Source of the DNA: Oscillospiraceae bacterium | Lineage (GTDB): Bacteria; Bacillota; Clostridia; Oscillospirales; Ruminococcaceae | DNA: 64,000 nucleotides | Direction: 5' to 3' | Assembly: GCA_022800935.1 (NCBI GenBank) | Contig: JAAWRH010000021.1 | Coordinates: forward strand, 1-64,000 | Part shown: in pieces, positions 1 to 64,000 of the stretch | How positions within the stretch are numbered: position 1 is the stretch's first letter | Layout: each line of letters begins with the position of its first letter | The notes under the pieces: model-generated | Seen by the model: only the letters and a program-made list of their open reading frames with translations | The model's database searches: none | Told to the model about the DNA's origin: nothing | Position numbers and translations under genes: made by a program

Positions 1-241
1 ATTTTATTTAACAATGTGTGCCGTGATAATTGTATAACTATATGAATTGATAGTAATTTTGATATTTTCAACCTCACAATACCAATTTTTTCCCTGTTTG
101 TTTATGTCACAATTTTTAAAGAACACTTTATTTTTACAGTACTCAACAACTATTCAAACTCGGCGTGTTCTTTGTTGTTCTTAACTGTATTTGTTTAAGT
201 TTTATGCAAATACACGCCTGTTTTTACATCAATTACATCAT

Positions 242-451
242 TTATAATGGCTTGCTGATTTTCTGTTGCCAAAATGTTGCTACGCTTTTATTATAACAAA
301 TCCTCGCAATTTGACAATATATTTTTGAAATGTTACGCAATAGAACCCACTTTTCAGAGGTATAGGTATAAAACAGCACATATTCTTCTATTGCGGCTAA
401 AATCCCTTGAATCATAAGACTTCCAGCGTTCTTAAAGCGTAACAAGAGCAT
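242..451 (-). CDS. Small hypothetical protein, doubtful
   Basis: A 69-codon reading frame lies just downstream of the beta-lactamase gene on the same strand, 4 bp after its stop. It contains a hydrophobic stretch near residues 12-30 and no motif I recognise. The surrounding DNA is AT-rich, so a chance open frame is quite possible. Nothing else supports a gene here. The remaining bases 1-241 hold no convincing frame; a 9-bp inverted repeat (118-126 against 165-173) is the only structure seen there. Confidence 0.2.
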   Translation of the reverse strand: MLLLRFKNAGSLMIQGILAAIEEYVLFYTYTSEKWVLLRNISKIYCQIARICYNKSVATFWQQKISKPL

Positions 452-455
452 TTGC

Positions 456-1595
456 TTATTTCAAAATTTCTAAAGCGATTTCTTTCGCTCTATTTCCAGA
501 AATTTGTTCTTTTTGTTCAATATCATCTAAATATACAGCAAAGTATTCTCGTTCTCCACTTGATTCAGAAAAGCCAACAAACCATGCTTCCCCGTTTCCG
601 CTCGTTCCTGTTTTTCCATAAATTTTCTGTGTATCGCTTTCATCTATTAACATTATTCTTTTTAGAATCTCAATATTAGGACTTTCGTAATCGTTCTGCC
701 CCTCAAATATCCTTTCCAAAACTTCCACCTGTTCCAATGGCGAAATTTTTAACGAAGAATCTAGCCAAAAGCCATTTAGTTTTTCCATTGGATTGATACC
801 ACTACCATTCCATTCTGAAATATCGCAATTCCCATATTGTAATTCATTTAATTCTTCTTGTATTTTGTCCTTACCTACAGAATCTATTACTTCTCGAAAA
901 TACCATATACATGATTTTTGAAATGCTTCTTCTAATGTTAAATCTCCATTCCATTCTGGATTTCCATAATCCGTTCCATCATATCCCATCGCAGACGATT
1001 CATCAATGATAACGCCATTTTGCAATCCTATCAAAGTAGAAATAATCTTAAAAGTAGAACAGGGCGATTTTTCTTGTCTGCACATCTCCTCATTAAAAAA
1101 TAAATATTGCTCTTGCGCTGGCGAATACACCACCGCACAACCTTTGACAGATTGAAATGCTTCACTTAAATCTATCGTTTTTTCACTTAATTCTTGTTGC
1201 GCTTCTTCCTGCGCTCCTTTTTCACTAGCAGCTTTCTTAAAATTTACACTGCCTTTCGCCTTTTCTCCTGTAACAATAATCTTATATATTCCACTCTCTT
1301 GAATTTCAATATCAAAATTTTCAGAGTCTACTGTGTTATCACTTTCATAAATCGGCGCATCACTGTCTTTTTGAATTTTTATTGCCAATTTACCGCTATC
1401 AACGATAACTTCTGCCCTAATCATATCTCCCGCTTCCAAGAACAATGATTGCTCGTCAGTAGTATTAAAAATTTTATACTCCATAACAAATTGGCTATCA
1501 TTTCCTATTCTGCTACCATCAAATGATGTTTTTCCACACGCACTCAATGAGAGTACAATACTCAAGGCAAAAATTATACCTAAAACTTTCCTCAT
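456..1595 (-). CDS. Class D (OXA-type) beta-lactamase lipoprotein
   Basis: A serine hydrolase of the class D beta-lactamase/BlaR-sensor family, expected to hydrolyse or bind beta-lactams outside the membrane. The signal peptide ends in a lipobox (LSAC, Cys20), so the protein should be a lipoprotein. Residues about 25-125 form an extra, probably beta-rich domain not present in short OXA enzymes, followed by a Glu/Ala/Lys linker. The catalytic domain carries the STFK motif (Ser180-Lys183), SCIW (Ser228, in the place of SxV), YGN (254-256) and KTGT (328-331) followed by WFVG. All active-site motifs are present, so an enzyme is more likely than a dead paralogue; a penicillin sensor is less likely because no transmembrane signalling domain is seen. 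At 379 residues it is longer than the usual 250-300. The gene is AT-rich compared with guaA and sits beside a relaxase fragment, which suggests transfer. Confidence 0.88.
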   Translation of the reverse strand: MRKVLGIIFALSIVLSLSACGKTSFDGSRIGNDSQFVMEYKIFNTTDEQSLFLEAGDMIRAEVIVDSGKLAIKIQKDSDAPIYESDNTVDSENFDIEIQESGIYKIIVTGEKAKGSVNFKKAASEKGAQEEAQQELSEKTIDLSEAFQSVKGCAVVYSPAQEQYLFFNEEMCRQEKSPCSTFKIISTLIGLQNGVIIDESSAMGYDGTDYGNPEWNGDLTLEEAFQKSCIWYFREVIDSVGKDKIQEELNELQYGNCDISEWNGSGINPMEKLNGFWLDSSLKISPLEQVEVLERIFEGQNDYESPNIEILKRIMLIDESDTQKIYGKTGTSGNGEAWFVGFSESSGEREYFAVYLDDIEQKEQISGNRAKEIALEILK

Positions 1596-1672
1596 GCTGT
1601 CCTCCTAGTATTTAGCCACAAAATAATTGTTCCCATTATATCGCTTATCCACTCCACTGTAAAGTACAAAAT

Positions 1673-1746
1673 AGCGAAGCTCCACCAGCCTGTCAAGGGT
1701 AAATGAACGGCTATCGCCGCCCTTGACAGACTGGCAGGGCTTCGCT
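1673..1746. repeat. Long imperfect inverted repeat
   Basis: Arms 1673-1699 and 1720-1746 are near-perfect inverted copies (AGCGAAGC, CCAG and CTGTCAAGGG blocks match), separated by a 20-base loop. It lies between the beta-lactamase start and the relaxase fragment. It could be a terminator-like RNA hairpin downstream of the relaxase or an element-specific DNA site. No T-tract follows on either strand, so a simple intrinsic terminator is not certain. Confidence 0.6.
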
Positions 1747-1785
1747 GTATGACACCCAAGAGGGCTTTAAGCAGCCCTCCGGCTA

Positions 1786-2523
1786 TCACCGGGCTTCCCG
1801 ATTCTGTTTCCTTCTTTCTGCCCGTTTTTGCTCCTTCAATAGTTGCTCTCTTTGTTTCTCCATCTGAACAATGCCAGACACTTTCTCCTTTCCAAGAGCC
1901 GCCTTTACACATTCATAAGCCCGTACAATCTCTTTCAGTTCATGATTCTCTGTATAAATTTCGTGAAAACGATTAGAGAGATTGTTTGCTTTCTCCACAG
2001 CCCGGTTATAGGAGAGTTGCAGCTTGTCAAACTTTCTGGAAACGTCCAGATAAGACGCATAAACAGAGCGCAGCACTTTTACAATTTTCTCCATCAGCGG
2101 CTTTGCCTTCTTTTCCCGATATGCCCTTCCGCTTTCTATGCTCCCGGCTTCTGGAAGCACCTGTTCTGGATTGTCTGAAAATTTTGCCGCCATATGTTCC
2201 ATATCCTTCACCATTGGGGCAAGTTCCTGCATACGCTTCTGGTACTTATCTGCCTGTTTCCTTGCGCTTTCTGCTTCCTTTTTTGATTTCTCCATGCCGT
2301 TTTGTATGGAACGGATTTCATCATCTAATTCACTCAACTGTCCCTTTAGATTTTCGTTGATTTCCTCATAGGATTGATTTTCTGATTGCAGTTCCGTTTT
2401 CTTCTTTTCCAGTTCTTCAATTTCTTTTGACCGTTCCTGTTTTTTAAAGTCCAATACGGACAAATGTTTTTCGTGTGTTCCCTTTTTCTCCCACTCGATT
2501 CCATGATTCAGCATAAAGCCCAT
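1786..2523 (-). pseudogene. Truncated mobilisation relaxase, C-terminal fragment
   Basis: The frame encodes about 245 residues that are almost entirely coiled coil rich in Glu/Lys/Gln, beginning with a short GIEWEKKGTHEKHLSV segment and a DFKKQER stretch typical of the part following the catalytic domain in MobV/Pre-type plasmid mobilisation proteins. The N-terminal histidine-containing nuclease domain is absent: reading upstream, the frame runs straight into the end of guaA, where the sequence ceases to resemble a relaxase. The first in-frame ATG is at 2523 and has no ribosome binding site, so I call it a broken gene. The family assignment rests on the coiled-coil pattern and context and is moderately sure. 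Confidence 0.65.
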
Positions 2524-2527
2524 TTCA

Positions 2528-4066
2528 TCACTCGAACTCAATCGTCGCCGGCGGCTTACTGGTGACATCATAAACCACCCTGCTGATATGCCCCACCTCG
2601 TTGACAATCCGGCTGGAAACCCGGTCCAGCACATCATAGGGAATCCTGGCCCAGTCCGCTGTCATAAAGTCGGTGGTCGTCACCCCCCGCAGGGCAAGGG
2701 TGTAGTCATAGGTTCTCCCGTCCCCCATTACGCCCACAGACTGCATGGAGGTCAGCACCGCGAAATACTGGTTGATGCTCCGGTCCAGCCCCGCGGCGGC
2801 AATCTCCTCCCGGAAGATGGCATCTGCGTCCCGCAGTATCTCCAGCTTGTCCTTGGTGATCTCACCCAGAACCCGCACCGCCAGCCCCGGCCCTGGGAAG
2901 GGCTGCCTCCACACCAGGTAATCCGGCAAGCCCAGCTCGGTCCCCAGCTTTCGCACTTCATCCTTAAACAGCAACCTTAAAGGCTCCACAATCTCCTTAA
3001 AATCCACATAATCCGGCAGGCCCCCAACATTGTGGTGGCTCTTAATGACCGCGGCATCCCCCAGACCGGATTCAATCACATCGGGGTAAATGGTCCCCTG
3101 TGCCAAAAAGTCCACTGCCCCGATTTTCTTCGCTTCCTCCTCAAAGACCCGGATAAACTCCTCCCCTATGATCTTCCGCTTGGTTTCCGGGTCAGTCACC
3201 CCGGCAAGCCGCTTTAAGAAGCGTTCTTCTGCGTTGACCCGAACAAAATTGATGTTCATGCTTCCATGTCCGAAAACCGCTTCCACTTCGTCGCCCTCGT
3301 TTTTGCGCATCAATCCATGATCCACAAAAATACAAGTGAGCTGGTTTCCAACTGCCTTTGACAGCAGCATAGCAGCTACCGAGCTGTCTACCCCGCCGGA
3401 AAGGGCAAGCAGTACCTTTCCATCCCCAATCTTTTCCTTTAGCCCAATGATGGAATTGCGGGCATAGTCCCCCATCGTCCAATCGCCCTTTGCCCCACAG
3501 ACGCGGTAGAGGAAATTGCGCAGCATCCCCTCCCCGTTTTCAGTATGTAATACTTCGGGATGGAACTGCATCCCATAAAGCTTTTGCGCCGGGTTTTCCA
3601 TGGCCGCCACCGGACAGTCCGCCGTGGAGGCCGCCGCCCGAAAGCCTTCGGGAAGCTTGTCTATGTAATCGTTGTGGCTCATCCAGACAATCCCCCGCTC
3701 CGGCAGGCCCCGGAATAGCAGGGAATCGGTTTGGAAGTCCGTTTCGGTTTTGCCGAATTCCCGCGCAGGGGCGGACTTTACCTCTCCGTGAAGGGTATGG
3801 GCCATCAGCTGGCAGCCGTAGCAAAGCCCCAGCACCGGGATTTCCATCTGGAAGATTTCCGGGGCCACCTTTGGGGAGCCGTCCAGGTAAACGCTGTTGG
3901 GCCCGCCGGTGAAGATGATTCCAATGGGGTTCCTGGCCTTAATCTCCTCCAAAGGCATGTGATAAGGGTGTACCTCACAGTAAACGCCACACTCCCGGAC
4001 CCGCCGGGCGATAAGCTGATTGTATTGTCCTCCAAAGTCCAGAACAAGCACCATTTGATGGGTCAT
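2528..4066 (-). CDS. guaA: GMP synthase (glutamine-hydrolysing)
   Basis: Cytosolic enzyme converting XMP, ATP and glutamine to GMP, the last step of guanine nucleotide synthesis. The 512-residue length is normal. The N-terminal class I glutaminase has the nucleophile in GLCYGCQ (Cys82) and the His169/Glu171 pair in QFHPE. The ATP pyrophosphatase domain has the P-loop SGGVDSS (223-229), and the C-terminal dimerisation domain ends in IEFE. The start has AAGGAG ten bases upstream. The gene has its own promoter (4100-4128). Its 3' end, immediately followed by relaxase remnants, is a known integration site for genomic islands in other bacteria. Confidence 0.98.
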
Positions 4067-4099
4067 TTCCGCATCAGCTCCTTAAAAAATATACCATTT

Positions 4100-4128
4100 A
4101 TTCTACTATTCCCATCGATAGATGTCAA
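4100..4128 (-). promoter_or_regulatory. guaA promoter
   Basis: On the minus strand TTGACA (4123-4128) and TAGAAT (4100-4105) are separated by exactly 17 bases, about 35 bases before the guaA start codon. This is a clear sigma-A type promoter. No riboswitch-like structure fits in the short leader. Confidence 0.75.
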
Positions 4129-4138
4129 GCAAGAGATT

Positions 4139-4175
4139 TAAGGATTCTCTGTAAACCGGCGATTAAAGTTTACAG
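4139..4175 (+). promoter_or_regulatory. Probable response-regulator boxes and inverted repeat
   Basis: TTAAGGATT at 4139 recurs before the ABC exporter genes (6191, 6202, 6223), and a related TTAAAG lies at 4163. An exact 8-bp inverted repeat, CTGTAAAC and GTTTACAG (4149-4156 and 4168-4175), overlaps the same stretch. Position just upstream of the promoter of the regulator gene suggests autoregulation by the OmpR-type regulator at 4245. Confidence 0.5.
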
Positions 4176-4183
4176 CAGCGAGC

Positions 4184-4212
4184 TTGATTTCATTCATCCG
4201 GTCGCATATAAT
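4184..4212 (+). promoter_or_regulatory. Promoter of the two-component system
   Basis: TTGATT (4184-4189) and TATAAT (4207-4212) are 17 bases apart, about 30 bases before the response regulator start. The -35 is slightly weak, consistent with activation from the boxes just upstream. Confidence 0.7.
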
Positions 4213-4244
4213 GGTACTGACTTAATGGAAAAGGGGATTATAAA

Positions 4245-4925
4245 ATGACATATGATTGCTTCATCATAGACGATGAAAAGCTGCTGGCGGACAGCACAGC
4301 GGAATACTTCAACCTGTTCGGCGTAAAAACCGCCGTTGCCTATAGTGCCTCGGAATGCAGAGATTTTTTCAGGGAAAACACGGCAAAGCTGCTTTTGCTG
4401 GATATCAACCTGGGTGACGGCAGCGGCTTCGCGCTGTGCCGGGAGCTGCGGGAAACCACGGAAATTCCCATACTGTTCATCTCGGCGCGGACAAGCGACG
4501 ACGATAAAATCGTCGCCCTCAGCATCGGCGGCGACGATTACATCCAAAAGCCCTATTCCCTGGCCGTTCTTCTGGCCAAGGTCAAAGCGGTGCTGAAGCG
4601 GTACGGAAGCCGGGAACCGGCGGGATACGCCGACGGACGCTTAACGGTGGATTTCAGCGCCCGGCAGGTTCTCGTTGACCAGATGCCGGTAAAGCTGACC
4701 TCCCTTGAGTTCCGGCTGCTGGCCTACCTGATACAGAATGCGGGGCGGCTCATCTCCAAGCGGGAGCTGTTTGAAAAGGTGTGGGAGGACAAGTTTACCG
4801 GCGACGGAACGCTCAATGTACATATCCGCAAAATCCGTGAAGCCATTGAACCGGTACCGGGCAATCCCGAATATATCATCACGGTTTGGGGTGACGGCTA
4901 CAAATTTATGGGGAGGGCTCAATGA
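4245..4925 (+). CDS. OmpR/PhoB-family response regulator
   Basis: DNA-binding regulator of 226 residues: an N-terminal receiver domain with phospho-acceptor Asp53 (LLLDINLGDG), acidic DD at 9-10 and the switch lysine in QKPYS (Lys102), followed by a winged-helix C-terminal domain with the TSLEFRLLAYL and LNVHIRKIRE segments. The gene overlaps the kinase gene by 4 bp (ATGA), so the pair is translationally coupled. It most likely controls the downstream ABC exporter, since the same TTAAGGAT boxes occur before both units. The inducing signal is unknown; peptide antibiotics are a typical stimulus for such clusters in Firmicutes. Confidence 0.93.
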   Translation: MTYDCFIIDDEKLLADSTAEYFNLFGVKTAVAYSASECRDFFRENTAKLLLLDINLGDGSGFALCRELRETTEIPILFISARTSDDDKIVALSIGGDDYIQKPYSLAVLLAKVKAVLKRYGSREPAGYADGRLTVDFSARQVLVDQMPVKLTSLEFRLLAYLIQNAGRLISKRELFEKVWEDKFTGDGTLNVHIRKIREAIEPVPGNPEYIITVWGDGYKFMGRAQ

Positions 4926-6205
4926 AAAACCACATCCTCTTCGGCGGGCTTCTGGTCCTCTTTCTCCTTGAACTCGCTGTCCTCGTGTTGTTCGCCCTCC
5001 CTCAGGAGGAAAGAGCACAGGATACCGTGGCGGTCAATGAGGCCGTCAAAACGGTCCAGAGCGATTGGAGCTCCTTTGAAGGACACGTCAACCGTACCTC
5101 CCTTGACTATGTTGTGATTGACGCAAGCGGAACGGTCCTGTACAAAACAAGGGCAGGCTTGAGTGAAAGCATAAACGCCGCAATCGGCCATAAGGACACC
5201 ATTCTCGATGTGGAATCCGGAGGAATGGCTGTGGGTAAAATCCTGATATACAACGACGGCGCGCGGATTTTTGAGGAGAAAAAGCGAACTACCGCTTTTG
5301 TCCTTATGGCGGCCGCCATTCTGCAATTCTGCCTCTGCGCGGGATACCTTTTCTATATACGGCGGGCAGTGATAAAGCCCTTCGACAGCATGAAGGACTT
5401 TGCCCGGCGCATTGCGGGCGGAAATCTGGATATTCCCCTGGAGATGGACCGCCAAAACCTGTTCGGGGCCTTTACCGAAAGCTTTGATTTGATGCGCTCC
5501 GAATTAAAAAGGGCTAGAATCGCCGAGGCAAGGGCAAACGCAGACAAAAAGGAGCTGGTGGCGAAGCTGTCCCATGACATCAAAACGCCTGTGGCAAGCA
5601 TCAAGGCGGCCTCCGAGGTGGGGGCCGCCTTGGCGTCCGATGAGAAGAGCAGGGAAACCTATGGCCGAATCATTCAAAAGGCCGATCAGATAAACACCCT
5701 TGTCACCAATCTGTTTTCCGCCACCCTGGAGGAGCTTCAGGAGCTCTCGGTAACGCCGTCGGATATGAAGAGCAATGAACTGCAATCGCTGCTGGAAAAC
5801 GCCGACTATCTGCGCCGCGCTGTGATACCCCCTGTCCCCGGCTGCATGCTGTCCGGGGACAGGCTCCGTCTACAGCAGGTGTTTGACAATCTCTTTGTCA
5901 ACTCCTATAAATATGCCGGTACGGAAATAACGGTATTCATATCAATGGAGGACGGCTATCTCACCGTCACCCTTGAGGATTGGGGCGGCGGGGTCAGTGA
6001 AGAGGAGCTGCCCCTCCTGAAGGAGAAGTTCAAGCGGGGCAGCAACGCCAAAAATATCGAGGGCGCAGGACTGGGGCTGTACATCTCCGATTACTGCATG
6101 AGGAAGATGGCGGGGCGGCTGGAGATTGCCAACGGCAAAACCGGCCTGCGGGCCACGGTCTGGATTCCCCTGTCCGACGCCGCCCGCGATTTAAGGGATA
6201 TTTAA
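4922..6205 (+). CDS. Sensor histidine kinase
   Basis: Membrane kinase of 427 residues. Two transmembrane helices (about 7-27 and 123-146) flank a roughly 95-residue extracellular sensor region; a HAMP linker follows (about 147-200), then the dimerisation domain with His218 in SHDIKTP, and a C-terminal ATPase domain with the N box (DNLFVNSYKYAG) and G boxes (DWGGG, GAGLGLYI). Because it has a real extracellular loop it is unlike the loopless BceS-type kinases. It should phosphorylate the regulator encoded immediately upstream. Downstream, the ABC exporter has its own box-bearing promoter. Confidence 0.93.
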   Translation: MKNHILFGGLLVLFLLELAVLVLFALPQEERAQDTVAVNEAVKTVQSDWSSFEGHVNRTSLDYVVIDASGTVLYKTRAGLSESINAAIGHKDTILDVESGGMAVGKILIYNDGARIFEEKKRTTAFVLMAAAILQFCLCAGYLFYIRRAVIKPFDSMKDFARRIAGGNLDIPLEMDRQNLFGAFTESFDLMRSELKRARIAEARANADKKELVAKLSHDIKTPVASIKAASEVGAALASDEKSRETYGRIIQKADQINTLVTNLFSATLEELQELSVTPSDMKSNELQSLLENADYLRRAVIPPVPGCMLSGDRLRLQQVFDNLFVNSYKYAGTEITVFISMEDGYLTVTLEDWGGGVSEEELPLLKEKFKRGSNAKNIEGAGLGLYISDYCMRKMAGRLEIANGKTGLRATVWIPLSDAARDLRDI

Positions 6206-6244
6206 GGATTGAGTAAAGACAGTTAAGGATTCCAAGCGTACAAT
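6191..6244 (+). promoter_or_regulatory. Direct-repeat operator and promoter of ABC exporter
   Basis: TTAAGG occurs at 6191, 6202 and 6223 with a degenerate GTAAAG at 6213, giving a helical repeat of 10-11 bases as bound by OmpR-type dimers. A -10-like TACAAT lies at 6239-6244 with only a weak -35 (AAGACA, 6216-6221) 17 bases upstream. This arrangement fits a promoter that needs the activator. The repeats begin inside the last codons of the kinase gene. Confidence 0.55.
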
Positions 6245-6271
6245 GGAACGTGTAAAAAGGAGGCATTGCCT

Positions 6272-7030
6272 ATGAAAGAAATTTTGTTAAAAGCCGAAAA
6301 GCTGAGCAAATCCTTTTCCAACGGCGGCGCCATGCAGCACGTTCTGAAGAATATCGACCTGGAGCTGCACCAAGGGGACTTTACCGTCATCATGGGGGCC
6401 AGCGGCGCGGGAAAATCCACCCTGCTGTACGCCCTGTCGGGAATGGATACCCCCACCCTGGGCAAAATCACCTTTGGGGACCGGGTGATTTCCAACCTGT
6501 CACAGGATGGGCTCGCCGTATTCCGGCGGGAGCACTGCGGTTTTGTGTTTCAGCAGATTTACCTCATCGACTCAATGAGCGTCATGGACAACGTCCTTGC
6601 CGCCGGGATGCTGGTAAACAAGGACAAAACAGCCCTTACAGCCAGGGCGAAAAAGCTGTTTGAGGCGGTGGATATTTCCGAGGAAACGCAGAGGAAATTC
6701 CCGGCCCAGATTTCCGGCGGCGAGGCCCAGCGGGTGGGAATCGTCCGCGCGCTGATCAATTCCCCCGAAATCCTGTTTGCCGATGAGCCCACCGGTGCCC
6801 TCAACAGCAAAACAGGGCTTGACGTGCTGGACACCCTGACAAGGTTTAACCAGCAGGGCCAGAGCGTGGTGATGGTGACCCACGACATGCGCTCTGCCCG
6901 CCGGGGCAGCCGAATTCTGTACTTAAAGGACGGCGTGATTTTAGGAGAATGTGACCTGGGCAGGTACACCCCCGGCGACGCTCAGCGGCACAAAAGGCTC
7001 TCCGAATTTTTAAATGATATGGGGTGGTAA
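6272..7030 (+). CDS. ABC exporter ATPase (MacB/LolD type)
   Basis: Cytoplasmic ATPase of about 252 residues that should energise the permease encoded next. Walker A GASGAGKST (42-50), the signature ISGGEAQR and Walker B ILFADEPTGALN are all present; the TGALN ending is typical of the MacB/FtsE/BceA group. The start chosen is the ATG at 6272, which has AAGGAGG eight or nine bases upstream; a TTG six bases earlier is possible. It overlaps the extended reading frame of the permease. Role inferred: export of, or resistance to, a peptide or other amphipathic compound sensed by the upstream two-component system. Confidence 0.92.
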   Translation: MKEILLKAEKLSKSFSNGGAMQHVLKNIDLELHQGDFTVIMGASGAGKSTLLYALSGMDTPTLGKITFGDRVISNLSQDGLAVFRREHCGFVFQQIYLIDSMSVMDNVLAAGMLVNKDKTALTARAKKLFEAVDISEETQRKFPAQISGGEAQRVGIVRALINSPEILFADEPTGALNSKTGLDVLDTLTRFNQQGQSVVMVTHDMRSARRGSRILYLKDGVILGECDLGRYTPGDAQRHKRLSEFLNDMGW

Positions 7031-7037
7031 GGGTACT

Positions 7038-9380
7038 ATGAAAAAGAGCTTTTTGATTGTCCGCTCCAACATCCGGAGGGCAAAGGGACAGACAGCCTCC
7101 ATTGTCGTTTTGATTCTCATAGCGGCCTCCATGCTCAACCTGTGGCTGATGCTTGCCATGGACTACAAGGCCAACTTTGACAGATACCACGACGCCTTCC
7201 ACGCCGAGCATGTCACCCTATCGGTGGACGGCAGAGACGGCGATCTCCGGGAGCATATCGCCCAAACGCTGGAGCGGGACAGCCGCACGGCGGAATACCG
7301 CCTGGACGACTGTATGCACATGATTGGAAACTTTTCCTACAACGGTGGGGATATAAACAGCTGGTTTGTCTTTTTGGAAAAGGAGGCCGCCCTGACCCGC
7401 TCCATCGGCCGGATGGAAATTGTGGAGGAGGGCGGCTGCACCAGCGGCGTTTATCTGCCCATGCTTTACAAAACAGACGACATTGCCGTGGGAAAGGCCG
7501 TTGAACTCTCCATCGGCAGCCATAAAGAAACCTATACGATCTGCGGCTTTTTTAACAGCGCCATGATGGGCTCCCACAACTGCTCCCTGATCGAAATGGT
7601 GCTCACGGAGGATAAATACGCGGAGCTGGAGAAAAGCGGATACGCACCTCAGGCGACCCTCTGCTCGGTGCGGCTGAAGGACAAATCCGAAAGCCTGAGC
7701 TATGAGGCGTCGCTGAAAGACGCCGTTTCGGAGCTGCGGCCCAACATCACTATGATTAGCAACAGCTATGCCCTCGTTTCCCAGTCCCGCTACATCTCCC
7801 AGATGATCTGTTCGGGGGTCATCAGTGCCATGGCCTTTTTTGTGCTCCTGATTGCCTTGGTGGTAATCGTCTCAAATATCGTCAATTACATTCAGGTCAA
7901 CATGAAAAATCTCGGCGTACTGAAAGCCGCGGGCTATACGTCAGGCCAGCTGATCCACGCCCTTCTATTGCAATTTTTGAGCCTGACCGTCTTTGCAGCG
8001 ATCCTTGGCGCGGTGGGGTCGTACCTCCTGTTTCCCGCGGTCAACACCATGATGATCACCCAGACGGGCATCCCCTATACCGTGCGCTTTCTTCCAGTCC
8101 CCCTCATTCTCTCCCTTGCCGTATTGGCCGGAGCCGTGGCGCTGGCCGTATGGCTTGCGGCCCGCAGAATCAAACACATCGAGCCGATTGCCGCCCTCCG
8201 CTCCGGCATCCAGACCCACAGCTTCAAGCGCAACCACATCCCGCTGGAGGGCACGAAAACGCCTCTCCATCTTGCTCTGGCCCTTAAAACCACCCTTTCG
8301 GGGGTAAAGCACAATCTGACGGTCTGCATTACCATGCTTGTGCTCTCCCTGGTCGTTGCGTTTTCCGGCTTGATGACCAAAAATGTCATCGCGGATATTA
8401 CCCCTTTTTTGAACCTCATTGTAGGGGAAACCGCGGACAGCTGCATCAGCGTACAGGCTGACGCCGAGGCGAATTTTTTAGCGGAGATGCAGGCGGACAG
8501 CCGGGTGGAAAAGGTCTACCTGAACCACTCCCTGTATATATCCCACATCGGCGGCGCCGAATTGATGGCCACACTCTGTGAGGATTTCTCAAAGGTGAAC
8601 AATCAAAGCACGGTCTTTGAGGGGCGGTTCCCGAAATATGACAACGAGATTGCCATCGCCGCAAAGTACGCAAGGGAAAACGGCTTTAAGGTGGGCGATG
8701 AAATTGAGTTCACCGCAAACGGCAGGGAGGAAACCTACCTGATCTGCGGCTTTACCCAGATTTCCAACAATCTGGGCCGGGACTGCCTGCTCACGCGGGC
8801 GGGTTATGAACGGCTGGGGACGCTGCCCAACACCAACTATTACCTCAACCTCACCGGCGAAACCGATATCGACGCCTTCAATCAGGAGGTCAAGGACAAA
8901 TTCGGGGATCAAATCAATACAGTCATCAACATCTTTACCACCATAGAGGGGGCGGCAAGCGTTTATGTTTCGCTGATGACGGTGATTGTGGCGGCAATTC
9001 TTGTGCTTTCCGCCGTTATCATTGCCTTTGTCCTGTATCTGCTGGTGCGGGTCATGCTCAACAACAAGCAGCGCGACTACGGCATTCTGAAATCCCTTGG
9101 GTTTACGACAGGACAGCTCATCCTGCAAACCGCCCTTTCGTTTATGCCCACCACCATTTTATCCACCGCCATTGGTCTGACCGTATCCAGCCTGGTGATA
9201 AACCCGCTGACCGCGTTATTTTTAAGCGACATAGGGATTGTAAAGTGTACCTTCACAGTCCCTGTCGGATTCATCGCGGCCGCGGGTGTCGGGCTTGTGC
9301 TGTTTGCGTTTGTGACAGTGTGCCTGCTGTCCCTGAAAATCAGAAAAATCACTCCTAGGGCCCTGCTTTCGGGGGAATAA
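7038..9380 (+). CDS. FtsX-like ABC permease
   Basis: Large membrane protein of about 780 residues with two FtsX modules: an N-terminal helix, an extracellular domain, three helices (about residues 250-380), a fourth helix near 430, a second extracellular domain, and three final helices. The layout with two FtsX domains matches Firmicute MacB-like or BceB-like exporters working with a separate ATPase. The ATG at 7038 is preceded by a modest GGTAAGGG; an in-frame ATG at 7014 would overlap the ATPase gene by 17 bases. Together with the ATPase it forms a complete two-gene transporter. Its substrate cannot be read from sequence. Confidence 0.9.
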   Translation: MKKSFLIVRSNIRRAKGQTASIVVLILIAASMLNLWLMLAMDYKANFDRYHDAFHAEHVTLSVDGRDGDLREHIAQTLERDSRTAEYRLDDCMHMIGNFSYNGGDINSWFVFLEKEAALTRSIGRMEIVEEGGCTSGVYLPMLYKTDDIAVGKAVELSIGSHKETYTICGFFNSAMMGSHNCSLIEMVLTEDKYAELEKSGYAPQATLCSVRLKDKSESLSYEASLKDAVSELRPNITMISNSYALVSQSRYISQMICSGVISAMAFFVLLIALVVIVSNIVNYIQVNMKNLGVLKAAGYTSGQLIHALLLQFLSLTVFAAILGAVGSYLLFPAVNTMMITQTGIPYTVRFLPVPLILSLAVLAGAVALAVWLAARRIKHIEPIAALRSGIQTHSFKRNHIPLEGTKTPLHLALALKTTLSGVKHNLTVCITMLVLSLVVAFSGLMTKNVIADITPFLNLIVGETADSCISVQADAEANFLAEMQADSRVEKVYLNHSLYISHIGGAELMATLCEDFSKVNNQSTVFEGRFPKYDNEIAIAAKYARENGFKVGDEIEFTANGREETYLICGFTQISNNLGRDCLLTRAGYERLGTLPNTNYYLNLTGETDIDAFNQEVKDKFGDQINTVINIFTTIEGAASVYVSLMTVIVAAILVLSAVIIAFVLYLLVRVMLNNKQRDYGILKSLGFTTGQLILQTALSFMPTTILSTAIGLTVSSLVINPLTALFLSDIGIVKCTFTVPVGFIAAAGVGLVLFAFVTVCLLSLKIRKITPRALLSGE

Positions 9381-9390
9381 AACAGAAAAG

Positions 9391-9435
9391 TCATGCTCTG
9401 AAAGCCTCATTATGGTTTTCAGAGCATGATTTTTG
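9391..9435. terminator. Bidirectional terminator
   Basis: A perfect 13-bp stem (TCATGCTCTGAAA with its complement, 9391-9403 and 9417-9429) with a 13-base loop is followed by a T-tract on the plus strand. It closes the ABC exporter operon and, from the other side, lies just past the end of the choloylglycine hydrolase gene. Confidence 0.85.
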
Positions 9436-9455
9436 TCTGTACCGGTTCAGACGCC

Positions 9456-10454
9456 CTAATTCCTGTAATCAATATCCTGCCGGTCCCCCAGTCCAAAATG
9501 CTGTATCTCCCGCCCATGGGTCAGGCGGACCGCGGAAATCCGCCGGTTCCAGGCAGGAGAAAAATAATAGACGCCACTCTCGGCGCACATCACGCTGATG
9601 CAGAGGGTCTGCTCGTACTCACAGCCCGCGGGCGTCTCCTTTGCCAGTCCTTCGGGAATTTCCACAGGGGCAAAGGCGCGGAACATCCGGGAAACGCCGT
9701 CCAGCTCGTTTTCCCCCGGAACGGCAAACTCCTTTATAAAGGCCGTGCGGACAAATCGGGAGGTGGAGGAATAATCACCCGGCAATCCGAAGCCGCCGCT
9801 CAGCCGCTCGCTGAAGGCCCGGAACTCCTGTCCGGAGATGCTCCAAGGAGGCATAGGCAGATTGGTAACACCCACATAATTGCGCAGATTGGTCCGGTGC
9901 CAAAGGTAATCGGGGCTGTTGGTCATCACCCCGATGGTGTTCCGGTGAACCGACAGTCCGTCCCGGTCCGGCTCAATGATAACCGCCTCGCCGGTCTTAT
10001 CGCTGAGGATATAATGGGCAGCCAGCGGCTTGCCCTGAATCGGTTCGTCCACCAGGGTGATATGGGCCATGGCCTCCACGGCCTCCTCCATAGAGGCGCA
10101 CCGGCTGAGCAACCACGCCAGAAGACGGCCGGGATGGACCGCCGTTGTCCCCGGCTTTTCGCCGCTTTGGTAGAACGCATACCCCGGATAGTGGAGGAGC
10201 GCCCCCATCAGTCCGGCGGAGTTTACTCCATCCACCACAATCGGCTCCCCGAAGCCGAGCACGGCCATACCCGTATAGCCAAACTGTCCCGGAGCGTCCC
10301 CGTCCTTTTTACTGAGCAAGGGTGAACAAAGAATCCCCTCCGGAACACCGATGACCCTGTTGGCGTCCAAATTTCCGAACTGATCATAGGTCCGCCCCAA
10401 AAGGTGAAGACCATTCTTTGTCTCCCACGTAAAACTGCTGCATCCAAAGTTCAT
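9456..10454 (-). CDS. Choloylglycine hydrolase family (bile salt hydrolase / penicillin V acylase)
   Basis: N-terminal nucleophile hydrolase of about 332 residues that cleaves amides, most likely deconjugating glycine- or taurine-conjugated bile acids. From the ATG at 10454, which has AGGAGG nine bases upstream, the protein starts MNFGCSSF, so a four-residue propeptide would be removed to expose Cys5, as in penicillin V acylase. The other catalytic positions are visible: Arg21 and Asp24 (GRTYD), Asn78 (GVNSAGL), Asn179 (MTNSPDY) and Arg233 in GLPGDYSSTSRFVR, a stretch typical of the family. Sequence alone does not separate bile salt hydrolase from penicillin acylase. The gene stands alone between convergent and co-directional neighbours. 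No signal peptide is seen, so it acts in the cytoplasm. Confidence 0.9.
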   Translation of the reverse strand: MNFGCSSFTWETKNGLHLLGRTYDQFGNLDANRVIGVPEGILCSPLLSKKDGDAPGQFGYTGMAVLGFGEPIVVDGVNSAGLMGALLHYPGYAFYQSGEKPGTTAVHPGRLLAWLLSRCASMEEAVEAMAHITLVDEPIQGKPLAAHYILSDKTGEAVIIEPDRDGLSVHRNTIGVMTNSPDYLWHRTNLRNYVGVTNLPMPPWSISGQEFRAFSERLSGGFGLPGDYSSTSRFVRTAFIKEFAVPGENELDGVSRMFRAFAPVEIPEGLAKETPAGCEYEQTLCISVMCAESGVYYFSPAWNRRISAVRLTHGREIQHFGLGDRQDIDYRN

Positions 10455-10564
10455 AGACATCAACCTCCTTTTCCTATTTTGCGCTGAAGTCTATGAATTA
10501 TCAGCTTTTCAATGCTGTGTCTGCCGGGACAGATGGCATTTTGTGATTCGTCCCCCTTTCCTGC

Positions 10565-11527
10565 TCAACGCTTGGGCTCCAGCCTTATGCTCCCGCTGGT
10601 AATTTTAAACTGGTATTCCTTCTCTCCACGGCCTGTCACCTGTTTCCCCTCACTGTCCACATAGGGAAACTCATTGTAAAAATGGCCGCTGGAAACCTTG
10701 CAGGCAATCGAAAAGCCTGCCTCCTCCGCCTCCTTTTCCGGAAGCTCCAGGTGGACGTCTCCACTGGATACCGTACAGCTCAGCGCCTCCGGCAGGGTGG
10801 AGGAAACCACGTCAATCTCACCGCTGGTGCATCCCAGCTCCCCCTGGGATAGCCCGCCCTCAAAGGAGAAGTCCCCGGAGGACACCGACGCCTTCAGCGC
10901 AACCGGCTCTCCAACGGTCTCGATATCCATCTCCCCAGAGGTCAGCTTTGCCTTCACCTTTCCGGCCACAGCGTCCTTGAGCACAAAATCCCCGCTGCTG
11001 ACATACAGGCCCATCTCCTCCGCCGAAACGGAATCCAGCACCGCTTCCCCGCTGGCAAGGCGGAGGTTCAGGGCATCCAGTTCCATCCCGCCGCAGTAAA
11101 AGGAGCCAGAGCCAATCCCCACATCCAATTCCCTCACAGCGTCCTTGGGAAGATACAGGTCAATCTCCTGCCGGATGGAGCCAAAGGAAATCCATCCGCC
11201 TCCCTTGACGCTGATGCTGGTGGAATTCCCCGATTCCACCACATCCAGGCGGGGCTTTGGCCCGATGTGAATTCCCCGTATTTTGGTTTTCATCTGAACA
11301 TAGGGGACGCCGTCCTCCTCCAGGTGGACGGTAAAGGCACCGCTGCCGGAGGAAATGTCCAGTTTTTCCAGCTTATCCGCTTTCAGCTCAACCCTTTGTT
11401 GAGCCGATGAATCCCCTTCTGTATAGGAAGCGCTTTCCTCAACCTTTACAGAAGCTGAAGTACACCCTGTCAGGGCGCCCAGCACGGCCAATCCCGCCGC
11501 GATAAGACCTTTTAAATTCATATTCAC
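10565..11527 (-). CDS. Lipoprotein with DUF4097-type beta-strand repeats
   Basis: A secreted lipoprotein of about 320 residues. The signal peptide ends LGALTGC, so the Cys is lipid-anchored. The rest is a regular repeat of about 20 residues with the theme (S)SG-(D/E/S)-hydrophobic, seen as SSGSGAFTV, GSGSFYC, ASGEAVL, SSGDFVL, TSGEMDI, SSGDFSF, TSGEIDV, SSGDVHL, SSGHFY and TSGSIRL. Such repeats form a right-handed beta-helix in DUF4097/GIN-domain proteins. I prefer the GTG start at 11527, eight bases after AGGAG; an ATG lies six bases further in. Ligand and role are unknown; these proteins are often linked to envelope stress or adhesion. Confidence 0.8.
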   Translation of the reverse strand: MNMNLKGLIAAGLAVLGALTGCTSASVKVEESASYTEGDSSAQQRVELKADKLEKLDISSGSGAFTVHLEEDGVPYVQMKTKIRGIHIGPKPRLDVVESGNSTSISVKGGGWISFGSIRQEIDLYLPKDAVRELDVGIGSGSFYCGGMELDALNLRLASGEAVLDSVSAEEMGLYVSSGDFVLKDAVAGKVKAKLTSGEMDIETVGEPVALKASVSSGDFSFEGGLSQGELGCTSGEIDVVSSTLPEALSCTVSSGDVHLELPEKEAEEAGFSIACKVSSGHFYNEFPYVDSEGKQVTGRGEKEYQFKITSGSIRLEPKR

Positions 11528-11632
11528 AGTATCTGCTCCTTTCGTACTGTCTTCCCTGGTCAACAGGAAAAAACTGCCTTTATCTATCATAACAAGATTC
11601 CAGGTAATTTCACGTCAGAATTTGAAAAAAGT

Positions 11633-13012
11633 TCAGACTTCGTGGGCGGATTTCTCCTTCAGCTCCTTCCAGATGGTCAGCAGCATGGTGATGTAGCAGG
11701 CCCCGCCGCCGATGAAGTTGGAAATCGGCTCGGCCAGGAAAACCCCCGTTACCCCCAAACCGAACATCCGGGGCAGGATAAGGGTCAGGGGCATGACGAT
11801 AAACGCTTTCCGCAGCAGGGAGAAGAATACCGCCTGTTTGGAGCGCCCCAACGCCACGGCGGAGGACTGGCCCGCCATCTGCCCGGCCATCATGAAAAAG
11901 CCAAAGAAATAGACGTGCATCGAGGGGACGCAGGCGGCCACCAGCTCCGGCTCGTTGTTGAACAGGTGGATGAACCACTCCGGAAACAGCAGCAGGCAGA
12001 GCCAGACGGTGGAGAGCACCGTAATGGCGGCGACGGACATAAACCGAATGCCCGCCTGAACCCGGCGATACTTCCCCGCGCCGTAGTTGTACCCCATCAC
12101 CGGCTGGGAGGCGCTGGTCAGCCCGCTGACCGGTACGGTGGCAATCTCCCTGATAGAGTTGATAATGGTCATGACCCCCACATAAAGGTCGCCGCCGAAC
12201 CGCTGGAGGGTGGCGTTGCAGACCACCTGGACGCCGCTGTTGGTGATTGCCATAAAGAACCCGGAGGAGCCCAGGGCGGCAATCTCCCCCACCAGGGCGG
12301 GCTGAATCCTCATGGAGGCGGTGCGGAGCCTGATTTTCGCCCTTTTTCCACAGAGGAAGGAAACCGCCCACACCGAGGAAACGCACTGGGAGATTACCGT
12401 TGCCAAAGCCGCTCCCCTGACGCCCCAGTGGAAGACGAAGATAAAGAGGGGGTCCAGGGCAATGTTGACCACCGCCCCCAACAGGACGGTCAGCATCCCG
12501 GTGCGCCCAAAGCCCTGGGCGTTGATAAAGCTGTTCATCCCCAAGCTGGACATGGCGAAGACGCTGCCGCAGATGTAAATGGCAATATACTGGTCGGCGT
12601 AGGGGAAAGTGACATCGCTGGCCCCAAACAGATAGAGGAGGGGACGCTTGAAGATTAGAATCATCGCTGTCAGCAGCACCGCGGTAACGAGGAGGAGGGA
12701 AAAGGAATTGCCCATAATGGTTTCCGCCCTCTTCTCCTCCCCCTTCCCCCAGGAGATGGAAAAGAGTGGCGCGCCGCCACTGCCGAACAGGTTAGTAAAG
12801 GCGGTGACGATGCAGATGATGGGAAAGGTCAGTCCGACGCCGGTGAGGGCGTTGGCGGCCGCGCCGGGGATATGACCTATATACATGCGATCCACCACAT
12901 TGTACATGGCGTGGATGAGCTGAGCGACAATCATGGGGAAGGCCAACCGGAGGATACTGCGGGAAACGGGGCCTTCCAGGAAGCTGCTTTTATCCGAAGA
13001 GGAGAGGGTCAT
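11633..13012 (-). CDS. MATE family multidrug efflux transporter
   Basis: Integral membrane antiporter of about 459 residues with twelve predicted helices in two homologous halves, each beginning with a VxxLIHAMYNVVDRMYIG-like segment and GxxGAALATVIS-like motif, as in the DinF/NorM-related branch of Firmicutes. It should export cationic drugs or metabolites using sodium or proton gradients. The ATG at 13012 gives the normal N-terminus; the frame extends 23 codons upstream without a better start. A strong promoter and a hairpin with T-tract lie directly upstream, so expression may be attenuated. Confidence 0.9.
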   Translation of the reverse strand: MTLSSSDKSSFLEGPVSRSILRLAFPMIVAQLIHAMYNVVDRMYIGHIPGAAANALTGVGLTFPIICIVTAFTNLFGSGGAPLFSISWGKGEEKRAETIMGNSFSLLLVTAVLLTAMILIFKRPLLYLFGASDVTFPYADQYIAIYICGSVFAMSSLGMNSFINAQGFGRTGMLTVLLGAVVNIALDPLFIFVFHWGVRGAALATVISQCVSSVWAVSFLCGKRAKIRLRTASMRIQPALVGEIAALGSSGFFMAITNSGVQVVCNATLQRFGGDLYVGVMTIINSIREIATVPVSGLTSASQPVMGYNYGAGKYRRVQAGIRFMSVAAITVLSTVWLCLLLFPEWFIHLFNNEPELVAACVPSMHVYFFGFFMMAGQMAGQSSAVALGRSKQAVFFSLLRKAFIVMPLTLILPRMFGLGVTGVFLAEPISNFIGGGACYITMLLTIWKELKEKSAHEV

Positions 13013-13061
13013 TAAGATAGCACCTGCTTTCAAACACACTGCTGTATACTGTAAATGATTT

Positions 13062-13092
13062 AAAAAAACAGAGGGCGGCATAACGCTGCCCT
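13062..13092 (-). terminator. Attenuator-like hairpin in MATE gene leader
   Basis: Read on the minus strand, AGGGCAGC pairs with GCCGCCCT (13072-13092) and is followed by seven T residues (13062-13068). It starts almost at the expected transcription start of the MATE gene, before any coding sequence. It could terminate most transcripts and be overridden by ribosome or RNA-binding events. No known riboswitch aptamer fits in so short a leader. Confidence 0.55.
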
Positions 13093-13097
13093 AAATA

Positions 13098-13126
13098 AGT
13101 ATAAAATACTCTCACAAATCTGTCAA
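13098..13126 (-). promoter_or_regulatory. Promoter of MATE gene
   Basis: TTGACA (13121-13126, minus strand) and TATACT (13098-13103) with a 17-base spacer form a consensus-like sigma-A promoter. A second hairpin with a T-tract on the minus strand (13131-13164) ends at the -35 and would insulate it from upstream transcription. Confidence 0.8.
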
Positions 13127-13213
13127 CTTCAAAAAAAGCCCGAAAGTCAGATTGACATTCAGGCCCCTCGCACCTATACTGATATTAAGTTAAAAAAACG
13201 GTGGCGCAGCAGC

Positions 13214-13873
13214 ATGACACTGACAGAAGCGATGCAAGCAAGGCACACCGTCCGCAAATACACCAGCGCACCCCTCCCGGCGGAGCTGATTTCCAAGCTG
13301 AATGACCGCATCAAAGAGAACAACCAAAAGCACGGCGTATCCATCAAGCTGATCACCGGCGACGAAGCCGTCCTGGGCCCGTTGATCAAGCTGATTCTGG
13401 CCAAGGGGGTAAAAAACTATTTTCTCTTGGCGGGTTCGGATACCCCGGAGCTGGGGGAACGCCTTGGCTGCAGCAGCGCGGACCTGATGCTGTACGCCCA
13501 GACGCTGGGGCTGAACACCTGGTGGGTCGGCGGCACCTACAGCCGGAAGAGCGCAGCGGAAAAGGCGGAGGACAATAAAGTGATCGGCATTGTGGCCGTG
13601 GGATACGGGGTGGAGCAGGGAAGGCCCCATAAGAGCAAAGCCCCTGAGGAGGTCAGCTCCTACGAGGGGGAGGCCCCCGGATGGTTCCGGGAAGGGGCCA
13701 AAGCTGCCCTTCTTGCTCCTACCGCATTGAATAAGCAGGCTTTTTTCATCAAAGGACATGATGGAAAAGTATCCATTACCTGCGACAACGGCATTTTTAC
13801 CGGGGCTGATCTGGGGCTGGTAAAGTACCATTTTGAGCTTGGCGCGGGAATTGATAATTTTGAGTGGGAGTAA
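13214..13873 (+). CDS. Nitroreductase family protein
   Basis: FMN-binding oxidoreductase-like protein of 219 residues. The N-terminus TLTEAMQARHTVRKYTS is the classical nitroreductase opening with the Arg and Lys/Arg contacts to FMN phosphate, and LGLNTWWVGG with IVAVGYG are the conserved middle and C-terminal parts. It is of the Firmicute putative TM nitroreductase type, with the substrate unknown. The ribosome binding site before the ATG is weak. It is followed eight bases later by the pyrophosphatase-like gene, so the two are probably co-transcribed. Confidence 0.85.
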   Translation: MTLTEAMQARHTVRKYTSAPLPAELISKLNDRIKENNQKHGVSIKLITGDEAVLGPLIKLILAKGVKNYFLLAGSDTPELGERLGCSSADLMLYAQTLGLNTWWVGGTYSRKSAAEKAEDNKVIGIVAVGYGVEQGRPHKSKAPEEVSSYEGEAPGWFREGAKAALLAPTALNKQAFFIKGHDGKVSITCDNGIFTGADLGLVKYHFELGAGIDNFEWE

Positions 13874-13880
13874 TGGATAT

Positions 13881-14204
13881 ATGATTGGAGACATTGTCAC
13901 CGTCACGGTGGACCGCCCCCTGGGGAGCTATCACCCAGAACACAAAGATATGTACTACCCGATTAACTACGGCTATGTTGCGGGCATCATGGCGCCGGAC
14001 GGAGAAGAACAGGACGCATACATATTAGGCATCGATAAAGCGGTGGAGAGCTTTACCGGCAAAATCATCGCCATCATCCACAGGCTGGACGATGTAGAGG
14101 ACAAATGGGTCGTCTGCCCTGAAAGCATGACCTTCAGCAGAGAAGAAATCATGGAAAAGGTAAAATTTCAGGAGCAGTATTTCCAGTCTGAAATCATCAT
14201 GTGA
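13881..14204 (+). CDS. Inorganic pyrophosphatase-like protein
   Basis: A small protein of 107 residues that matches the beta-barrel core of soluble family I inorganic pyrophosphatase: VTVTVDRPLGS, then the Lys/Tyr-bearing YPINYGYVAG, then DGEEQDAYILG in the place of the metal-binding DGDPxD motif. It is shorter than the usual 170 residues and the acidic cluster is altered, so a related regulatory or divergent phosphatase activity is possible. The ATG at 13881 is chosen with GGGAG seven or more bases upstream; a longer in-frame extension overlaps the nitroreductase gene and is unlikely. Confidence 0.65.
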   Translation: MIGDIVTVTVDRPLGSYHPEHKDMYYPINYGYVAGIMAPDGEEQDAYILGIDKAVESFTGKIIAIIHRLDDVEDKWVVCPESMTFSREEIMEKVKFQEQYFQSEIIM

Positions 14205-14214
14205 CAAATGTTCC

Positions 14215-14814
14215 TCAATGACACTTCAAAAAGTGCAGGAATGACAAAATACTGATAGGACAAAAATACAAGCACCAAAATTCTAAAACCGCCACGCCTA
14301 TCCATGGTGAACTGCCTGCTTTGAATAATCCAAGCATAGGAACAATCAAACAGGATATAAAAAACACCCCATGTATCATGAGAAGATATTTCAGCCACTT
14401 ATCTGGTTTCGACTGTGGTTTTATCGTTAATCCGGCAAAGAAGGTAGCTAATGCCATAACGGCGTAACCTAATAAGTCGTAGTTAAACAGCAGTCCGCAT
14501 TGCTGAAAATCAAGAAGCGCAGCGGCCTGCTGGGTTAAATCATTTAGCCGGACGGTCGTTAGCTGTGTAAAATAAACCAATAAAATGATAGCCGCATATA
14601 CAGCGGCAAAAGCCATTGAAGCATAACCCGATACTTTAGCTTCCTTTTCGGCAAAGTAAGCGTATCCACACATCATGACTACAAAACTGAACGCAATCAA
14701 CATGGATGAGAAATAACTCCCAAATGCAAAGCCAAACAGCATAGATATAGCGAAGCTGATTACAGCAACAGCATTGACAGCAGAACTCCACATTCCTATT
14801 TTTCGATTCATCAT
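14215..14814 (-). CDS. Six-helix membrane protein of unknown function
   Basis: A 199-residue protein that is almost wholly hydrophobic, with about six transmembrane helices (near 10-30, 34-52, 64-84, 112-132, 141-163, 168-190). I recognise no catalytic motif. It lies convergent to the pyrophosphatase-like gene and upstream of nothing on its strand. AGGGA stands seven bases before the first of two ATG codons. Possibly a DUF4386-like or general small integral membrane protein; not assigned. Confidence 0.6.
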   Translation of the reverse strand: MMNRKIGMWSSAVNAVAVISFAISMLFGFAFGSYFSSMLIAFSFVVMMCGYAYFAEKEAKVSGYASMAFAAVYAAIILLVYFTQLTTVRLNDLTQQAAALLDFQQCGLLFNYDLLGYAVMALATFFAGLTIKPQSKPDKWLKYLLMIHGVFFISCLIVPMLGLFKAGSSPWIGVAVLEFWCLYFCPISILSFLHFLKCH

Positions 14815-14832
14815 TTTTCATTCCCTGCCCAC

Positions 14833-15105
14833 CTACATACCGAACAAATCGGCATGTGTGCCTGTTCGGTATAAGTACAGCTCGCCCTTATCCTGTTTGT
14901 ATATCAACAGCCAATCGGGAGAAACATGGCACTCCCGATACCCGACATAATTTCCGTTGAGATTTTGATCTGTGTTTTTAGGTGGCAGTGTGGCCGGAAT
15001 TCTTAAAATATCAATGACCTGCTGCAAAAGCACCATATCATAGCGGCGTTTTACGCATATCTTGAAATCCTTCTTGAATCTGCTGGAATATCGAACATCA
15101 AGCAT
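14833..15105 (-). CDS. YafQ-family toxin (type II toxin-antitoxin mRNA interferase)
   Basis: A 90-residue RelE/YafQ-like ribosome-dependent endoribonuclease. The family signature is clear: SRFKKDFK near the N-terminus, CHVSPDWLLIY in the middle and RTGTHADLFG at the C-terminus with the catalytic His. It begins two bases after the antitoxin stop, with GGAGG seven bases upstream lying inside the antitoxin gene, so the two are translationally coupled. Activity should be neutralised by the product of the upstream gene. Confidence 0.88.
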   Translation of the reverse strand: MLDVRYSSRFKKDFKICVKRRYDMVLLQQVIDILRIPATLPPKNTDQNLNGNYVGYRECHVSPDWLLIYKQDKGELYLYRTGTHADLFGM

Positions 15106-15107
15106 CG

Positions 15108-15317
15108 TCAATCCTCCATCAGCTCCGCAAAAAGGTCCTTGGTAGAGCCGCTGAACCTGTGTCCGCCGCCATTGTCCAGTTCTTCCATCGCCTCCAGCGT
15201 GCCGGTGTTTGGCATCTCATCCGGAATCGCTGCCCCTTGTAGGTAGGAAATGACATAAAAAAGCCGGTTCTCCGGTATCTGATCTATCAGATTCTTTGCT
15301 AATTCTCGATTGCTCAC
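15108..15317 (-). CDS. Antitoxin of the YafQ-type pair
   Basis: A 69-residue acidic protein encoded directly upstream of the toxin. Its N-terminal SNRELAKNLIDQIPENRLFYVISYLQGAA segment is the short helix pattern often seen in clostridial RelB/DinJ-associated antitoxins, followed by a flexible acidic region that would wrap the toxin. Assignment depends mainly on position and size. A consensus-like promoter lies upstream at 15379-15407, and autorepression by the complex would be expected. Confidence 0.75.
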   Translation of the reverse strand: MSNRELAKNLIDQIPENRLFYVISYLQGAAIPDEMPNTGTLEAMEELDNGGGHRFSGSTKDLFAELMED

Positions 15318-15378
15318 ATTCTATCCTTCCCTTCATTGGCCTATTATTATGTGTTAATCCCTTTGCCGGTACAGTCCT

Positions 15379-15407
15379 ATTATACACCCGGAACCAACAA
15401 TTCACAA
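15379..15407 (-). promoter_or_regulatory. Promoter of toxin-antitoxin operon
   Basis: TTGTGA (15402-15407, minus strand) and TATAAT (15379-15384) are 17 bases apart, about 60 bases before the antitoxin start. Confidence 0.65.
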
Positions 15408-15442
15408 TCACATAAAACCCAAAATATTTTCCCATTTTCCTA

Positions 15443-15471
15443 TTGTCTTTCCCCTCTTCTTATGGTATACT
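15443..15471 (+). promoter_or_regulatory. Promoter of glycerol-3-phosphate dehydrogenase operon
   Basis: TTGTCT (15443-15448) and TATACT (15466-15471) with a 17-base spacer. It drives a leader of roughly 155 bases that contains a strong terminator before the first gene. Confidence 0.7.
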
Positions 15472-15512
15472 CTTTATAACAAATTCATAAATCGTTTGCC
15501 AGAGAATTGAGA

Positions 15513-15581
15513 GTCGGCACAAACAGAAAAGGGCCTGAGGATACCATATCCCGCCAGGCTGGTGTTTGTGTCGGCTTTTTT
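15513..15581 (+). promoter_or_regulatory. Leader terminator (candidate GlpP-type antitermination site)
   Basis: A 13-bp outer stem (15513-15525 with 15563-15575, all pairs Watson-Crick or G-U) encloses a second internal hairpin and is followed by six T residues. It lies between the promoter and the first gene, so readthrough must be controlled. In Bacillus subtilis glpD a similar leader hairpin is relieved by the antiterminator GlpP with glycerol-3-phosphate; the nature of the operon here makes this a sensible parallel, not a demonstrated one. Confidence 0.65.
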
Positions 15582-15633
15582 CTTTCACCGGTTTTACCGG
15601 AAAACGGCGGACAAGAAAAGGAGAGATTGAGCC

Positions 15634-17072
15634 ATGTATGATGTGGTAATTGTCGGCGCGGGGGTTGTGGGATGCTCTGTGGCGGCGTACCTGTCCCGCT
15701 ATCAGATGAAGCTGGCGGTTCTGGAAAAGGAAAATGATGTTTCCATGGGTTCTACCCGCGCCAACAGCGCCATTGTCCACGCGGGATACGACCCCCTCCC
15801 CGGTACTTTGATGGCTAAATACAACGTCCGCGGCTCCCAGCTTTACCCGAAGCTCTGTGAAAAGCTGTCAGTCCCCTTTCAGCGGATTGGTTCCTTTGTG
15901 CTGGCATTTTCCCCGGAGGAAGACAAAACCGTCCAAAAGCTCTATGACCGGGGCGTCGCCAACGGCGTGGAGGGGCTCCGCATCCTCTCCAAAGAGGAAA
16001 CCCTTAAAATGGAACCCGCCCTCAGCGATAAAATTACCTCTGCCCTCTATGCCCCCACCGGGGCAATCGTAAGCCCCTGGAAGTTCACCATCGCCATGGC
16101 GGAAAACGCCTGTGAAAACGGTGCGGAATTCTTCTTCGACCACCCTGTCACAGCGATTGAGAAGACAGAAAACGGCTTCCGCGTCACGGCAGGCGGGGAA
16201 ACCTTTGAAACCCGCGTTGTCATCAATGCCGCCGGAACCCATTCCGACCAAATCAACGACATGGCAGCTCCCCATTCCTTTACAATCCATCCCAACAAAG
16301 GGCAATACTATGTTTTGGACAAAAACCAGGGACAGGTTGTCCATTCGGTTATCTTCCAGTGCCCCTCCAAGGTGGGAAAGGGCGTCCTGGTCTCCCCTAC
16401 CGTTGACGGAAACCTGATCGTTGGCCCCGATGCTGTGGATATCTCTTCCCCTGACGACTGCTCTACCGACCGGGAAGGCTTACAGTTTGTGGTCAACCAG
16501 GCTATGCGCTCCACCTCGGCCTTTAACCTGCGTGAAGCAATCCGCAATTTCGCTGGGGTACGTGCTGCTACTGAAATAGATGACTTCATCATTGGGCCGG
16601 TTGACGGTGTTCCCGGCTTCTTCAACCTGGCGGGCATCAAATCCCCCGGCCTGACCAGCGCCCCGGCCATCGGCGAGGATATGCCCCGCATCCTGGCGGA
16701 AAGCGGCTACACCTTCCCCAAAAAGGAAAACTGCATAGACCGCCGGGAAGCGGTTATCTTCCACACCCTCAGCCATGAGGAGCGGGCGGAGATGGTCAAA
16801 AAGAATCCCCTCTATGGCCGGGTCATCTGCCGCTGCGAAACCATCACCGAAGGGGAAATTGTGGACGCGCTCCATCGTCCCCTGCCCCCTCACACCATTG
16901 ACGGGGTAAAACGCCGCTGCGGGTGCGGCCTGGGACGCTGCCAGGGCGGGTTCTGCGGCCCAAGGGTACAGGAAATCATCGCCCGTGAATTAAATCTGAA
17001 TTATATGGACATTGAAAAGGACAAGACCGGAAGCTATATCCTTCTGGCAGAAACCAAGGGAGGCGAGCTGTA

Positions 17073-17073
<1 letters not shown>
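15634..17073 (+). CDS. FAD-dependent glycerol-3-phosphate dehydrogenase-type oxidoreductase with BFD domain
   Basis: A 479-residue flavoprotein. The N-terminal dinucleotide fold (VVIVGAGVVGCSVA) and DAO domain match GlpA/LhgO-type dehydrogenases, including NSAIVHAGYDP and VINAAGTHSD. The C-terminal BFD-like domain carries six cysteines (Cys399, 401, 429, 431, 436, 441), of which four would bind a [2Fe-2S] cluster. With the two following genes it forms the three-gene anaerobic dehydrogenase set common in Clostridia, converting glycerol-3-phosphate to dihydroxyacetone phosphate. Hydroxyglutarate or related 2-hydroxy acids are alternative substrates. GGAG precedes the start. It overlaps the next gene by one base. 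Confidence 0.85.
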
Positions 17074-18326
<1,253 letters not shown>

Positions 18327-18349
18327 GCGGAAGGGAGAGCGAAACAGCT

Positions 18350-18706
18350 ATGAAAGAACTGATTTGCATTATCTGTCCCCGCGGCTGTCACCTGACGGTT
18401 GACAAAACCGCGGCGGATATTACGGTAACAGGCAACGCCTGCCCCCGCGGGGCGGCTTACGGGAAAAAGGAAGTGACCTCCCCTGCCCGTGTGATTACCT
18501 CCACGGTGAAGGTTGAGGGCGCGTCCCATCGGAGGCTTCCGGTCAAGACCAACGGGGAGGTCCCCAAGGGTAAGATGTTCGAGGTTGTACGGACGCTGGA
18601 TGGTCTGACCGTACAGGCCCCTGTAACGGTTGGACAGGTCATTGTAAAGAATGTGCTGGGAACCGGCGTTGATATCGTCGCGTCCAGGAGCATGGCGAAA
18701 AGCTGA
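18350..18706 (+). CDS. DUF1667 cysteine-motif protein, third subunit
   Basis: A protein of about 118 residues with two Cys-Pro-Arg-Gly motifs, CIICPRGC and NACPRGA, that probably bind a metal or cluster, followed by a beta-rich half. It is the usual third member of the clostridial three-gene dehydrogenase cluster. The start is uncertain: the ATG at 18323 overlaps the previous stop (ATGA), while the ATG at 18350 has AGGGAG twelve bases upstream and gives the typical N-terminus. Function in electron transfer is inferred only from context. Confidence 0.8.
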   Translation: MKELICIICPRGCHLTVDKTAADITVTGNACPRGAAYGKKEVTSPARVITSTVKVEGASHRRLPVKTNGEVPKGKMFEVVRTLDGLTVQAPVTVGQVIVKNVLGTGVDIVASRSMAKS

Positions 18707-18719
18707 AATAAATGAAGTA

Positions 18720-18753
18720 GGCGGGAAAGCCATTTCAGGGCTTTCCCGCCTTT
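18720..18753 (+). terminator. Terminator of dehydrogenase operon
   Basis: GGCGGGAAAGCC pairs perfectly with GGCTTTCCCGCC around a six- or seven-base loop and is followed by TTT. It ends the three-gene operon. Confidence 0.8.
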
Positions 18754-18792
18754 GGTTCCATAACGTTTTTTTGCAGGCATAAAACGGCTTGC

Positions 18793-19227
18793 TCACATCT
18801 TTTGATTATAGTAAAAAACCGAAACCAGATACACAAAAATGCTCACCACAATCAAAAACATTAAAGCAATCATAACAGGCACAGTTGCAAAGCCCATGAA
18901 GCAGAGCAAAAAAAGCGCACTGCTCACGAGAACCGTCTGAACCACAAACGCTAAACTCCCCGCTTTTCCCGAAATCATCCTTCCCCTTTCATCGTTCTCT
19001 TGGATTACAGCGTTTTTATCTTTTGCCATATAATAAACAGAGACTGCGACAATCAAAAATACAGCTCCGAGAAGCAAAAAGCCAATATATGCAATATCCG
19101 CCCTTGGCACCTGGGGCATATTGTCCCGCATCACAAACATGGCCAGCGCGCCGATTAAAAAGAGAATTCCCAATAATGCCCATAAGGCGGAAACTGCTTT
19201 ATATTGATTCTCCATAGATGTTTTCAT
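18793..19227 (-). CDS. DUF2178-like membrane protein
   Basis: A 144-residue protein with four predicted transmembrane helices (about 13-33, 46-66, 92-112, 116-138). Between helices 2 and 3 lies the NDERGRMISGKAG motif that characterises DUF2178/DUF6442-like proteins, which in Firmicutes often sit next to a small XRE repressor. Here it overlaps the repressor gene by 4 bp (ATGA) and has AGGAGG upstream, so it is coupled to it. The role is unknown; the pairing suggests a membrane component of a small regulatory unit. Confidence 0.7.
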   Translation of the reverse strand: MKTSMENQYKAVSALWALLGILFLIGALAMFVMRDNMPQVPRADIAYIGFLLLGAVFLIVAVSVYYMAKDKNAVIQENDERGRMISGKAGSLAFVVQTVLVSSALFLLCFMGFATVPVMIALMFLIVVSIFVYLVSVFYYNQKM

Positions 19228-19427
19228 TGGTTTTCCTCCTGGTAGATAAATATTTCTTCGATTGACAGACCAAAATACTGCGCCAGCTTAAACGCCAGGA
19301 TAAGCGACGGGTTATACCGACCGTTTTCCAATGAGCCTATGGTCTGTCTGGAAACCTCCATAGCTGCCGCCAATTCCTCCTGCTTGATGCCTTTTTCCCT
19401 GCGCAGTTCTTCTAAACGATTTTTCAC
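19224..19427 (-). CDS. XRE-family transcriptional regulator
   Basis: A 67-residue protein made of a single Cro/C1 helix-turn-helix (EELAAAMEVSRQTIGSLENG, about residues 16-35) and a short tail. It starts with GTG at 19427 after a GGGGG-rich ribosome binding site. Its promoter is flanked by inverted repeats with TATGGAAAG half-sites, which are likely its own operators. It is co-transcribed with the membrane protein gene. Confidence 0.92.
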   Translation of the reverse strand: MKNRLEELRREKGIKQEELAAAMEVSRQTIGSLENGRYNPSLILAFKLAQYFGLSIEEIFIYQEENQ

Positions 19428-19440
19428 AGTATCCCCCTTC

Positions 19441-19510
19441 TATGGAAAGTGTCCTTTCCATAAGAATATTATAGCAAAGTCCTGCTGCAATGTCAAGGAA
19501 ACTTTCCATA
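19441..19510. promoter_or_regulatory. XRE promoter with two flanking operators
   Basis: On the minus strand TTGACA (19491-19496) and TATAAT (19468-19473) are 17 bases apart, a perfect sigma-A consensus. A 9-bp perfect inverted repeat TATGGAAAG/CTTTCCATA (19441-19462) lies just after the -10, and a compact version, GGAAACTTTCC followed by ATA (19497-19510), abuts the -35. Repression by the XRE protein at both sites would also affect the divergent serine hydrolase gene. Confidence 0.7.
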
Positions 19511-19537
19511 ATAAAAATACTCCAAGGGAGGTTCAAC

Positions 19538-20545
19538 ATGGATATAAGCCAAATCATCGACAGCAATTTCAGAGGAAACATATATATCGTACAAAACAGT
19601 CAAGTCATATATGAACGTGAAAACGGCTTTGCCGACCTGCCCAACGAAATCCCCAATACATTGGAAACGAAATTCGCCACCGCGTCAGCGGGAAAGGCAT
19701 TTGTCGCCGTTGGAATTTTACAATTAATCGAGCGGGAGAAAATCAGTCTTGACGATACACTAGGAAATCTTCTCGACATAGAGCTTCATAAAATTGACAA
19801 GGGCGTCACCGTAAAGCAGCTTTTAACCCACACATCCGGTGTCCCCGATTACTTTGACGAAACGGTTATGGACGAGTATGAGGATTTGTGGACAGACTTT
19901 CCCAACTATAAAATCCGGCATAACCGCGACCTGCTTCCCCTGTTTATCGACAAGCCCATGATGTACCCCAAGGGAGAAAAATTTCAATATAATAATTCCG
20001 GTTATGTGCTGCTTGCGCTTATCATAGAAGCAGTCACTGGTATCGAGTTTGACCAATATCTGAAGGCAAATATTTTTGACATATGCGGGATGAAATCCAC
20101 CGGCTACTATGAACTGGACAGGCTCCCCGCCGGATGCGCCAATCATTACATCCGCTGCGCCGATAAAAAGAATTATCGAACCAATATCTATTCCACCGAT
20201 GTGAAAGGGACGGGCGCGGGCGGGGCGTTTGTCACGGTTAAGGATATTATCCGATTCTGGAACAGTCTTTTGGATGGAAAACTGCTGTTAAAGGAGCTTG
20301 TTTCCGAAATGCTCCGCAAACAAAGCGGGGACGGCGGCGATCCCGAAGAAGGTTACTATGGCTATGGGATGTGGATTATTGACAACCCCAAGGGAAAGGA
20401 TTTCGCCTATTTTCAGGGCATGGATCCAGGAGTCAGCTTTCTGTCGGAATACAACCCCAACAACGGGATGATTTCCGTTTTGGTCAGTAACTATGGGGAT
20501 AACGTTTGGCGGGAGATGCGGAAAATAAGGGAAGTTCTCTACTGA
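19538..20545 (+). CDS. Serine hydrolase, beta-lactamase/class C penicillin-binding family
   Basis: A 335-residue protein with the SxxK motif (Ser50-Lys53 in TASAGKAF), the YxN motif (Tyr151-Asn153) and the LLTHTSGVPDY segment typical of class C beta-lactamase-like serine hydrolases and esterases. No signal peptide is visible, so it probably acts in the cytoplasm as an esterase or amide hydrolase. The ATG at 19538 has AAGGGAGG seven bases upstream; an upstream in-frame ATG lies in the operator. It is divergent from the XRE gene and may be under its control. Confidence 0.85.
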   Translation: MDISQIIDSNFRGNIYIVQNSQVIYERENGFADLPNEIPNTLETKFATASAGKAFVAVGILQLIEREKISLDDTLGNLLDIELHKIDKGVTVKQLLTHTSGVPDYFDETVMDEYEDLWTDFPNYKIRHNRDLLPLFIDKPMMYPKGEKFQYNNSGYVLLALIIEAVTGIEFDQYLKANIFDICGMKSTGYYELDRLPAGCANHYIRCADKKNYRTNIYSTDVKGTGAGGAFVTVKDIIRFWNSLLDGKLLLKELVSEMLRKQSGDGGDPEEGYYGYGMWIIDNPKGKDFAYFQGMDPGVSFLSEYNPNNGMISVLVSNYGDNVWREMRKIREVLY

Positions 20546-20554
20546 TGATTTTCT

Positions 20555-20585
20555 GGCAGGCAGTCATTGCAGTGAATGGCTGCCC
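20555..20585 (+). terminator. Terminator after serine hydrolase
   Basis: A hairpin formed by GGCAGGCAGTCATT and AATGGCTGCC is followed by a T-rich stretch. It separates the hydrolase from the next promoter. Confidence 0.6.
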
Positions 20586-20620
20586 GCTTTCATTTTATCA
20601 AAAAATCCCTCCATATCGTC

Positions 20621-20649
20621 TTGCTTCAAGCTGTAAATTGTGGTACAAT
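20621..20649 (+). promoter_or_regulatory. Promoter before the AbrB-like gene
   Basis: TTGCTT (20621-20626) and TACAAT (20644-20649) with a 17-base spacer, 37 bases before the next start codon. Confidence 0.6.
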
Positions 20650-20685
20650 GAAAAACCAATTCTATAAAGAGAGGAAGTGCCGCCA

Positions 20686-21153
20686 ATGCCGCAGATGAAC
20701 AAGGGAGGAAAATTCATCTTTGGGAAATCCGTTGTCCACGGGGACGGAACCGTCCAAATCCCGCCCCAGGCCGTCGAGGAATACAACATTACCTCTGACA
20801 AAAGGGTATACCTGTTTACAGGCAGCAAAATCACCGGTGGATTCTGCGTCACAAGGAAGGGATTATTGGAGCCGTCAAAGCTGGGGCATATTTTAGCGGA
20901 AAACCCGGAGCTTCAAAACTATGCCCTCCCCTATGGCGAATTCATCAAATATAAGGGCAGGTCTTACTGCTGGGCCGGCATCTCCGAAACAGGACGGATT
21001 ACCCTGACCCCTTCCATGATGGAATTCCTAAACATAAAGCCGGGCATGGAGCTTCTTTCCATCCGCAGCAGCGATATTGCCTTTACCATGGGGGCAAAGG
21101 GGCCGCTGCTGGAACGGGCGGAGAATTTTGAAGGCGATATCCCCGTATTTTGA
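20686..21153 (+). CDS. Hypothetical protein with two AbrB-like beta domains
   Basis: A 155-residue soluble protein. Two stretches resemble the swapped-hairpin AbrB/SpoVT fold: DGTVQIPPQAVEEYNI...KRVYLF in the first half and TGRITLTPSMMEFLNIKPG...LLSIRS in the second, each with the pattern of a beta strand, a Pro, a helix and a strand. That suggests an internal duplication and possibly DNA binding, though it is longer than a classical AbrB. I chose the ATG at 20686, twelve bases after AGAGAGG; a GTG nine bases upstream is too close to it. Assignment is tentative. Confidence 0.55.
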   Translation: MPQMNKGGKFIFGKSVVHGDGTVQIPPQAVEEYNITSDKRVYLFTGSKITGGFCVTRKGLLEPSKLGHILAENPELQNYALPYGEFIKYKGRSYCWAGISETGRITLTPSMMEFLNIKPGMELLSIRSSDIAFTMGAKGPLLERAENFEGDIPVF

Positions 21154-21272
21154 GCAGAAGCGGCATATCCGGGCTGTTCCTTTCCTGAGCGCAGAGCAGG
21201 TAGAAAAATTTACATTTCTATGCTATGATTCTTTTGGCTGAGAAATATTTTTTAGTTTGGAGAGGAATCAAA

Positions 21273-22109
21273 ATGGAAACGACTGCAAAACCCGCTCTGC
21301 GCCTCAACGCCTTTCATCTGAAGGTAATCGCGCTAGTCACTATGACGCTGGATCACATCGGCAGTTACCAGACCTTTACCATCAACAGGACATTTAATGA
21401 CGCGCTTCGGATCATAGGAAGGATTGCCGCGCCATTATTTCTTTTTATGGTGGTGGAAGGGCTGCGCCATACGCGGAGCAAGCCCAAATATATCCTGCGG
21501 CTGTATACAGCGGGCGTCATCATAGAATCGGTAAACCGGGTAATCTCCAGGCTGACGGGAACCTTTGAGTTTGGCAATACCCTGCCCATGTTTTTCTATA
21601 CCGCTCTATTTGTATTTTGTATAGAAACAATTATAAATACAAAAAAGGTATTTCTGCCCACCTGTGGGATTTTGATTCCCTTTCTGTCTTATTTTCTCAA
21701 TATTATTTTGATGGAACAAGGGTTCAGGACAGCTTGGTCTGTGATTTCCCTGTTCCTCCCATCCCCCATGAATGTTGACTATTCCATCCTGTTTGTGCTG
21801 ATGGGCGTGGCATGGTATTTTATCAACAGCAAAGCGATAAATTGTATGATTCTTGCGGGGCTGTCGGCGGTCTGCTTTGCCGTACCCGCTTCTTGGTTTT
21901 TCACCTTTTCCAGCGTTTGGCTGAAGCCTGTATTTTTTAATGTCTTTGGGTTATTTGTCGATACTCAGTGGTGTATGTTTTTGGCGATTCCCTTTATCCT
22001 GCTCTATAACGGCGAAAAGGGCAGGAGCATGAAGTATTTCTTTTATATCTATTATCCGGTTCATGTATACGTCCTGTTTTTCATCCGGTACATACGGAAC
22101 TTTTTCTGA
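21273..22109 (+). CDS. TraX family membrane protein
   Basis: A 278-residue integral membrane protein with about eight to nine helices. It has the TraX family pattern LKVIALVTMTLDHIG near residue 15, RIIGRIAAPLFLFMVVEG, and a C-terminal YYPVHVYVLFFIR. TraX was first described as acetylating F-pilin, but chromosomal homologues in Firmicutes are widespread and probably acylate other envelope substrates, as acyltransferase-3-like proteins. The ATG at 21273 follows GAGAGG. It stands alone on its strand between two unrelated genes. Confidence 0.85.
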   Translation: METTAKPALRLNAFHLKVIALVTMTLDHIGSYQTFTINRTFNDALRIIGRIAAPLFLFMVVEGLRHTRSKPKYILRLYTAGVIIESVNRVISRLTGTFEFGNTLPMFFYTALFVFCIETIINTKKVFLPTCGILIPFLSYFLNIILMEQGFRTAWSVISLFLPSPMNVDYSILFVLMGVAWYFINSKAINCMILAGLSAVCFAVPASWFFTFSSVWLKPVFFNVFGLFVDTQWCMFLAIPFILLYNGEKGRSMKYFFYIYYPVHVYVLFFIRYIRNFF

Positions 22110-22128
22110 TTCATGGAGGTAACGGATT

Positions 22129-22884
22129 GTGGAGCTGATACAATTAACACATGACAACATCGAACAGGAACATATCTGCTGTGCCATATCGAATAACAAA
22201 GATATTCAGGTGATGTCAAAAAAGAACTGGCTGAAGGAAATGCTGGACGAGGGGCTTGTATTCTTAAAGGGCGATGTCCGGGGGAAGTGCTTTATTGAGT
22301 ATATCCCCGCCGAATACGCATGGGCGCCCATTGAGGCAAATGGTTATATGTATATTGACTGTTTGTGGGTATCCGGGCAGTTTAAAGGACATGGGTACTC
22401 CACCCTGCTGCTGGACAGGTGCATTGAGGACAGCAAGGAGAAAGGAAAAAAAGGGCTTGTTATCCTGTCCTCCAAAAAGAAACTGAGTTTTCTCTCCGAC
22501 CCTGGATATATGAAACATAAAGGCTTTCAAACATCCGATACAGCGGCCCCCTATTTTGAGCTGATGTACCTGCCCTTTGGCAAAGGTACAGACAAGCCTT
22601 GTTTCAGAAGCACCGTACATAAACACGAAGATATGCCAAAAGGATTTGTGCTATACTACACAAACCAATGCCCTTTTACCGCCAAATATGTGCCGGTGTT
22701 GGAGGCTATGGCACAGTCGCGGGGAGCCAATTTACAAGTGATACAGATTCAGTCAAGAGAACAGGCGCAAAACGCCGCTTCCCCATTCACAACCTTTTCC
22801 CTTTTTTACGATGGAGGGCTTGCAGCACATGAAATATTATCGGAGAAGAAGTTTGATAAAATCCTTGCCAGCAAGGGATTTTAA
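22129..22884 (+). CDS. GNAT acetyltransferase with C-terminal YoaP domain
   Basis: A 251-residue protein of two parts. Residues about 1-155 form a GNAT N-acetyltransferase domain, with IDCLWVSGQFKGHGYSTLLL as the acetyl-CoA-binding motif. Residues about 165-250 match the YoaP-like domain, a thioredoxin-like fold containing the segment LYYTNQCPFTAKYVP with a single Cys. The GTG start has GGAGG nine bases upstream. The acceptor substrate is not known; homologues are common in gut and soil Firmicutes. Confidence 0.85.
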   Translation: MELIQLTHDNIEQEHICCAISNNKDIQVMSKKNWLKEMLDEGLVFLKGDVRGKCFIEYIPAEYAWAPIEANGYMYIDCLWVSGQFKGHGYSTLLLDRCIEDSKEKGKKGLVILSSKKKLSFLSDPGYMKHKGFQTSDTAAPYFELMYLPFGKGTDKPCFRSTVHKHEDMPKGFVLYYTNQCPFTAKYVPVLEAMAQSRGANLQVIQIQSREQAQNAASPFTTFSLFYDGGLAAHEILSEKKFDKILASKGF

Positions 22885-22918
22885 TCTATACCGATTTTGA
22901 TAGAAAAGAGGAAGAAAG

Positions 22919-23167
22919 ATGTCCGCTCTAACGTCCCTGGGCCTTGGCAAAACGATGGAAAGGAAACTGCATACCATCGGAATCCACTCGGCGGAGGAAC
23001 TGATGGAAACCGGCAGCAAACAGGCGGTTTTCCGGCTGAAAGAACAGTATCCGGGAACCTGTGTTGTCATCCTCTATCACCTGGAGGCGATCATTCAGGG
23101 CGTTTCCATCAAGGAATTGGATGAAGACTGCAAAGCAGAGTTGAAGACTTACTTTAAGCAGTTATAA
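22919..23167 (+). CDS. TfoX C-terminal domain protein
   Basis: An 82-residue helix-hairpin-helix type protein. It opens with LTSLGLGKTMERKLHTIGIHSAEEL, which is the characteristic start of the TfoX_C domain, and has about five helices. TfoX promotes competence in Proteobacteria, but free-standing C-terminal domains like this are common in Firmicutes and have no established role. GAGGAAG precedes the ATG at a good distance. It is probably not part of an operon with the following AT-rich gene. Confidence 0.85.
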   Translation: MSALTSLGLGKTMERKLHTIGIHSAEELMETGSKQAVFRLKEQYPGTCVVILYHLEAIIQGVSIKELDEDCKAELKTYFKQL

Positions 23168-23223
23168 ATTACTATTTTAACAGGAGTGTTGCTTATCTGA
23201 CAGAATCTACGGTAAAAATTTCA

Positions 23224-23604
23224 ATGAGAGATGAAACCACTTTAAATTGCAGTTATGCAATCGTCACAAAAGGCACTATAAACATTATTATCATTTTAAG
23301 AGACTGCGAATGTGCAATTTATGATTATAATGATTTAAAAGCAAAGGAAAATTATCATTATTTATTGCTCAAACATTATAAAAGCCCTTCCTGCGCATAT
23401 AAAGATTTCTTAAAGCTGATTGGCAAGATGTGTAAAAAAAGCAGCGACAGCAAATATTTTTCAAATCGGAAACAAGAAGACAACAGAATGATTTTTGATG
23501 ATTTTGAACACGAACATATGATAAAGGAGGAAGAAAAAGACACGTACAGGGAAAGATTTTCTGACTTTGAAAATTTTCTTTTTCAGGTAAAAAGCGAATT
23601 TTGA
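23224..23604 (+). CDS. Hypothetical protein, AT-rich
   Basis: A 126-codon frame whose composition is much more AT-rich than its neighbours. It has a beta-like N-terminal half and a charged helical C-terminal half (residues about 90-126); I recognise no family. No ribosome binding site stands before the ATG at 23224. An in-frame CTG at 23197 is ten bases after AGGAG and would add nine residues (LTESTVKIS), so a non-AUG start is worth considering. The gene ends three bases into the next frame, overlapping nothing functional. Confidence 0.5.
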   Translation: MRDETTLNCSYAIVTKGTINIIIILRDCECAIYDYNDLKAKENYHYLLLKHYKSPSCAYKDFLKLIGKMCKKSSDSKYFSNRKQEDNRMIFDDFEHEHMIKEEEKDTYRERFSDFENFLFQVKSEF

Positions 23605-23630
23605 CAAATATTATAATGGAGGTTACATAT

Positions 23631-24074
23631 ATGTCTGTTTCAATCTGCGGAACCGACTGTACACAATGTGACGATTACGGAAAATGTAAGGGCTGTGCCG
23701 AAACAAACGGCAAACCCTTCGGCGGAGATTGTATCGTTGCCTCATACTATTGCGGGAAGGGAAAAACGGCCTTCTGCGAATTCAAGGCAAAGCTGATAGC
23801 CGCGTTTAACGCCCTTGGCATTGAAGATATGGAGCAGGTGACTGATCTCAACGCCCTGCACAGCGCGTTTGTCAATCTGGAGTATACCCTGCCCGGCGGA
23901 CAGGCGGTAAAATTCTGGGATGACGACAAGATTATTCTGGGAAACCAGCTCCACAAAAGGGACAGCGACAGGTGCTACGGCATCGCGGCGGATGAGAAAT
24001 ATCTCCTGGTCTGTGAATATGGCTGTGAAGGTACTGACGCAGAAATTGTGGTTTATAAGCGGTGGAATATATAG
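23631..24074 (+). CDS. DUF3795 domain protein
   Basis: A 147-residue protein with a Cys-rich N-terminal part: CGTDCTQCDDYGKCKGC, then a Cys in FGGDCIVASYYC and a Cys in AFCEFK. This is the hallmark of DUF3795, thought to bind zinc or an iron-sulphur cluster. The C-terminal 70 residues form a beta-rich domain (LEYTLPGGQAVKFWDDDKI). The ATG at 23631 is eight bases after GGAGG. Function is unknown. Confidence 0.85.
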   Translation: MSVSICGTDCTQCDDYGKCKGCAETNGKPFGGDCIVASYYCGKGKTAFCEFKAKLIAAFNALGIEDMEQVTDLNALHSAFVNLEYTLPGGQAVKFWDDDKIILGNQLHKRDSDRCYGIAADEKYLLVCEYGCEGTDAEIVVYKRWNI

Positions 24075-24077
24075 TCC

Positions 24078-24113
24078 AAAAGCACCAGATGTTTGATAGC
24101 ATCTGGTGCTTTT
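24078..24113. terminator. Bidirectional terminator
   Basis: AAAAGCACCAGATG pairs perfectly with CATCTGGTGCTTTT around an eight-base loop. A-tract and T-tract on the two sides make it work both ways, between the DUF3795 gene and the convergent toxin gene. Confidence 0.9.
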
Positions 24114-24134
24114 GATAATAAACGACTGTAAAAC

Positions 24135-24524
24135 CTATAAAGGGAATGATTTCAAAAAATCAGAAACAGTTATAGCAATCCCATCAACAGGAAAATGTTT
24201 TATATTACCTGTAATCAATTTAGCATCACAAAATTTAGCAACTTCATAAAATTTCTTGTCCGTCTCATCAATAAAAGGACTATCTATCGGAGCAGCCACT
24301 ATTGAACATCCGTTAGCAACAACCCAGTCTAAAAGCCACTGAACCTCAACAGGAGAAAATTTAAATTTAGGACGATTCAGCACATCCTTATACTCACATA
24401 AAATTCTATCATCAAAACAAGGCACCAACACACCAGAAACGACCATACTTAAAATTTTTGCAGGCAGCCCATTCTTTGACCACAGTGCAGAAACTAAAAT
24501 ATTTGTATCAATTACCACCAACAT
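24135..24524 (-). CDS. PIN-domain toxin
   Basis: A 129-residue ribonuclease-like toxin of the COG1569 PIN family. The acidic active-site residues are in place: Asp6 in VVIDTNILVSAL, Glu44 in CEYKDVL and Asp86/Asp89 in FIDETDKKFYEVA, with ITGNIKHFP as the characteristic C-terminal motif. It overlaps the antitoxin stop by three bases, so the two are coupled. It should cleave RNA when not bound by its partner. Confidence 0.88.
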   Translation of the reverse strand: MLVVIDTNILVSALWSKNGLPAKILSMVVSGVLVPCFDDRILCEYKDVLNRPKFKFSPVEVQWLLDWVVANGCSIVAAPIDSPFIDETDKKFYEVAKFCDAKLITGNIKHFPVDGIAITVSDFLKSFPL

Positions 24525-24802
24525 TATGAAATCCCCTGACGTGCAGCGGATATCTCGGCTTCTATCTCCTCGTCGGTCATATAGCCGTGTTCTGCTGCTG
24601 TTTGTCTCATGGAATTAAATGCAAGCATAGCCTTAGCCTGCTTAATTGCCATTATCGTTTCTTCCAAACTGCCATCGGCAACTTTAAGCATAATTGCTGA
24701 TGGTTTTCCGTTATTTGTAATGACCACTTGACCATCAGAAGAAAGATCGTCCCAAATTGTGTTAGAAGTGTTTCTTAAATCTGTTACAGAATAGAAATTC
24801 AC
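24524..24802 (-). CDS. Phd/YefM-type antitoxin
   Basis: A 92-residue protein: an N-terminal Phd/YefM DNA-binding fold (SVTDLRNTSNTIWDDL and GQVVITNNGKPSAIMLKV) and a helical acidic C-terminus that would mask the PIN toxin. The GTG at 24802 is chosen because AGGAGG lies eight bases upstream; a GTG at 24811 overlaps that site. The promoter at 24821-24849 precedes it. Autorepression is expected for this family. Confidence 0.85.
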   Translation of the reverse strand: MNFYSVTDLRNTSNTIWDDLSSDGQVVITNNGKPSAIMLKVADGSLEETIMAIKQAKAMLAFNSMRQTAAEHGYMTDEEIEAEISAARQGIS

Positions 24803-24820
24803 TACAATCACCTCCTAATT

Positions 24821-24849
24821 ATGATACAATAATATGCAGCAGTTGTCAA
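24821..24849 (-). promoter_or_regulatory. Promoter of PIN toxin-antitoxin operon
   Basis: TTGACA (24844-24849, minus strand) and TATCAT (24821-24826) with a 17-base spacer. The -35 overlaps the stop codon of the acetyltransferase fragment just upstream. Confidence 0.7.
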
Positions 24850-24986
24850 CTTTTTATGCAGTCTTTCTCCATAAACAAAGCATATCCGTCCTCCCGAAAT
24901 CCGCAGCCCACATACAGCCTTTTCGCGGCGGAAATTTCCGTATTGACATACAGCCGGATTCCGGCAGCATCCAGTTGATATGTCAT
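24846..24986 (-). pseudogene. GNAT acetyltransferase fragment (C-terminal end)
   Basis: A 46-codon frame overlapping the stop of the S9 peptidase gene by ATGA. Its sequence LYVNTEISAAKRLYVGCGFRE followed by ALFMEK is the typical last third of a GNAT acetyltransferase (acetyl-CoA-binding strand and C-terminal helix). The first two thirds are missing. It could still be translated by coupling, but the fold would be incomplete, so I treat it as a gene remnant. Confidence 0.65.
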
Positions 24987-26965
24987 TGCTGTCCTCTCTC
25001 GGTACTGAGATACTTTTGAAACCACCCCAATATCTCATTCAGCCGTCCCTCCCGGTTCCATGGCTTGCCGCTGCGGGACAGCTCATGGCTCTCCCCGCGG
25101 AATAGACAGAGCTTTGCCGGAACGCCCAAAGTTTTCAGAGCATTGAACATAGAAAGCCCCTCCCCCATCCAGCAGCGGAAATCGTTGTCCGAATGTATGA
25201 ACAGGGTTGGCGTCTTGGCATTTGGCGCATACTTCAAGGGGGATTGATCCCAAGTCTTGGTATAATCCTCAAAGGCAGTATGTAAAATATGCCGGTGCAT
25301 AAAGGTATACCCAATATCCGAAGTAAATTCATACAGCAGCCAGTTGGAGATGGAGCGCTGGGAAACTGCCGCCTTGAACCGGTTGGTGTGCCCGATGATC
25401 CAGTTGGTCATATATCCGCCGTAGCTCCCTCCGGTCACGCCGAAGCGTTCCGGGTCTGCGTCGGGATAAACCCGGAGCATTTCGTCGGCAAAATCCATCA
25501 GATTGTCGTAGTCGATTGTACCATATTTTCCGTACACATCCGCGAAAGCATCCCCTCTGCCCTCCGAGCCCCTGGGGTTGCAGAAAAACACAAAATAACC
25601 TGCGTTTGCCCATTGCTGCATCTCATGGCAGAAAATATTTCCATAGGTTCCCCGCGGCCCGCCATGGATGTTCAGGATTGCCGGGTATTTCTTGCCGGGG
25701 GTATAGTCCAAGGGCTTGATGGCCCATCCGTGAATCAGATATCCATCCGACGCGGTAAAGGTATGGTGTTCCACCGGGAGAACGGAGTAATCCTTCAGGA
25801 ATTGGTCGTTGAAATGGGTAATCTGTTCGCCGTTCTCATACAGCTCGTTCAGATGGCCGTTAAAGAAGCCGCCGTATACGATTCTGTCTCCGGACACATC
25901 GAAGAAATCGGCGGATCCATCCGGGGTAAGGTGGGTAGAAATCCTTCCGTCTGCGGAGAGCTTGCACAGACAGGCGGTGTTTTCCAGAATAGACAGAAAA
26001 TAAAACTCCTGTCCCGCCAGCTTCCAACCCTGTCCGCCTCCGCCCCTGGCATCAGAAACCAACCCGCCGTGGCCGATACAGCTATCCCAGTCAGCGAACA
26101 GCTTTAAATCTGAACCGTCCTGGTTCATCACATAAAAGTCCGGGGTATCGTTAATGGTTCCGCCGACAGCCCCAATTACCAGAATCTTTTCGCCCCATGG
26201 CAGAACCATATGGATTTGGCTTGTCCCTTGGGGAACCAGGGTAGTTGTTGTTTTAGAGGAAATATCGTAGCGGAAAGCGCCTTTCATGGGCGGGTTGACA
26301 TCGTTAAAATCCGCTCCAGTAAAATAAATACTGTCCCCTTCAACCTTGGTAAAGCCGGTATCAAAGTGAATCCCGGTAATTCTCTCTATGCTTCCGTCCG
26401 CGGAGTCATAAAGGTAAAGGGAGTTGCGGTTGCCGTTCCAAACGCCCCTGCCCTGGGACCAGAAGGGCAGCTCGTCAAAAGTATAATAGCCGATTTTCTC
26501 CTTAGCCTTTACAGCCTGTTCCCTTTCCTGCTCAGTGAGAGAGGGCCAGTCCGGGTCTTCCTTATGTACAACGGCCGTCAAAAGATATTTTGTGCCGGAA
26601 ACCTGCTGAATGGCAATGACCTTTAAAGGGATTTCAAAGGCCGGAAGGGCCTCTCCGCCCTTTGGGTCTAAAAGATAATAGGCGGTACAGGGGATTTTAG
26701 ACGACTGTTTTTTCTTGACCTTTTCATCCCTTGCCGCCGGGAACAGTATTTTGTTGTCCTCTGTCCAGATAAAGGAATTCACATCATGGCTTGCCGTGAG
26801 CTGGCGGACGTACTTCCCTTCCAGGAGGTATAAATCGCTGTTGTAGCCGTTTTTCTCCTTATCCGCCTGATGGAGCAGAAAGGCCCCCATGGTTTCGTCG
26901 GGGGAAAAGGTGATGCTGTTGGGATTGCGGAATTCATAAAGGGCCTTGGAGGTAATGGGGTTCAT
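24983..26965 (-). CDS. S9 family serine peptidase (acylaminoacyl-peptidase type)
   Basis: A 660-residue cytosolic peptidase. The first about 400 residues form a beta-propeller (repeated DLYLLEG, NSLYLYDSADGSIERIT-like blades) that restricts access to small peptides. The C-terminal alpha/beta hydrolase has the nucleophile Ser514 in GGSYGGY, the Asp in HSDNDFRC and the His in ESHELSRSG. IHGGPRG provides the oxyanion region. It should release N-blocked or short peptides for nutrition. It stands directly downstream of the MBL-fold gene, with a separate ribosome binding site. Confidence 0.93.
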   Translation of the reverse strand: MNPITSKALYEFRNPNSITFSPDETMGAFLLHQADKEKNGYNSDLYLLEGKYVRQLTASHDVNSFIWTEDNKILFPAARDEKVKKKQSSKIPCTAYYLLDPKGGEALPAFEIPLKVIAIQQVSGTKYLLTAVVHKEDPDWPSLTEQEREQAVKAKEKIGYYTFDELPFWSQGRGVWNGNRNSLYLYDSADGSIERITGIHFDTGFTKVEGDSIYFTGADFNDVNPPMKGAFRYDISSKTTTTLVPQGTSQIHMVLPWGEKILVIGAVGGTINDTPDFYVMNQDGSDLKLFADWDSCIGHGGLVSDARGGGGQGWKLAGQEFYFLSILENTACLCKLSADGRISTHLTPDGSADFFDVSGDRIVYGGFFNGHLNELYENGEQITHFNDQFLKDYSVLPVEHHTFTASDGYLIHGWAIKPLDYTPGKKYPAILNIHGGPRGTYGNIFCHEMQQWANAGYFVFFCNPRGSEGRGDAFADVYGKYGTIDYDNLMDFADEMLRVYPDADPERFGVTGGSYGGYMTNWIIGHTNRFKAAVSQRSISNWLLYEFTSDIGYTFMHRHILHTAFEDYTKTWDQSPLKYAPNAKTPTLFIHSDNDFRCWMGEGLSMFNALKTLGVPAKLCLFRGESHELSRSGKPWNREGRLNEILGWFQKYLSTERGQQ

Positions 26966-26997
26966 CGTAAATATCTCCTTTCAAAACGTAACCGGTT

Positions 26998-27774
26998 TTA
27001 CAGCCAAACTCCCCAGTCTCCATATCGGAAGGTACCGCTGCCATGGCAAAGCTTGCAGTCAGACTTGAGCTGCCTGAACGCATCCCGCATACGGCCCAAA
27101 ATCTCCGGCTGTATGTCCAATGAATGGTGACCTGGAAAAACCCTTTTTACAGGCAGCGCAGAAACCTTTTCCAGCGACGCAAGATACGCTTCCGGGTCGG
27201 TAGAGGGATAGTAGGCGAACAGGATATCCTTATAAACCAGATCTCCGGTAAACAGATACCCTCTCTCCGGCTCCCAAAAGCACAGATGCCCTGGTGAGTG
27301 TCCGGGGGTATGCAGTGCCTCAAGCTTCCTACCGCCGATGTCGATCACATCATGATCGGCCAACACCCTGGATGGCATCCCCTGGAAAAGCTCATAGCTG
27401 TTTACATCATAGCCGTCGGGCAGGTCACAGCGGTCAACGACCATTTCCCGGACGGTTTCAATGGACAATGGGAACCTTCCGCTGAGCCAGTCCAGCTCCG
27501 CAGAATGGGCATAAAAGTCCGGAAAATATTTATGCCCCCCGATATGGTCCCAGTGAATGTGGGTGGCGACCACGATAACAGGCTTATCCGTCAGAGTCTG
27601 CACCACATCATATATATTTTCAATTCCCAGGCCCGTATCAATCAGCAGGCTTCGCTTGCTCCCATTCAGCAGATAACAGTGGGTTTCCTCCCAGTGGCGG
27701 TACTCGCTGATAATATAGCTGTCCTGGTCAATTTGGTCGATTGTAAACCAGTTGTTTTTCATATTTAAATTCAC
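26998..27774 (-). CDS. MBL-fold metallohydrolase
   Basis: A 258-residue metallo-beta-lactamase-fold hydrolase with the metal motif THIHWDH (His72, His74, Asp76, His77), further ligands in HTPGHSPGHLCF and GDLVY, and a C-terminal FPGHHSL. The family includes glyoxalase II-like and lactonase-like enzymes; the substrate is not evident. The GTG start at 27774 overlaps the preceding stop (GTGA) with GGGAGA nine bases upstream. No signal peptide. Confidence 0.9.
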   Translation of the reverse strand: MNLNMKNNWFTIDQIDQDSYIISEYRHWEETHCYLLNGSKRSLLIDTGLGIENIYDVVQTLTDKPVIVVATHIHWDHIGGHKYFPDFYAHSAELDWLSGRFPLSIETVREMVVDRCDLPDGYDVNSYELFQGMPSRVLADHDVIDIGGRKLEALHTPGHSPGHLCFWEPERGYLFTGDLVYKDILFAYYPSTDPEAYLASLEKVSALPVKRVFPGHHSLDIQPEILGRMRDAFRQLKSDCKLCHGSGTFRYGDWGVWL

Positions 27775-28346
27775 TTTTGTTCTTCTCCCTTTTGCGCAGC
27801 AATGGAAATCCAGGCCGGCAGCGCCGCCATAGGATTGAATTCCCAGTTATTGATGTTTTTCATTTTATCAGGATTCTGCTGGATCAATTCATCATAGGAA
27901 AACCAAAAGGACGCACCCACAGCCGGTAACTCTGCCATTTCTTTGATAGAGAGCCGCGCTTTGGTCATCGCGTTTACCAGGTCCTGAACGCGCCAATGGC
28001 AGCTTGGCATCGTCTCCCAATATGGCTTTATCACCTGAGGCGCTTTCCAGGGCTCGCCTGTAAAGGGGCGGTTAAAGGGGTGAATATCATACATAATCGA
28101 AAAGCCTGACGGCTTTAATACCCTTTCAATATTCTGATACATTACCGCCAAATCGGCAATCCAAGTATGGGTGCCGTTTGAGGTGTAGACCAAGTCAAAC
28201 TCGTTATCTTTCAGTTTGGAAAGCCGCATGGTATCGTCGCAGACAAAGGAAATGCGCAGATGCAGCTTATCTGCGATTTCCTGGGCGTGTTCTAACTGCT
28301 TTTCGCTGATGTCCGAATGGCGCATATCCTCAAACGCTCTATACAT
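27771..28346 (-). pseudogene. Truncated class I SAM methyltransferase
   Basis: The 191-codon frame begins in the middle of a methyltransferase domain: DISEKQLEHAQEIA is the segment that follows the glycine-rich SAM loop, and FDLVYTSNGTHTWIAD with VLKPSGFSIMYDIHPF are motifs further on. The first about 60 residues, including motif I that binds SAM, are absent. The frame starts three bases after the stop of a foreign-looking fragment. It is probably inactive, although it is still coupled to the MBL gene by overlap. Confidence 0.7.
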
Positions 28347-28348
28347 GA

Positions 28349-28534
28349 TTACTCTTCTCCGATATCCATATTCCGGAGCATTTTCACCTCATCAAGGGAG
28401 AATCCGGAAACGTTAGATACTTCCTCGAAGGAATATCGTCCGGATTTCAGCATATGAAGAGCCGCTGTCCTGATTCCCTCTATTCTCCCTTCCTCCCGTT
28501 CCTCACGGCGTATCTCCTCAATCGCTTTACACAT
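28349..28534 (-). pseudogene. Rpn/PD-(D/E)XK nuclease C-terminal fragment
   Basis: A 61-codon frame with a charged coil (EEIRREEREEGRIEGI) followed by AALHMLKSGRYSFEEVSNVSGFSLDEVKMLRN, which is the usual tail of Rpn-family recombination-promoting nucleases. The catalytic N-terminal 200 residues are missing. A purine-rich stretch precedes the ATG at 28534, so it may be expressed, but I consider it a remnant that replaced the beginning of the methyltransferase gene. Confidence 0.6.
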
Positions 28535-28635
28535 ATCATCCCCCACCTTTCTGTTTATCCAAATTCATTTTAACATGCTCCACCACTTTTTACAAGCAGG
28601 AGTTCAGAAAGCCCGCAGAAATCTATTTTCACCAG

Positions 28636-28664
28636 AAAAACGGGGCCCGCACTCGCAGGCCCCG
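28636..28664 (-). terminator. Terminator of purine permease gene
   Basis: On the minus strand CGGGGCC pairs with GGCCCCG around a ten-base loop and is followed by five T residues (28636-28640). It closes the permease transcript. Confidence 0.85.
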
Positions 28665-28693
28665 TCTTGCCGTATATAAACCCTCAAACCAAA

Positions 28694-30115
28694 TTACACA
28701 ATCAGGAAGAATTTTATCAGGAACAGCGCGGAAATCACATAGGTAAGGACAGAAACCTCCTTGGCCTTGCCGCTAAATACCTTGATCACGGTGTAGGAAA
28801 TCAGTCCCAGGCCGATGGCGTGGCCGATAGAGCCGGAAATCGGCATTCCAATGAGCATCAGGGTTACGGGGACCATCTGGTCCATGTCGTCAAACTTCAC
28901 GTTTTTCAGGCCCATCAGCATCAGGACGCCCACATAAATCAGCGCGGAGGAGGTGGCCGCCGCGGGGATAATGGCCGCAATGGGCGCGATGAAGATGCAG
29001 GCCAGGAACAGCACCCCGGTGGTCAGCGCCGTCAGGCCGGTGCGCCCTCCGGCTTCCACGCCGGAAGCGGATTCCACAAAGGTGGTGACGGTTGAGGTCC
29101 CAGTGCAGGCCCCGGCTACGGTGCCCAGGGCATCGGAGAGAAGGGCTTCCTTCATCTGGGGCATCTGACCCTTTTCGTCAACCATCCCGGCACGGGAGGC
29201 AGTGCCCACCAAGGTGCCGATGGTGTCGAACATGTCGATGATGCAGAAGGTGATCACCAGCGTGATGGCGGTGAACAGACCCATATCCATAAAGCCCTTG
29301 AAGTTGAACTTAAAGAAGGTGGTGGACACCATATCGCCAAAGGGAGGAATAAAGGAAGCGGTGGCCAGGGAGGCAAAGGGATTCTGCTTGAGGAAAACGG
29401 CGGAGCCAATCCAGTAGACCACCGAGGCCGCCAGCATACCCAGCAACACAGCCGCCTTTATCCCCTTCTTCGCCAGGATGATGATGACAAACAGCCCGAT
29501 AAACATGGTGACAACCTGGAGCACCATGGCGGAATATCCTGTGCCCATAGCGGTCTTAGCCACACTGGGGGTCAGCGCCCCGAAGAAATCCCGCATCACA
29601 TAGAAGGGGCCGCCGGTGTCGGAGTAAATCCCCGCGTTGGAGCCAAAGCCAATATTCATCAGCATCAGACCGATGGCAGGTGCGATGCCCAGACGAACCC
29701 CCAGGGGAATCGCCTCCACAATCTTATCCCGGACATTGAGGACCGAAAGGACGATAAAGACAACGCCCTCAATCAGGATAATGACCAACGCGGACTGAAA
29801 GCTTGCCACATAGGACATACCGGTCAGCCCTGCGATGTTAGCCACAACCACCGCAAAGAAGCTGTTGAGTCCCATGCCGGGGGCCAGGGCAAAGGGCTTG
29901 TTGGCCAGAAACGCCATGCAGAACATGGCAAAGGCCGAAGCCAGGCAGGTTGCCATGAAAACGCCGTTCCACAGCGCGGAGCCCACGTCAAAGTTGGTGA
30001 GCAGGTTGGGGTTCAGGGCGATGATATACGCCATCGTCATGAAGGTGGTCAACCCTGCCACAAGCTCGGTACGCACTGTGGAGCCGTTTTCTTTGACCTT
30101 AAAGAACTTCTCCAT
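28694..30115 (-). CDS. NCS2-family purine permease (AzgA/PbuG type)
   Basis: A 473-residue membrane transporter with about 13-14 helices. The N-terminus TELVAGLTTFMTMAYIIALNP and the segment DMFDTIGTLVGTASRAGM are the family hallmarks of the hypoxanthine/guanine/adenine group, as opposed to uracil/xanthine carriers. It imports purine bases by proton symport. A guanine-type purine riboswitch lies in its leader, which supports hypoxanthine or guanine as substrate and predicts repression when purines are plentiful. AGGAGG stands before the ATG. Confidence 0.92.
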   Translation of the reverse strand: MEKFFKVKENGSTVRTELVAGLTTFMTMAYIIALNPNLLTNFDVGSALWNGVFMATCLASAFAMFCMAFLANKPFALAPGMGLNSFFAVVVANIAGLTGMSYVASFQSALVIILIEGVVFIVLSVLNVRDKIVEAIPLGVRLGIAPAIGLMLMNIGFGSNAGIYSDTGGPFYVMRDFFGALTPSVAKTAMGTGYSAMVLQVVTMFIGLFVIIILAKKGIKAAVLLGMLAASVVYWIGSAVFLKQNPFASLATASFIPPFGDMVSTTFFKFNFKGFMDMGLFTAITLVITFCIIDMFDTIGTLVGTASRAGMVDEKGQMPQMKEALLSDALGTVAGACTGTSTVTTFVESASGVEAGGRTGLTALTTGVLFLACIFIAPIAAIIPAAATSSALIYVGVLMLMGLKNVKFDDMDQMVPVTLMLIGMPISGSIGHAIGLGLISYTVIKVFSGKAKEVSVLTYVISALFLIKFFLIV

Positions 30116-30219
30116 AAAAAATAACCCTCCTGTTTTATTTACTCTCAGTCAGGACAGTTTCTTCTACTGAGAAAAACAAAAACAGGCGGGTTTTTGTCAA
30201 AAATCCACACGTCTTTTTC

Positions 30220-30284
30220 TCCGGTAGTCGGCGGATAGGCCGCCGGTAGAAACTCAGGAACCGTTTCATCCTGACTATACCGAA
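30220..30284 (-). ncRNA. Purine riboswitch aptamer (guanine type)
   Basis: Read on the minus strand: P1 TTCGGT pairs with ACCGGA (30279-30284 and 30220-30225); J1/2 is ATAGT; P2 CAGGA/TCCTG closes a loop ending in GG; J2/3 is GTTTCTAC, the invariant purine-aptamer sequence; P3 CGGCG/CGCCG closes a loop containing CC able to kiss the GG; J3/1 is ACT, whose C specifies guanine or hypoxanthine. The expression platform follows: 30214-30227 can pair with 30164-30176, and T-rich stretches stand before the permease gene. P2 and P3 are shorter than in the xpt riboswitch. Confidence 0.88.
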
Positions 30285-30412
30285 TAAAATATTTTACAAA
30301 ATAATAGCACACTCGACAGAAAAAATCCACTATTATTTTGAAAATTTTTAATAATTCCTTTATATTTTATCATTTTCGTTAAAAAATACAGCTTTTCTCC
30401 GGCGAACGGCCC

Positions 30413-30441
30413 AAAAAAGGCAGCCGTTCCCGACTGCCTTT
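30413..30441 (-). terminator. Terminator of pot operon
   Basis: GGCAG pairs with CTGCC around a ten-base loop, with a run of T residues on the minus strand (30413-30418) after the stem. It lies just past the potD stop. The 133 bases from here to the purine riboswitch hold only AT-rich DNA. Confidence 0.75.
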
Positions 30442-30449
30442 TCCAAAAG

Positions 30450-31769
30450 CTATTTCACATCATCATCCTGGTTGTTGTCTTCTTCGTCGTCTTCGTACTC
30501 TTCCTCCTCTTCTTCCTCCTCTTCCGGTACACCGGCAGCGTCGGTCTTTTGTTTCTTTTTCTTGCCCACTAAAACCAGCAGGACGCCCAGGGCGACAATC
30601 AAAACAATCCAGACGGGAGAAAACCCTCCTCCCTGTTCCTTCTTCTCGTCCGCGCTGGCGGAGGTGGAAAGCAGGCTGGTCCACAGCTGGTCGATGAGGG
30701 CGTTGGTCTCATCCGGCAGCACCAGGAAGGTCTCCGCCTTGTCCATAATCTCCTGGCTGGGGTAGGAGATGGGGCTGTTCTGGGTCTCCTCGTCCAGCAG
30801 CGCAAAGGCGGCGGTGTTGGGGGTGGAGTAGCCAATCGCCTCAATGTTGGCGGCAGCGACCTCCGGCTCGCAGAGGAAGTTGATGTACATGTGGGCCGCC
30901 TGGACGTTCGCCGCGTCGGCGGGGATGCAAATGGAATCGATAAAGGTGTTGGTCCCCTCCTTGGGGGAAACAAAGGCCAGGTCGGGGTTGTCGTCTATCA
31001 TGGTGATGGCGTCCCCGGCATAGTAGGGGGCCACCGCCGCTTCGCCGCTGCCCATCTTGTCGAATATCTCGTCCATGACATAGCTTTGGACCAAAGGCTT
31101 CTGGGCCTTCAGCTCCTCAAAGGCGGCGCGAATCTCGTTTTCGTCGCTGGTGTTCATGGAGTACCCCAGCTTCTTCTCCGCAATCATCAGGGCGTCGCGG
31201 GGGTTGGAGAACATGAGGATGTCCCCTTTATACTTTTCGTCCCAGAGGATTTCCCAGCTGTCCACCGGTTCGGTGATTTTCGTCGTGTTGTAGATAATGC
31301 CGACGGTTCCCCAGGTATAGGGGACCGAATACTCCCCTGTGGGGTCAAAGGCGGCGTTCATGTAATCGGGGTCGATGTTGGAGAGGGCGGGAATCTGGCT
31401 GAGGTCCAGCTTCTGGACAAGCCCTTCCCGTATCATCCGCGCTATCATGTAGTCGGAGGGAATGATTATGTCATAGTTGACTGCTCCACTCTGGAGCTTG
31501 GCGTACAGTTCCTCATTGGTGGCAAAGGTGGTGTAGTTGACCTTGATTCCGGTCAGCTTCTCAAACTCCGCGTTTACATCCACAGAGCCCTCGGAGCCGT
31601 CGGAGATGTACTCTCCCCAGTTGTAAACGTTGAGGGAGATGTTCTGTCCCTTCATCGCGTCGTAGTATCCAGGATCGGAAACCTCCAGCGCGGAAACGGA
31701 CGGTAAAGGGGCCGCCGCAATCCCGGCGGCAATGGCGGCCGTCATAACGGCCCTGAGTTTTCTGTTCAA
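30450..31769 (-). CDS. potD: Spermidine/putrescine-binding protein with C-terminal membrane anchor
   Basis: Substrate-binding component of the polyamine ABC importer, about 439 residues. The N-terminal signal peptide (to about residue 28, ending SVSA) lacks a lipobox Cys. The binding-protein fold follows, with LNVYNWGEYISDG and YDIIIPSDYMI as PotD-typical parts. Unusually, the C-terminus adds one transmembrane helix (PVWIVLIVALGVLLVLVG), a KKKK stop-transfer cluster and an acidic low-complexity tail of nine Glu and many Asp. The anchor therefore replaces the usual lipid. Start: GTG at 31772 or TTG at 31769, five or eight bases after AGGAG. It is separated from potC by about 80 bases. Confidence 0.9.
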   Translation of the reverse strand: MNRKLRAVMTAAIAAGIAAAPLPSVSALEVSDPGYYDAMKGQNISLNVYNWGEYISDGSEGSVDVNAEFEKLTGIKVNYTTFATNEELYAKLQSGAVNYDIIIPSDYMIARMIREGLVQKLDLSQIPALSNIDPDYMNAAFDPTGEYSVPYTWGTVGIIYNTTKITEPVDSWEILWDEKYKGDILMFSNPRDALMIAEKKLGYSMNTSDENEIRAAFEELKAQKPLVQSYVMDEIFDKMGSGEAAVAPYYAGDAITMIDDNPDLAFVSPKEGTNTFIDSICIPADAANVQAAHMYINFLCEPEVAAANIEAIGYSTPNTAAFALLDEETQNSPISYPSQEIMDKAETFLVLPDETNALIDQLWTSLLSTSASADEKKEQGGGFSPVWIVLIVALGVLLVLVGKKKKQKTDAAGVPEEEEEEEEEYEDDEEDNNQDDDVK

Positions 31770-31848
31770 CACAATCACTCCTAATAAAATTTAATATATC
31801 GCAAACCAGAAATCGCTTTCCGGTTCCGAACCGTGCATATATCCTCTG

Positions 31849-32664
31849 CTAAAAGGACTGGCTTATCCTGGCCTGCTTCTTTTTAGTCTGCCTTGCGTCA
31901 TAGAGATTGATCATCACCAGCACCGCCAGCACCACAATAAAGATGATGGTGGAAAGGGCGTTGATCTCCGGGCTGACCTTTTTGCGGGTCATGGAATAGA
32001 TGGTGACCGGCAGTGTCTGGGAGGTGGGCCCGCTGACAAAATAGCTGATGATAAAGTCGTCCAGGGAGTAGGTAAAGGCCATCAGGAAGCCGGAGATAAT
32101 CCCCGGCATAATCTCCGGTATCACCACCTTGGCAAAGGCCTGGGTGGGGTTGCACCCCAAATCCAGCGCCGCCTCGTACACCGACTGGTCCAGCTGGCGC
32201 AGCTTGGGGATGACGTTCAAAATCACATAGGGGACATTGAAGGTGATGTGGGCCAGCGACAGGGTGATAAGCCCCATCTCCAAAGGAATATGCAGATGGG
32301 TGCGCAGGTAGACAAACAGCAGCATCAGCGAAACACCGGTGACAATCTCCGGGTCGATGATGGGCAGATAGGTGATGTTCATAATCACGCTGCGGGCCTT
32401 TTTGTTCATGGCCTGGATGCCGATAGCCGCCGCTGTCCCCAGTATGGTGGAAAGGACGGAGGAGATAAGGGCAATCAGCAGGGTGTTTCCCAGCGACGAG
32501 AGAATCAGCCGGTTGGAAAACAGCTCCTTGTACCATTTGAAGGTAAAGCCGGTGAAAACAGAGCGGCTTTTGGACTCGTTGAAGGAGTAGACAATCAGCA
32601 CGAAAATGGGGATGTACAGAAAGCCCATAATCAGCCAGGTGTAAATTTTCCCCAGTCGCTTCAC
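31849..32664 (-). CDS. potC: Spermidine/putrescine ABC permease, second subunit
   Basis: A 271-residue inner membrane permease with six helices and the cytoplasmic EAA loop, visible as YEAALDLGCNPTQAFAKVVIPEIMPGI, that docks on PotA. It starts in the last codon of potB (ATGA overlap). It forms the translocation pore with PotB. Helix 1 is FLYIPIFVLIVYSF. Confidence 0.95.
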   Translation of the reverse strand: MKRLGKIYTWLIMGFLYIPIFVLIVYSFNESKSRSVFTGFTFKWYKELFSNRLILSSLGNTLLIALISSVLSTILGTAAAIGIQAMNKKARSVIMNITYLPIIDPEIVTGVSLMLLFVYLRTHLHIPLEMGLITLSLAHITFNVPYVILNVIPKLRQLDQSVYEAALDLGCNPTQAFAKVVIPEIMPGIISGFLMAFTYSLDDFIISYFVSGPTSQTLPVTIYSMTRKKVSPEINALSTIIFIVVLAVLVMINLYDARQTKKKQARISQSF

Positions 32665-33473
32665 AGCAGCATCCCCTCCATTTCTTCCTCGGTGTCAATG
32701 CTCTTCATGACGAACATGCAGATGAGGATAAGTATCATCAGCAGCAGGGAGATGGCGGAGCCCAGGTTGGGGTTGTAGGCGTTGCCCAAAAACTGCATTT
32801 CAATCAGGTCGCCCACCATCAGGTTGGTGCCGCCCCCCAGCATTTTGGAGATAATAAAGGTGCTTGCCGCCGGGACAAAGACCATGGTGATTCCGGTGAC
32901 AATGCCGGACTTGCTCAGGGGAATCAGCACCTTCCACAGCACGCTGATATTGTCCGCCCCCAGGTCCTGGGCGGCCTCAATGATATGCGGCTCTATCTTG
33001 ACCATCACCGAGTAGAGGGGAAGTATCATGTAAGGTATGTAGTTATATACCATGCCCAGCACTACAGCGCCCTGGGTGTTTATCATCTGAAAGGGGCCCA
33101 GACCAATCAGCCCCAGAAGGCGGTTGATCAGGCCGGTTTTCTCCAAAAGGGTCATCCAGGCATAGGTGCGGAGCAAAAAATTCATCCACATGGGCAGCAT
33201 AACCAGCATCAAAAAGGTCCGCTGCTGGTTTTCCTGTTTGCGGGAGATGATAAAGGCCAGCGGATAGGCCAGCACCAGACAGATCACCGTAGAAATGGCC
33301 GACAGAAGGATAGACCTCCATATCACGCCCGCATACTGTCCCACCTGCGCGATATTGTCTAGAGTAAACGCCCCGGAGGAATCGGTAAAGGCGAACAGAA
33401 CAATCAGCCCCAGGGGGACGACGATAAAGATTGCCATCCACACCAAATAAGGGGCAGCCACCGCTTTTCTCAT
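32661..33473 (-). CDS. potB: Spermidine/putrescine ABC permease, first subunit
   Basis: A 270-residue permease with six helices and an EAA-like loop at [27 protein letters not shown]. It overlaps potA by 4 bp at its start and potC by 4 bp at its end. The N-terminus ([29 protein letters not shown]) has the first helix. Pairs with PotC. Confidence 0.95.
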
Positions 33474-34588
33474 CTCTGACCTTCCACCTCCTTGGAAACC
33501 GCCTCGCCGGACACTGCCTTTTCCTTAGACTTTTTCCGGCGCTTTTTCATCTTTTTCATAATATGGATATCAAAGGGGGCTACCCTCATGCCAATCTCCT
33601 GTCCCGCATCCTCGCAGATGGTGGAATGGATGGTCCAAAGGAAACCGGTATCGTCCAGAACCTTCATTTCGTAATGGACCCCTTTGAAGATAACCCTCTG
33701 CACCTTGCCGGTAAACTGGCCCTCCTCCAGGGGGACGACCTTCAGGTCCTCCGGGCGGATCACCATGTCCACCGCCTCCCCCGGCTCAAAGCCCACGTCC
33801 ACACAGGGCAGTGTCTTCCCGCCGAAGGTGACAGTCTTGTCCTCCGGCATCACCGCGTCCACGATGTTGCTCTCCCCGATAAAGTCAGCCACAAAGGCGT
33901 TTTTCGGCTCGTTGTAAATATCCTGGGGGGTGCCAATCTGCTGGATTTCGCCGTCCCGCATAACCACGATGGTGTCCGACATGGTCAGTGCCTCCTCCTG
34001 GTCGTGGGTGACATAGATAAAGGTGATGCCCATCCGCTGCTGAATGGACTTCAGCTCCGCCTGCATCTCCTTGCGCAGCTTTAAATCCAGGGCGCCCAGG
34101 GGCTCATCCAGTAAAAGCACCTTGGGATGGTTTACCAGCGCCCTGGCAATGGCTACCCGCTGCTGCTGCCCGCCGGAAAGCTGCTCCACCCGCCGGGTCT
34201 GGAAGCCCTTCAGGTTCACCAGGCCCAGCATCTCGGCCACCCGCTTCTGTATCTGTTCCTCCGGCGTTTTGGTCAGCCGCAGTCCAAAGGCGACGTTCTC
34301 GAACACGTCCAGATGGGGAAACAGGGCGTACCGCTGAAAAACGGTGTTGACCTGGCGCTTATAGGGGGGCAGATGGTTTATCCGCTTTCCCTCAAAGAAC
34401 ACGTCCCCCGCGTCCGGCTCGGTAAAGCCGCCGATAATGCGCAGGGTCGTCGTCTTCCCGCAGCCGGAGGGGCCCAGGAAGGTGACAAACTCCTTGTCCC
34501 GGATATCCAAGTCAATTCCCTTGAGGACCTTGGTATCCTCAAAGGATTTGGTCAGGTTTTTCAGGCGGATGATGTATTGTTCAGCCAT
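33470..34588 (-). CDS. potA: Spermidine/putrescine ABC transporter ATPase
   Basis: A 372-residue ATPase with Walker [10 protein letters not shown], signature LSGGQQQR, Walker [13 protein letters not shown] and a C-terminal TOBE regulatory domain ([21 protein letters not shown]). It ends with a Lys-rich tail. The ATG at 34588 is nine bases after AGGAG; an in-frame ATG at 34597 overlaps that site. First gene of the operon, driven by the promoter at 34770-34797 after a leader with two hairpins. It couples ATP hydrolysis to polyamine import. Confidence 0.96.
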
Positions 34589-34640
34589 GGTGAACATCTC
34601 CTTTCACAAGCTCCGGCTTTCACGGAGACGTTATGCGGCG

Positions 34641-34713
34641 TTTGGCTGATACAGCCAAAAACGGAAAGCCGCAAAAATCCCCCATCCAGGGGCAGCGGCC
34701 GGATTTTGCGGGC
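34641..34713 (-). promoter_or_regulatory. Structured leader of pot operon
   Basis: Within the roughly 175-base leader, CCGCAAAATCC pairs with GGATTTTTGCGG (34701-34713 and 34668-34680) and a second hairpin TTTGGCTG/CAGCCAAA follows (34641-34658), preceded on the minus strand by five T residues after CCG. The first may act as a terminator with the T-run. This may mean attenuation by polyamine or translation; no known riboswitch class fits. The remaining leader sequence to the AUG is unstructured. Confidence 0.45.
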
Positions 34714-34769
34714 CTTCTGCCGACAGACAGAGGAAATGATGAAACCAGACAATAAATCTAAACATCTAC

Positions 34770-34797
34770 AATATAGCATATATCCGCGAAATGTCAA
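34770..34797 (-). promoter_or_regulatory. Promoter of pot operon
   Basis: TTGACA (34792-34797, minus strand) and TATATT (34770-34775) with a 16-base spacer. Directly upstream a short palindrome TTTCCG/CGGAAA flanked by A and T tracts may terminate transcription from the other side. The 34815-34925 stretch holds nothing else I recognise. Confidence 0.65.
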
Positions 34798-34926
34798 GGA
34801 ATTTCCGCAAAAAAACGGAAAAAAATTGAATTAATCGAAAACACAGCATAAAATTCTCTGAATTTCTCGATTTTCCTCTGCCATGCTTTGGTTTCTATCG
34901 AAAGGGAATTGGTTCGACAAAATGAT

Positions 34927-34961
34927 AAAAAAGAGCGCGGTCCCGATTGCTCAGGACCGCG
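34927..34961 (-). terminator. Terminator after the PH-like gene
   Basis: CGCGGTCC pairs with GGACCGCG around a ten-base loop, followed on the minus strand by six T residues (34927-34932). It ends the transcript of the two small genes to its right. Confidence 0.85.
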
Positions 34962-34989
34962 TCTGACGCAGCGCTACCGTTTTCCCAAG

Positions 34990-35433
34990 TTACTTTTGGA
35001 CGCTTCCCAGCTTTTTCAGCTCCAGCAGGGTACCCTCCAGGTTTTCCTTGTGCCAGTTTTTTCCCCCGCAGTAGAGCCCCGACGTCCGCAGGTCGCTCAG
35101 CTCCTTCTGCTGGGCGGTCAGGCGGATTAAGTCCTCGCCGGTGCGGATGGCAATCACCGAATTCAGCAGGTCGTCGGACACCTCCACCGACTGTATCTCC
35201 CCGTAGGGCAGCACCAGCGACACATCCTTCCGCAGGCCCGTCCACATGGGGTCAAAGGGCAGCAGAATCATTTCGCTTTTGCACAGCTGCAAAACATAAA
35301 ATTCCCCATTAAAAAACGAAGCGATTTGATCGCTGAGATTTGCGGGGGCGTACTTCACAATGATGCACCGGTTTTCCAGGGGCTCATAACCGGCCTCCTC
35401 CGCAAATTTCCAAACCTTTTCCTCTCTGGCCAT
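34990..35433 (-). CDS. Hypothetical protein, PH-like fold suspected
   Basis: A 147-residue soluble protein. A beta-rich centre (MILLPFDPMWTGLRKDVSLVLPYGEIQSVEVSDDLLNSVIAI split over strands) with the phrase YGEIQSVEV resembles bacterial PH-domain proteins that end in a helix, here NLEGTLLELKKL. I cannot assign a function. It is co-transcribed with the DUF6440-type gene two bases upstream. Confidence 0.55.
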   Translation of the reverse strand: MAREEKVWKFAEEAGYEPLENRCIIVKYAPANLSDQIASFFNGEFYVLQLCKSEMILLPFDPMWTGLRKDVSLVLPYGEIQSVEVSDDLLNSVIAIRTGEDLIRLTAQQKELSDLRTSGLYCGGKNWHKENLEGTLLELKKLGSVQK

Positions 35434-35435
35434 GA

Positions 35436-35624
35436 TTACTCATCTCCTTCCATGGGTGTGACAACCGGCTTTCCGTCCCGGTCCACCAGGACGCACATTC
35501 CGCAGCCCGCGGTCAGGGTAGAGGACCCCAGCAGATAATTGACCCCTGTCTGGGTATCCACTATAATTTTCTCAACGTTGGTTGCCCCCTGGGAATAAAC
35601 CTCTACAAAACGCTTTTTCGCCAT
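35436..35624 (-). CDS. DUF6440 family small protein
   Basis: A 62-residue protein with VDTQTGVNYLLGSSTLTAGCGMCVLVDRDGKPVV as the recognisable core: a TGV(N)YL motif followed by a short Leu/Val-Asp-x-Asp-Gly-Lys-Pro end, as in DUF6440. The ATG at 35624 is nine bases after AGGAG; the long frame upstream is not used. Its role is unknown; it is paired with the PH-like gene. Confidence 0.75.
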   Translation of the reverse strand: MAKKRFVEVYSQGATNVEKIIVDTQTGVNYLLGSSTLTAGCGMCVLVDRDGKPVVTPMEGDE

Positions 35625-35827
35625 AATACGACTCTCCTTTTTTGAAATCCGCGCCATCAGCTGGTACAAAATACCAGGCAGCTTTCCAATGTGATTCCCA
35701 GCGGCGCATCCTTTGATGTTCTGCCTGTTAACTGACATTATTATATCACATCCGGCAGGCGGGACGGCAGAAATTTCCCAAACGGCAGAAATATTTCCTG
35801 AACGGAACGCCGAAAGGGGAGGAAGCC

Positions 35828-36571
35828 TCACAGGACGCCTCCCCTCTTTTGTCGGATCAGCGCTTTCCCGGCGCGGGAAACTGGGCACTCCCTCCCCCTT
35901 ATCCGCAGAACTCCCCGCTTTAAATCCACTTCATCAATTTTGTCCGCCGCCGCCAGATAGGACCGATGAACACGGATAAACCGTTCCCCCAGCTGCTTTT
36001 CCAACTCATTCAGGCTGCCTAAAAAGTCCACCCAGCTGTTCGCGGTGTGGAGCAGCACATGATGGGAAACAGAGGCAGACTCGAAAAACAGGATATCCTT
36101 TACCGGAATGTGCCGCAGCACATCCCCCGCCCGTAGGGTGAAAATCTCCTCCCGCACCCGCTTCTCCTCCGCCAGCCTCATCCAAACGTCCTCCAAACAG
36201 CGGCAGACCGCTCCCTCCAGCAGATCCTGGTCCTTTACAATGTAGTCGAAAGCCTCCAGATGATATTGAAAGGTTTTATAGGCCAGATCACCGTAACCGG
36301 TGATGTATACCAGAACCGCATGGGGGTCCAGCCTGCGTATCTCTTTCCCCAACAGAAAACCGTCCCAGTTTTCATCCTTTAAATCCACGTCCAGGAAATA
36401 GATTCCGTGCTCCGGCTCCTTCCCCTCTATGGCCTTCAGCAGGGACCGGGGACCGTCTGCGCTGCATGCCACCGCCATATCCCAGCCCTCTATAAATATC
36501 TTTCGCTCCAAAGCCGCCTGTATCCGCAGCCGGACCCCGTTGTCGTCGTCGCAGAGAAAGATGGGGATCAT
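35828..36571 (-). CDS. LytTR-family response regulator (AgrA-like)
   Basis: A 247-residue regulator with an N-terminal receiver domain (DDD at the start, phospho-acceptor in YFLDVDLKDENWDG) and a C-terminal LytTR DNA-binding domain (ILFFESASVSHHVLLHT and FIRVHRSYLAAADKI). It overlaps the kinase gene by 4 bp at its start. In Gram-positive bacteria such pairs respond to cyclic peptides or other signals. Its targets are not visible in the window; two small genes lie downstream on the same strand. Confidence 0.9.
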   Translation of the reverse strand: MIPIFLCDDDNGVRLRIQAALERKIFIEGWDMAVACSADGPRSLLKAIEGKEPEHGIYFLDVDLKDENWDGFLLGKEIRRLDPHAVLVYITGYGDLAYKTFQYHLEAFDYIVKDQDLLEGAVCRCLEDVWMRLAEEKRVREEIFTLRAGDVLRHIPVKDILFFESASVSHHVLLHTANSWVDFLGSLNELEKQLGERFIRVHRSYLAAADKIDEVDLKRGVLRIRGRECPVSRAGKALIRQKRGGVL

Positions 36572-37902
36572 GGCCGCCCTCCTATCGTCAGCTCCTGCAT
36601 AAACACGCCGCCGCCCCAGCTTGCGGAGGAAACCGTCTGGGGATATTTTTTCAGAATATTCCGGTAACTGTCCAGTCCTGTGCCCCGGCCCGGCCCCTTG
36701 GAGGAATACCCCTCCTCCCAGAACTTATCCGGCTCCCCCTTCCCATTCCAGGAATTGGCTATCCGGAAATATGCGCCGCCTCCCTGGGCCAGCACGATTA
36801 TCTCCACCCAAGGTCTTTCGGTTTCCAGGGCGGCCTCCTCGGCGTTATCCGCCAGTATTCCCAGGCAGCGGACAAGGTCCCACACATCCATCTCCACCGA
36901 CTCCATAGGGTACAGCGCCTCCAGCCGGTATTCCACTCCCTTTTCCCCCATATGTGCAAGCTTACTCAAAAGAAGACTGCGCACCTGGGGAATCCGCAGA
37001 TTGCCGATCTGGGTGGAGGCTTGTATCTCCTCACCCAAACGCCGGTCAAAATCCGCATCCAGCCTGGACAGAGCGGCGCAGAGGGCGTCCAACTCCCCCT
37101 CCCCCGCCTGCTGGGCCAGCCCTGCCAGAAGGTTTTTATAGTCGTGGCGGAAAGCGCGCACCTCCCGGCGTATCTCCTCCAGCTTCTGCTCATAGAGCTG
37201 CTGCTGGGCGATGGTGTCCCGCTGGACCTGGAGCTTTCGCTGGTCGTCAAACCTCCTTGCCAGATAGACCACCATCCACACCATCAGCGCCTCCAGCACA
37301 ACCACCAAAACGGAATACAGCGTCATATAGTCTTCCTCAACGCCGCCGGCCAGCATCAGGAACATATCCATGGACATTTCCAGCCAAAACAGCAGCGCGG
37401 TCGTCTGCCTCAGGTTTGCCTTATCCTCCAGCAGCAGATTAAAATACACTCCAAAGCGCAGCTTGTTCAGCAGGTTGAAGACAAAACGGCACGCCAAAGC
37501 AAGCCCTAGGTACGCCGTAATATAGGACAGGAACGAATAACCCGGAATCAGGGAAAATATCACCTGTACCACAGCGGAGGTGGAAGTTTGAAGGATGCCC
37601 GCCATACACACCGCGGAAAACGCCCTCCAAAAGCAAATTCGCCACGCCCACGTCAGCCAGAGGGTACATAAAAGCAGAATGACACAGGAGATAATGGTGT
37701 ACTTTGCCCGGTCCTCCATACCCACCAGCGACATCGCAAAGGCAAGCGCCGTCGCTGCCAGCGGGGACAGCAGCAGAGCCGGGGCCTTTTTCAGCCGCCT
37801 CAGCGTCACCCTCTCATTCATCACGACAAACAGGTAGAATACCACTATCATGTGGCCCGCCAGGGTATCCCAAAAGGAGAGGAGCCAATACGTAAGCGAC
37901 AT
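36568..37902 (-). CDS. AgrC-like GHKL sensor histidine kinase
   Basis: A 444-residue membrane kinase with an N-terminal sensor of about six helices (to about residue 215), a coiled linker, the phospho-acceptor His in FRHDYKNLLAGLAQQ, and a C-terminal GHKL ATPase (LADNAEEAAL, GRGTGLDSYRNIL). The domain order is that of AgrC/ComD. The ATG at 37902 is preferred (GGAG eight bases upstream); 37905 is an alternative. No AgrB or AgrD peptide gene is next to it. It is ten bases downstream of the yjbQ stop, so likely in the same operon. Confidence 0.9.
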   Translation of the reverse strand: MSLTYWLLSFWDTLAGHMIVVFYLFVVMNERVTLRRLKKAPALLLSPLAATALAFAMSLVGMEDRAKYTIISCVILLLCTLWLTWAWRICFWRAFSAVCMAGILQTSTSAVVQVIFSLIPGYSFLSYITAYLGLALACRFVFNLLNKLRFGVYFNLLLEDKANLRQTTALLFWLEMSMDMFLMLAGGVEEDYMTLYSVLVVVLEALMVWMVVYLARRFDDQRKLQVQRDTIAQQQLYEQKLEEIRREVRAFRHDYKNLLAGLAQQAGEGELDALCAALSRLDADFDRRLGEEIQASTQIGNLRIPQVRSLLLSKLAHMGEKGVEYRLEALYPMESVEMDVWDLVRCLGILADNAEEAALETERPWVEIIVLAQGGGAYFRIANSWNGKGEPDKFWEEGYSSKGPGRGTGLDSYRNILKKYPQTVSSASWGGGVFMQELTIGGRP

Positions 37903-37915
37903 CATAACAGCTCCG

Positions 37916-38317
37916 CTACCCTTCCATAATCTTCACGCAGTAGGTCCGCTTTCTAGGCCCGTCGAACTCGCAGAAGTAAATCCCCTGCCAGGTCCCCAGC
38001 ACAAGCCGCCCCTTATGTACAATCAGCGGCATGCTGGCGGAGAAAAGGGAGCTTTTAAAGTGGGCTGCGGAGTTGCCCTCCATGTGGCGGTACTCCTTCA
38101 GCGTTGGGAAAAAATGACCGCACGCCTTGGTCAGGTCAAAGATTACATCCGGGTCACAGTTTTCGTTGATGGTAATCGCCGCGGTGGTGTGGGGGCAGAA
38201 GACCAGGGCCGTTCCCTCCTGCACGCCGCTTTCCGACAGAAAGGCCGAAATTTCCTTGGTGATGTTGTAAAAACCTTCCCGTCCTGTGGACAAAGTAAAT
38301 TCTTTATAGGTTGACAT
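37916..38317 (-). CDS. yjbQ: YjbQ family protein (secondary thiamine-phosphate synthase)
   Basis: A 133-residue UPF0047/YjbQ protein. Family motifs are complete: CPHTTAAITINENCDPDV, the MEGNSAAHFKSSL stretch with its metal-binding His, and GTWQGIYFCEFDGPRKR at the end. Homologues have weak thiamine phosphate synthase activity, but the physiological role is unsettled. The ATG at 38317 has AAGGAAG upstream. It is the first gene of the likely yjbQ-kinase-regulator operon; its promoter faces comEA. Confidence 0.93.
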   Translation of the reverse strand: MSTYKEFTLSTGREGFYNITKEISAFLSESGVQEGTALVFCPHTTAAITINENCDPDVIFDLTKACGHFFPTLKEYRHMEGNSAAHFKSSLFSASMPLIVHKGRLVLGTWQGIYFCEFDGPRKRTYCVKIMEG

Positions 38318-38337
38318 TATATCACTTCCTTGGTAAA

Positions 38338-38367
38338 ATTTTATCATAACGATATTTGGTATGTCAA
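38338..38367 (-). promoter_or_regulatory. Promoter of yjbQ operon
   Basis: TTGACA (38362-38367, minus strand) and TAAAAT (38338-38343) with an 18-base spacer, close before the ribosome binding site. Confidence 0.55.
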
Positions 38368-38394
38368 TATACAAACCAGGGAGGGGAATCATTT

Positions 38395-38808
38395 ATGGGC
38401 CTTCGTCCATTTTCCACAAATCAGCTTCTGGGAATCACGGCAGGGTGTTCTATCCTGGCGGCGGTCATCTGCAACGCCGTGCTGATTCCCCAGTCCCGGC
38501 CCGTCTCCGTGTCCTATCCGCCCTCCGTCTCCTCCCAGGCGGAGACCCGCTCCACTCCCTCCCCCGCATCCTCTCCCGGCGAAGGCAGCCTGAACGGGCC
38601 GGAGTCCTCCGGAGCCCTGGTGGACATCAACCGCGCCGCCCAGGCGGAGCTGGAAACCTTGCCGGGCATCGGACCGGCCATGGCCCGGCGCATCATCGAC
38701 TACCGGGAGCAGAACGGTGCCTTCCTCTCCCCGGAGGACCTGACCAAGGTCAAGGGGATCGGGGAAAAGACCCTGGAGAAGCTTCTCCCCTATATCGTCT
38801 GCAACTAA
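38395..38808 (+). CDS. comEA: ComEA-like DNA-binding protein
   Basis: A 137-residue protein anchored by one N-terminal helix (about 10-31), followed by a Pro/Ser-rich spacer and a C-terminal double helix-hairpin-helix domain (LPGIGPAMARRII 89-101 and VKGIGEKTLEKL 119-130). It should bind double-stranded DNA outside the membrane during uptake in competence. Other late-competence genes are not in the window. The ATG at 38395 is eight bases after a GGGAGGGG site. It is followed 28 bases later by proC. Confidence 0.85.
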   Translation: MGLRPFSTNQLLGITAGCSILAAVICNAVLIPQSRPVSVSYPPSVSSQAETRSTPSPASSPGEGSLNGPESSGALVDINRAAQAELETLPGIGPAMARRIIDYREQNGAFLSPEDLTKVKGIGEKTLEKLLPYIVCN

Positions 38809-38836
38809 TCAATTTGAAAAAAGGAAGTAATGTCAA

Positions 38837-39640
38837 ATGTATCAGCTCGGCTTTATCGGTGCCGGGAACATGGCCTCCGCCATTTTAGGTGGCGTTCTCC
38901 GCTCCGGTTTCCTCGCGCCCCAGCAGATGTGCGCCTTTGATGTCAGCCCGGAGCGCAGGGCGCTGTTTGCCGGAAAGGGGCTTGCAGCCCTCTCCTCCTC
39001 CGCCCAGGTCACGGCGGAAAGCCGCTTCATCCTTCTGGCGGTCAAGCCCCAGAACATCGAGGCGGTGCTGACTGAGGCCGCCCCAGCCTTTACCCCGGAT
39101 AAGACAATCATCTCCATTGCGGCGGGCATCTCCGCCGCCTGCATCCGCCGCCTGCTGGGGTATAAGGGGGCGAAGATCATCCTCGTTATGCCCAACACGC
39201 CGCTGCTGATCGGCGAGGGAGCTGTGGCCATGAGCCGGGGCGAAGGGGTTGAAGATGAAGAATTTTCCTTTGCGAAAAACCTGTTCTCCGCCGCGGGCAG
39301 GGTGGAGGAAATCCCCCCCTCCCTGATGAATGAGATCATTCCCGTCAACGGCAGCAGCCCTGCGCTCATCTACCTGCTGGCCAAAACGGTTTCCGAATAC
39401 GCAGAGAAGAAAGGAATCCCCTATGAAACCGCCAACCGCCTATTCTGCCAGACGCTCATCGGCTCCGCCCGGATGATGCTCCAAAGCGGAAAGAGCCACC
39501 AGGAGCTGATAGACATGGTGACCTCCCCCGGCGGAACCACCTACAAGATGCTGGACGGGCTGAAGGAGGGAGGCTTCCCCCAGGCAGTGGAGGATTCCTT
39601 TGACCGCTGCATCCAGCGGGCCTATGAGCTTGGAAAATAA
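38837..39640 (+). CDS. proC: Pyrroline-5-carboxylate reductase
   Basis: A 267-residue NAD(P)H-dependent enzyme performing the last step of proline synthesis. It opens with the nucleotide-binding GFIGAGNMASAILGG and has the C-terminal catalytic SPGGTTYKML with the conserved Ser/Thr region. VMPNTPLLIGEGA and the helical dimerisation domain are normal. GGAAG precedes the ATG. The gene has no proA/proB beside it. Confidence 0.96.
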   Translation: MYQLGFIGAGNMASAILGGVLRSGFLAPQQMCAFDVSPERRALFAGKGLAALSSSAQVTAESRFILLAVKPQNIEAVLTEAAPAFTPDKTIISIAAGISAACIRRLLGYKGAKIILVMPNTPLLIGEGAVAMSRGEGVEDEEFSFAKNLFSAAGRVEEIPPSLMNEIIPVNGSSPALIYLLAKTVSEYAEKKGIPYETANRLFCQTLIGSARMMLQSGKSHQELIDMVTSPGGTTYKMLDGLKEGGFPQAVEDSFDRCIQRAYELGK

Positions 39641-39698
39641 CTCTCCCCGCAGAAAACCGGCATTTTGTAGAATCGCTCAAGAATAAGGAGGTTTTCTA

Positions 39699-40589
39699 AT
39701 GGCATACACTTTATCCAACAAAAGGCTGACCATATCCGTCAACAGCCTGGGGGCGGAGCTGTGCTCCCTGCGTGGGGCCAGCGGAACCGAATACCTCTGG
39801 AACGCAGACCCCTCCTGGTGGAAGCGTTCCTCCCCGGTGCTATTTCCCTTTGTAGGCAGCCTGCGGGACGGACAGTACCGCTATGAGGGGCGTACCTATC
39901 CCATGTCCCAGCACGGCTTTGCCCGCGACATGGAATTCACCCTGACAGAACAGACAGCAGACACCGTCTCCCTGCGCCTCTGCTCGAATAGCGAAACCCT
40001 GGAGCGGTATCCCTTCCCCTTTCAGCTTGACATCTCCTACCGGCTGGCGGGGAACTCCGTTACGGTTGCCTGGGATGTGACCAATCTGGGGGAAAAGACC
40101 ATGTACTTTTCCATCGGGGCCCACCCGGCCTTTGTCTGCCCGCCGGAGGCCCCCTTCCTGGAGGGGAAATCCAAACGGCGCACCGACTACTCCATCCGCT
40201 TGGACGCGGAGACGGAAATCGCCTACCGCCTGCTGGAGGACGGTCTGCTCTGCCCCAAAAACCACTACATGCCCCTGGACGGCGGCAGCTTCGCCATCAC
40301 CCCGGATACCTTCCAGCACGATGCCCTCATCGTAGAGGGCGGCCAGGCCCATGCGGCATCCCTCACCCAGCGGGACGGAACTCCCTGTGTCACGGTTCTG
40401 TTTGACTCCCCTCTGTTTGGGCTGTGGTCCCCGCCGGGGGATGCGCCCTTTGTCTGCATTGAGCCCTGGTACGGCAGATGCGACAGCCAGGACTTTGACG
40501 GCAGCCTGGAGCAGCGGGATTACACCAATTCCCTGGAGGCGGGCAGCCGCTTCCACGCGGAATATGTGATCCGTCTGGACCAGGAATGA
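39699..40589 (+). CDS. Aldose 1-epimerase family protein (LacX type)
   Basis: A 296-residue beta-sandwich protein of the GalM-like family with the LacX/YeaD pattern: GAELCSLR, LFPFVGSLRDG, MSQHGFARDMEF with the catalytic His, IGAHPAF, and a Glu in FVCIEPWYGRCD that would be the base. It interconverts sugar anomers; the true sugar, hexose or hexose-phosphate, is not known. AAGGAGG precedes the start. No carbohydrate operon surrounds it. Confidence 0.88.
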   Translation: MAYTLSNKRLTISVNSLGAELCSLRGASGTEYLWNADPSWWKRSSPVLFPFVGSLRDGQYRYEGRTYPMSQHGFARDMEFTLTEQTADTVSLRLCSNSETLERYPFPFQLDISYRLAGNSVTVAWDVTNLGEKTMYFSIGAHPAFVCPPEAPFLEGKSKRRTDYSIRLDAETEIAYRLLEDGLLCPKNHYMPLDGGSFAITPDTFQHDALIVEGGQAHAASLTQRDGTPCVTVLFDSPLFGLWSPPGDAPFVCIEPWYGRCDSQDFDGSLEQRDYTNSLEAGSRFHAEYVIRLDQE

Positions 40590-40607
40590 TAATTCTTATT
40601 TTTCAGC

Positions 40608-40639
40608 TGGCCGGGGCGGCGCTCCGCCCTGACCGGCCA
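40608..40639 (+). terminator. Strong hairpin between epimerase and NYN genes
   Basis: TGGCCGG and GGCGG pair with CCGCC and CCGGCCA around a four-base loop and small bulge. No T-tract follows, so termination may be inefficient. Confidence 0.5.
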
Positions 40640-40664
40640 ATATTGTTCGCGAAAGGAGAGCACC

Positions 40665-42068
40665 ATGGAAAGTCTGGAAATTTATGACACATATGATGAT
40701 GCGGCGCAATTTTATGAGGAAAGGCCGGATTACAGCGGCGGAACCTATGAGCTGGTATCCAAAATCGCTTATCTGATTGGCGTATCCAAAAATATATTTG
40801 ACAACGAATATGAACCGCCTAAAATTGAAATCTATGAAAAACTGGATCGGGATAAAAATGCCCGCATCATCCGCCATCTGTGTATTATCCGAACGGCCAT
40901 AGAACGGAAATTCAAATATATCAATGAAAAAATGCGGATGGATTATCAAAGCATCCTCTCTATGCCGGAATATATCCCTCCGGAGAGCCTCCGCCAGCTG
41001 GCGGAGGACGGAGTCAATTTTATGAAAAAATCCAGCACAAAGCTCAATCAGCATATTATTGAAATCAACCGGATCATTTCCGACCGGATCAACAACTGCA
41101 AGCCGCTCTTCCCCATGTGGATCAACTGGCAGTACATACACGACCTGTTTATCATGCCCAACGGCCTCACCGAGGCGGGGACCAAGGAGGCGGCAAACCT
41201 GTACTATTCCTCCCGGTCCTATTACCCCTACCAGATGTACATCAACTGGATGCCCAGGGACGAGGGGAACATCCTCTACAATGATAAGAAATTTGCCATT
41301 CTTCTTTACCAGTGGCACAACAACTACTTTACCGATTTAAGCCGCGTCTCCGACGTGAGCAACGAGGTAAAGGGGAACATCTACGACTTTATTGATGCCA
41401 GCAAAAGGGTGGTCATTGTGGTGGACTGCGAAAACTCCGACCCCTACAAGCTGTACGCCACCTTTAAAAACTTAAATTACAAATACATGTCAAAGATTTC
41501 CCTGGTCATTCTGTTTGACGATGTCCACACCGCCAGCGCCTGGAGCATCCTCAGCGAATTCACCTCCCTGAACGTGGAGCACAATGTGATTGAACGGGTA
41601 AAGGAGGATAAGTCCCTGGTGGACATCAAGCTGACGGCCCGTGCCTGCCAGGAATACTACCAAAACAATGTGGATTCCTTCATCATCGTCTCCAGTGATT
41701 CGGACTATTTTGGGCTGATCTCCTCCCTGCCCTCCGCCAGGTTCCTGGTGATGGCGGAGCGGGAAAAATGCAGCCCTGACATGAAAAGGGCCCTGGTGGA
41801 GAAGGGAATCTTCTACTGCTACATCGACGATTTCTACTCCGGCAACTCTGAGGACATGAAGATGAACGCCCTCTTTAAGGAGATGAATTCCTACCTGCGG
41901 AAATCCATCAATCTGAACGTCAACGAAATGTTCTCGGAGGCGCTGCGGGTCACACGGCTGCCCATGTCCACCGCAGAGCGGCGGCAGTTTTATGAAAAGC
42001 ATATACGAAATATGAATCTGACAATCGACAAGGAGGGCAATGTCAGCATTGAGCTGAAGAGAGCATGA
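40665..42068 (+). CDS. NYN (PIN-like) nuclease-domain protein with unrecognised N-terminus
   Basis: A 467-residue protein. Residues about 247-400 match the NYN/LabA-like PIN fold: RVVIVVDCENSDPYK with Asp254 and Asn257, then Asp320 in KSLVDIKLTARACQEYY, and Asp345/Asp347 in FIIVSSDSDYFGLI. The acidic set suggests an active RNase. Residues 1-245 are largely helical, Tyr-rich and unlike anything I know (segments MWINWQYIHDLFIMPNGL and YYSSRSYYPYQMYINW). The last 60 residues are helical. AAAGGAGAG precedes the start. The function may be RNA processing or decay; the targets are not known. Confidence 0.8.
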   Translation: MESLEIYDTYDDAAQFYEERPDYSGGTYELVSKIAYLIGVSKNIFDNEYEPPKIEIYEKLDRDKNARIIRHLCIIRTAIERKFKYINEKMRMDYQSILSMPEYIPPESLRQLAEDGVNFMKKSSTKLNQHIIEINRIISDRINNCKPLFPMWINWQYIHDLFIMPNGLTEAGTKEAANLYYSSRSYYPYQMYINWMPRDEGNILYNDKKFAILLYQWHNNYFTDLSRVSDVSNEVKGNIYDFIDASKRVVIVVDCENSDPYKLYATFKNLNYKYMSKISLVILFDDVHTASAWSILSEFTSLNVEHNVIERVKEDKSLVDIKLTARACQEYYQNNVDSFIIVSSDSDYFGLISSLPSARFLVMAEREKCSPDMKRALVEKGIFYCYIDDFYSGNSEDMKMNALFKEMNSYLRKSINLNVNEMFSEALRVTRLPMSTAERRQFYEKHIRNMNLTIDKEGNVSIELKRA

Positions 42069-42088
42069 TCACCGCTTTTTCAAAATAT

Positions 42089-42120
42089 GGAGGGCACCGC
42101 GTCGAGCGATGCCCTCCTTT
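42089..42120. terminator. Terminator between convergent genes
   Basis: GGAGGGCA pairs with TGCCCTCC around a 13-base loop, followed by TTT on the plus strand. It lies between the NYN gene and the convergent ATPase gene. Confidence 0.75.
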
Positions 42121-42135
42121 GGTTTGGCAGGATGA

Positions 42136-43410
42136 TCAATCCTTGAGACAGCCAAGGGGTACAACATACACCCCATCCTGTCTCCGATAGGCGTAATCCC
42201 CCGCGCCGATTAGCACCATTAAAAAAGACGGCGCTTTCATTTTTGTGGTATCAATTTTGTCCCTTAATTTTTTCAGATTTTCGGCTCCTTCCTCAATCAG
42301 CTTATCTCCTCCAAGCTTTACCTCAATCAACCCGTAGGAGCCGTTGCGCAGGTGGACCACCGCGTCGCATTCCAGCTCCGTTTTGTCCCGGAAATGGTAG
42401 ACCTTTCCATTTAAGGCGTCGGCAAACACCCGCAAGTCCCGGATACACATTGCTTCAAATAAGAAGCCAAATGTATTCAAATCCGCTATTAAATCCTGCG
42501 GGCCCAAGCCCAAAGCGGCAGCCGCAATGGAAGGATCGACAAAATACCGGGTATTTGAGGTGCGAACGGCTGTTTTAGAGCGCAGGTTCGGATTCCATGC
42601 CTCCATCTCCTCAATGACAAATATCTTCTCCAGGGCAGTGATATAGGAATATACCGTATCGGTATCAAGGGAATCCGAGTCATTTACCGCCATATCCTCT
42701 TTAATAAAAGTGTTTGTCACCTGTGAGCCCTGGTTTCTGGCATAAGAGCGCATGAGGCGCTTTACCCGCTCCGGGTCTCTGGTAACGCCGTCCGCGCGGG
42801 AAATATCCGATTTCACCACCGCGTCATAATAGTCAAACGCCTGTTCAAGGGCAATTTCCCCTTCTAAATCCGTGGCCCTTGGCCAGCCTCCGCGGCACAC
42901 GAGAAAGGCTATCCGATTTAAATCAAGGGGATTTTCCCCGTCAATCTGCTCCGGTGCTTCAAAAAGCTCCTTCAGGCTTACCTCACCGGTTGAATCCAAC
43001 GATTCGTATAAGCTCATCGGTCTCATCAATATCCATGAGAATCGTCCGGTCCCGGTGTGATGAATATGTTCATAAGAGGCCGGCACCGCGGAGCCTGTGA
43101 GGATAAACTGCCCCAACTCGTCACGATGGTCCACCTCAAACCGCACGGCATCCCATAACTTCGGCGCGATCTGCCATTCGTCGATCAATCGCGGAACTTT
43201 CCCCTTCAAAAGCCTTCCAGGGTTTATCTCCGCCATAGTCAGATTTTGCTTTTCTTTTTCAGGGTCAGCCATATAGAGAATGCTGCCCGCCATCTGTTCG
43301 GCTGTTGTTGTTTTGCCACACCACTTTGGACCCTCAATCAAAACAGCTCCTTTTCCAAGAAGGCGTTTCTTTAGTAGTTCATCGGCAATCCTCGGCTTAT
43401 ATTTTTTCAC
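42136..43410 (-). CDS. AAA ATPase with DUF4143
   Basis: A 424-residue protein: an AAA_14 domain with P-loop EGPKWCGKTTT (residues about 26-36) and DEWQIAPKLWDAVRFEVD, followed by a DUF4143 C-terminal part related to restriction-like nuclease/winged folds (LECDAVVHLRNGSYGLIEVKLGG). Such proteins are common in gut Firmicutes and Bacteroidetes in many paralogues; their function is unknown and they may act as ATP-dependent regulators or defence-like factors. GAGG precedes the start. Its promoter overlaps the first of five 23-bp repeats. Confidence 0.85.
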   Translation of the reverse strand: MKKYKPRIADELLKKRLLGKGAVLIEGPKWCGKTTTAEQMAGSILYMADPEKEKQNLTMAEINPGRLLKGKVPRLIDEWQIAPKLWDAVRFEVDHRDELGQFILTGSAVPASYEHIHHTGTGRFSWILMRPMSLYESLDSTGEVSLKELFEAPEQIDGENPLDLNRIAFLVCRGGWPRATDLEGEIALEQAFDYYDAVVKSDISRADGVTRDPERVKRLMRSYARNQGSQVTNTFIKEDMAVNDSDSLDTDTVYSYITALEKIFVIEEMEAWNPNLRSKTAVRTSNTRYFVDPSIAAAALGLGPQDLIADLNTFGFLFEAMCIRDLRVFADALNGKVYHFRDKTELECDAVVHLRNGSYGLIEVKLGGDKLIEEGAENLKKLRDKIDTTKMKAPSFLMVLIGAGDYAYRRQDGVYVVPLGCLKD

Positions 43411-43462
43411 TTTGACGATGCCTCCTGCCTGTTATATTCATATTTTTCCTTGTCTTACTAAA

Positions 43463-43491
43463 ATTATACTATGTTTTCGGCAGTTTGGCAA
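43463..43491 (-). promoter_or_regulatory. Promoter of AAA/DUF4143 gene inside repeat array
   Basis: TATAAT (43463-43468, minus strand) has TTGCCA (43486-43491) exactly 17 bases upstream. The -35 lies inside repeat copy 1, so any protein bound to the repeats would cover the promoter. Confidence 0.7.
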
Positions 43492-43592
43492 ATTATTTTT
43501 CGGCTCTTTGGCTTGTTTTTGTTCGGCAATTTGGCATTATTTTATTCGGCAGTTTGGACTATTTTTATTCGGCAGTTTGGCATTTCTGTAAT
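43478..43592. repeat. Five tandem 23-bp repeats
   Basis: CGG begins at 43478, 43501, 43524, 43547 and 43570, an exact period of 23 bases. The consensus is CGGCAGTTTGGC followed by an 11-base T-rich filler. Four copies keep at least ten of the twelve core bases. The spacing of slightly over two helical turns puts all cores close to one face of the DNA. The array lies between the divergent ATPase and uridine phosphorylase genes and contains the -35 of the former. Confidence 0.9.
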
Positions 43593-43641
43593 CTGTTGCC
43601 AATCCGCTCTAAATTATTTATAGGTATTTCATGGTTTTCTC

Positions 43642-43670
43642 TTGTATTTTTGAAAAAAATTGGATATAAT
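43642..43670 (+). promoter_or_regulatory. Promoter of uridine phosphorylase gene
   Basis: TTGTAT (43642-43647) and TATAAT (43665-43670) with a 17-base spacer, about 100 bases before the start codon. Confidence 0.7.
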
Positions 43671-43768
43671 GAATGCAAAAGAAACCCTTGCGAGTGCCTT
43701 TTCCCCAAAAGCTGGTGCTGCGGGAAACGGGCACTCATCAATCTATCATTCAGAAAGAAGGCTGCTGT

Positions 43769-44563
43769 ATGGGTATGGATGGTTTTTCTTTTGGCACCTT
43801 TCAAAGCGAGCGGCAGTTCCACATCAAGGCCCTGCCTGAGGAGGTGGGCGGTTACGTCTTCCTGGTGGGCGACCCCGGACGCTGCCCTACAATCGCCCAG
43901 TTGTTTGACAATCCCGTCCACATTGGCTTTAACCGGGAATACAATCTCTACACCGGGACCATGGACGGACAAAAGGTCAGCGTCTGCTCCACCGGCATCG
44001 GCGGGCCGTCGGCGGCCATTGCCGTGGAGGAGCTGGTCCGGTGCGGCGCTCACACCTTTATCCGGGTGGGAACCTGCGGCGGCATGGACCTGCCGGTAAA
44101 GGGCGGGGACCTGGTGATTGCCCAGTCCGCCATCCGCGCCGAGGGGACCAGCTATGAGTACATCCCCCAGGGCTACCCCGCCTCCGCCAATTTCAGCGTC
44201 ATCTGCGCCCTCCGGGACGCGGCGGAAGCGCTGGGCAAGGCGGAGTACCACGTCGGGGTGGTGCAGAGCAAGGACAGCTTTTACGGAGAAACCGAGCCGG
44301 ACACCATGCCGGTGGCATACGACCTGAACCAACGGGTCCCGGCCTATGTAAAATGCGGCTGCCTGGCAACCGAGATGGAGTGCGCGGCAATCTTCTCTGT
44401 CGGGCTGGTGAGAAGGGTCCGCTGCGGGGCGATTCTCACCGCCCTCTGGAACGACGGCAGGACCAAGACGGGGCTTTCGGACACCCCCACGCAGGATTCC
44501 GGCAACGCCATCGCCTGCGCGGCAGAGGCCATGCGCCTGCTGATTGCCCGCGATCAACAATAG
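43769..44563 (+). CDS. udp: Nucleoside phosphorylase, probable uridine phosphorylase
   Basis: A 264-residue member of the nucleoside phosphorylase family I, which splits uridine with phosphate into uracil and ribose-1-phosphate. It shows the phosphate-binding VGDPGRCPTIAQLFD, STGIGGPSAAIAVEEL, RVGTCGGMDLPVKGGDLVIAQSA and the ribose-binding MECAAIFSVG. The ATG at 43769 has AGAAGG seven bases upstream; an earlier extension is not conserved-looking. Residue choice between uridine and purine nucleosides is not certain from sequence. It salvages nucleosides for carbon or nucleotides. Confidence 0.88.
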   Translation: MGMDGFSFGTFQSERQFHIKALPEEVGGYVFLVGDPGRCPTIAQLFDNPVHIGFNREYNLYTGTMDGQKVSVCSTGIGGPSAAIAVEELVRCGAHTFIRVGTCGGMDLPVKGGDLVIAQSAIRAEGTSYEYIPQGYPASANFSVICALRDAAEALGKAEYHVGVVQSKDSFYGETEPDTMPVAYDLNQRVPAYVKCGCLATEMECAAIFSVGLVRRVRCGAILTALWNDGRTKTGLSDTPTQDSGNAIACAAEAMRLLIARDQQ

Positions 44564-44567
44564 TAAA

Positions 44568-44617
44568 AAACCGGCAGGGCCGTGCGTCATAAAGCGCACC
44601 GTCCTTCCGGTTTTCCT
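44568..44617. terminator. Terminator after uridine phosphorylase
   Basis: AAAACCGG and AGG pair with CCT and CCGGTTTT across a long loop that contains an additional GTGCG/CGCAC pairing. It lies between convergent udp and def and may serve both. Confidence 0.7.
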
Positions 44618-44637
44618 TTCCGCGGTTTGGCAGAGGG

Positions 44638-45090
44638 TCAATCCACCCTGCGGCTTATTTTATCCACAAACACGATTCCATCCAGATGGTCTATCTCATG
44701 GCAGAGGCAGCGGGCCAGCATGTCCTTCCCTTCGATTTCAATCTCCCTGCCGTCCCGGTCCAGGGCGCGGACCTTGACCCGCTTGGGGCGCTTGACCATC
44801 CCAAAGATGCCGGGAAAGCTCATGCAGCCCTCCGGGCCGTCCTGTTCCCCCTCGGCGGAGAGAATTTCCGGATTTACAAGCTGATACTGCACACCGTCCA
44901 CATCAATGACCACCAGGCGGCGCAGGATGCCCACCTGGTTTCCTGCCAATCCCCCGCAGTTTGGGGTATGGCGCATGGTATCGGTCATGTCGTCCAAAAT
45001 GGTGCGGATGCGGTCATCAACGGCGCCCACAGGGCGGCAGTGCTTGCGGAGCGTTTCATCCTCGGAAATTCTAATCTCTAACAGTGCCAT
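44638..45090 (-). CDS. def: Peptide deformylase
   Basis: A 150-residue metalloenzyme that removes the formyl group from nascent proteins. The three motifs are readable: GGLAGNQVG (46-54, usually GxGLAAxQ), EGCMSFPG with metal ligand Cys89, and HEIDHLDG with His131, Glu132, His135. The ATG at 45090 has AAGGAGG nine bases upstream. Replacement of the second Ala by Gly and of the usual Leu/Val in motif II is mild. It stands alone and not with fmt. Confidence 0.95.
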   Translation of the reverse strand: MALLEIRISEDETLRKHCRPVGAVDDRIRTILDDMTDTMRHTPNCGGLAGNQVGILRRLVVIDVDGVQYQLVNPEILSAEGEQDGPEGCMSFPGIFGMVKRPKRVKVRALDRDGREIEIEGKDMLARCLCHEIDHLDGIVFVDKISRRVD

Positions 45091-45216
45091 CCGGCTCATC
45101 CTCCTTTTTGTTGCTTTTACAGGATATCGCAAAACCGGCGGGTTGTCAAGATGGGGAAAAGGAGGATTCATGCTTTAGACTTTAGGTTTTCGTTTTGGCA
45201 TTGGCTTCAGCAACCG

Positions 45217-46086
45217 CTAAACAAGGTATTCCGTTACAACGCAGAAGCCGGAGCTGGCCTGTTCCTCTTTCTGCGTGTTCCGGTCAAATTCCTCCCGGCT
45301 GCATTTCTCAATGCCGGTCAGCGTTCCGTTCCCGGCGGCATCCAAATGGGCATAGTCACGGACAGTATAAATATCCACAGTTCCGTCGCCGCATCCCATG
45401 GTGCGCATTGCCCCTTTGAACTTCCCTCCGGTCAGGCTTTCGCCGTTGGAGGTCAGCACATCCCGGAAAAAGCGCACCTTTTCACCGTTGAAATACCACT
45501 GGTCATTTTTAATGTCATAGGTGACCCCAAACGCCTCATATTCCCGTGCCATCTCCTCCAGCTCCTTCTGGGAGAGGGGATCACCGGCTATGGCAACAGC
45601 GGGAGGCGGATTTTTGATTGCCTCTATATTGCGGGCGGCAAACTCCTTTTCCGAAAATTCCTTTACGTCCACCAGCTTCCCGCTGGGGTCAAACGAACCG
45701 TCTGCAAAGCGGACAAAGCTGCTCCTGTCGCGGACGGCATACACATCGACCACCCCTTTTTCGTCGAAAAAGTCATTGCCGACCTGTATTCCGTCCCCTA
45801 TGGTATAGTAGTCCTCAAACCACCGTACCGTCTTGCCCTTATATTGCAGTTCCCTTTTGCCGCTGTCATAGGTCAGTCCAAAGGGCTCATAGGGCTTGAA
45901 TCGTTCCTCATAGGAGACATCGCCGGACTCCCCGCCGCTTTCCGCAAAGACGGCGACGGACGGAGCGGCTGTATCCTCCGTCTGAGGGGATTCCCCTTTG
46001 GATGCCGCCCCGGCGCTGAACCCGGCCAGGCATCCCGCGGCCAGTATCCCTCCAAAGGCTGATGCTAACAGTTTTCTTGTGTTCAT
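45217..46086 (-). CDS. Secreted protein with two FGxTYD/VRxF repeat modules
   Basis: A 289-residue exported protein: a signal peptide to about residue 28, a Ser/Thr/Glu-rich spacer, then two homologous modules. Module 1 has YEPFGLTYDSGKRELQYKGK, VRWFEDYY and VDVYAVRD; module 2 has YEAFGVTYDIKNDQWYFNGE, VRFFRDVL and VDIYTVRD. Similar modules occur at the ends of BlaR1/M56 peptidases in Firmicutes. A beta-rich ligand- or cell-wall-binding role is possible. Three 11-bp direct repeats lie upstream and the two-component genes are encoded on the same strand, so it is probably their target. Confidence 0.7.
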   Translation of the reverse strand: MNTRKLLASAFGGILAAGCLAGFSAGAASKGESPQTEDTAAPSVAVFAESGGESGDVSYEERFKPYEPFGLTYDSGKRELQYKGKTVRWFEDYYTIGDGIQVGNDFFDEKGVVDVYAVRDRSSFVRFADGSFDPSGKLVDVKEFSEKEFAARNIEAIKNPPPAVAIAGDPLSQKELEEMAREYEAFGVTYDIKNDQWYFNGEKVRFFRDVLTSNGESLTGGKFKGAMRTMGCGDGTVDIYTVRDYAHLDAAGNGTLTGIEKCSREEFDRNTQKEEQASSGFCVVTEYLV

Positions 46087-46135
46087 GGAAGAAACACATC
46101 CTTTCTTTGAGTGTATCTAAAGATTACCACCCTTT

Positions 46136-46163
46136 TTTGGGATACATTTGGGTTTTATTTGGG
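46136..46163 (-). promoter_or_regulatory. Three 11-bp direct repeats before secreted protein gene
   Basis: TTTGGG (CCCAAA on the minus strand) begins at 46136, 46147 and 46158, an exact period of 11. Period and position, 50-77 bases before the secreted-protein start, fit tandem binding of OmpR-type regulator monomers such as that encoded at 47589-48260. No equally good -35 is present. Confidence 0.55.
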
Positions 46164-46186
46164 ATTTCTGTGTAACTGCGTTTTTT

Positions 46187-47605
46187 TCAGATGCGAAAGG
46201 AAAACTTCACCCCGGAGGGTGTGTTGCAGACGGCACACTCGCTTTTATGCTGGCGCAGTATCTCCTGCACAATATACAGCCCAAGCCCGCTTCCGCCGGT
46301 TTTGCGGCTTCTGGATTGGTCTACACGATAAAATGCGTCAAACAGCCTGGGGATGCTGTCCTCCGGGATATGTGTACCTGTATTTTCAACGGAAAAAGCT
46401 GTCTGCCCCTGCTCCGTAAAAGCCGCGATGTGGATATTCGCCCCCTGGGGCGAATACTTGACGGCGTTCCCGATGAGGTTGGAAAACACCTTGTCCATCA
46501 ACATTTTATTTCCGCTTATCACAACCGCCGGCGGCAGATGGAGATGAATTTGCAGCTCCTTCTCCACAATGAAGTCCTCGGTTTCCCGCAAATAGGCCTT
46601 GATAATCTGAACGCAGTCCAGCCGGTCCAGCCTGAGATGATCTCCCGCGGTCTCCAGCCGCGAAATGGTCAGCAGCTCCTGTACCATTGTCTCAAGGCTA
46701 TTGGCAATCTCCAGCGACCTTGTCAAATATTTTTTATGATTCTTATAGTCGCCGATGCCGAGGAGCATCCCCTCCAACTGCCCCTTTATGACAGTGACAG
46801 GCGTTTTCAGTTCATGGGATACCGCTGAAAAAAAGCTTGTGCGGATCTGTTCCATCTTCTTTTCATGGGCAATATCTGCCTCAAGCTTTTTGTTTGCGCT
46901 TTGCAGCTCGAACAGCGCGGAGGAAAGATTGCGGGACAGGGTATTAAGGCTTTTCCCAAGTATCCCCAGCTCATCCGTCCGCCCCTCGTCCACCTGCCAA
47001 TCCAACTGTAAACAGGACATTTTCTCCGATATCCGGCTGATGGCCAGCACCGGGCCTGTAATGATGCGGGAGTAAAGCCAGGATACGGCAAACGCAGCCG
47101 CCAAAGCCGTCAGCAGGATAACGGGAAACACGCGGATAAAGGACTGCCTCAGCTCCGCTGTCTCCTCCGCCGTCCCGTAGACGATGAGCATATACCGGTC
47201 GCCGCTGTCTGAAAAAGAAAAAAAGTAATTGTTCGATAAGACAGGAGCGGCGTTTCCCGCCTCAACAAGCGATACCTGCGCAACAGCGCCTGTCCATTCA
47301 TCATCCCATTCATCCGTAGGCAGCGGCACCAAATCGCCGCCGCTGTTGTACAGTTCAACCGAATCAATCTCCATATCCGCGATGAAACAGTCAAACAGTC
47401 CGCCGCTGTCCGAAAAGGTTGTTTTTTCCAGTTCGGAAATGAAATCCCCCGCCCGCTCATCTAAAATAGCGTTCAGCCTGTTGGAGTAGGTCTGCGGCAT
47501 CAGCCAGGCCAGCATTCCAAACCCCAGCAGCGATATGCCCAGCAGCATGGCCGCCGTGAGGAGAAATACTTTAGCAAACAGGCTGCTTTTAAATTTCTTT
47601 ATCAA
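46187..47605 (-). CDS. Sensor histidine kinase
   Basis: A 472-residue membrane kinase. Two helices (about residues 10-33 and 158-180, counting from the TTG start) enclose a 120-residue extracellular sensor domain rich in Asp; a HAMP linker follows, then HisKA with His264 in SHELKTP and a complete ATPase domain (NLIGNAVKYSP, GGSGLGLYIV). The TTG at 47605 is the most plausible start, overlapping the regulator gene by 17 bp with GAGGAG twelve bases upstream; the exact start is uncertain. It pairs with the response regulator. The signal is likely a cell-envelope condition. Confidence 0.88.
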   Translation of the reverse strand: MIKKFKSSLFAKVFLLTAAMLLGISLLGFGMLAWLMPQTYSNRLNAILDERAGDFISELEKTTFSDSGGLFDCFIADMEIDSVELYNSGGDLVPLPTDEWDDEWTGAVAQVSLVEAGNAAPVLSNNYFFSFSDSGDRYMLIVYGTAEETAELRQSFIRVFPVILLTALAAAFAVSWLYSRIITGPVLAISRISEKMSCLQLDWQVDEGRTDELGILGKSLNTLSRNLSSALFELQSANKKLEADIAHEKKMEQIRTSFFSAVSHELKTPVTVIKGQLEGMLLGIGDYKNHKKYLTRSLEIANSLETMVQELLTISRLETAGDHLRLDRLDCVQIIKAYLRETEDFIVEKELQIHLHLPPAVVISGNKMLMDKVFSNLIGNAVKYSPQGANIHIAAFTEQGQTAFSVENTGTHIPEDSIPRLFDAFYRVDQSRSRKTGGSGLGLYIVQEILRQHKSECAVCNTPSGVKFSFRI

Positions 47606-48260
47606 TTTTATATCCCACTCCTCTGATTGTCTGGATAAAGCCGATTCCCAGCTTTTTGCGCAGATTCTTGATATGCGTATCCACCACCCGCTCATCCCCG
47701 TAAAAATCATACCGCCACAGCTTGTCCAAAAGGTTCTGCCTGGTCAGAATGCGGCCCTGGTGGGTCAGCAGCTCGCCCAGCACCTCAAATTCCCGCTGTG
47801 TCAGCTCGCAGACGGCTCCGTCCACAGTGGCTGTGTAGCTGTCGTAATCCAAAATAAGGTTCTGGTAGGCAATCGTTTTATGCCCGTCGTCCTTTGTCCC
47901 GCCGCTCCGCCGCAGAACGGCGGCAATCCTGCGGACCAGAATCGGTATGGAAAAGGGTTTGGTGACATAGTCGTCCACCTGCAAATCCAGTCCCCGTATC
48001 TGCTCTTCCTCCCCGTTTAACGCGGTAAGCATGATGATGGGAACCTGGGACTGCTTCCTGATACATTCGCAGACGGCAAACCCGTCAATTTTAGGAAGCA
48101 TCACATCGAGCAGCACCAGATCAAACCGCTGGGCGGAAAAGGAGGAAAGAGCCTCTACCCCGTCCCCCGCTATGATAACCTGATAGCCAATCTCCCGCAG
48201 CAAATTTTTTAATAACTCCTGAATGTCCGGATCATCCTCAACCACTAAAATTTTTTGCAT
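47589..48260 (-). CDS. OmpR/PhoB-family response regulator
   Basis: A 223-residue regulator with receiver domain phospho-acceptor Asp52 (LVLLDVMLP), Lys101 in VTKPFS and a winged-helix output domain (ELTQREFEVLGEL and VVDTHIKNLRKKLG). The ATG at 48260 has GGAGG eight bases upstream. Likely acts on the TTTGGG direct repeats upstream of the secreted-protein gene. It precedes its kinase in the same transcript. Confidence 0.93.
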   Translation of the reverse strand: MQKILVVEDDPDIQELLKNLLREIGYQVIIAGDGVEALSSFSAQRFDLVLLDVMLPKIDGFAVCECIRKQSQVPIIMLTALNGEEEQIRGLDLQVDDYVTKPFSIPILVRRIAAVLRRSGGTKDDGHKTIAYQNLILDYDSYTATVDGAVCELTQREFEVLGELLTHQGRILTRQNLLDKLWRYDFYGDERVVDTHIKNLRKKLGIGFIQTIRGVGYKIDKEI

Positions 48261-48374
48261 TGCAGACACCTCCAGGGAATAAGTATACCATAGGACTTTG
48301 TGATTCGTGTGAAGTTTTCCACTTTTTCTCCCCCTCTTTTTTCTGCGGAAACGCAAGGGGGGTGGGAGAAAGGA

Positions 48375-48403
48375 TTGTTTTCAGCGGGAAGGTGTGCTAT
48401 ACT
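48375..48403 (+). promoter_or_regulatory. Promoter of GNAT-like gene
   Basis: TTGTTT (48375-48380) and TATACT (48398-48403) with a 17-base spacer, about 53 bases before the start codon at 48457. Confidence 0.65.
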
Positions 48404-48456
48404 TAGGTCAGCAAGTGAATCGAAAAACCGGGACTTATGATTAGGGAGAATCTTAA

Positions 48457-49173
48457 ATGATAGTAATTGAACCTCATGGCACTAATCGCTGCCAAGTCTT
48501 TCATTCAGATATCAATATCGGTTTTATTTCTATCCGCTGCAATCCATATCACGCGCAGAATTATTATTTGGATTTAGAGCTTAAGCAATATGATTTGGCA
48601 AACGCAAAGGAACTGTTCAGGCTGCTCCGATTAAAACTATCCCGGCCGCTGCAGGTTATGCTGTATTCACGGGAAATTGAAAAATCTGCCTTTTTGCTTG
48701 CCGGAGGTTTTCAAAAAAGACGGCAATGCTTTGAAATGGACGTAAGCACTGCTGATTTGAAAGCTCCTATAAACGATTCCATTCCAATCATTGAGGTTGG
48801 GCGGGGCGACCCTGCCTATCGAGCTTGCTGCGGCCTGCTTTATAGTAGCTATCGTAAAAATCATGAAGCAATTAATCCTTTAACAGCGACTAAGGAATTA
48901 TTTTATCGCAAGCTGCCTGACACGGTGATATTTCAGCAGGAAAACGGAGATATTCTAAACTTTGCATTTATTGAAGAAAATGAAATCGCCTACATTGGGA
49001 CTTCCAGGCAATCTTATTTTCATGACTTCGCACAGACCTTACTTTCTCGGATGCTGACTAAATATAACAGCGTTTCATTTGAATGCGACAGCTGTGATCC
49101 AGTTGCAATGGAATTGAGAGCTTTTTTTGATCTCTCAAACATGGATTCTTATGATACCTATATTCTCAACTAA
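48457..49173 (+). CDS. GNAT-fold acetyltransferase-like protein
   Basis: A 238-residue protein of moderately AT-rich codon use. The last third has the acetyl-CoA fold pattern of FAFIEENEIAYIGTSRQ, then FAQTLLSRMLTKY and VSFECDSCDPVAMELRAFF, which resembles GNAT acetyltransferases. The first half carries a second, weaker GNAT-like half (DLELKQYDLANAKELFRLLR). The substrate is unknown. The ribosome binding site before the ATG is poor (AGGGAGAATCTTAA). Assignment is moderate. Confidence 0.65.
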   Translation: MIVIEPHGTNRCQVFHSDINIGFISIRCNPYHAQNYYLDLELKQYDLANAKELFRLLRLKLSRPLQVMLYSREIEKSAFLLAGGFQKRRQCFEMDVSTADLKAPINDSIPIIEVGRGDPAYRACCGLLYSSYRKNHEAINPLTATKELFYRKLPDTVIFQQENGDILNFAFIEENEIAYIGTSRQSYFHDFAQTLLSRMLTKYNSVSFECDSCDPVAMELRAFFDLSNMDSYDTYILN

Positions 49174-49333
49174 AAAAGGGGTCAAAACGAGAGATTTGGA
49201 AATCATTTCCATTTTCAATCGTCTGCTCATATTCTACAGAAAGGGTGTTTTACATGAAATACAAAACTACATTGACGCAAACAAATTTAAGGAGGGCATC
49301 TGTATTCTGACCCTCCGAAAGCAGGAGGATTTT

Positions 49334-50149
49334 ATGTCTTTAAATTGGATTAACCCGAAGGATTATTCCTTCAACAGCTTTCTCTTATTGGAACGGTTTC
49401 AAATTCGCCTGATGCTGGAGGCGAACGGATGGCTAAGCAATAAAGCCAAATGGAGGGAAAGCATGGGGATGGCGCTGAACGCCAATCCCGCCGTAAAATG
49501 GTATTTCATCCACCGCTGCCCGGAGTGCGCCCCGCTGGTCGAGGAGCTGGCCGCAAAGTCCCCTTCCCCGTTGAACGGAGACCAGATTAGAGAAGCCGAG
49601 GAATACACTTTACAAAGTGTAGAGGACTTTACCATTTATACAACACCGGAGGCCATGGCCAGGCAGTGCGACTTTATCCGGGGCTGGAACAAGGAACGCC
49701 TGTTTGAACTTGCGGACCTGTCGGGGAAGGTTGTTCTGGATGTGGGGGCCGGTTCCGGCCGCCTGACCTTTGCCGCCGCCGAAAGGGCCGAATGGGTTTA
49801 CGCGGTGGAACCGGTGGGTACGCTCCGTGAGTTTATGCGGGATAAAATCAAACGGGAGGGAATCCGGAATGTCCGGGTTCTGGACGGCCTGGTGGAAGAA
49901 ATCCCCTTTCCCGACAATACCTTTGATGTGGTGATGTCCGGCCATGTTGTGGGGGATCATTATGAGGAGGAAATCGCCGAGCTGACCAGGGTTTGCAGGC
50001 CGGGAGGCTGGCTGCTGGACTGTCCGGGCGATTCCGAACACGATATCACGCCAAGTGACGAACTTACAAAACGCGGCTGGGAGGAAATCCACTACACCGG
50101 CAGCTTTGGGAAGGACGTTTTTCTCTATCGAAAGCAGATAGAGAAGTAA
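49334..50149 (+). CDS. Class I SAM-dependent methyltransferase
   Basis: A 271-residue protein. After about 125 N-terminal residues with a RCPEC motif comes the methyltransferase domain: motif I VVLDVGAGSGRLTFAA, the acidic YAVEPVG, PFPDNTFDVVMSGHVVGDHYEEEI and a LTRVCRPGGWLLDCPG strand. The N-terminal region with Cys-x-x-Cys may bind zinc or the substrate. The ATG at 49334 has AGGAGG five or six bases upstream; the longer frame reaches into the previous gene. The 160 bases between this gene and the previous contain an AT-rich stretch and a GGAGGG/CCCTCC hairpin (49291-49316). Confidence 0.85.
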   Translation: MSLNWINPKDYSFNSFLLLERFQIRLMLEANGWLSNKAKWRESMGMALNANPAVKWYFIHRCPECAPLVEELAAKSPSPLNGDQIREAEEYTLQSVEDFTIYTTPEAMARQCDFIRGWNKERLFELADLSGKVVLDVGAGSGRLTFAAAERAEWVYAVEPVGTLREFMRDKIKREGIRNVRVLDGLVEEIPFPDNTFDVVMSGHVVGDHYEEEIAELTRVCRPGGWLLDCPGDSEHDITPSDELTKRGWEEIHYTGSFGKDVFLYRKQIEK

Positions 50150-50173
50150 GCAAAAAGCGCGGCACATAACCGC

Positions 50174-50207
50174 ACCCGGCGGGCTTTAGGGCCTGCCGGG
50201 TTTTTTT
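50174..50207 (+). terminator. Terminator after methyltransferase
   Basis: ACCCGGCGGGC pairs with GCCTGCCGGGT around a six-base loop, followed by seven T residues. Strong intrinsic terminator. Confidence 0.9.
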
Positions 50208-50248
50208 CCGTGTTTATGCAGATTCCCCCATCAATTTTTATTGCCTTA

Positions 50249-50291
50249 TTGACACTCCCCTCCTTCCCGTTTATAATAAGTTTATGTAAAC
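50249..50291 (+). promoter_or_regulatory. LacI gene promoter with palindromic operator
   Basis: TTGACA (50249-50254) and TATAAT (50272-50277) are 17 bases apart. GTTTATGTAAAC (50280-50291) is an imperfect palindrome at the start site, and a similar GTTTAC half stands again near 50318. Both may be operators for the LacI-type regulator encoded next. Confidence 0.65.
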
Positions 50292-50379
50292 AATTTAGCA
50301 ATTTTATTTTAAGTTTAGTTTACGGAGAAGGCCCCGCAGCGGCAGCCGTCTCCCGATATGGAAGGAAGGCGGTAATCCC

Positions 50380-51411
50380 ATGGGGATTAAAGTAAAAGAT
50401 CTGGCGAAAATGCTGGGGGTATCTCCCGCGACGGTCTCTCTGGCGCTGAACAACAAGGCGGGCATCAGTCAGGCAACCCGGCAGCGCATTTTTGACAAGC
50501 TCAGCGAGCTGGGCTACAGCGACCGGATTCCCATTCCCGCAGCCGAAAATCCGCTGAATATCCGCCTGGTCATCTATAAGAAACATGGGCTGGTTGTCTC
50601 GGACACCCATTTCTTTTCTCAGGTTATCGAGGGCATCAACCTGGCGGCCCGCCGTTACGGATATAACCTCCTTGTCACCTATCTCACCGGACAGGACTCC
50701 AGGGAGGAGCAACGCCGCCTGGCCAGCCTGGCCCCGTGCAGCGGCGTCATCCTGCTGGCTACCGAACTGGAGGCGGGGGACCTCTCCCCCTTCCTGGAAC
50801 TGGATATCCCCATTGTCCTGCTGGACAGCTACTTTGAAACAGTGGATGCGGACTGCATTGTCATCAACAACGCCCAGGGTGCGGCGGAGGCGGTGCGCCA
50901 TCTGCTGGAAAAGGGCCACCGGGAGATAGGCTATCTCCACAGCAGCGCCCATATCAACAACTTCCGGGAACGCCGGGAGGGCATGGAAAGCGCCCTCCAC
51001 GCCGCAGGGCTGGAGCTGACAGAGAAGATGATCTTCCCGGTGGAACCCTCTGTAGAGGGGGCGCGCCGCAGCCTGGCAAAGCTGCTGGAAGCGCCCGACA
51101 GACTGCCCACCGCCTTTTTTGCCGACAACGACCTTATCGCCATCGGCGCGGCCCAGGCCTTCCGGGATGTGGGGCTGCGGATTCCGGAGGACATCTCCCT
51201 GATTGGCTTTGACGATATGCCCATTGCGGAAATCATGGAGCCGCCCCTTTCCACCATACATGTGCCCAAGCAGCGCCTGGGGATGCTGGCGGTCTACCGG
51301 CTGGTGAGCTGCATCAACGGGGAAACAGACGAGTCGGTTAAAATAGAGGTCCGCACCCGGCTGACGGCGCGGGGCAGCGTCTCCAGCCGGCGGGGTATCG
51401 GTGGGGAATAA
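50380..51411 (+). CDS. LacI-family transcriptional regulator
   Basis: A 343-residue repressor with an N-terminal helix-turn-helix and hinge (KDLAKMLGVSPATVSLALN, residues 6-24) and a periplasmic-binding-like sensor domain (VSDTHFFSQVIEGINLAARR, FADNDLIAIGAAQAFRDVG, LIGFDDMPIAEIMEPPLST). It probably controls the downstream aldo/keto reductase and MATE genes, which are encoded in the same direction with short gaps, and itself. The effector, a sugar or related compound, is not readable. Confidence 0.92.
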   Translation: MGIKVKDLAKMLGVSPATVSLALNNKAGISQATRQRIFDKLSELGYSDRIPIPAAENPLNIRLVIYKKHGLVVSDTHFFSQVIEGINLAARRYGYNLLVTYLTGQDSREEQRRLASLAPCSGVILLATELEAGDLSPFLELDIPIVLLDSYFETVDADCIVINNAQGAAEAVRHLLEKGHREIGYLHSSAHINNFRERREGMESALHAAGLELTEKMIFPVEPSVEGARRSLAKLLEAPDRLPTAFFADNDLIAIGAAQAFRDVGLRIPEDISLIGFDDMPIAEIMEPPLSTIHVPKQRLGMLAVYRLVSCINGETDESVKIEVRTRLTARGSVSSRRGIGGE

Positions 51412-51444
51412 AACGACACGTACATCATGAAGGAGGAGCAGAAT

Positions 51445-52419
51445 ATGCAGTTTTATTGTTTTACCGGCCCAAAGGGAGAAAAAACTTCCATATCTAAAAT
51501 CGCCATGGGATGCTACGGCATGGGGGACGAAAAAAGCCCTGAGCTCTCCTTCTCCCTGCTGGACTACTACCTCTCCCAAGGCGGCAGCTGCATCGACACC
51601 GCCCGGCGGTACGGCTTCGGCATCAGCGAGCAGACCATCGGCAGGTGGATGCGGGAACGCCAAAACCGAAACAGGATTTTTCTCTGTACCAAGGGAGGCC
51701 ATCCCCCCAAGGAGGATATCCACATCTCCCGCCTGAGCCGGGAGGAGATTGACAGCGACCTGGAGCAGAGCCTCCGGGACCTGGACACTGACCACGTTGA
51801 CCTCTATTTTCTCCACAGGGACGACGAAAAACGCCTTGTCTCCGATATCATGGAAACCCTGGACCGTCATGTCCGCAGCGGGAAGGTGTTGGCCCTGGGC
51901 GCGTCCAACTGGAGCACCAGGCGCATTGAGGAGGCCAACCGCTTTGCCCTGGAAAACGGCCTCACCCCCTTTTCCGCCAGCCAGATTCAGTGGAGCCTGG
52001 CCTCCGCCACCCCGGAGATGCTCCGCGACGATACCCTGCAAACCATGAACCCCACCGCCTATGGCTGGTACCTGAAGGAGCAGATGCCGGTCTTCTCCTT
52101 CTCTTCCCAGGCGGGCGGTTTTTTCCAGCGCTTTATCGCCCATGGCGACGCGCCTGTTGACCGCAAAATACATAAATGGGCAAAATACCTCACCGAGGGC
52201 AACCGCCTGCGGGCCCAGCGCCTGGAGCTCCTCCACAGGGAGACGGGGTATTCCGTCTCCGGCCTTGCGCTGGCCTACCTGACCAGCAATCCGGTCCCCA
52301 CGCTTCCCATCATCGGCTGCGGAAGGATGGAGACACTGCGGGACAGCCTGGCGGAAACGGATATCCTCCTTTCTCCGGAACAGATTGCCTTCCTGGAGGG
52401 CTCGTCTGACATGGGCTGA
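51445..52419 (+). CDS. Aldo/keto reductase
   Basis: A 324-residue NADPH-dependent oxidoreductase of the AKR family, lying behind the LacI gene. Features are CIDTARRYGFGISEQTIGRWM with the Asp and Tyr of the catalytic tetrad, LCTKGGHPP with the Lys, LYFLHRDDE with the His and GASNWSTRRIEE near the C-terminus of the barrel. It may reduce a sugar ketone or aldehyde. The ATG at 51445 has GGAGGAG upstream; an in-frame ATG at 51427 overlaps the ribosome binding site. Confidence 0.9.
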   Translation: MQFYCFTGPKGEKTSISKIAMGCYGMGDEKSPELSFSLLDYYLSQGGSCIDTARRYGFGISEQTIGRWMRERQNRNRIFLCTKGGHPPKEDIHISRLSREEIDSDLEQSLRDLDTDHVDLYFLHRDDEKRLVSDIMETLDRHVRSGKVLALGASNWSTRRIEEANRFALENGLTPFSASQIQWSLASATPEMLRDDTLQTMNPTAYGWYLKEQMPVFSFSSQAGGFFQRFIAHGDAPVDRKIHKWAKYLTEGNRLRAQRLELLHRETGYSVSGLALAYLTSNPVPTLPIIGCGRMETLRDSLAETDILLSPEQIAFLEGSSDMG

Positions 52420-52458
52420 ACCGAACCGCGCAAATTTTTATAAGGGAGATCGATAACA

Positions 52459-53850
52459 TTGTCCTCCAAGCAGCAGCCCGCTTCCCTGTATCAGGGCAAA
52501 AACCTGACCGCCGTGGTTCTGGCCCTGGCCTGGCCGACCATTGTGGAGCAGATATTCCAAACCGTGGTCCAGTATGTGGACTCCGCCATGGTGGGGCGCA
52601 TCGGTGCCAACGCCTCCGCCGCCGTGGGCGTAACCAGCACCGCCATGTGGCTGATGAACAGCTTTTCCTTTGCCGTGGGGGTGGGCTTTCTGGCCTGTAT
52701 CTCCCGCGCCGCCGGGGCCGGGGAGATACGGCAGGCCCGCACCATCTCCGCCCAGGCGGTTCTGGTCTCCCTGGCCGTAGGAATCATTACCGGGAGCGCC
52801 GGGGTATTGGTCAGCGGGTCTCTCCCCCGGTGGCTGGGGGCGGAGGCGGAAATCTGCGGCCCGGCTAGCGCCTACTTTGCCATTCTGTGCGGGGCGCTGA
52901 TCTTCCGCTGCCCTGTCATTGTGTTCGGCTCGGTGCTGCGGGCCGCCGGGGATATGCGCACTCCCATGTATGTCAACGCCGTCACCAACCTGGTGAACAT
53001 GGTGTTTAACTTTCTGCTGATCTATCCCTCCCGCACCGTCGAGCTGCTGGGCCGCTCCTTTGAGATATGGGGCGCGGGTCTGGGGGTGGCGGGGGCTGCC
53101 TGGGGCACTGCCATTGCCTTTGTGGTGGGGTTTGTGCTGATGGTCTTTGCCGTATGCAGGAACCACCTGATCTCCCCCATCGGCTTCCCGCTGAAGCCAA
53201 ACCTGGAGATTCTGCTCCGGGTCTGGAAAATCACCCTGCCCAACATCATGCAGCGGCTGGTACTCTGTCTGGGGCAGATTTCCTTTACCGCCCTTATCAC
53301 CGGTTTGGGGACCATTCCCCTGGCCGCCCATTCCATTGCCATCACGGCGGAGCAGGCCTTCTACATGCCCGGCTCCGGCTTCCAGGCCGCCGCCACAACC
53401 CTTTCCGGCCAGGCGCTGGGGGCGGGGGACAAGGACAAGCTGAAAAAGATTATCTCCACCGCCGGACGGATATCGGTTATCGTCCTGGCCTGCACGGGAT
53501 TTCTGCTGTTTCTGTTCCCCTCCGTCATCATGTCGGTATTCACCCCTGACCTGGAGGTCATTGCCCGTGGAGCGGAGGTTCTGCGGCTGGTTTCCATCTC
53601 CGAGCCCTTCTTTGGGCTGACCATGGTGTTGGAGGGGGCGTTCAACGGCATGGGGGATACCAAGCCGTCCTTTTATATTTCGCTGTTTACTATGTGGTGT
53701 CTGCGGATTCTGCCGGCGTACATTTGTGTAAAGGTATTTGGGCTGGGGCTGGTAGCGATATGGTGGTGCATGGTAGCGGATGTTATTTCCCGGTCGATGC
53801 TGCTGTTGGCGCGGTATCTCAGGGGAAGATGGCTGAAGGCGCTGAAATAG
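52459..53850 (+). CDS. MATE family transporter
   Basis: A 463-residue membrane protein with twelve helices, of the NorM-like MATE branch: AWPTIVEQIFQTVVQYVDSAMVG, GMGDTKPSFYISLF and GAAWGTAIAFVVG. It probably exports a metabolite or drug. It starts with TTG at 52459 after AAGGGAG ten bases upstream, 39 bases behind the aldo/keto reductase, so the three genes from LacI on are likely one transcript. Confidence 0.9.
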   Translation: MSSKQQPASLYQGKNLTAVVLALAWPTIVEQIFQTVVQYVDSAMVGRIGANASAAVGVTSTAMWLMNSFSFAVGVGFLACISRAAGAGEIRQARTISAQAVLVSLAVGIITGSAGVLVSGSLPRWLGAEAEICGPASAYFAILCGALIFRCPVIVFGSVLRAAGDMRTPMYVNAVTNLVNMVFNFLLIYPSRTVELLGRSFEIWGAGLGVAGAAWGTAIAFVVGFVLMVFAVCRNHLISPIGFPLKPNLEILLRVWKITLPNIMQRLVLCLGQISFTALITGLGTIPLAAHSIAITAEQAFYMPGSGFQAAATTLSGQALGAGDKDKLKKIISTAGRISVIVLACTGFLLFLFPSVIMSVFTPDLEVIARGAEVLRLVSISEPFFGLTMVLEGAFNGMGDTKPSFYISLFTMWCLRILPAYICVKVFGLGLVAIWWCMVADVISRSMLLLARYLRGRWLKALK

Positions 53851-53949
53851 CGGACCAAGCGCACGCCTAAAACTCTATCGTCCATACATAAACCCGCCGT
53901 TTCCGGGAATCCTCACTCTAAAAGAGGCGTTTGAAAGTGAGGGAAAAAT

Positions 53950-55362
53950 ATGCTCCAAACCACCCTGACCGGCAGCTATCAGGAGGACACGAAATCGCTC
54001 TCCCAGCAGCTCCGGGTTGCGGAAAGCTTTGACGTGGTAAACCGGGAATTGGAGTCCGGCGGCGGAAAGCTTTCCTTTTATTTTATAGACGGCTTTGTCA
54101 AGGACGAAGTGATGGAAAAAATCATGGAATTCCTGCTGAAGGCCAAGCCGGAGGACTTCAGCAGGGGACCGGAGGCCTTTATGGCCCGCATGGTCCCCTA
54201 TGTGGAGGCCGCCGTGGAAAGGGATATTCCCAAGGTGATCACAGCGGTGCTTTCGGGGCAGGTGGCCCTGGTGGCGGAGGGAATCACGGGGGCAGTCCTC
54301 ATCGACGCGAGAACCTACCCCGCCCGCGGCCCGGAGGAGCCGGAGGATGACCGGGTCCTCCGGGGGGCGAGGGACGGTTTTACCGAAACGCTTATCTTCA
54401 ACACTGCCCTGATACGCCGCCGCATCCGCGACCCCTATCTGACGGTTCAGCACTTTTCCGTAGGGAAGCGCTCCAAAACCGACGTGGCCCTCTGCTATAT
54501 CGACGGCAGCGCCGACCCCAAGCTGGTCCGCTCCCTGGCGGACCGGCTGAAAAGCCTCAGGGTGGACGCGCTGACCATGGGGCAGGAGAGCCTGGCGGAG
54601 GCTCTGCTCCACGGAAAGTGGTACAACCCCTTCCCCAAGGTCCGCTATACCGAAAGGCCGGACGCTGCTGCGGCCTGCCTGCTGGAGGGCCGACTGCTGC
54701 TGCTGGTGGACAACTCCCCCGCGGCCGCGATTTTGCCCACCTGTCTGCTGGACTTTGCCCAGGAGACAGACGACTACTGCTTCCCGCCCCTCACCGGGAC
54801 TTATCTGCGCATCACCCGAATCGGCATCTTTTTTCTCACCCTGTTTTTCACGCCCCTTTGGTACCTGCTGGTCAGCCATCCCCAGTATATTCCCCCGTGG
54901 CTCTCCTTCATCCAGGTGCAGGAGCCTAACTCGGTGCCCATCCTGCTCCAGCTTTTCATCATCGAGTTTGCGGTGGACGGGCTGAAGCTGGCCTCGCTGA
55001 ACACCCCCAATATGCTCAGTGGCTCCTTTTCGGTGGTGGCGGCGCTGATTTTAGGGGATTTCGCGGTAAAAACCGGCTGGTTCGTGCCGGAGGTCATCCT
55101 GTATATGGCCTTTGTGGCGATTGCCAACTTCACCCAGCCCAGCTTTGAGCTGGGGTACGCCTTTAAGTTTTTGCGGATGGGGCTGCTGTTGCTGACGGGC
55201 CTGTTCGGGGTGTGGGGCTTCGGCGGCGGATGTGTACTGATAGTCCTGCTGGCTGCCACCAACAAGACCATCTCCGGCCAGAGCTATCTCTACCCGCTGA
55301 TTCCCTTCCATGGGCCTTCCCTGCGGGCGCTTTTGATGAGGAAGCCTATTGACAGGCATTAA
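53950..55362 (+). CDS. GerA-family spore germination protein (SpoVAF-like)
   Basis: A 470-residue membrane protein of the GerA/SpoVAF group. The N-terminal SFDVVNRELESGGGKLSFYFIDGFVKDEVMEKIM is the family signature; GKRSKTDVALCYIDG follows. The last 180 residues contain about five to six helices. SpoVAF-type proteins sit in the inner spore membrane and help germination and DPA release. The presence of this gene tells that the organism forms spores. Other spoVA genes are not in the window. The gene end overlaps the convergent flippase gene by 17 bp. Confidence 0.9.
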   Translation: MLQTTLTGSYQEDTKSLSQQLRVAESFDVVNRELESGGGKLSFYFIDGFVKDEVMEKIMEFLLKAKPEDFSRGPEAFMARMVPYVEAAVERDIPKVITAVLSGQVALVAEGITGAVLIDARTYPARGPEEPEDDRVLRGARDGFTETLIFNTALIRRRIRDPYLTVQHFSVGKRSKTDVALCYIDGSADPKLVRSLADRLKSLRVDALTMGQESLAEALLHGKWYNPFPKVRYTERPDAAAACLLEGRLLLLVDNSPAAAILPTCLLDFAQETDDYCFPPLTGTYLRITRIGIFFLTLFFTPLWYLLVSHPQYIPPWLSFIQVQEPNSVPILLQLFIIEFAVDGLKLASLNTPNMLSGSFSVVAALILGDFAVKTGWFVPEVILYMAFVAIANFTQPSFELGYAFKFLRMGLLLLTGLFGVWGFGGGCVLIVLLAATNKTISGQSYLYPLIPFHGPSLRALLMRKPIDRH

Positions 55363-56854
55363 AGCGCCTGCCCCAAAGCCAGACGGAAGCCACGTATATT
55401 GCCCCATAGATTCCGGCACATCCCCCAAAGGCAAGAAAATTCTCCAGCGGGAAAAAGAAACGCGACACCATTCCAAATATGCAGGGCAGAATCAATACCG
55501 GCAGCGCTTTGAGAATCCCTTTCCAGAAACCGGGGATATCCAGCCCTATCTTCTTCCAGTAATACCAGTTCATAAAGAGGATATTCCCGGCAAGGAGGGA
55601 AACCGCGGTGCCCGCCGCGGCCCCGGAGGGTCCAAAGGCCCGTATCAGCGGAATGCTGATGAGCACATTGACGGCGGCAATCATCAGGTAAACCACCGAC
55701 CGAATTTTGTGGCGGTTTTGGGCCCGGAGGATTTCCGGGCCGGTGTTCTGAATCAGGGGAACCGTCATGGGGAACAGGAGCCACAGGGCGGTATCGTAGG
55801 ATTCCCCGTAGCCCTCCCCGGCCCAAAACGCCATAAACGCCTTTCCAAAGAAGAAAAACCCCGTCAGGATGAGGCCGAGGACCAGGAACTGAATCCGCCC
55901 CACCCGGATAAACATCCGGGAAAAGCCGCTCTCCTCCTTCCCCTGAACGGCGATCCGGTGGATTTCGGGAACAAACACATGGGCCACCGGCACCGAAAAT
56001 CCCACATACATATTGTGTATCTGAAGGGCAAGCCCATAGACCGCCACCGGACCCGTGCCCAGCATCCGGCCAAGCAGGAGCTTGTCCACATTGGCGTTGA
56101 CGAGATCAATCACCTGGTTGAGAAAGATAAAAAAGGTAAAGGTCCCCATTTCCTTCAGCAGGGAAAGGCGGAACCCCCGGAACCGAAACCGGATGCGGAG
56201 CCTTTTCCGGCAAAACCAGATGTTGGAGACCAGCACGGCGATTTTCAGCAGCAGGCCCACCGCCGCCATTCCCACCGAGCCGTATCCCAGGAGAAGGAGC
56301 GGCAGGGTCAAAAAAGGGTCCAGCAGCTTCTGGGCAATGGTCAGCAGCCGTTGGAAGACAAACCTCTCATGGGCGGCGGCGTTACAGCGGAATACCATGT
56401 TGGGAAAGGTAAGGGTCATGCCCGCGGTCATCAGGACCATGAGGACCCCGGCGGTGCGGTACTCCCCCTCTGTCAGGCCCCCGCCGAGAATTCCCCGGAG
56501 ATTGCGGGTCATAACGCCGCCGCAGAGGGCGCAGAGCAGGGATACCCCCAGAAAAACGGTCAGAAACATTCCGTTGAGCCGGGCTGTCTCCTCAGGGTCC
56601 TTCTCCTCCCTTGCCCTGGAATAAAAGCGGATATAAGCGCCCTCAAAGCCAAAGCTCAAAAGCCCCAGGTATGCCGTAAACGATCCGGCCAGCTGATAGA
56701 GGCCGTATTCGCTTTTCCCCAGAATGCGCAGCATGACAGGGGTGTAAAGAAGGGTGGAGACAATCTGAATCCCTTCGGAAAGATAGGACAGTATAACGCC
56801 GCTTTTCCGTTGGTCCGCCGGGCGCATCCCGGCTGTCCGGCCTTTCTTTTCCAT
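55346..56854 (-). CDS. Polysaccharide flippase (Wzx/oligosaccharide type)
   Basis: A 502-residue membrane protein with about 14 helices. The start motif SEGIQIVSTLLYTPVMLRILGKSEYGLYQLAGSFTAYLGLLSFGFEGAYIRFY is typical of the Wzx/RfbX-type lipid-linked oligosaccharide flippases of the MOP superfamily. The ATG at 56854 follows GAGGAACAGCAGAAGTAA, inside the end of addB, so it is translationally coupled. No glycosyltransferase genes are near. The substrate is not known. Confidence 0.85.
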   Translation of the reverse strand: MEKKGRTAGMRPADQRKSGVILSYLSEGIQIVSTLLYTPVMLRILGKSEYGLYQLAGSFTAYLGLLSFGFEGAYIRFYSRAREEKDPEETARLNGMFLTVFLGVSLLCALCGGVMTRNLRGILGGGLTEGEYRTAGVLMVLMTAGMTLTFPNMVFRCNAAAHERFVFQRLLTIAQKLLDPFLTLPLLLLGYGSVGMAAVGLLLKIAVLVSNIWFCRKRLRIRFRFRGFRLSLLKEMGTFTFFIFLNQVIDLVNANVDKLLLGRMLGTGPVAVYGLALQIHNMYVGFSVPVAHVFVPEIHRIAVQGKEESGFSRMFIRVGRIQFLVLGLILTGFFFFGKAFMAFWAGEGYGESYDTALWLLFPMTVPLIQNTGPEILRAQNRHKIRSVVYLMIAAVNVLISIPLIRAFGPSGAAAGTAVSLLAGNILFMNWYYWKKIGLDIPGFWKGILKALPVLILPCIFGMVSRFFFPLENFLAFGGCAGIYGAIYVASVWLWGRRFNACQ

Positions 56855-59800
56855 TTACTTCTGCTGTTCCTCCCGCATCCGATTCAATACCTCCTCCCGC
56901 GGCAGGCCGGGGGATTCCCGGCGCTTGAGGGAGTCGTCCTCATGGCCGCACACCGCCTGATATTCGCAGTATTCACAGGCCAGCCGCCCCTCCCTGGAGA
57001 GGAGGGGGACGTCGTCGATCTCCCCCCGGTGCAGCCTGTCGGCCATTTCTGTGGACTTTTTGGCCACATATCCCCGCAGGACCTCCCACTCCTCCGGCGT
57101 CGCCACGTTCTTTTTGTACTGCGCGCCGATGCCGGAGGCGGTCTTTTTCACCGGGATAAATCTGCCCTTTAAATCCTCCTCCATGGCCTCCAGAACCTGG
57201 TAGTCCATCAGGAGCAGGCCGTTCATCCGCATTCTTCCCTCAAAGGCCTCCTTCACCTTTTCCGGCGTGTCCTCACGGCCCGCCTCTACCGCCTCCGCCC
57301 TGGCGGGCATATACAGCACCCCCGCCGGAATAGGCCGGTCCCCTTCCCCCCGGCAAAGGGTGAACAGGTAAATGGGCATCTGCATCTCAAGGCCGCTGAG
57401 CAGCTCATTCAGGTCAAACTGCTTTCTCCCCGATTTGTAATCCACCACCCGGATATATTCCCGTTCGTCCTCCGGGCAGCTGTAAACATCCACCCGGTCC
57501 ACCGTCCCCTCCAGCAGCACCCGAACGCCGTCCTCGGAGGTCAGCTCCAGGGGAGGAACGCCCTTGTCCCTGGAAACCGGCAGCTCAAAGGCGGCGGGGA
57601 CAAACCGGCTCTGGGCCATCTCCGCCCCCAGCCGCCGCAGCAGGAACAGAAGGGTGGTCCGCAGGCGGCGGTACAGGTAGGCAAACCGGGCGGGACTTTC
57701 GTCCCGGCGGTCCATGTTTTCCTTGAGATACTGCTCCAGAAGGGCGTCCACCTCCGCCTCCATCTGCTGCTGGGACAGCTGTTCCAGCTCCCCGGAGGGG
57801 TATTTTTTCACCATAGCGGAGAGGACAAAGTGCAGCGCCGAACCGGATTCCAACGGCGTCAGCTCCGCCCGCCGCCGGGGCCGCAGGCGGAGGGCATGGC
57901 GGAGGAAATACCGGAAGGGACAGTTGGCAAAATCCTCCGAACGGGTGGGGGAGATGTGCATGGTCCGTCCGAACAGCGCCGCCGCCTGGTCCGACGAAAG
58001 GGAGTAGAAGGGCTCCTCCCGCAGGGATTCCACCTGGACCAGACGGTCCTGATAGGCTGTCTCCGACAAAAACTGCTCCAAAGCAGCCCCCTCGGCGGAA
58101 TTCCGCCAATCGGGGGAAGCGGCCCGCTGGCAGAAGGCCGTGAAGGCTGTGGCTTCATTGACCACCCGGTCCAGGGAACGCCTCTCCCCTTCCCGCTCCA
58201 GACCGGGGAACATCCTCCTGAGCTGTTCCACCAGGGTGGAGGGAAAGCGGGCCTTGCCGTCCAGCCCCGCGGCGCTGTAGCTGACCCACAGGTATTGGGA
58301 GGGAGCGGTCATGGCGGCGTAGGCCCAGTACTTTTCGCTGACCGCCCGCTCCTCCAGGGTCTCGGCGATGTCCACCCCCCTTTCGGAAAGCTGCTTCCGG
58401 TCCTCCTCGGTGAGTACCCCGCCCGCCTCCACCCGAGCGGGGAACATTCCCAGGTTCGCCCCGATGACAAACACCGCCCTGGGGTTCTGGGGGCGGACCC
58501 GGTCCGCCGCGCCCACCAGCACCTGGTCGTTGGTCTGGGGTATCAGGGAAATCTCCATGGTTTGCAGGGAAAGCCGCAGCAGTTCGGTAAACCGCGCCTG
58601 GGGCAGGCGGACCCCCTGCATCACCAGGAAAAACCGGTCCAGTATTGCCGTCAGGTTCTCCCACACCTGGGAGGAAAGGCTGTCGGAGAGCTCCTCCAGG
58701 CCGGACAGCCGCTCCACCGCCCCGCTCTCCTCCAGGTAGGCGAACACCGCCTTGGCAAAGCCGCCGCCGTCGCAGTCCGCCAGCCTCTTCTGAAGCTCCA
58801 AAAGAGGGGCTATCAGCCTTTGCCGGGTCTCCTCCGTTCGGGCAAGGCGCTGCTCCGCCTCCTGGTCCATCTGCCCCTGGAACCCTTCGGGGTGGTTTTG
58901 GAAGGGGGCTTTCCACTGCTCCCCCTCCACCCGCCAGACATAGCAGTAGTTTTCCAAAAGGGCAGCGTCGTACATCTCGATGCCCAGCAGCGGGGACTTG
59001 GCCAGCCGCAGAATCCGCCCGGTGTCCGGCAGGCCCTTCACCGCCTCCAGGGCGGTGAGGATCAGGGTGGTCAGGGGATGGGTCTCCACATCCACCTGTT
59101 TGTCCATAAAATAAGGTATCCCGTACCGGCCGAATATGGACTCCACCGCCGTCTGATAGGCCTCCAGGCCGCGGGCGATAACGGCTATCTCGCGGTACCT
59201 CACCCCTCTCTCCCGCACCAGGGCGCAGATGCGCCCCGCCACCTCTTCCATCTCCTCATAGGGGTTTGGAGCCTGGACAAGGAGCAGGTTATCCTCGCTC
59301 CGCCGCCCGGTGTACTCTTCCGGACGGTGGAACAGGTAAGCGGCCATGTGGGAAAGCTCCGGCGATTGTTGGAACCGGTAAAAATCCTTCAAAAGAACGG
59401 GAGAGCGAACCGCCTGCTCGGCCTCCTGGGCCATCCGGGTCAGGCGGCGGACCGTCTGCTTGACGGGGGAGAACACGCCGGTCCCCTCCTCCCCGTCGTG
59501 GAGGCCGTCGGCGGTAAAGGAGAAGGTCAGGTTAGTCCCCTGCCGCAGCAGGCGGTCCAGCAGGCGGAACTCCCCGGCCATAAAGCCCTTAAAGCTGTCG
59601 CAGAAGATGTCGTACTCCTGAAAGACAGGGGTCTCCTTATCCTCCAGGCGGGCGCAGGCGCGCATCAGGTCGTCCTTCTGGTCCACATAGCTGCGGTCGA
59701 TGAAGGACTGATAGACGCTGTAGATGGAAGAAAGCTCCTTCAGCTTTTCCCGGAGGGTCCCATGGGGGAGCCTGCCGCAAAGCTCCTCCATTTCCTCCGG

Positions 59801-60196
59801 GGGTACGCCTGCGTTTTTGAATTCGCCAATCATTTCCACCATGGAGGAGACAAAGGAGGGATTTCCGGCGTGGCGGGTATAGACGGTGAGGGAGTCCTGG
59901 AGCTCACCCAGGGTCAGGCTCATGAGCAGGACCCTGGCGCAGTCGTCCAGGGGGCGGCCCGCCAGTCCCCCGCACTGGCGGAAGACCAGGTTGGCCAGGC
60001 GGGTAAAGCTGAGGACCTCCACCTGGAGGGCCAGGACGGCCCCCAGACGCTGGTAGACGGCTTTTTCCGCCTCAAAGGAGAACTGCTCCGGTACAAGGAG
60101 GATAGCGCGTCTGCCGGACTTGACAGACTGGCGGAGGAGAGAATAGATGTATTCGGTTTTACCCGTCCCTGCCTCTCCCAAGATGAATTGAACCAT
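56855..60196 (-). CDS. addB: ATP-dependent helicase/deoxyribonuclease subunit B
   Basis: A 1113-residue subunit of the AddAB double-strand break repair nuclease, which unwinds and resects DNA ends for recombination. Walker A GEAGTGKT lies at residues 7-14, and the C-terminal RecB-type nuclease contains VVDYKSGRKQFD. The iron-sulphur cluster cysteines are seen in FANCPFRYF and CEYCEYQAVC. The ATG at 60196 follows AAAGGCGGC and gives the normal N-terminus. The partner addA is normally the next gene, but here a flippase gene follows, so addA must lie elsewhere. Confidence 0.95.
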   Translation of the reverse strand: MVQFILGEAGTGKTEYIYSLLRQSVKSGRRAILLVPEQFSFEAEKAVYQRLGAVLALQVEVLSFTRLANLVFRQCGGLAGRPLDDCARVLLMSLTLGELQDSLTVYTRHAGNPSFVSSMVEMIGEFKNAGVPPEEMEELCGRLPHGTLREKLKELSSIYSVYQSFIDRSYVDQKDDLMRACARLEDKETPVFQEYDIFCDSFKGFMAGEFRLLDRLLRQGTNLTFSFTADGLHDGEEGTGVFSPVKQTVRRLTRMAQEAEQAVRSPVLLKDFYRFQQSPELSHMAAYLFHRPEEYTGRRSEDNLLLVQAPNPYEEMEEVAGRICALVRERGVRYREIAVIARGLEAYQTAVESIFGRYGIPYFMDKQVDVETHPLTTLILTALEAVKGLPDTGRILRLAKSPLLGIEMYDAALLENYCYVWRVEGEQWKAPFQNHPEGFQGQMDQEAEQRLARTEETRQRLIAPLLELQKRLADCDGGGFAKAVFAYLEESGAVERLSGLEELSDSLSSQVWENLTAILDRFFLVMQGVRLPQARFTELLRLSLQTMEISLIPQTNDQVLVGAADRVRPQNPRAVFVIGANLGMFPARVEAGGVLTEEDRKQLSERGVDIAETLEERAVSEKYWAYAAMTAPSQYLWVSYSAAGLDGKARFPSTLVEQLRRMFPGLEREGERRSLDRVVNEATAFTAFCQRAASPDWRNSAEGAALEQFLSETAYQDRLVQVESLREEPFYSLSSDQAAALFGRTMHISPTRSEDFANCPFRYFLRHALRLRPRRRAELTPLESGSALHFVLSAMVKKYPSGELEQLSQQQMEAEVDALLEQYLKENMDRRDESPARFAYLYRRLRTTLLFLLRRLGAEMAQSRFVPAAFELPVSRDKGVPPLELTSEDGVRVLLEGTVDRVDVYSCPEDEREYIRVVDYKSGRKQFDLNELLSGLEMQMPIYLFTLCRGEGDRPIPAGVLYMPARAEAVEAGREDTPEKVKEAFEGRMRMNGLLLMDYQVLEAMEEDLKGRFIPVKKTASGIGAQYKKNVATPEEWEVLRGYVAKKSTEMADRLHRGEIDDVPLLSREGRLACEYCEYQAVCGHEDDSLKRRESPGLPREEVLNRMREEQQK

Positions 60197-60460
60197 AAAG
60201 CTGCCGCCTTTCAAAAAAAGATAATAAACAAAAGCATCTGTATTTCATTATAGCATATAACCCCTTTTGCTCAACCCCTTTATTCCCCAACCCTTTTGAT
60301 TTCATCCTTTTTGCGTTTCATTTCACATGGATTTCTCGTTTTCTGCTTTTCTTTCATCCCATTTTATGGTATACTGATAGAAATGTACGGTATGGCAGCC
60401 CCTTTTTTCGTGTTCCCCATGCCGTCTGCCCAAATTTAAACGGAGAGGTGTAATGCTACT

Positions 60461-62161
60461 GTGACAAAATTTTCAGAAATGCCCTACCAGCGCCCCGACC
60501 TGGCCGCCTATCAGACGGAACTGACCGCCCATATCCAAAGGGTTAAGGACGCCAAAACCTGGGACGCCCTTCGCGCCGAATGGCTCGGCCAGGACCAAAA
60601 GCGCCGGGAATTGATGACCGTCCGCAACATCGCCCATATCCGCAATACCGTCGATACCACCGACAGCTTCTATGAGGCGGAAATCAAGTACTTCAACACC
60701 AATATGCCCGCCATCTCCCTTCTGGAAAAGCGGGCCCAGGCCGCGCTGCTGGAGTCCCCCTTTCTGACGGACTTTGAAAAGGAGTTCGGCTCCATCCTGG
60801 TGGAGACCATGCGCAGCAGCCAACGCCTGGCCGACGAGCGGCTGATCCCCCTCCAGGTCAAGGAATCCGAGCTGGCCCAGCAGTATTCCAAGGCTTCCGC
60901 AACCGCCGTCACTGAGTTCCGCGGCCAGAAGTGCAACTTCTATGGCCTGCTCAAGGCCATGCAGTCCACCGACCGGGATACCCGCCGGGAGGCCTTCCTG
61001 GCCTGGGCTGGTTTGTACGAGAAAATCGCCCCGGAGCTGGATGCTGTCTATGGGGAAATGGTCAAAATCCGTACCGAGATGGCCCACATTCTGGGCTTCT
61101 CCACCTATACCGAGATGGCCTATCTCCAGCGCCGCCGCTTCGACTATACCGCCGGGGACACCGCCCGCTTCCGCCAGAAGGTCAAGGAGGTCATCACCCC
61201 TGCCTGCGCCAAGTACTTTGAGAAGCAGCGGGTCCGCATCGGCATCGACAGGCTATACTGGTACGACGAGTCCCTGGAGTTCCCGGAGGGCAACGCCGAC
61301 CCGGAGGGCACCAAGGACGAGCTGCTGGCCAAGGCCCTGGAGATGTACAAGGAGCTTTCCCCCGAAACCGGCGAGTACTTCCAGTTTATGATGGACGGCG
61401 AGATGTTCGACCTGGAGAGCAAGCCCGGCAAGCGCCCCGGCGGCTACTGCACCTCCCTGCCCTCTTTGCGCTCTCCCTTTATCTTCGCCAACTTTAACGG
61501 CACTGCCGCCGATATCGGCGTCCTGACCCACGAGGCAGGCCACGGCTTTGAGGGCTACACTGCCGCCCGCTGCCTGACCCTGATCGACCAGTGCCACTCC
61601 ACCAGCGAAATCAACGAAATCCACTCCATGGCCATGGAGCACTTCACCTACCCCTGGATGGAAAAATTCTTCGGGGACAAGACCCCCAAATACCTTTACA
61701 GCCACCTGTGGGGCGCGCTGAACGTTTTGCCCTATATGTGCTGTGTGGACGAGTTCCAGCACCGGGTATACGACGATCCCTCCATGACCCCCGCCCAGTG
61801 GCGCGCCGTCTGGCACGAGCTGGAGCAGGAATATATGCCCTGGCGCAGCTACGACGGGAATGAATTCCTCTCTCAGGGCGGATTCTGGATGCAGAAGCAG
61901 CACATCTTCCTGTTCCCCTTCTATTACATCGAGTACGCGCTGGCGCAGATCTGCGCCTTCCAGTTCTACCTGCGGATGACCGAGAACCGTCAGGCCGCCT
62001 GGGCGGATTACTACCGCCTCTGCCAGGCCGGAGGCAGCCTGGGATACTTTGATCTGCTCAAGCTGGCCCATCTGGACAACCCCTTCCAGGGCAATACCGT
62101 GGAGGAGGCAATCTCCGCCGTCACCAAGGCGCTGGACAGCCTAGAGCAGAAACTGAAATAA
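60461..62161 (+). CDS. M3-family oligoendopeptidase (PepF-like)
   Basis: A 566-residue zinc peptidase that degrades oligopeptides in the cytosol. The metal motif is HEAGH (His357, Glu358, His361) with the third ligand in EINEIHSMAMEHF. The N-terminal half is helical (TELTAHIQRVKDAKTWDALRAEW), as in thimet-oligopeptidase-like enzymes. The GTG start lies twelve bases after an AGAGG site and overlaps an out-of-frame ATGCTACTGTGA. A TATACT element (about 60370) may belong to its promoter. Terminator follows. Confidence 0.92.
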   Translation: MTKFSEMPYQRPDLAAYQTELTAHIQRVKDAKTWDALRAEWLGQDQKRRELMTVRNIAHIRNTVDTTDSFYEAEIKYFNTNMPAISLLEKRAQAALLESPFLTDFEKEFGSILVETMRSSQRLADERLIPLQVKESELAQQYSKASATAVTEFRGQKCNFYGLLKAMQSTDRDTRREAFLAWAGLYEKIAPELDAVYGEMVKIRTEMAHILGFSTYTEMAYLQRRRFDYTAGDTARFRQKVKEVITPACAKYFEKQRVRIGIDRLYWYDESLEFPEGNADPEGTKDELLAKALEMYKELSPETGEYFQFMMDGEMFDLESKPGKRPGGYCTSLPSLRSPFIFANFNGTAADIGVLTHEAGHGFEGYTAARCLTLIDQCHSTSEINEIHSMAMEHFTYPWMEKFFGDKTPKYLYSHLWGALNVLPYMCCVDEFQHRVYDDPSMTPAQWRAVWHELEQEYMPWRSYDGNEFLSQGGFWMQKQHIFLFPFYYIEYALAQICAFQFYLRMTENRQAAWADYYRLCQAGGSLGYFDLLKLAHLDNPFQGNTVEEAISAVTKALDSLEQKLK

Positions 62162-62175
62162 TCCCCATCGCTTTA

Positions 62176-62211
62176 AACCGCCTGGAACCCGCATGTTCCG
62201 GGCGGTTTTCT
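62176..62211 (+). terminator. Terminator after M3 peptidase
   Basis: AACCGCCTGGAAC pairs with GTTCCGGGCGGTT around a six-base loop with TTTTC after the stem. Confidence 0.9.
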
Positions 62212-62242
62212 GCAATATCCTCAAAAAAATCCCATTTCCCCC

Positions 62243-62271
62243 TTGTAAAACCCGGCGGCAGCGTGTATAAT
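62243..62271 (+). promoter_or_regulatory. Promoter of serS
   Basis: TTGTAA (62243-62248) and TATAAT (62266-62271) are 17 bases apart, and the T-box leader begins just downstream. Confidence 0.75.
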
Positions 62272-62277
62272 AATAAA

Positions 62278-62510
62278 AACTCAGCGGAGAAAAAAGCTAT
62301 ACCCCATTTTCCCAGTCCTCCAGAGAGCCGGAAGGGTGGAACCCGGCGGACCGGTTGGGGTTATCCACTTTTGGAGCTGCCGGTGACGAGCCGGAGGGTT
62401 GCGGCCTTTATCCCGCTTTCAAGAGGCGTTCTTTCAGCGGAAGGAACGCAATTTGGGTGGCAACGCGGAGCTTCTCCGTCCCATAGCGGGATGGAGAAGC
62501 CTTTTTTTCG
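62278..62510 (+). ncRNA. Serine T-box leader
   Basis: A T-box riboswitch that should respond to uncharged serine tRNA. The leader opens with the AGAGAG stem I element (62322-62327) and contains the specifier candidate TCC followed by AC (62364-62366), a serine codon. The T-box GGGTGGCAACGCGG (62455-62468) includes TGGC, which can pair with the GCCA end of tRNA-Ser. A terminator stem (62470-62482 with 62488-62500) with seven T residues (62502-62508) stands before serS. Readthrough would follow serine starvation. Confidence 0.92.
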
Positions 62511-62552
62511 CGTGGAGCCCTTCTTTAAAAATTTCAGAGGAGGAATGTTCAA

Positions 62553-63833
62553 ATGCTGGACATCAAATTCGTCCGCGCCAATCCTGACGCGGTAAAGGAA
62601 AACATCCGGAAAAAATTCCAGGACGCCAAGCTGCCCCTGGTGGACGAGGTGCTGGAGCTGGACCAGAAATACCGGGAGGCCAAAACCCGCTGCGACTATC
62701 TGCGGGGCCAGCGCAACAGCCTGAGCAAGCAGATCGGCGGTCTGATGGCCAAGGGCCAGAAGGAGGAGGCCGAAAAGGTCAAGGCCCAGGTGGCCGAGGC
62801 GGCCAGAGAGCTGGCTTCCCTGGAGGAAAGGGAAACCGAGTGGGAGGCGGAAATCAAAAAGCGCATGATGGTCATCCCCAATATCATCGATCCCTCGGTG
62901 CCCGTGGGTAAGGACGACAGCGAAAACGTGGAGGTGGAGCGGTTCGGCGAGCCCAAGGTTCCCGACTATGAAATCCCCTACCATGTGGACATCATGGAGC
63001 GGCTCCACGGCATTGACCTGGACAGCGCCAGAAAGACCAGCGGCAACGGGTTTTACTATCTCTGCGGGGATATCGCCCGGCTGCACTCCGCAATCCTCTC
63101 CTATGCCCGCGACTTTATGATTGACCGGGGCTTCACCTACTATATCCCGCCCTTTATGATACGCAGCAACGTGGTCAACGGCGTGATGAGCTTTTCCGAA
63201 ATGGAAAACATGATGTATAAGATTGAGGGGGAGGACCTGTACCTCATCGGCACCAGCGAGCACTCCATGATCGGCAAGTTCATCGACACCATGCTGGAGG
63301 AATCCCAGCTTCCCCAAACCCTCACCAGCTACTCCCCCTGCTTCCGCAAGGAGGTGGGTGCCCACGGCATTGAGGAGCGGGGGGTTTACCGCATCCACCA
63401 GTTTGAAAAACAGGAGATGATTGTGGTCTGCAAGCCAGAGGAAAGCCCCATGTGGTATGACAGGCTGTGGCAGAATACCGTGGACTTCTTCCGCTCCCTG
63501 GACATTCCGGTGCGGACGCTGGAATGCTGCTCCGGAGACCTGGCGGACCTGAAGGTCAAGAGCGTGGATGTGGAGGCCTGGTCCCCCCGCCAGAAGAAAT
63601 ACTTTGAGGTGGGAAGCTGCTCCAACCTGGGCGACGCCCAGGCCAGAAGACTGGGCATCCGTGTCAAGAACAAGGAGAAGGGCAACTACTTCCCCCACAC
63701 CCTAAACAACACGGTGGTGGCCCCGCCGAGAATGCTCATCGCGTTTTTGGAGAACAACCTCAATGAGGACGGCTCGGTCAGGATTCCGGAACCCCTCAGA
63801 ATGTATATGGGCGGCAAGGACTGCATCAGATAA
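62553..63833 (+). CDS. serS: Seryl-tRNA synthetase
   Basis: A 426-residue class II aminoacyl-tRNA synthetase. The N-terminal coiled-coil tRNA-binding arm (RANPDAVKENIRKKFQ onward, to about residue 110) is followed by the catalytic core with motif 2 (SPCFRKEVGAHG) and motif 3 region (GSCSNLGDAQARRLGIR, and FPHTLNNTVVAPPRMLIAFLENN). Length and motifs are standard. The ribosome binding site is AGGAGG before the ATG. Expression is governed by the T-box leader. The stop codon at 63831-63833 coincides with the edge of a group II intron. Confidence 0.97.
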   Translation: MLDIKFVRANPDAVKENIRKKFQDAKLPLVDEVLELDQKYREAKTRCDYLRGQRNSLSKQIGGLMAKGQKEEAEKVKAQVAEAARELASLEERETEWEAEIKKRMMVIPNIIDPSVPVGKDDSENVEVERFGEPKVPDYEIPYHVDIMERLHGIDLDSARKTSGNGFYYLCGDIARLHSAILSYARDFMIDRGFTYYIPPFMIRSNVVNGVMSFSEMENMMYKIEGEDLYLIGTSEHSMIGKFIDTMLEESQLPQTLTSYSPCFRKEVGAHGIEERGVYRIHQFEKQEMIVVCKPEESPMWYDRLWQNTVDFFRSLDIPVRTLECCSGDLADLKVKSVDVEAWSPRQKKYFEVGSCSNLGDAQARRLGIRVKNKEKGNYFPHTLNNTVVAPPRMLIAFLENNLNEDGSVRIPEPLRMYMGGKDCIR

Positions 63834-64000
63834 TCGAGTAGGAGGGGCGGTAAGCCCCGACCTCTCACACCACCGTGCGTACCGTTCGGTACACGGCGGT
63901 TCAATCGTTTGAGTGCAAGGACTCGTACCGGTCCAGGATGCTGTAGTATCCAGCCCGTGCGAGTCTTTCATTCGTAATCGTGTGCGTCAATATCCCGCTG
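63833..64000 (-). mobile_element. Group II intron, 3' part
   Basis: On the minus strand, running out of the window at the right, are the C-terminal end of a reverse transcriptase gene, a hairpin of the domain V type (CCGCCGTG, TACC-GAAC-GGTA, CACGGTGG, within 63863-63902) and a domain VI hairpin with CGGGG/CCCCTCC and the branch-point-like CCTACTC, ending in GAT. The intron end falls at 63833, inside the serS stop codon, in the opposite direction to serS. The 5' half lies outside the window. Confidence 0.8.
63901..64000 (-). CDS. ltrA: Group II intron reverse transcriptase/maturase, C-terminal end
   Basis: The last 33 codons of a frame on the minus strand read SGILTHTITNERLARAGYYS, then ILDRY and ESLHSND before the stop at 63901-63903. 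The NERLARAGYYS and LDRY pattern matches the C-terminal tail of bacterial group II intron reverse transcriptases. The upstream part, including the polymerase and maturase domains, lies beyond the window, so the call is partial. The stop codon overlaps the start of the domain V-like hairpin. Confidence 0.75.
   Translation of the reverse strand, partial: SGILTHTITNERLARAGYYSILDRYESLHSND

What the first reader, a model, noticed from the sequence alone, without database searches (positions are those of the whole stretch)
43463..43592. Five-copy 23-bp repeat array embedded in the promoter of an AAA/DUF4143 gene
Seen: exact 23-base periodicity over five copies with a CGGCAGTTTGGC core, with copy 1 containing the -35 (TTGCCA, 17 bases from TATAAT). 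Inferred: a cooperative operator array, perhaps bound by the DUF4143 protein itself or another factor. DUF4143 ATPases are abundant and unexplained, so an operator linked to them would be a useful clue.
Basis: partly seen in the sequence, partly recalled or inferred. Interest (0 to 1): 0.62.

Follow-up and report, generated by a model that had tools for sequence, protein, structure and literature searches.

The report
Self-addressed operator array of DUF4143 ATPase
The five 23-bp repeats in front of this ATPase gene are very probably the DNA site that the ATPase itself binds to control its own promoter; the same layout, with a different 'address' sequence for nearly every gene copy, precedes well over a hundred of its relatives across bacterial phyla, which gives a first testable activity for one of the most common uncharacterised candidate phage-defence proteins.

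Summary
In detail: five copies of [G/T]CCAAAnnGCCGAA, start to start exactly 23 bp, lie on the minus strand at 43476-43581. The gene-proximal copy contains the -35 box (TTGCCA-17-TATAAT) of the AAA_14/DUF4143 gene at 42136-43410. The inferred self-binding is now strongly supported. Of 163 unique homologues from several phyla, 157 have 23 bp as their best upstream repeat period (null 3%), although the core differs from gene to gene and was never shared between paralogues of one genome. The core co-varies with the encoded protein at specific residues. Residue 251, first turn of the predicted recognition helix, tracks core position 10 (K with G 12/12; D/E/N with C 77/84). Residue 343 in the nuclease-fold domain tracks positions 2-3 (K/R with CC 85/93; other residues 1/22). 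Spacer positions show no link to the helix. The -10 box sits about 21 or 42 bp from the last copy. Best reading: a private autoregulatory operator, probably for repression, read by a winged helix plus the PD-(D/E)XK-like domain. The protein matches PADLOC candidate PDC-S01, very common and unvalidated. Other DUF4143 clades carry promoter palindromes instead. Not shown: binding, sign of regulation, physiological role.

The parts
43568..43581 (-). array copy 5 (distal) GCCAAACTGCCGAA
43545..43558 (-). array copy 4 TCCAAACTGCCGAA
43522..43535 (-). array copy 3 GCCAAATTGCCGAA
43499..43512 (-). array copy 2 GCCAAAGAGCCGAA
43476..43489 (-). array copy 1 (gene-proximal) GCCAAACTGCCGAA; its first four bases are part of the -35 box
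43486..43491 (-). -35 box TTGCCA
   Evidence: position relative to the array conserved
43463..43468 (-). -10 box TATAAT, 17 bp from the -35
42136..43410 (-). AAA_14 + DUF4143 ATPase, 424 aa, GTG start; match to PADLOC PDC-S01
   Evidence: AlphaFold model mean pLDDT 91.5
42625..42774 (-). predicted winged helix of the ATPase (residues 213-262; recognition helix 250-262), with the co-varying residue 251
42382..42384 (-). codon of K343 in the C-terminal PD-(D/E)XK-like domain, which co-varies with core positions 1-3

Best explanation
The array is a private autoregulatory operator. The AAA_14/DUF4143 ATPase encoded next to it binds each 14-bp core asymmetrically. The recognition helix of its winged helix (residue 251) reads the variable half (positions 10-12), and a residue of the C-terminal PD-(D/E)XK-like domain (K343) reads the more constant GCC half (positions 1-3). 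Neighbouring protomers, probably through ATP-dependent AAA contacts, line up on copies at 23-bp spacing and cover the -35 box, so the gene most likely represses itself until the protein is titrated, degraded or changes nucleotide state. Shown: the array, its conservation as architecture, its fixed position relative to the promoter, and its co-variation with the protein. Inferred: physical binding, cooperativity, repression rather than activation, and the trigger.
For: 23 bp is the best period in 157/163 unique homologues against 101/3260 nulls, and still the best period at 29-30% protein identity on Prosthecochloris and Actinomyces plasmids (the Actinomyces score is weak). Cores are more alike between copies (0.84) than spacers (0.68), so cores are under selection. 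Unbiased scan of protein columns: the top mutual-information columns cluster at residues 240-251; partial Mantel top window 241-252, r 0.277 against a permutation maximum of 0.116. In new loci not used before, residue 251 ranks first, r 0.53. K251 goes with G10 12/12 against 2/103 for other residues; D/E/N251 with C10 77/84. Tree-based independent pairs agree: K251/G10 4 of 4; D251/C11 about 9 to 0.6, median p 0.012; D251/G12 about 7 to 0, median p 0.016. K/R343 with CC 85/93, other residues 1/22. Spacer positions are unlinked to window 241-252 (rank 112). The same code recurs in distant lineages: window, L068 and L116 (Muribaculaceae) share DTDT and ACTGCCGAA; a B. ovatus plasmid homologue at 67% identity has DEDT and ACTGCCGAA. 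The -10 lies at +19..23 or +41..44 from the last unit in 60 of 67 strong promoters. Predicted winged helix.
Against: No binding or expression data exist. In about half of the promoters the -35 follows the last core rather than overlapping it, which would also fit an activator. Rows are related: the strongest phylogeny-aware tests rest on few independent changes (K343 median p 0.06; R211/position 6 not supported). Some C-terminal residues (L382, L346, G404) also score and may reflect clade structure. A few homologues (L084, L091) have weak or no arrays.
Confidence: 0.8

Rival explanations
1. The protein binds its own array but activates rather than represses: bound protomers next to the -35 recruit RNA polymerase, in the manner of the STAND regulator MalT on its boxes.
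For: In 33 of 60 classified promoters the -35 starts just after the last core; those -35 boxes are weaker (4.2 of 6 against 5.0 of 6 matches); the -10 position is quantised by about two helical turns. The ATPase part superposes on STAND ATPases.
Against: In the window and 26 others the -35 hexamer lies inside the last core with a near-consensus promoter, where bound protein should block the polymerase.
Confidence: 0.17
2. The array is bound by another factor, for instance a host regulator, and only indirectly linked to the ATPase.
For: No direct binding data; plasmid relatives in Collinsella lie next to a separate small HTH gene.
Against: A host factor would read one sequence per genome, but paralogues in one genome never share a unit (51 pairs), and the core tracks residues of the adjacent ATPase across phyla. 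No HTH-regulator gene was recognised beside the window locus among the neighbours examined.
Confidence: 0.05
3. The array is an iteron-like or selfish element: the binding sites serve copy control, replication or exclusion of incoming copies, with promoter control as a by-product.
For: 23-bp direct repeats beside the gene resemble plasmid iterons (own knowledge); Foldseek finds Orc1/Cdc6 initiators bound to origin DNA; the gene lies on plasmids and phage-like contigs; a two-copy orphan array without the gene sits on a viral contig; the block is missing next to its neighbours' relatives in the same genus.
Against: Most copies are single genes on larger contigs with no obvious replication partner; array position is locked to the promoter.
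Confidence: 0.1
4. Neutral tandem duplication at a promoter.
For: Tandem repeats arise by slippage; copy number varies.
Against: Exactly 23 bp in 157/163 genes of widely diverged sequence, cores conserved above spacers, co-variation with protein residues.
Confidence: 0.01

Closest known systems
PDC-S01 (PADLOC candidate single-gene phage defence; AAA ATPase fused to PD-(D/E)XK)
   Same: The window protein matches PDLC04790 at 2.7e-62. PMC12988326 calls PDC-S01 the fourth most common defence across prokaryotes and says validation is pending for most such candidates.
   Different: Nothing was found in the searched papers about its regulation, DNA sites or operator repeats; anti-phage activity was not tested here.
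Archaeal ATPase_2-type ATPases (2QEN, 2FNA)
   Same: Best structural matches over residues 1-301, Z 14.6 and 13.7.
   Different: No significant sequence match in the PDB search; no operator of theirs is known to me.
Orc1/Cdc6 initiators on origin DNA (2QBY, 2V1U)
   Same: AAA ATPase followed by a winged helix that binds repeated origin elements; Foldseek E 4.4e-6.
   Different: Low TM-score (0.26); here the sites lie in the protein's own promoter and a nuclease-like domain is fused.
STAND transcription regulators MalT and IniR
   Same: STAND-like ATPases that control transcription; IniR's ATPase was modelled on SSO1545 (PMC5760070).
   Different: They use a C-terminal LuxR-type HTH and activate other operons; this one carries a winged helix plus PD-(D/E)XK and its site is in its own promoter.
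Iteron plasmid Rep autoregulation
   Same: Direct repeats of about 22 bp beside the gene of the protein that binds them (own knowledge).
   Different: Rep proteins lack the AAA and nuclease-like domains; no replication function is seen here.

Membership tests
AAA_14/DUF4143 ATPase (Pfam) | matches both Pfam profiles over their cut-offs | tested here: met
   DUF4143 112.2 bits (cut-off 28.1), AAA_14 50.4 bits (cut-off 27)
PDC-S01 (PADLOC) | profile match over full length | tested here: met
   PDLC04790, 2.7e-62, residues 1-422
PDC-S01 (PADLOC) | anti-phage activity | not testable with these tools
   needs phage challenge; validation pending for most such candidates according to PMC12988326
PD-(D/E)XK nuclease-like domain | D-x(n)-ExK motif on the core strands | tested here: met
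   D349, E363, K365 invariant in 49 homologues, on strands E347-354 and E359-367
autoregulatory operator | site in own promoter, position fixed relative to -35/-10 | tested here: met
autoregulatory operator | site bound by the gene's own product | tested here: inconclusive
   strong co-variation, no binding assay
iteron replication origin | Rep-type initiator and replicon nearby | not tested
   only Pfam AAA_14 and DUF4143 were found in the protein; replication was not assayed
STAND/NLR ATPase | same ATPase and winged-helix fold | tested here: inconclusive
   VIA-align Z 9-12 to CED-4 and plant NLRs over residues 1 to about 313; shared fold only

The most novel reading that the evidence does not exclude
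PDC-S01/DUF4143 proteins are self-addressed DNA-binding ATPases: each copy carries its own 23-bp-spaced operator, read jointly by a winged helix and a PD-(D/E)XK fold turned into a DNA-reading module, and diversification of these addresses keeps several copies per genome orthogonal. Release from the operator, for example by titration or by an infection-triggered change of nucleotide state, would be the switch of a very common defence candidate.
Probability: 0.35. Interest if true: 0.88.

Novelty: new variant of a known kind. Interest (0 to 1): 0.78.

Why it matters
DUF4143 ATPases are among the most abundant unexplained bacterial proteins and are counted as the fourth most common (unvalidated) defence system. 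A conserved operator with a readable protein-DNA code gives a first biochemical activity to test, a natural set of orthogonal regulator-operator pairs, a way to induce or silence the gene for defence assays, and a simple way to recognise the promoter of any member. It also means that expression from foreign promoters, as is usual in defence screens, would bypass the natural control.

Tried and rejected
Searching other genomes for the same core: only the window genome among 394 of the order, because cores diversify. The link between R211/K211 and core position 6 looked good in the raw table but failed on the tree. Empty-site comparison: the flanking genes exist in three same-genus genomes without the ATPase beside them, but on separate contigs, so exact insertion boundaries could not be drawn. 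Three-copy pattern in viral contigs: none. Papers: DUF4143 in one paper, COG1373 in seven, nothing on repeats or autoregulation; only open-licence PubMed Central was searchable, so 'unreported' is limited to that. CRISPR and a transcribed RNA role were set aside: no Rfam hit there and the array lies upstream of the promoter's start point. The second pattern hit L261 lies inside what reads as coding sequence and was discarded.

Full report
Observation. On the minus strand, reading toward the gene, five cores GCCAAACTGCCGAA, TCCAAACTGCCGAA, GCCAAATTGCCGAA, GCCAAAGAGCCGAA and GCCAAACTGCCGAA stand at exactly 23-bp spacing with 9-bp AT-rich spacers. The last core supplies four bases of TTGCCA, followed by 17 bp and TATAAT, the promoter of the AAA_14/DUF4143 gene 42136-43410(-). 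The array is unique in the genome.

Conservation of architecture. Four close homologues in the family (41-53% identity) all had 23-bp arrays ending at the -35, each with a different core. One scan of genome contigs gave 80 homologues (62-83% identity) from Bacillota, Spirochaetota, Bacteroidota, Gardnerella, Fibrobacter and Proteobacteria; with the earlier ones and five viral contigs, 88 of 90 upstream regions had 23 as best period among 12-45. With more genomes and with same-genome paralogues, 157 of 163 unique genes did; a first-order Markov null gave 101 of 3260. 250-bp control stretches from the same loci picked period 23 in 50 of 1772, the chance level. Plasmid homologues at 29-30% identity still have 23 as best period, though one of these two scores is weak. 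Recognised copies number 1 to 6, mostly 3-5.

What is selected. Between copies of one array the core is more alike than the spacer (0.84 against 0.68). Across loci, C3, A4, A5 and A13 are nearly constant, positions 8-9 carry no shared information, and positions 10-12 vary between a few states. Paralogues in one genome never share a unit (51 pairs, best cyclic identity 0.74).

Who reads it. Without choosing residues in advance, mutual information between core positions and protein columns put D251, A241, T250, N243, V242, S245 and M240 on top. A partial Mantel test that removes overall protein similarity gave window 241-252 as best (0.277; permutation maximum 0.116 in 500). Loci added afterwards repeated it, with residue 251 first (r 0.53). 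The AlphaFold model (mean pLDDT 91.5) puts 213-225, 233-241 and 250-262 in a helix-turn-helix followed by a wing, so residue 251 is at the start of the recognition helix. The code is simple: K251 with G at position 10 (12/12; 2/103 otherwise), D/E/N251 with C (77/84). On a tree built without these columns, independent contrasts go the same way. Core positions 1-3 track instead residue 343 in the PD-(D/E)XK-like domain: K/R with CC 85/93, other residues 1/22; on the tree 5.3 contrasts agree and none disagree, median p 0.06. Spacer positions show no link with the helix. Lys with G and Asp/Glu with C are stereochemically usual pairs (own knowledge).

Link to the promoter. In non-Bacteroidota loci with a strong promoter, the -10 starts at +19..23 or +41..44 from the last unit in 60 of 67; in Bacteroidota the -7 element lies mostly at +30..31 or +51..55. 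The two positions differ by about 21 bp, two helical turns. In 27 promoters, the window's included, the -35 is inside the last unit; in 33 it follows it. This favours occlusion in the first class and leaves activation open in the second.

Other DUF4143 clades. Upstream of 47 DUF4143 genes outside this clade, inverted repeats above the null 99% occur in 38% against 1.2% of control stretches; many span the -10, for example TTCGGCTATAATA...TATTAGCCGAA (own-genome paralogues). So private promoter repeats look general for the family, with clade-specific layout; a few of these palindromes are probably terminators of upstream genes.

Comparison. The protein is PADLOC PDC-S01 (2.7e-62; other homologues too), a candidate defence gene reported as fourth most common across prokaryotes and awaiting validation (PMC12988326). 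COG1373 is listed among horizontally shared gut genes (PMC10782964). Closest folds are archaeal ATPases 2QEN and 2FNA, STAND/NLR ATPases and Orc1/Cdc6 on DNA. It works like an autoregulated initiator or repressor with repeated sites; membership in those families is not claimed.

Limits. Nothing was bound or measured. Homologues are related and laterally transferred; the tree tests rest on few contrasts. Registration of cores used a profile from the close group, so 48 of 163 diverse arrays were left out of the co-variation.

Noticed in passing
window 30205-30302 (-): Purine riboswitch aptamer, Rfam RF00167, 56.1 bits.
   Followed up: no
L260:4254-4290: Two-copy array (GCCAAAGTGCCGAA / GCCAAACTGCCGAA, 23 bp) on a viral contig with no DUF4143 gene in the stretch held; a relic or a decoy that titrates the regulator.
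   Followed up: partly
L009-L016 (paralogues in the window's genome): Other DUF4143 genes of the same genome, several with their own promoter repeats of different sequence, for example GAACAAAATCCGTCTAT...ATAGACGGATTTTGTTC in L010 and TTGAAAAGT x3 in L015.
   Followed up: partly
G1034 contig C7:210546-211819: A decayed homologue broken by stop codons, and several fragments in G1048 and G1054: turnover of copies seems fast.
   Followed up: no
G1048 (genome of L125, Candidatus Limimorpha caballi): Nine matches to this clade in one genome, fragments included; the six with readable arrays all have different units.
   Followed up: partly
window 40665-42068 (+): NYN-domain protein gene beside the ATPase, conserved in same-genus genomes without the ATPase next to it.
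   Followed up: no
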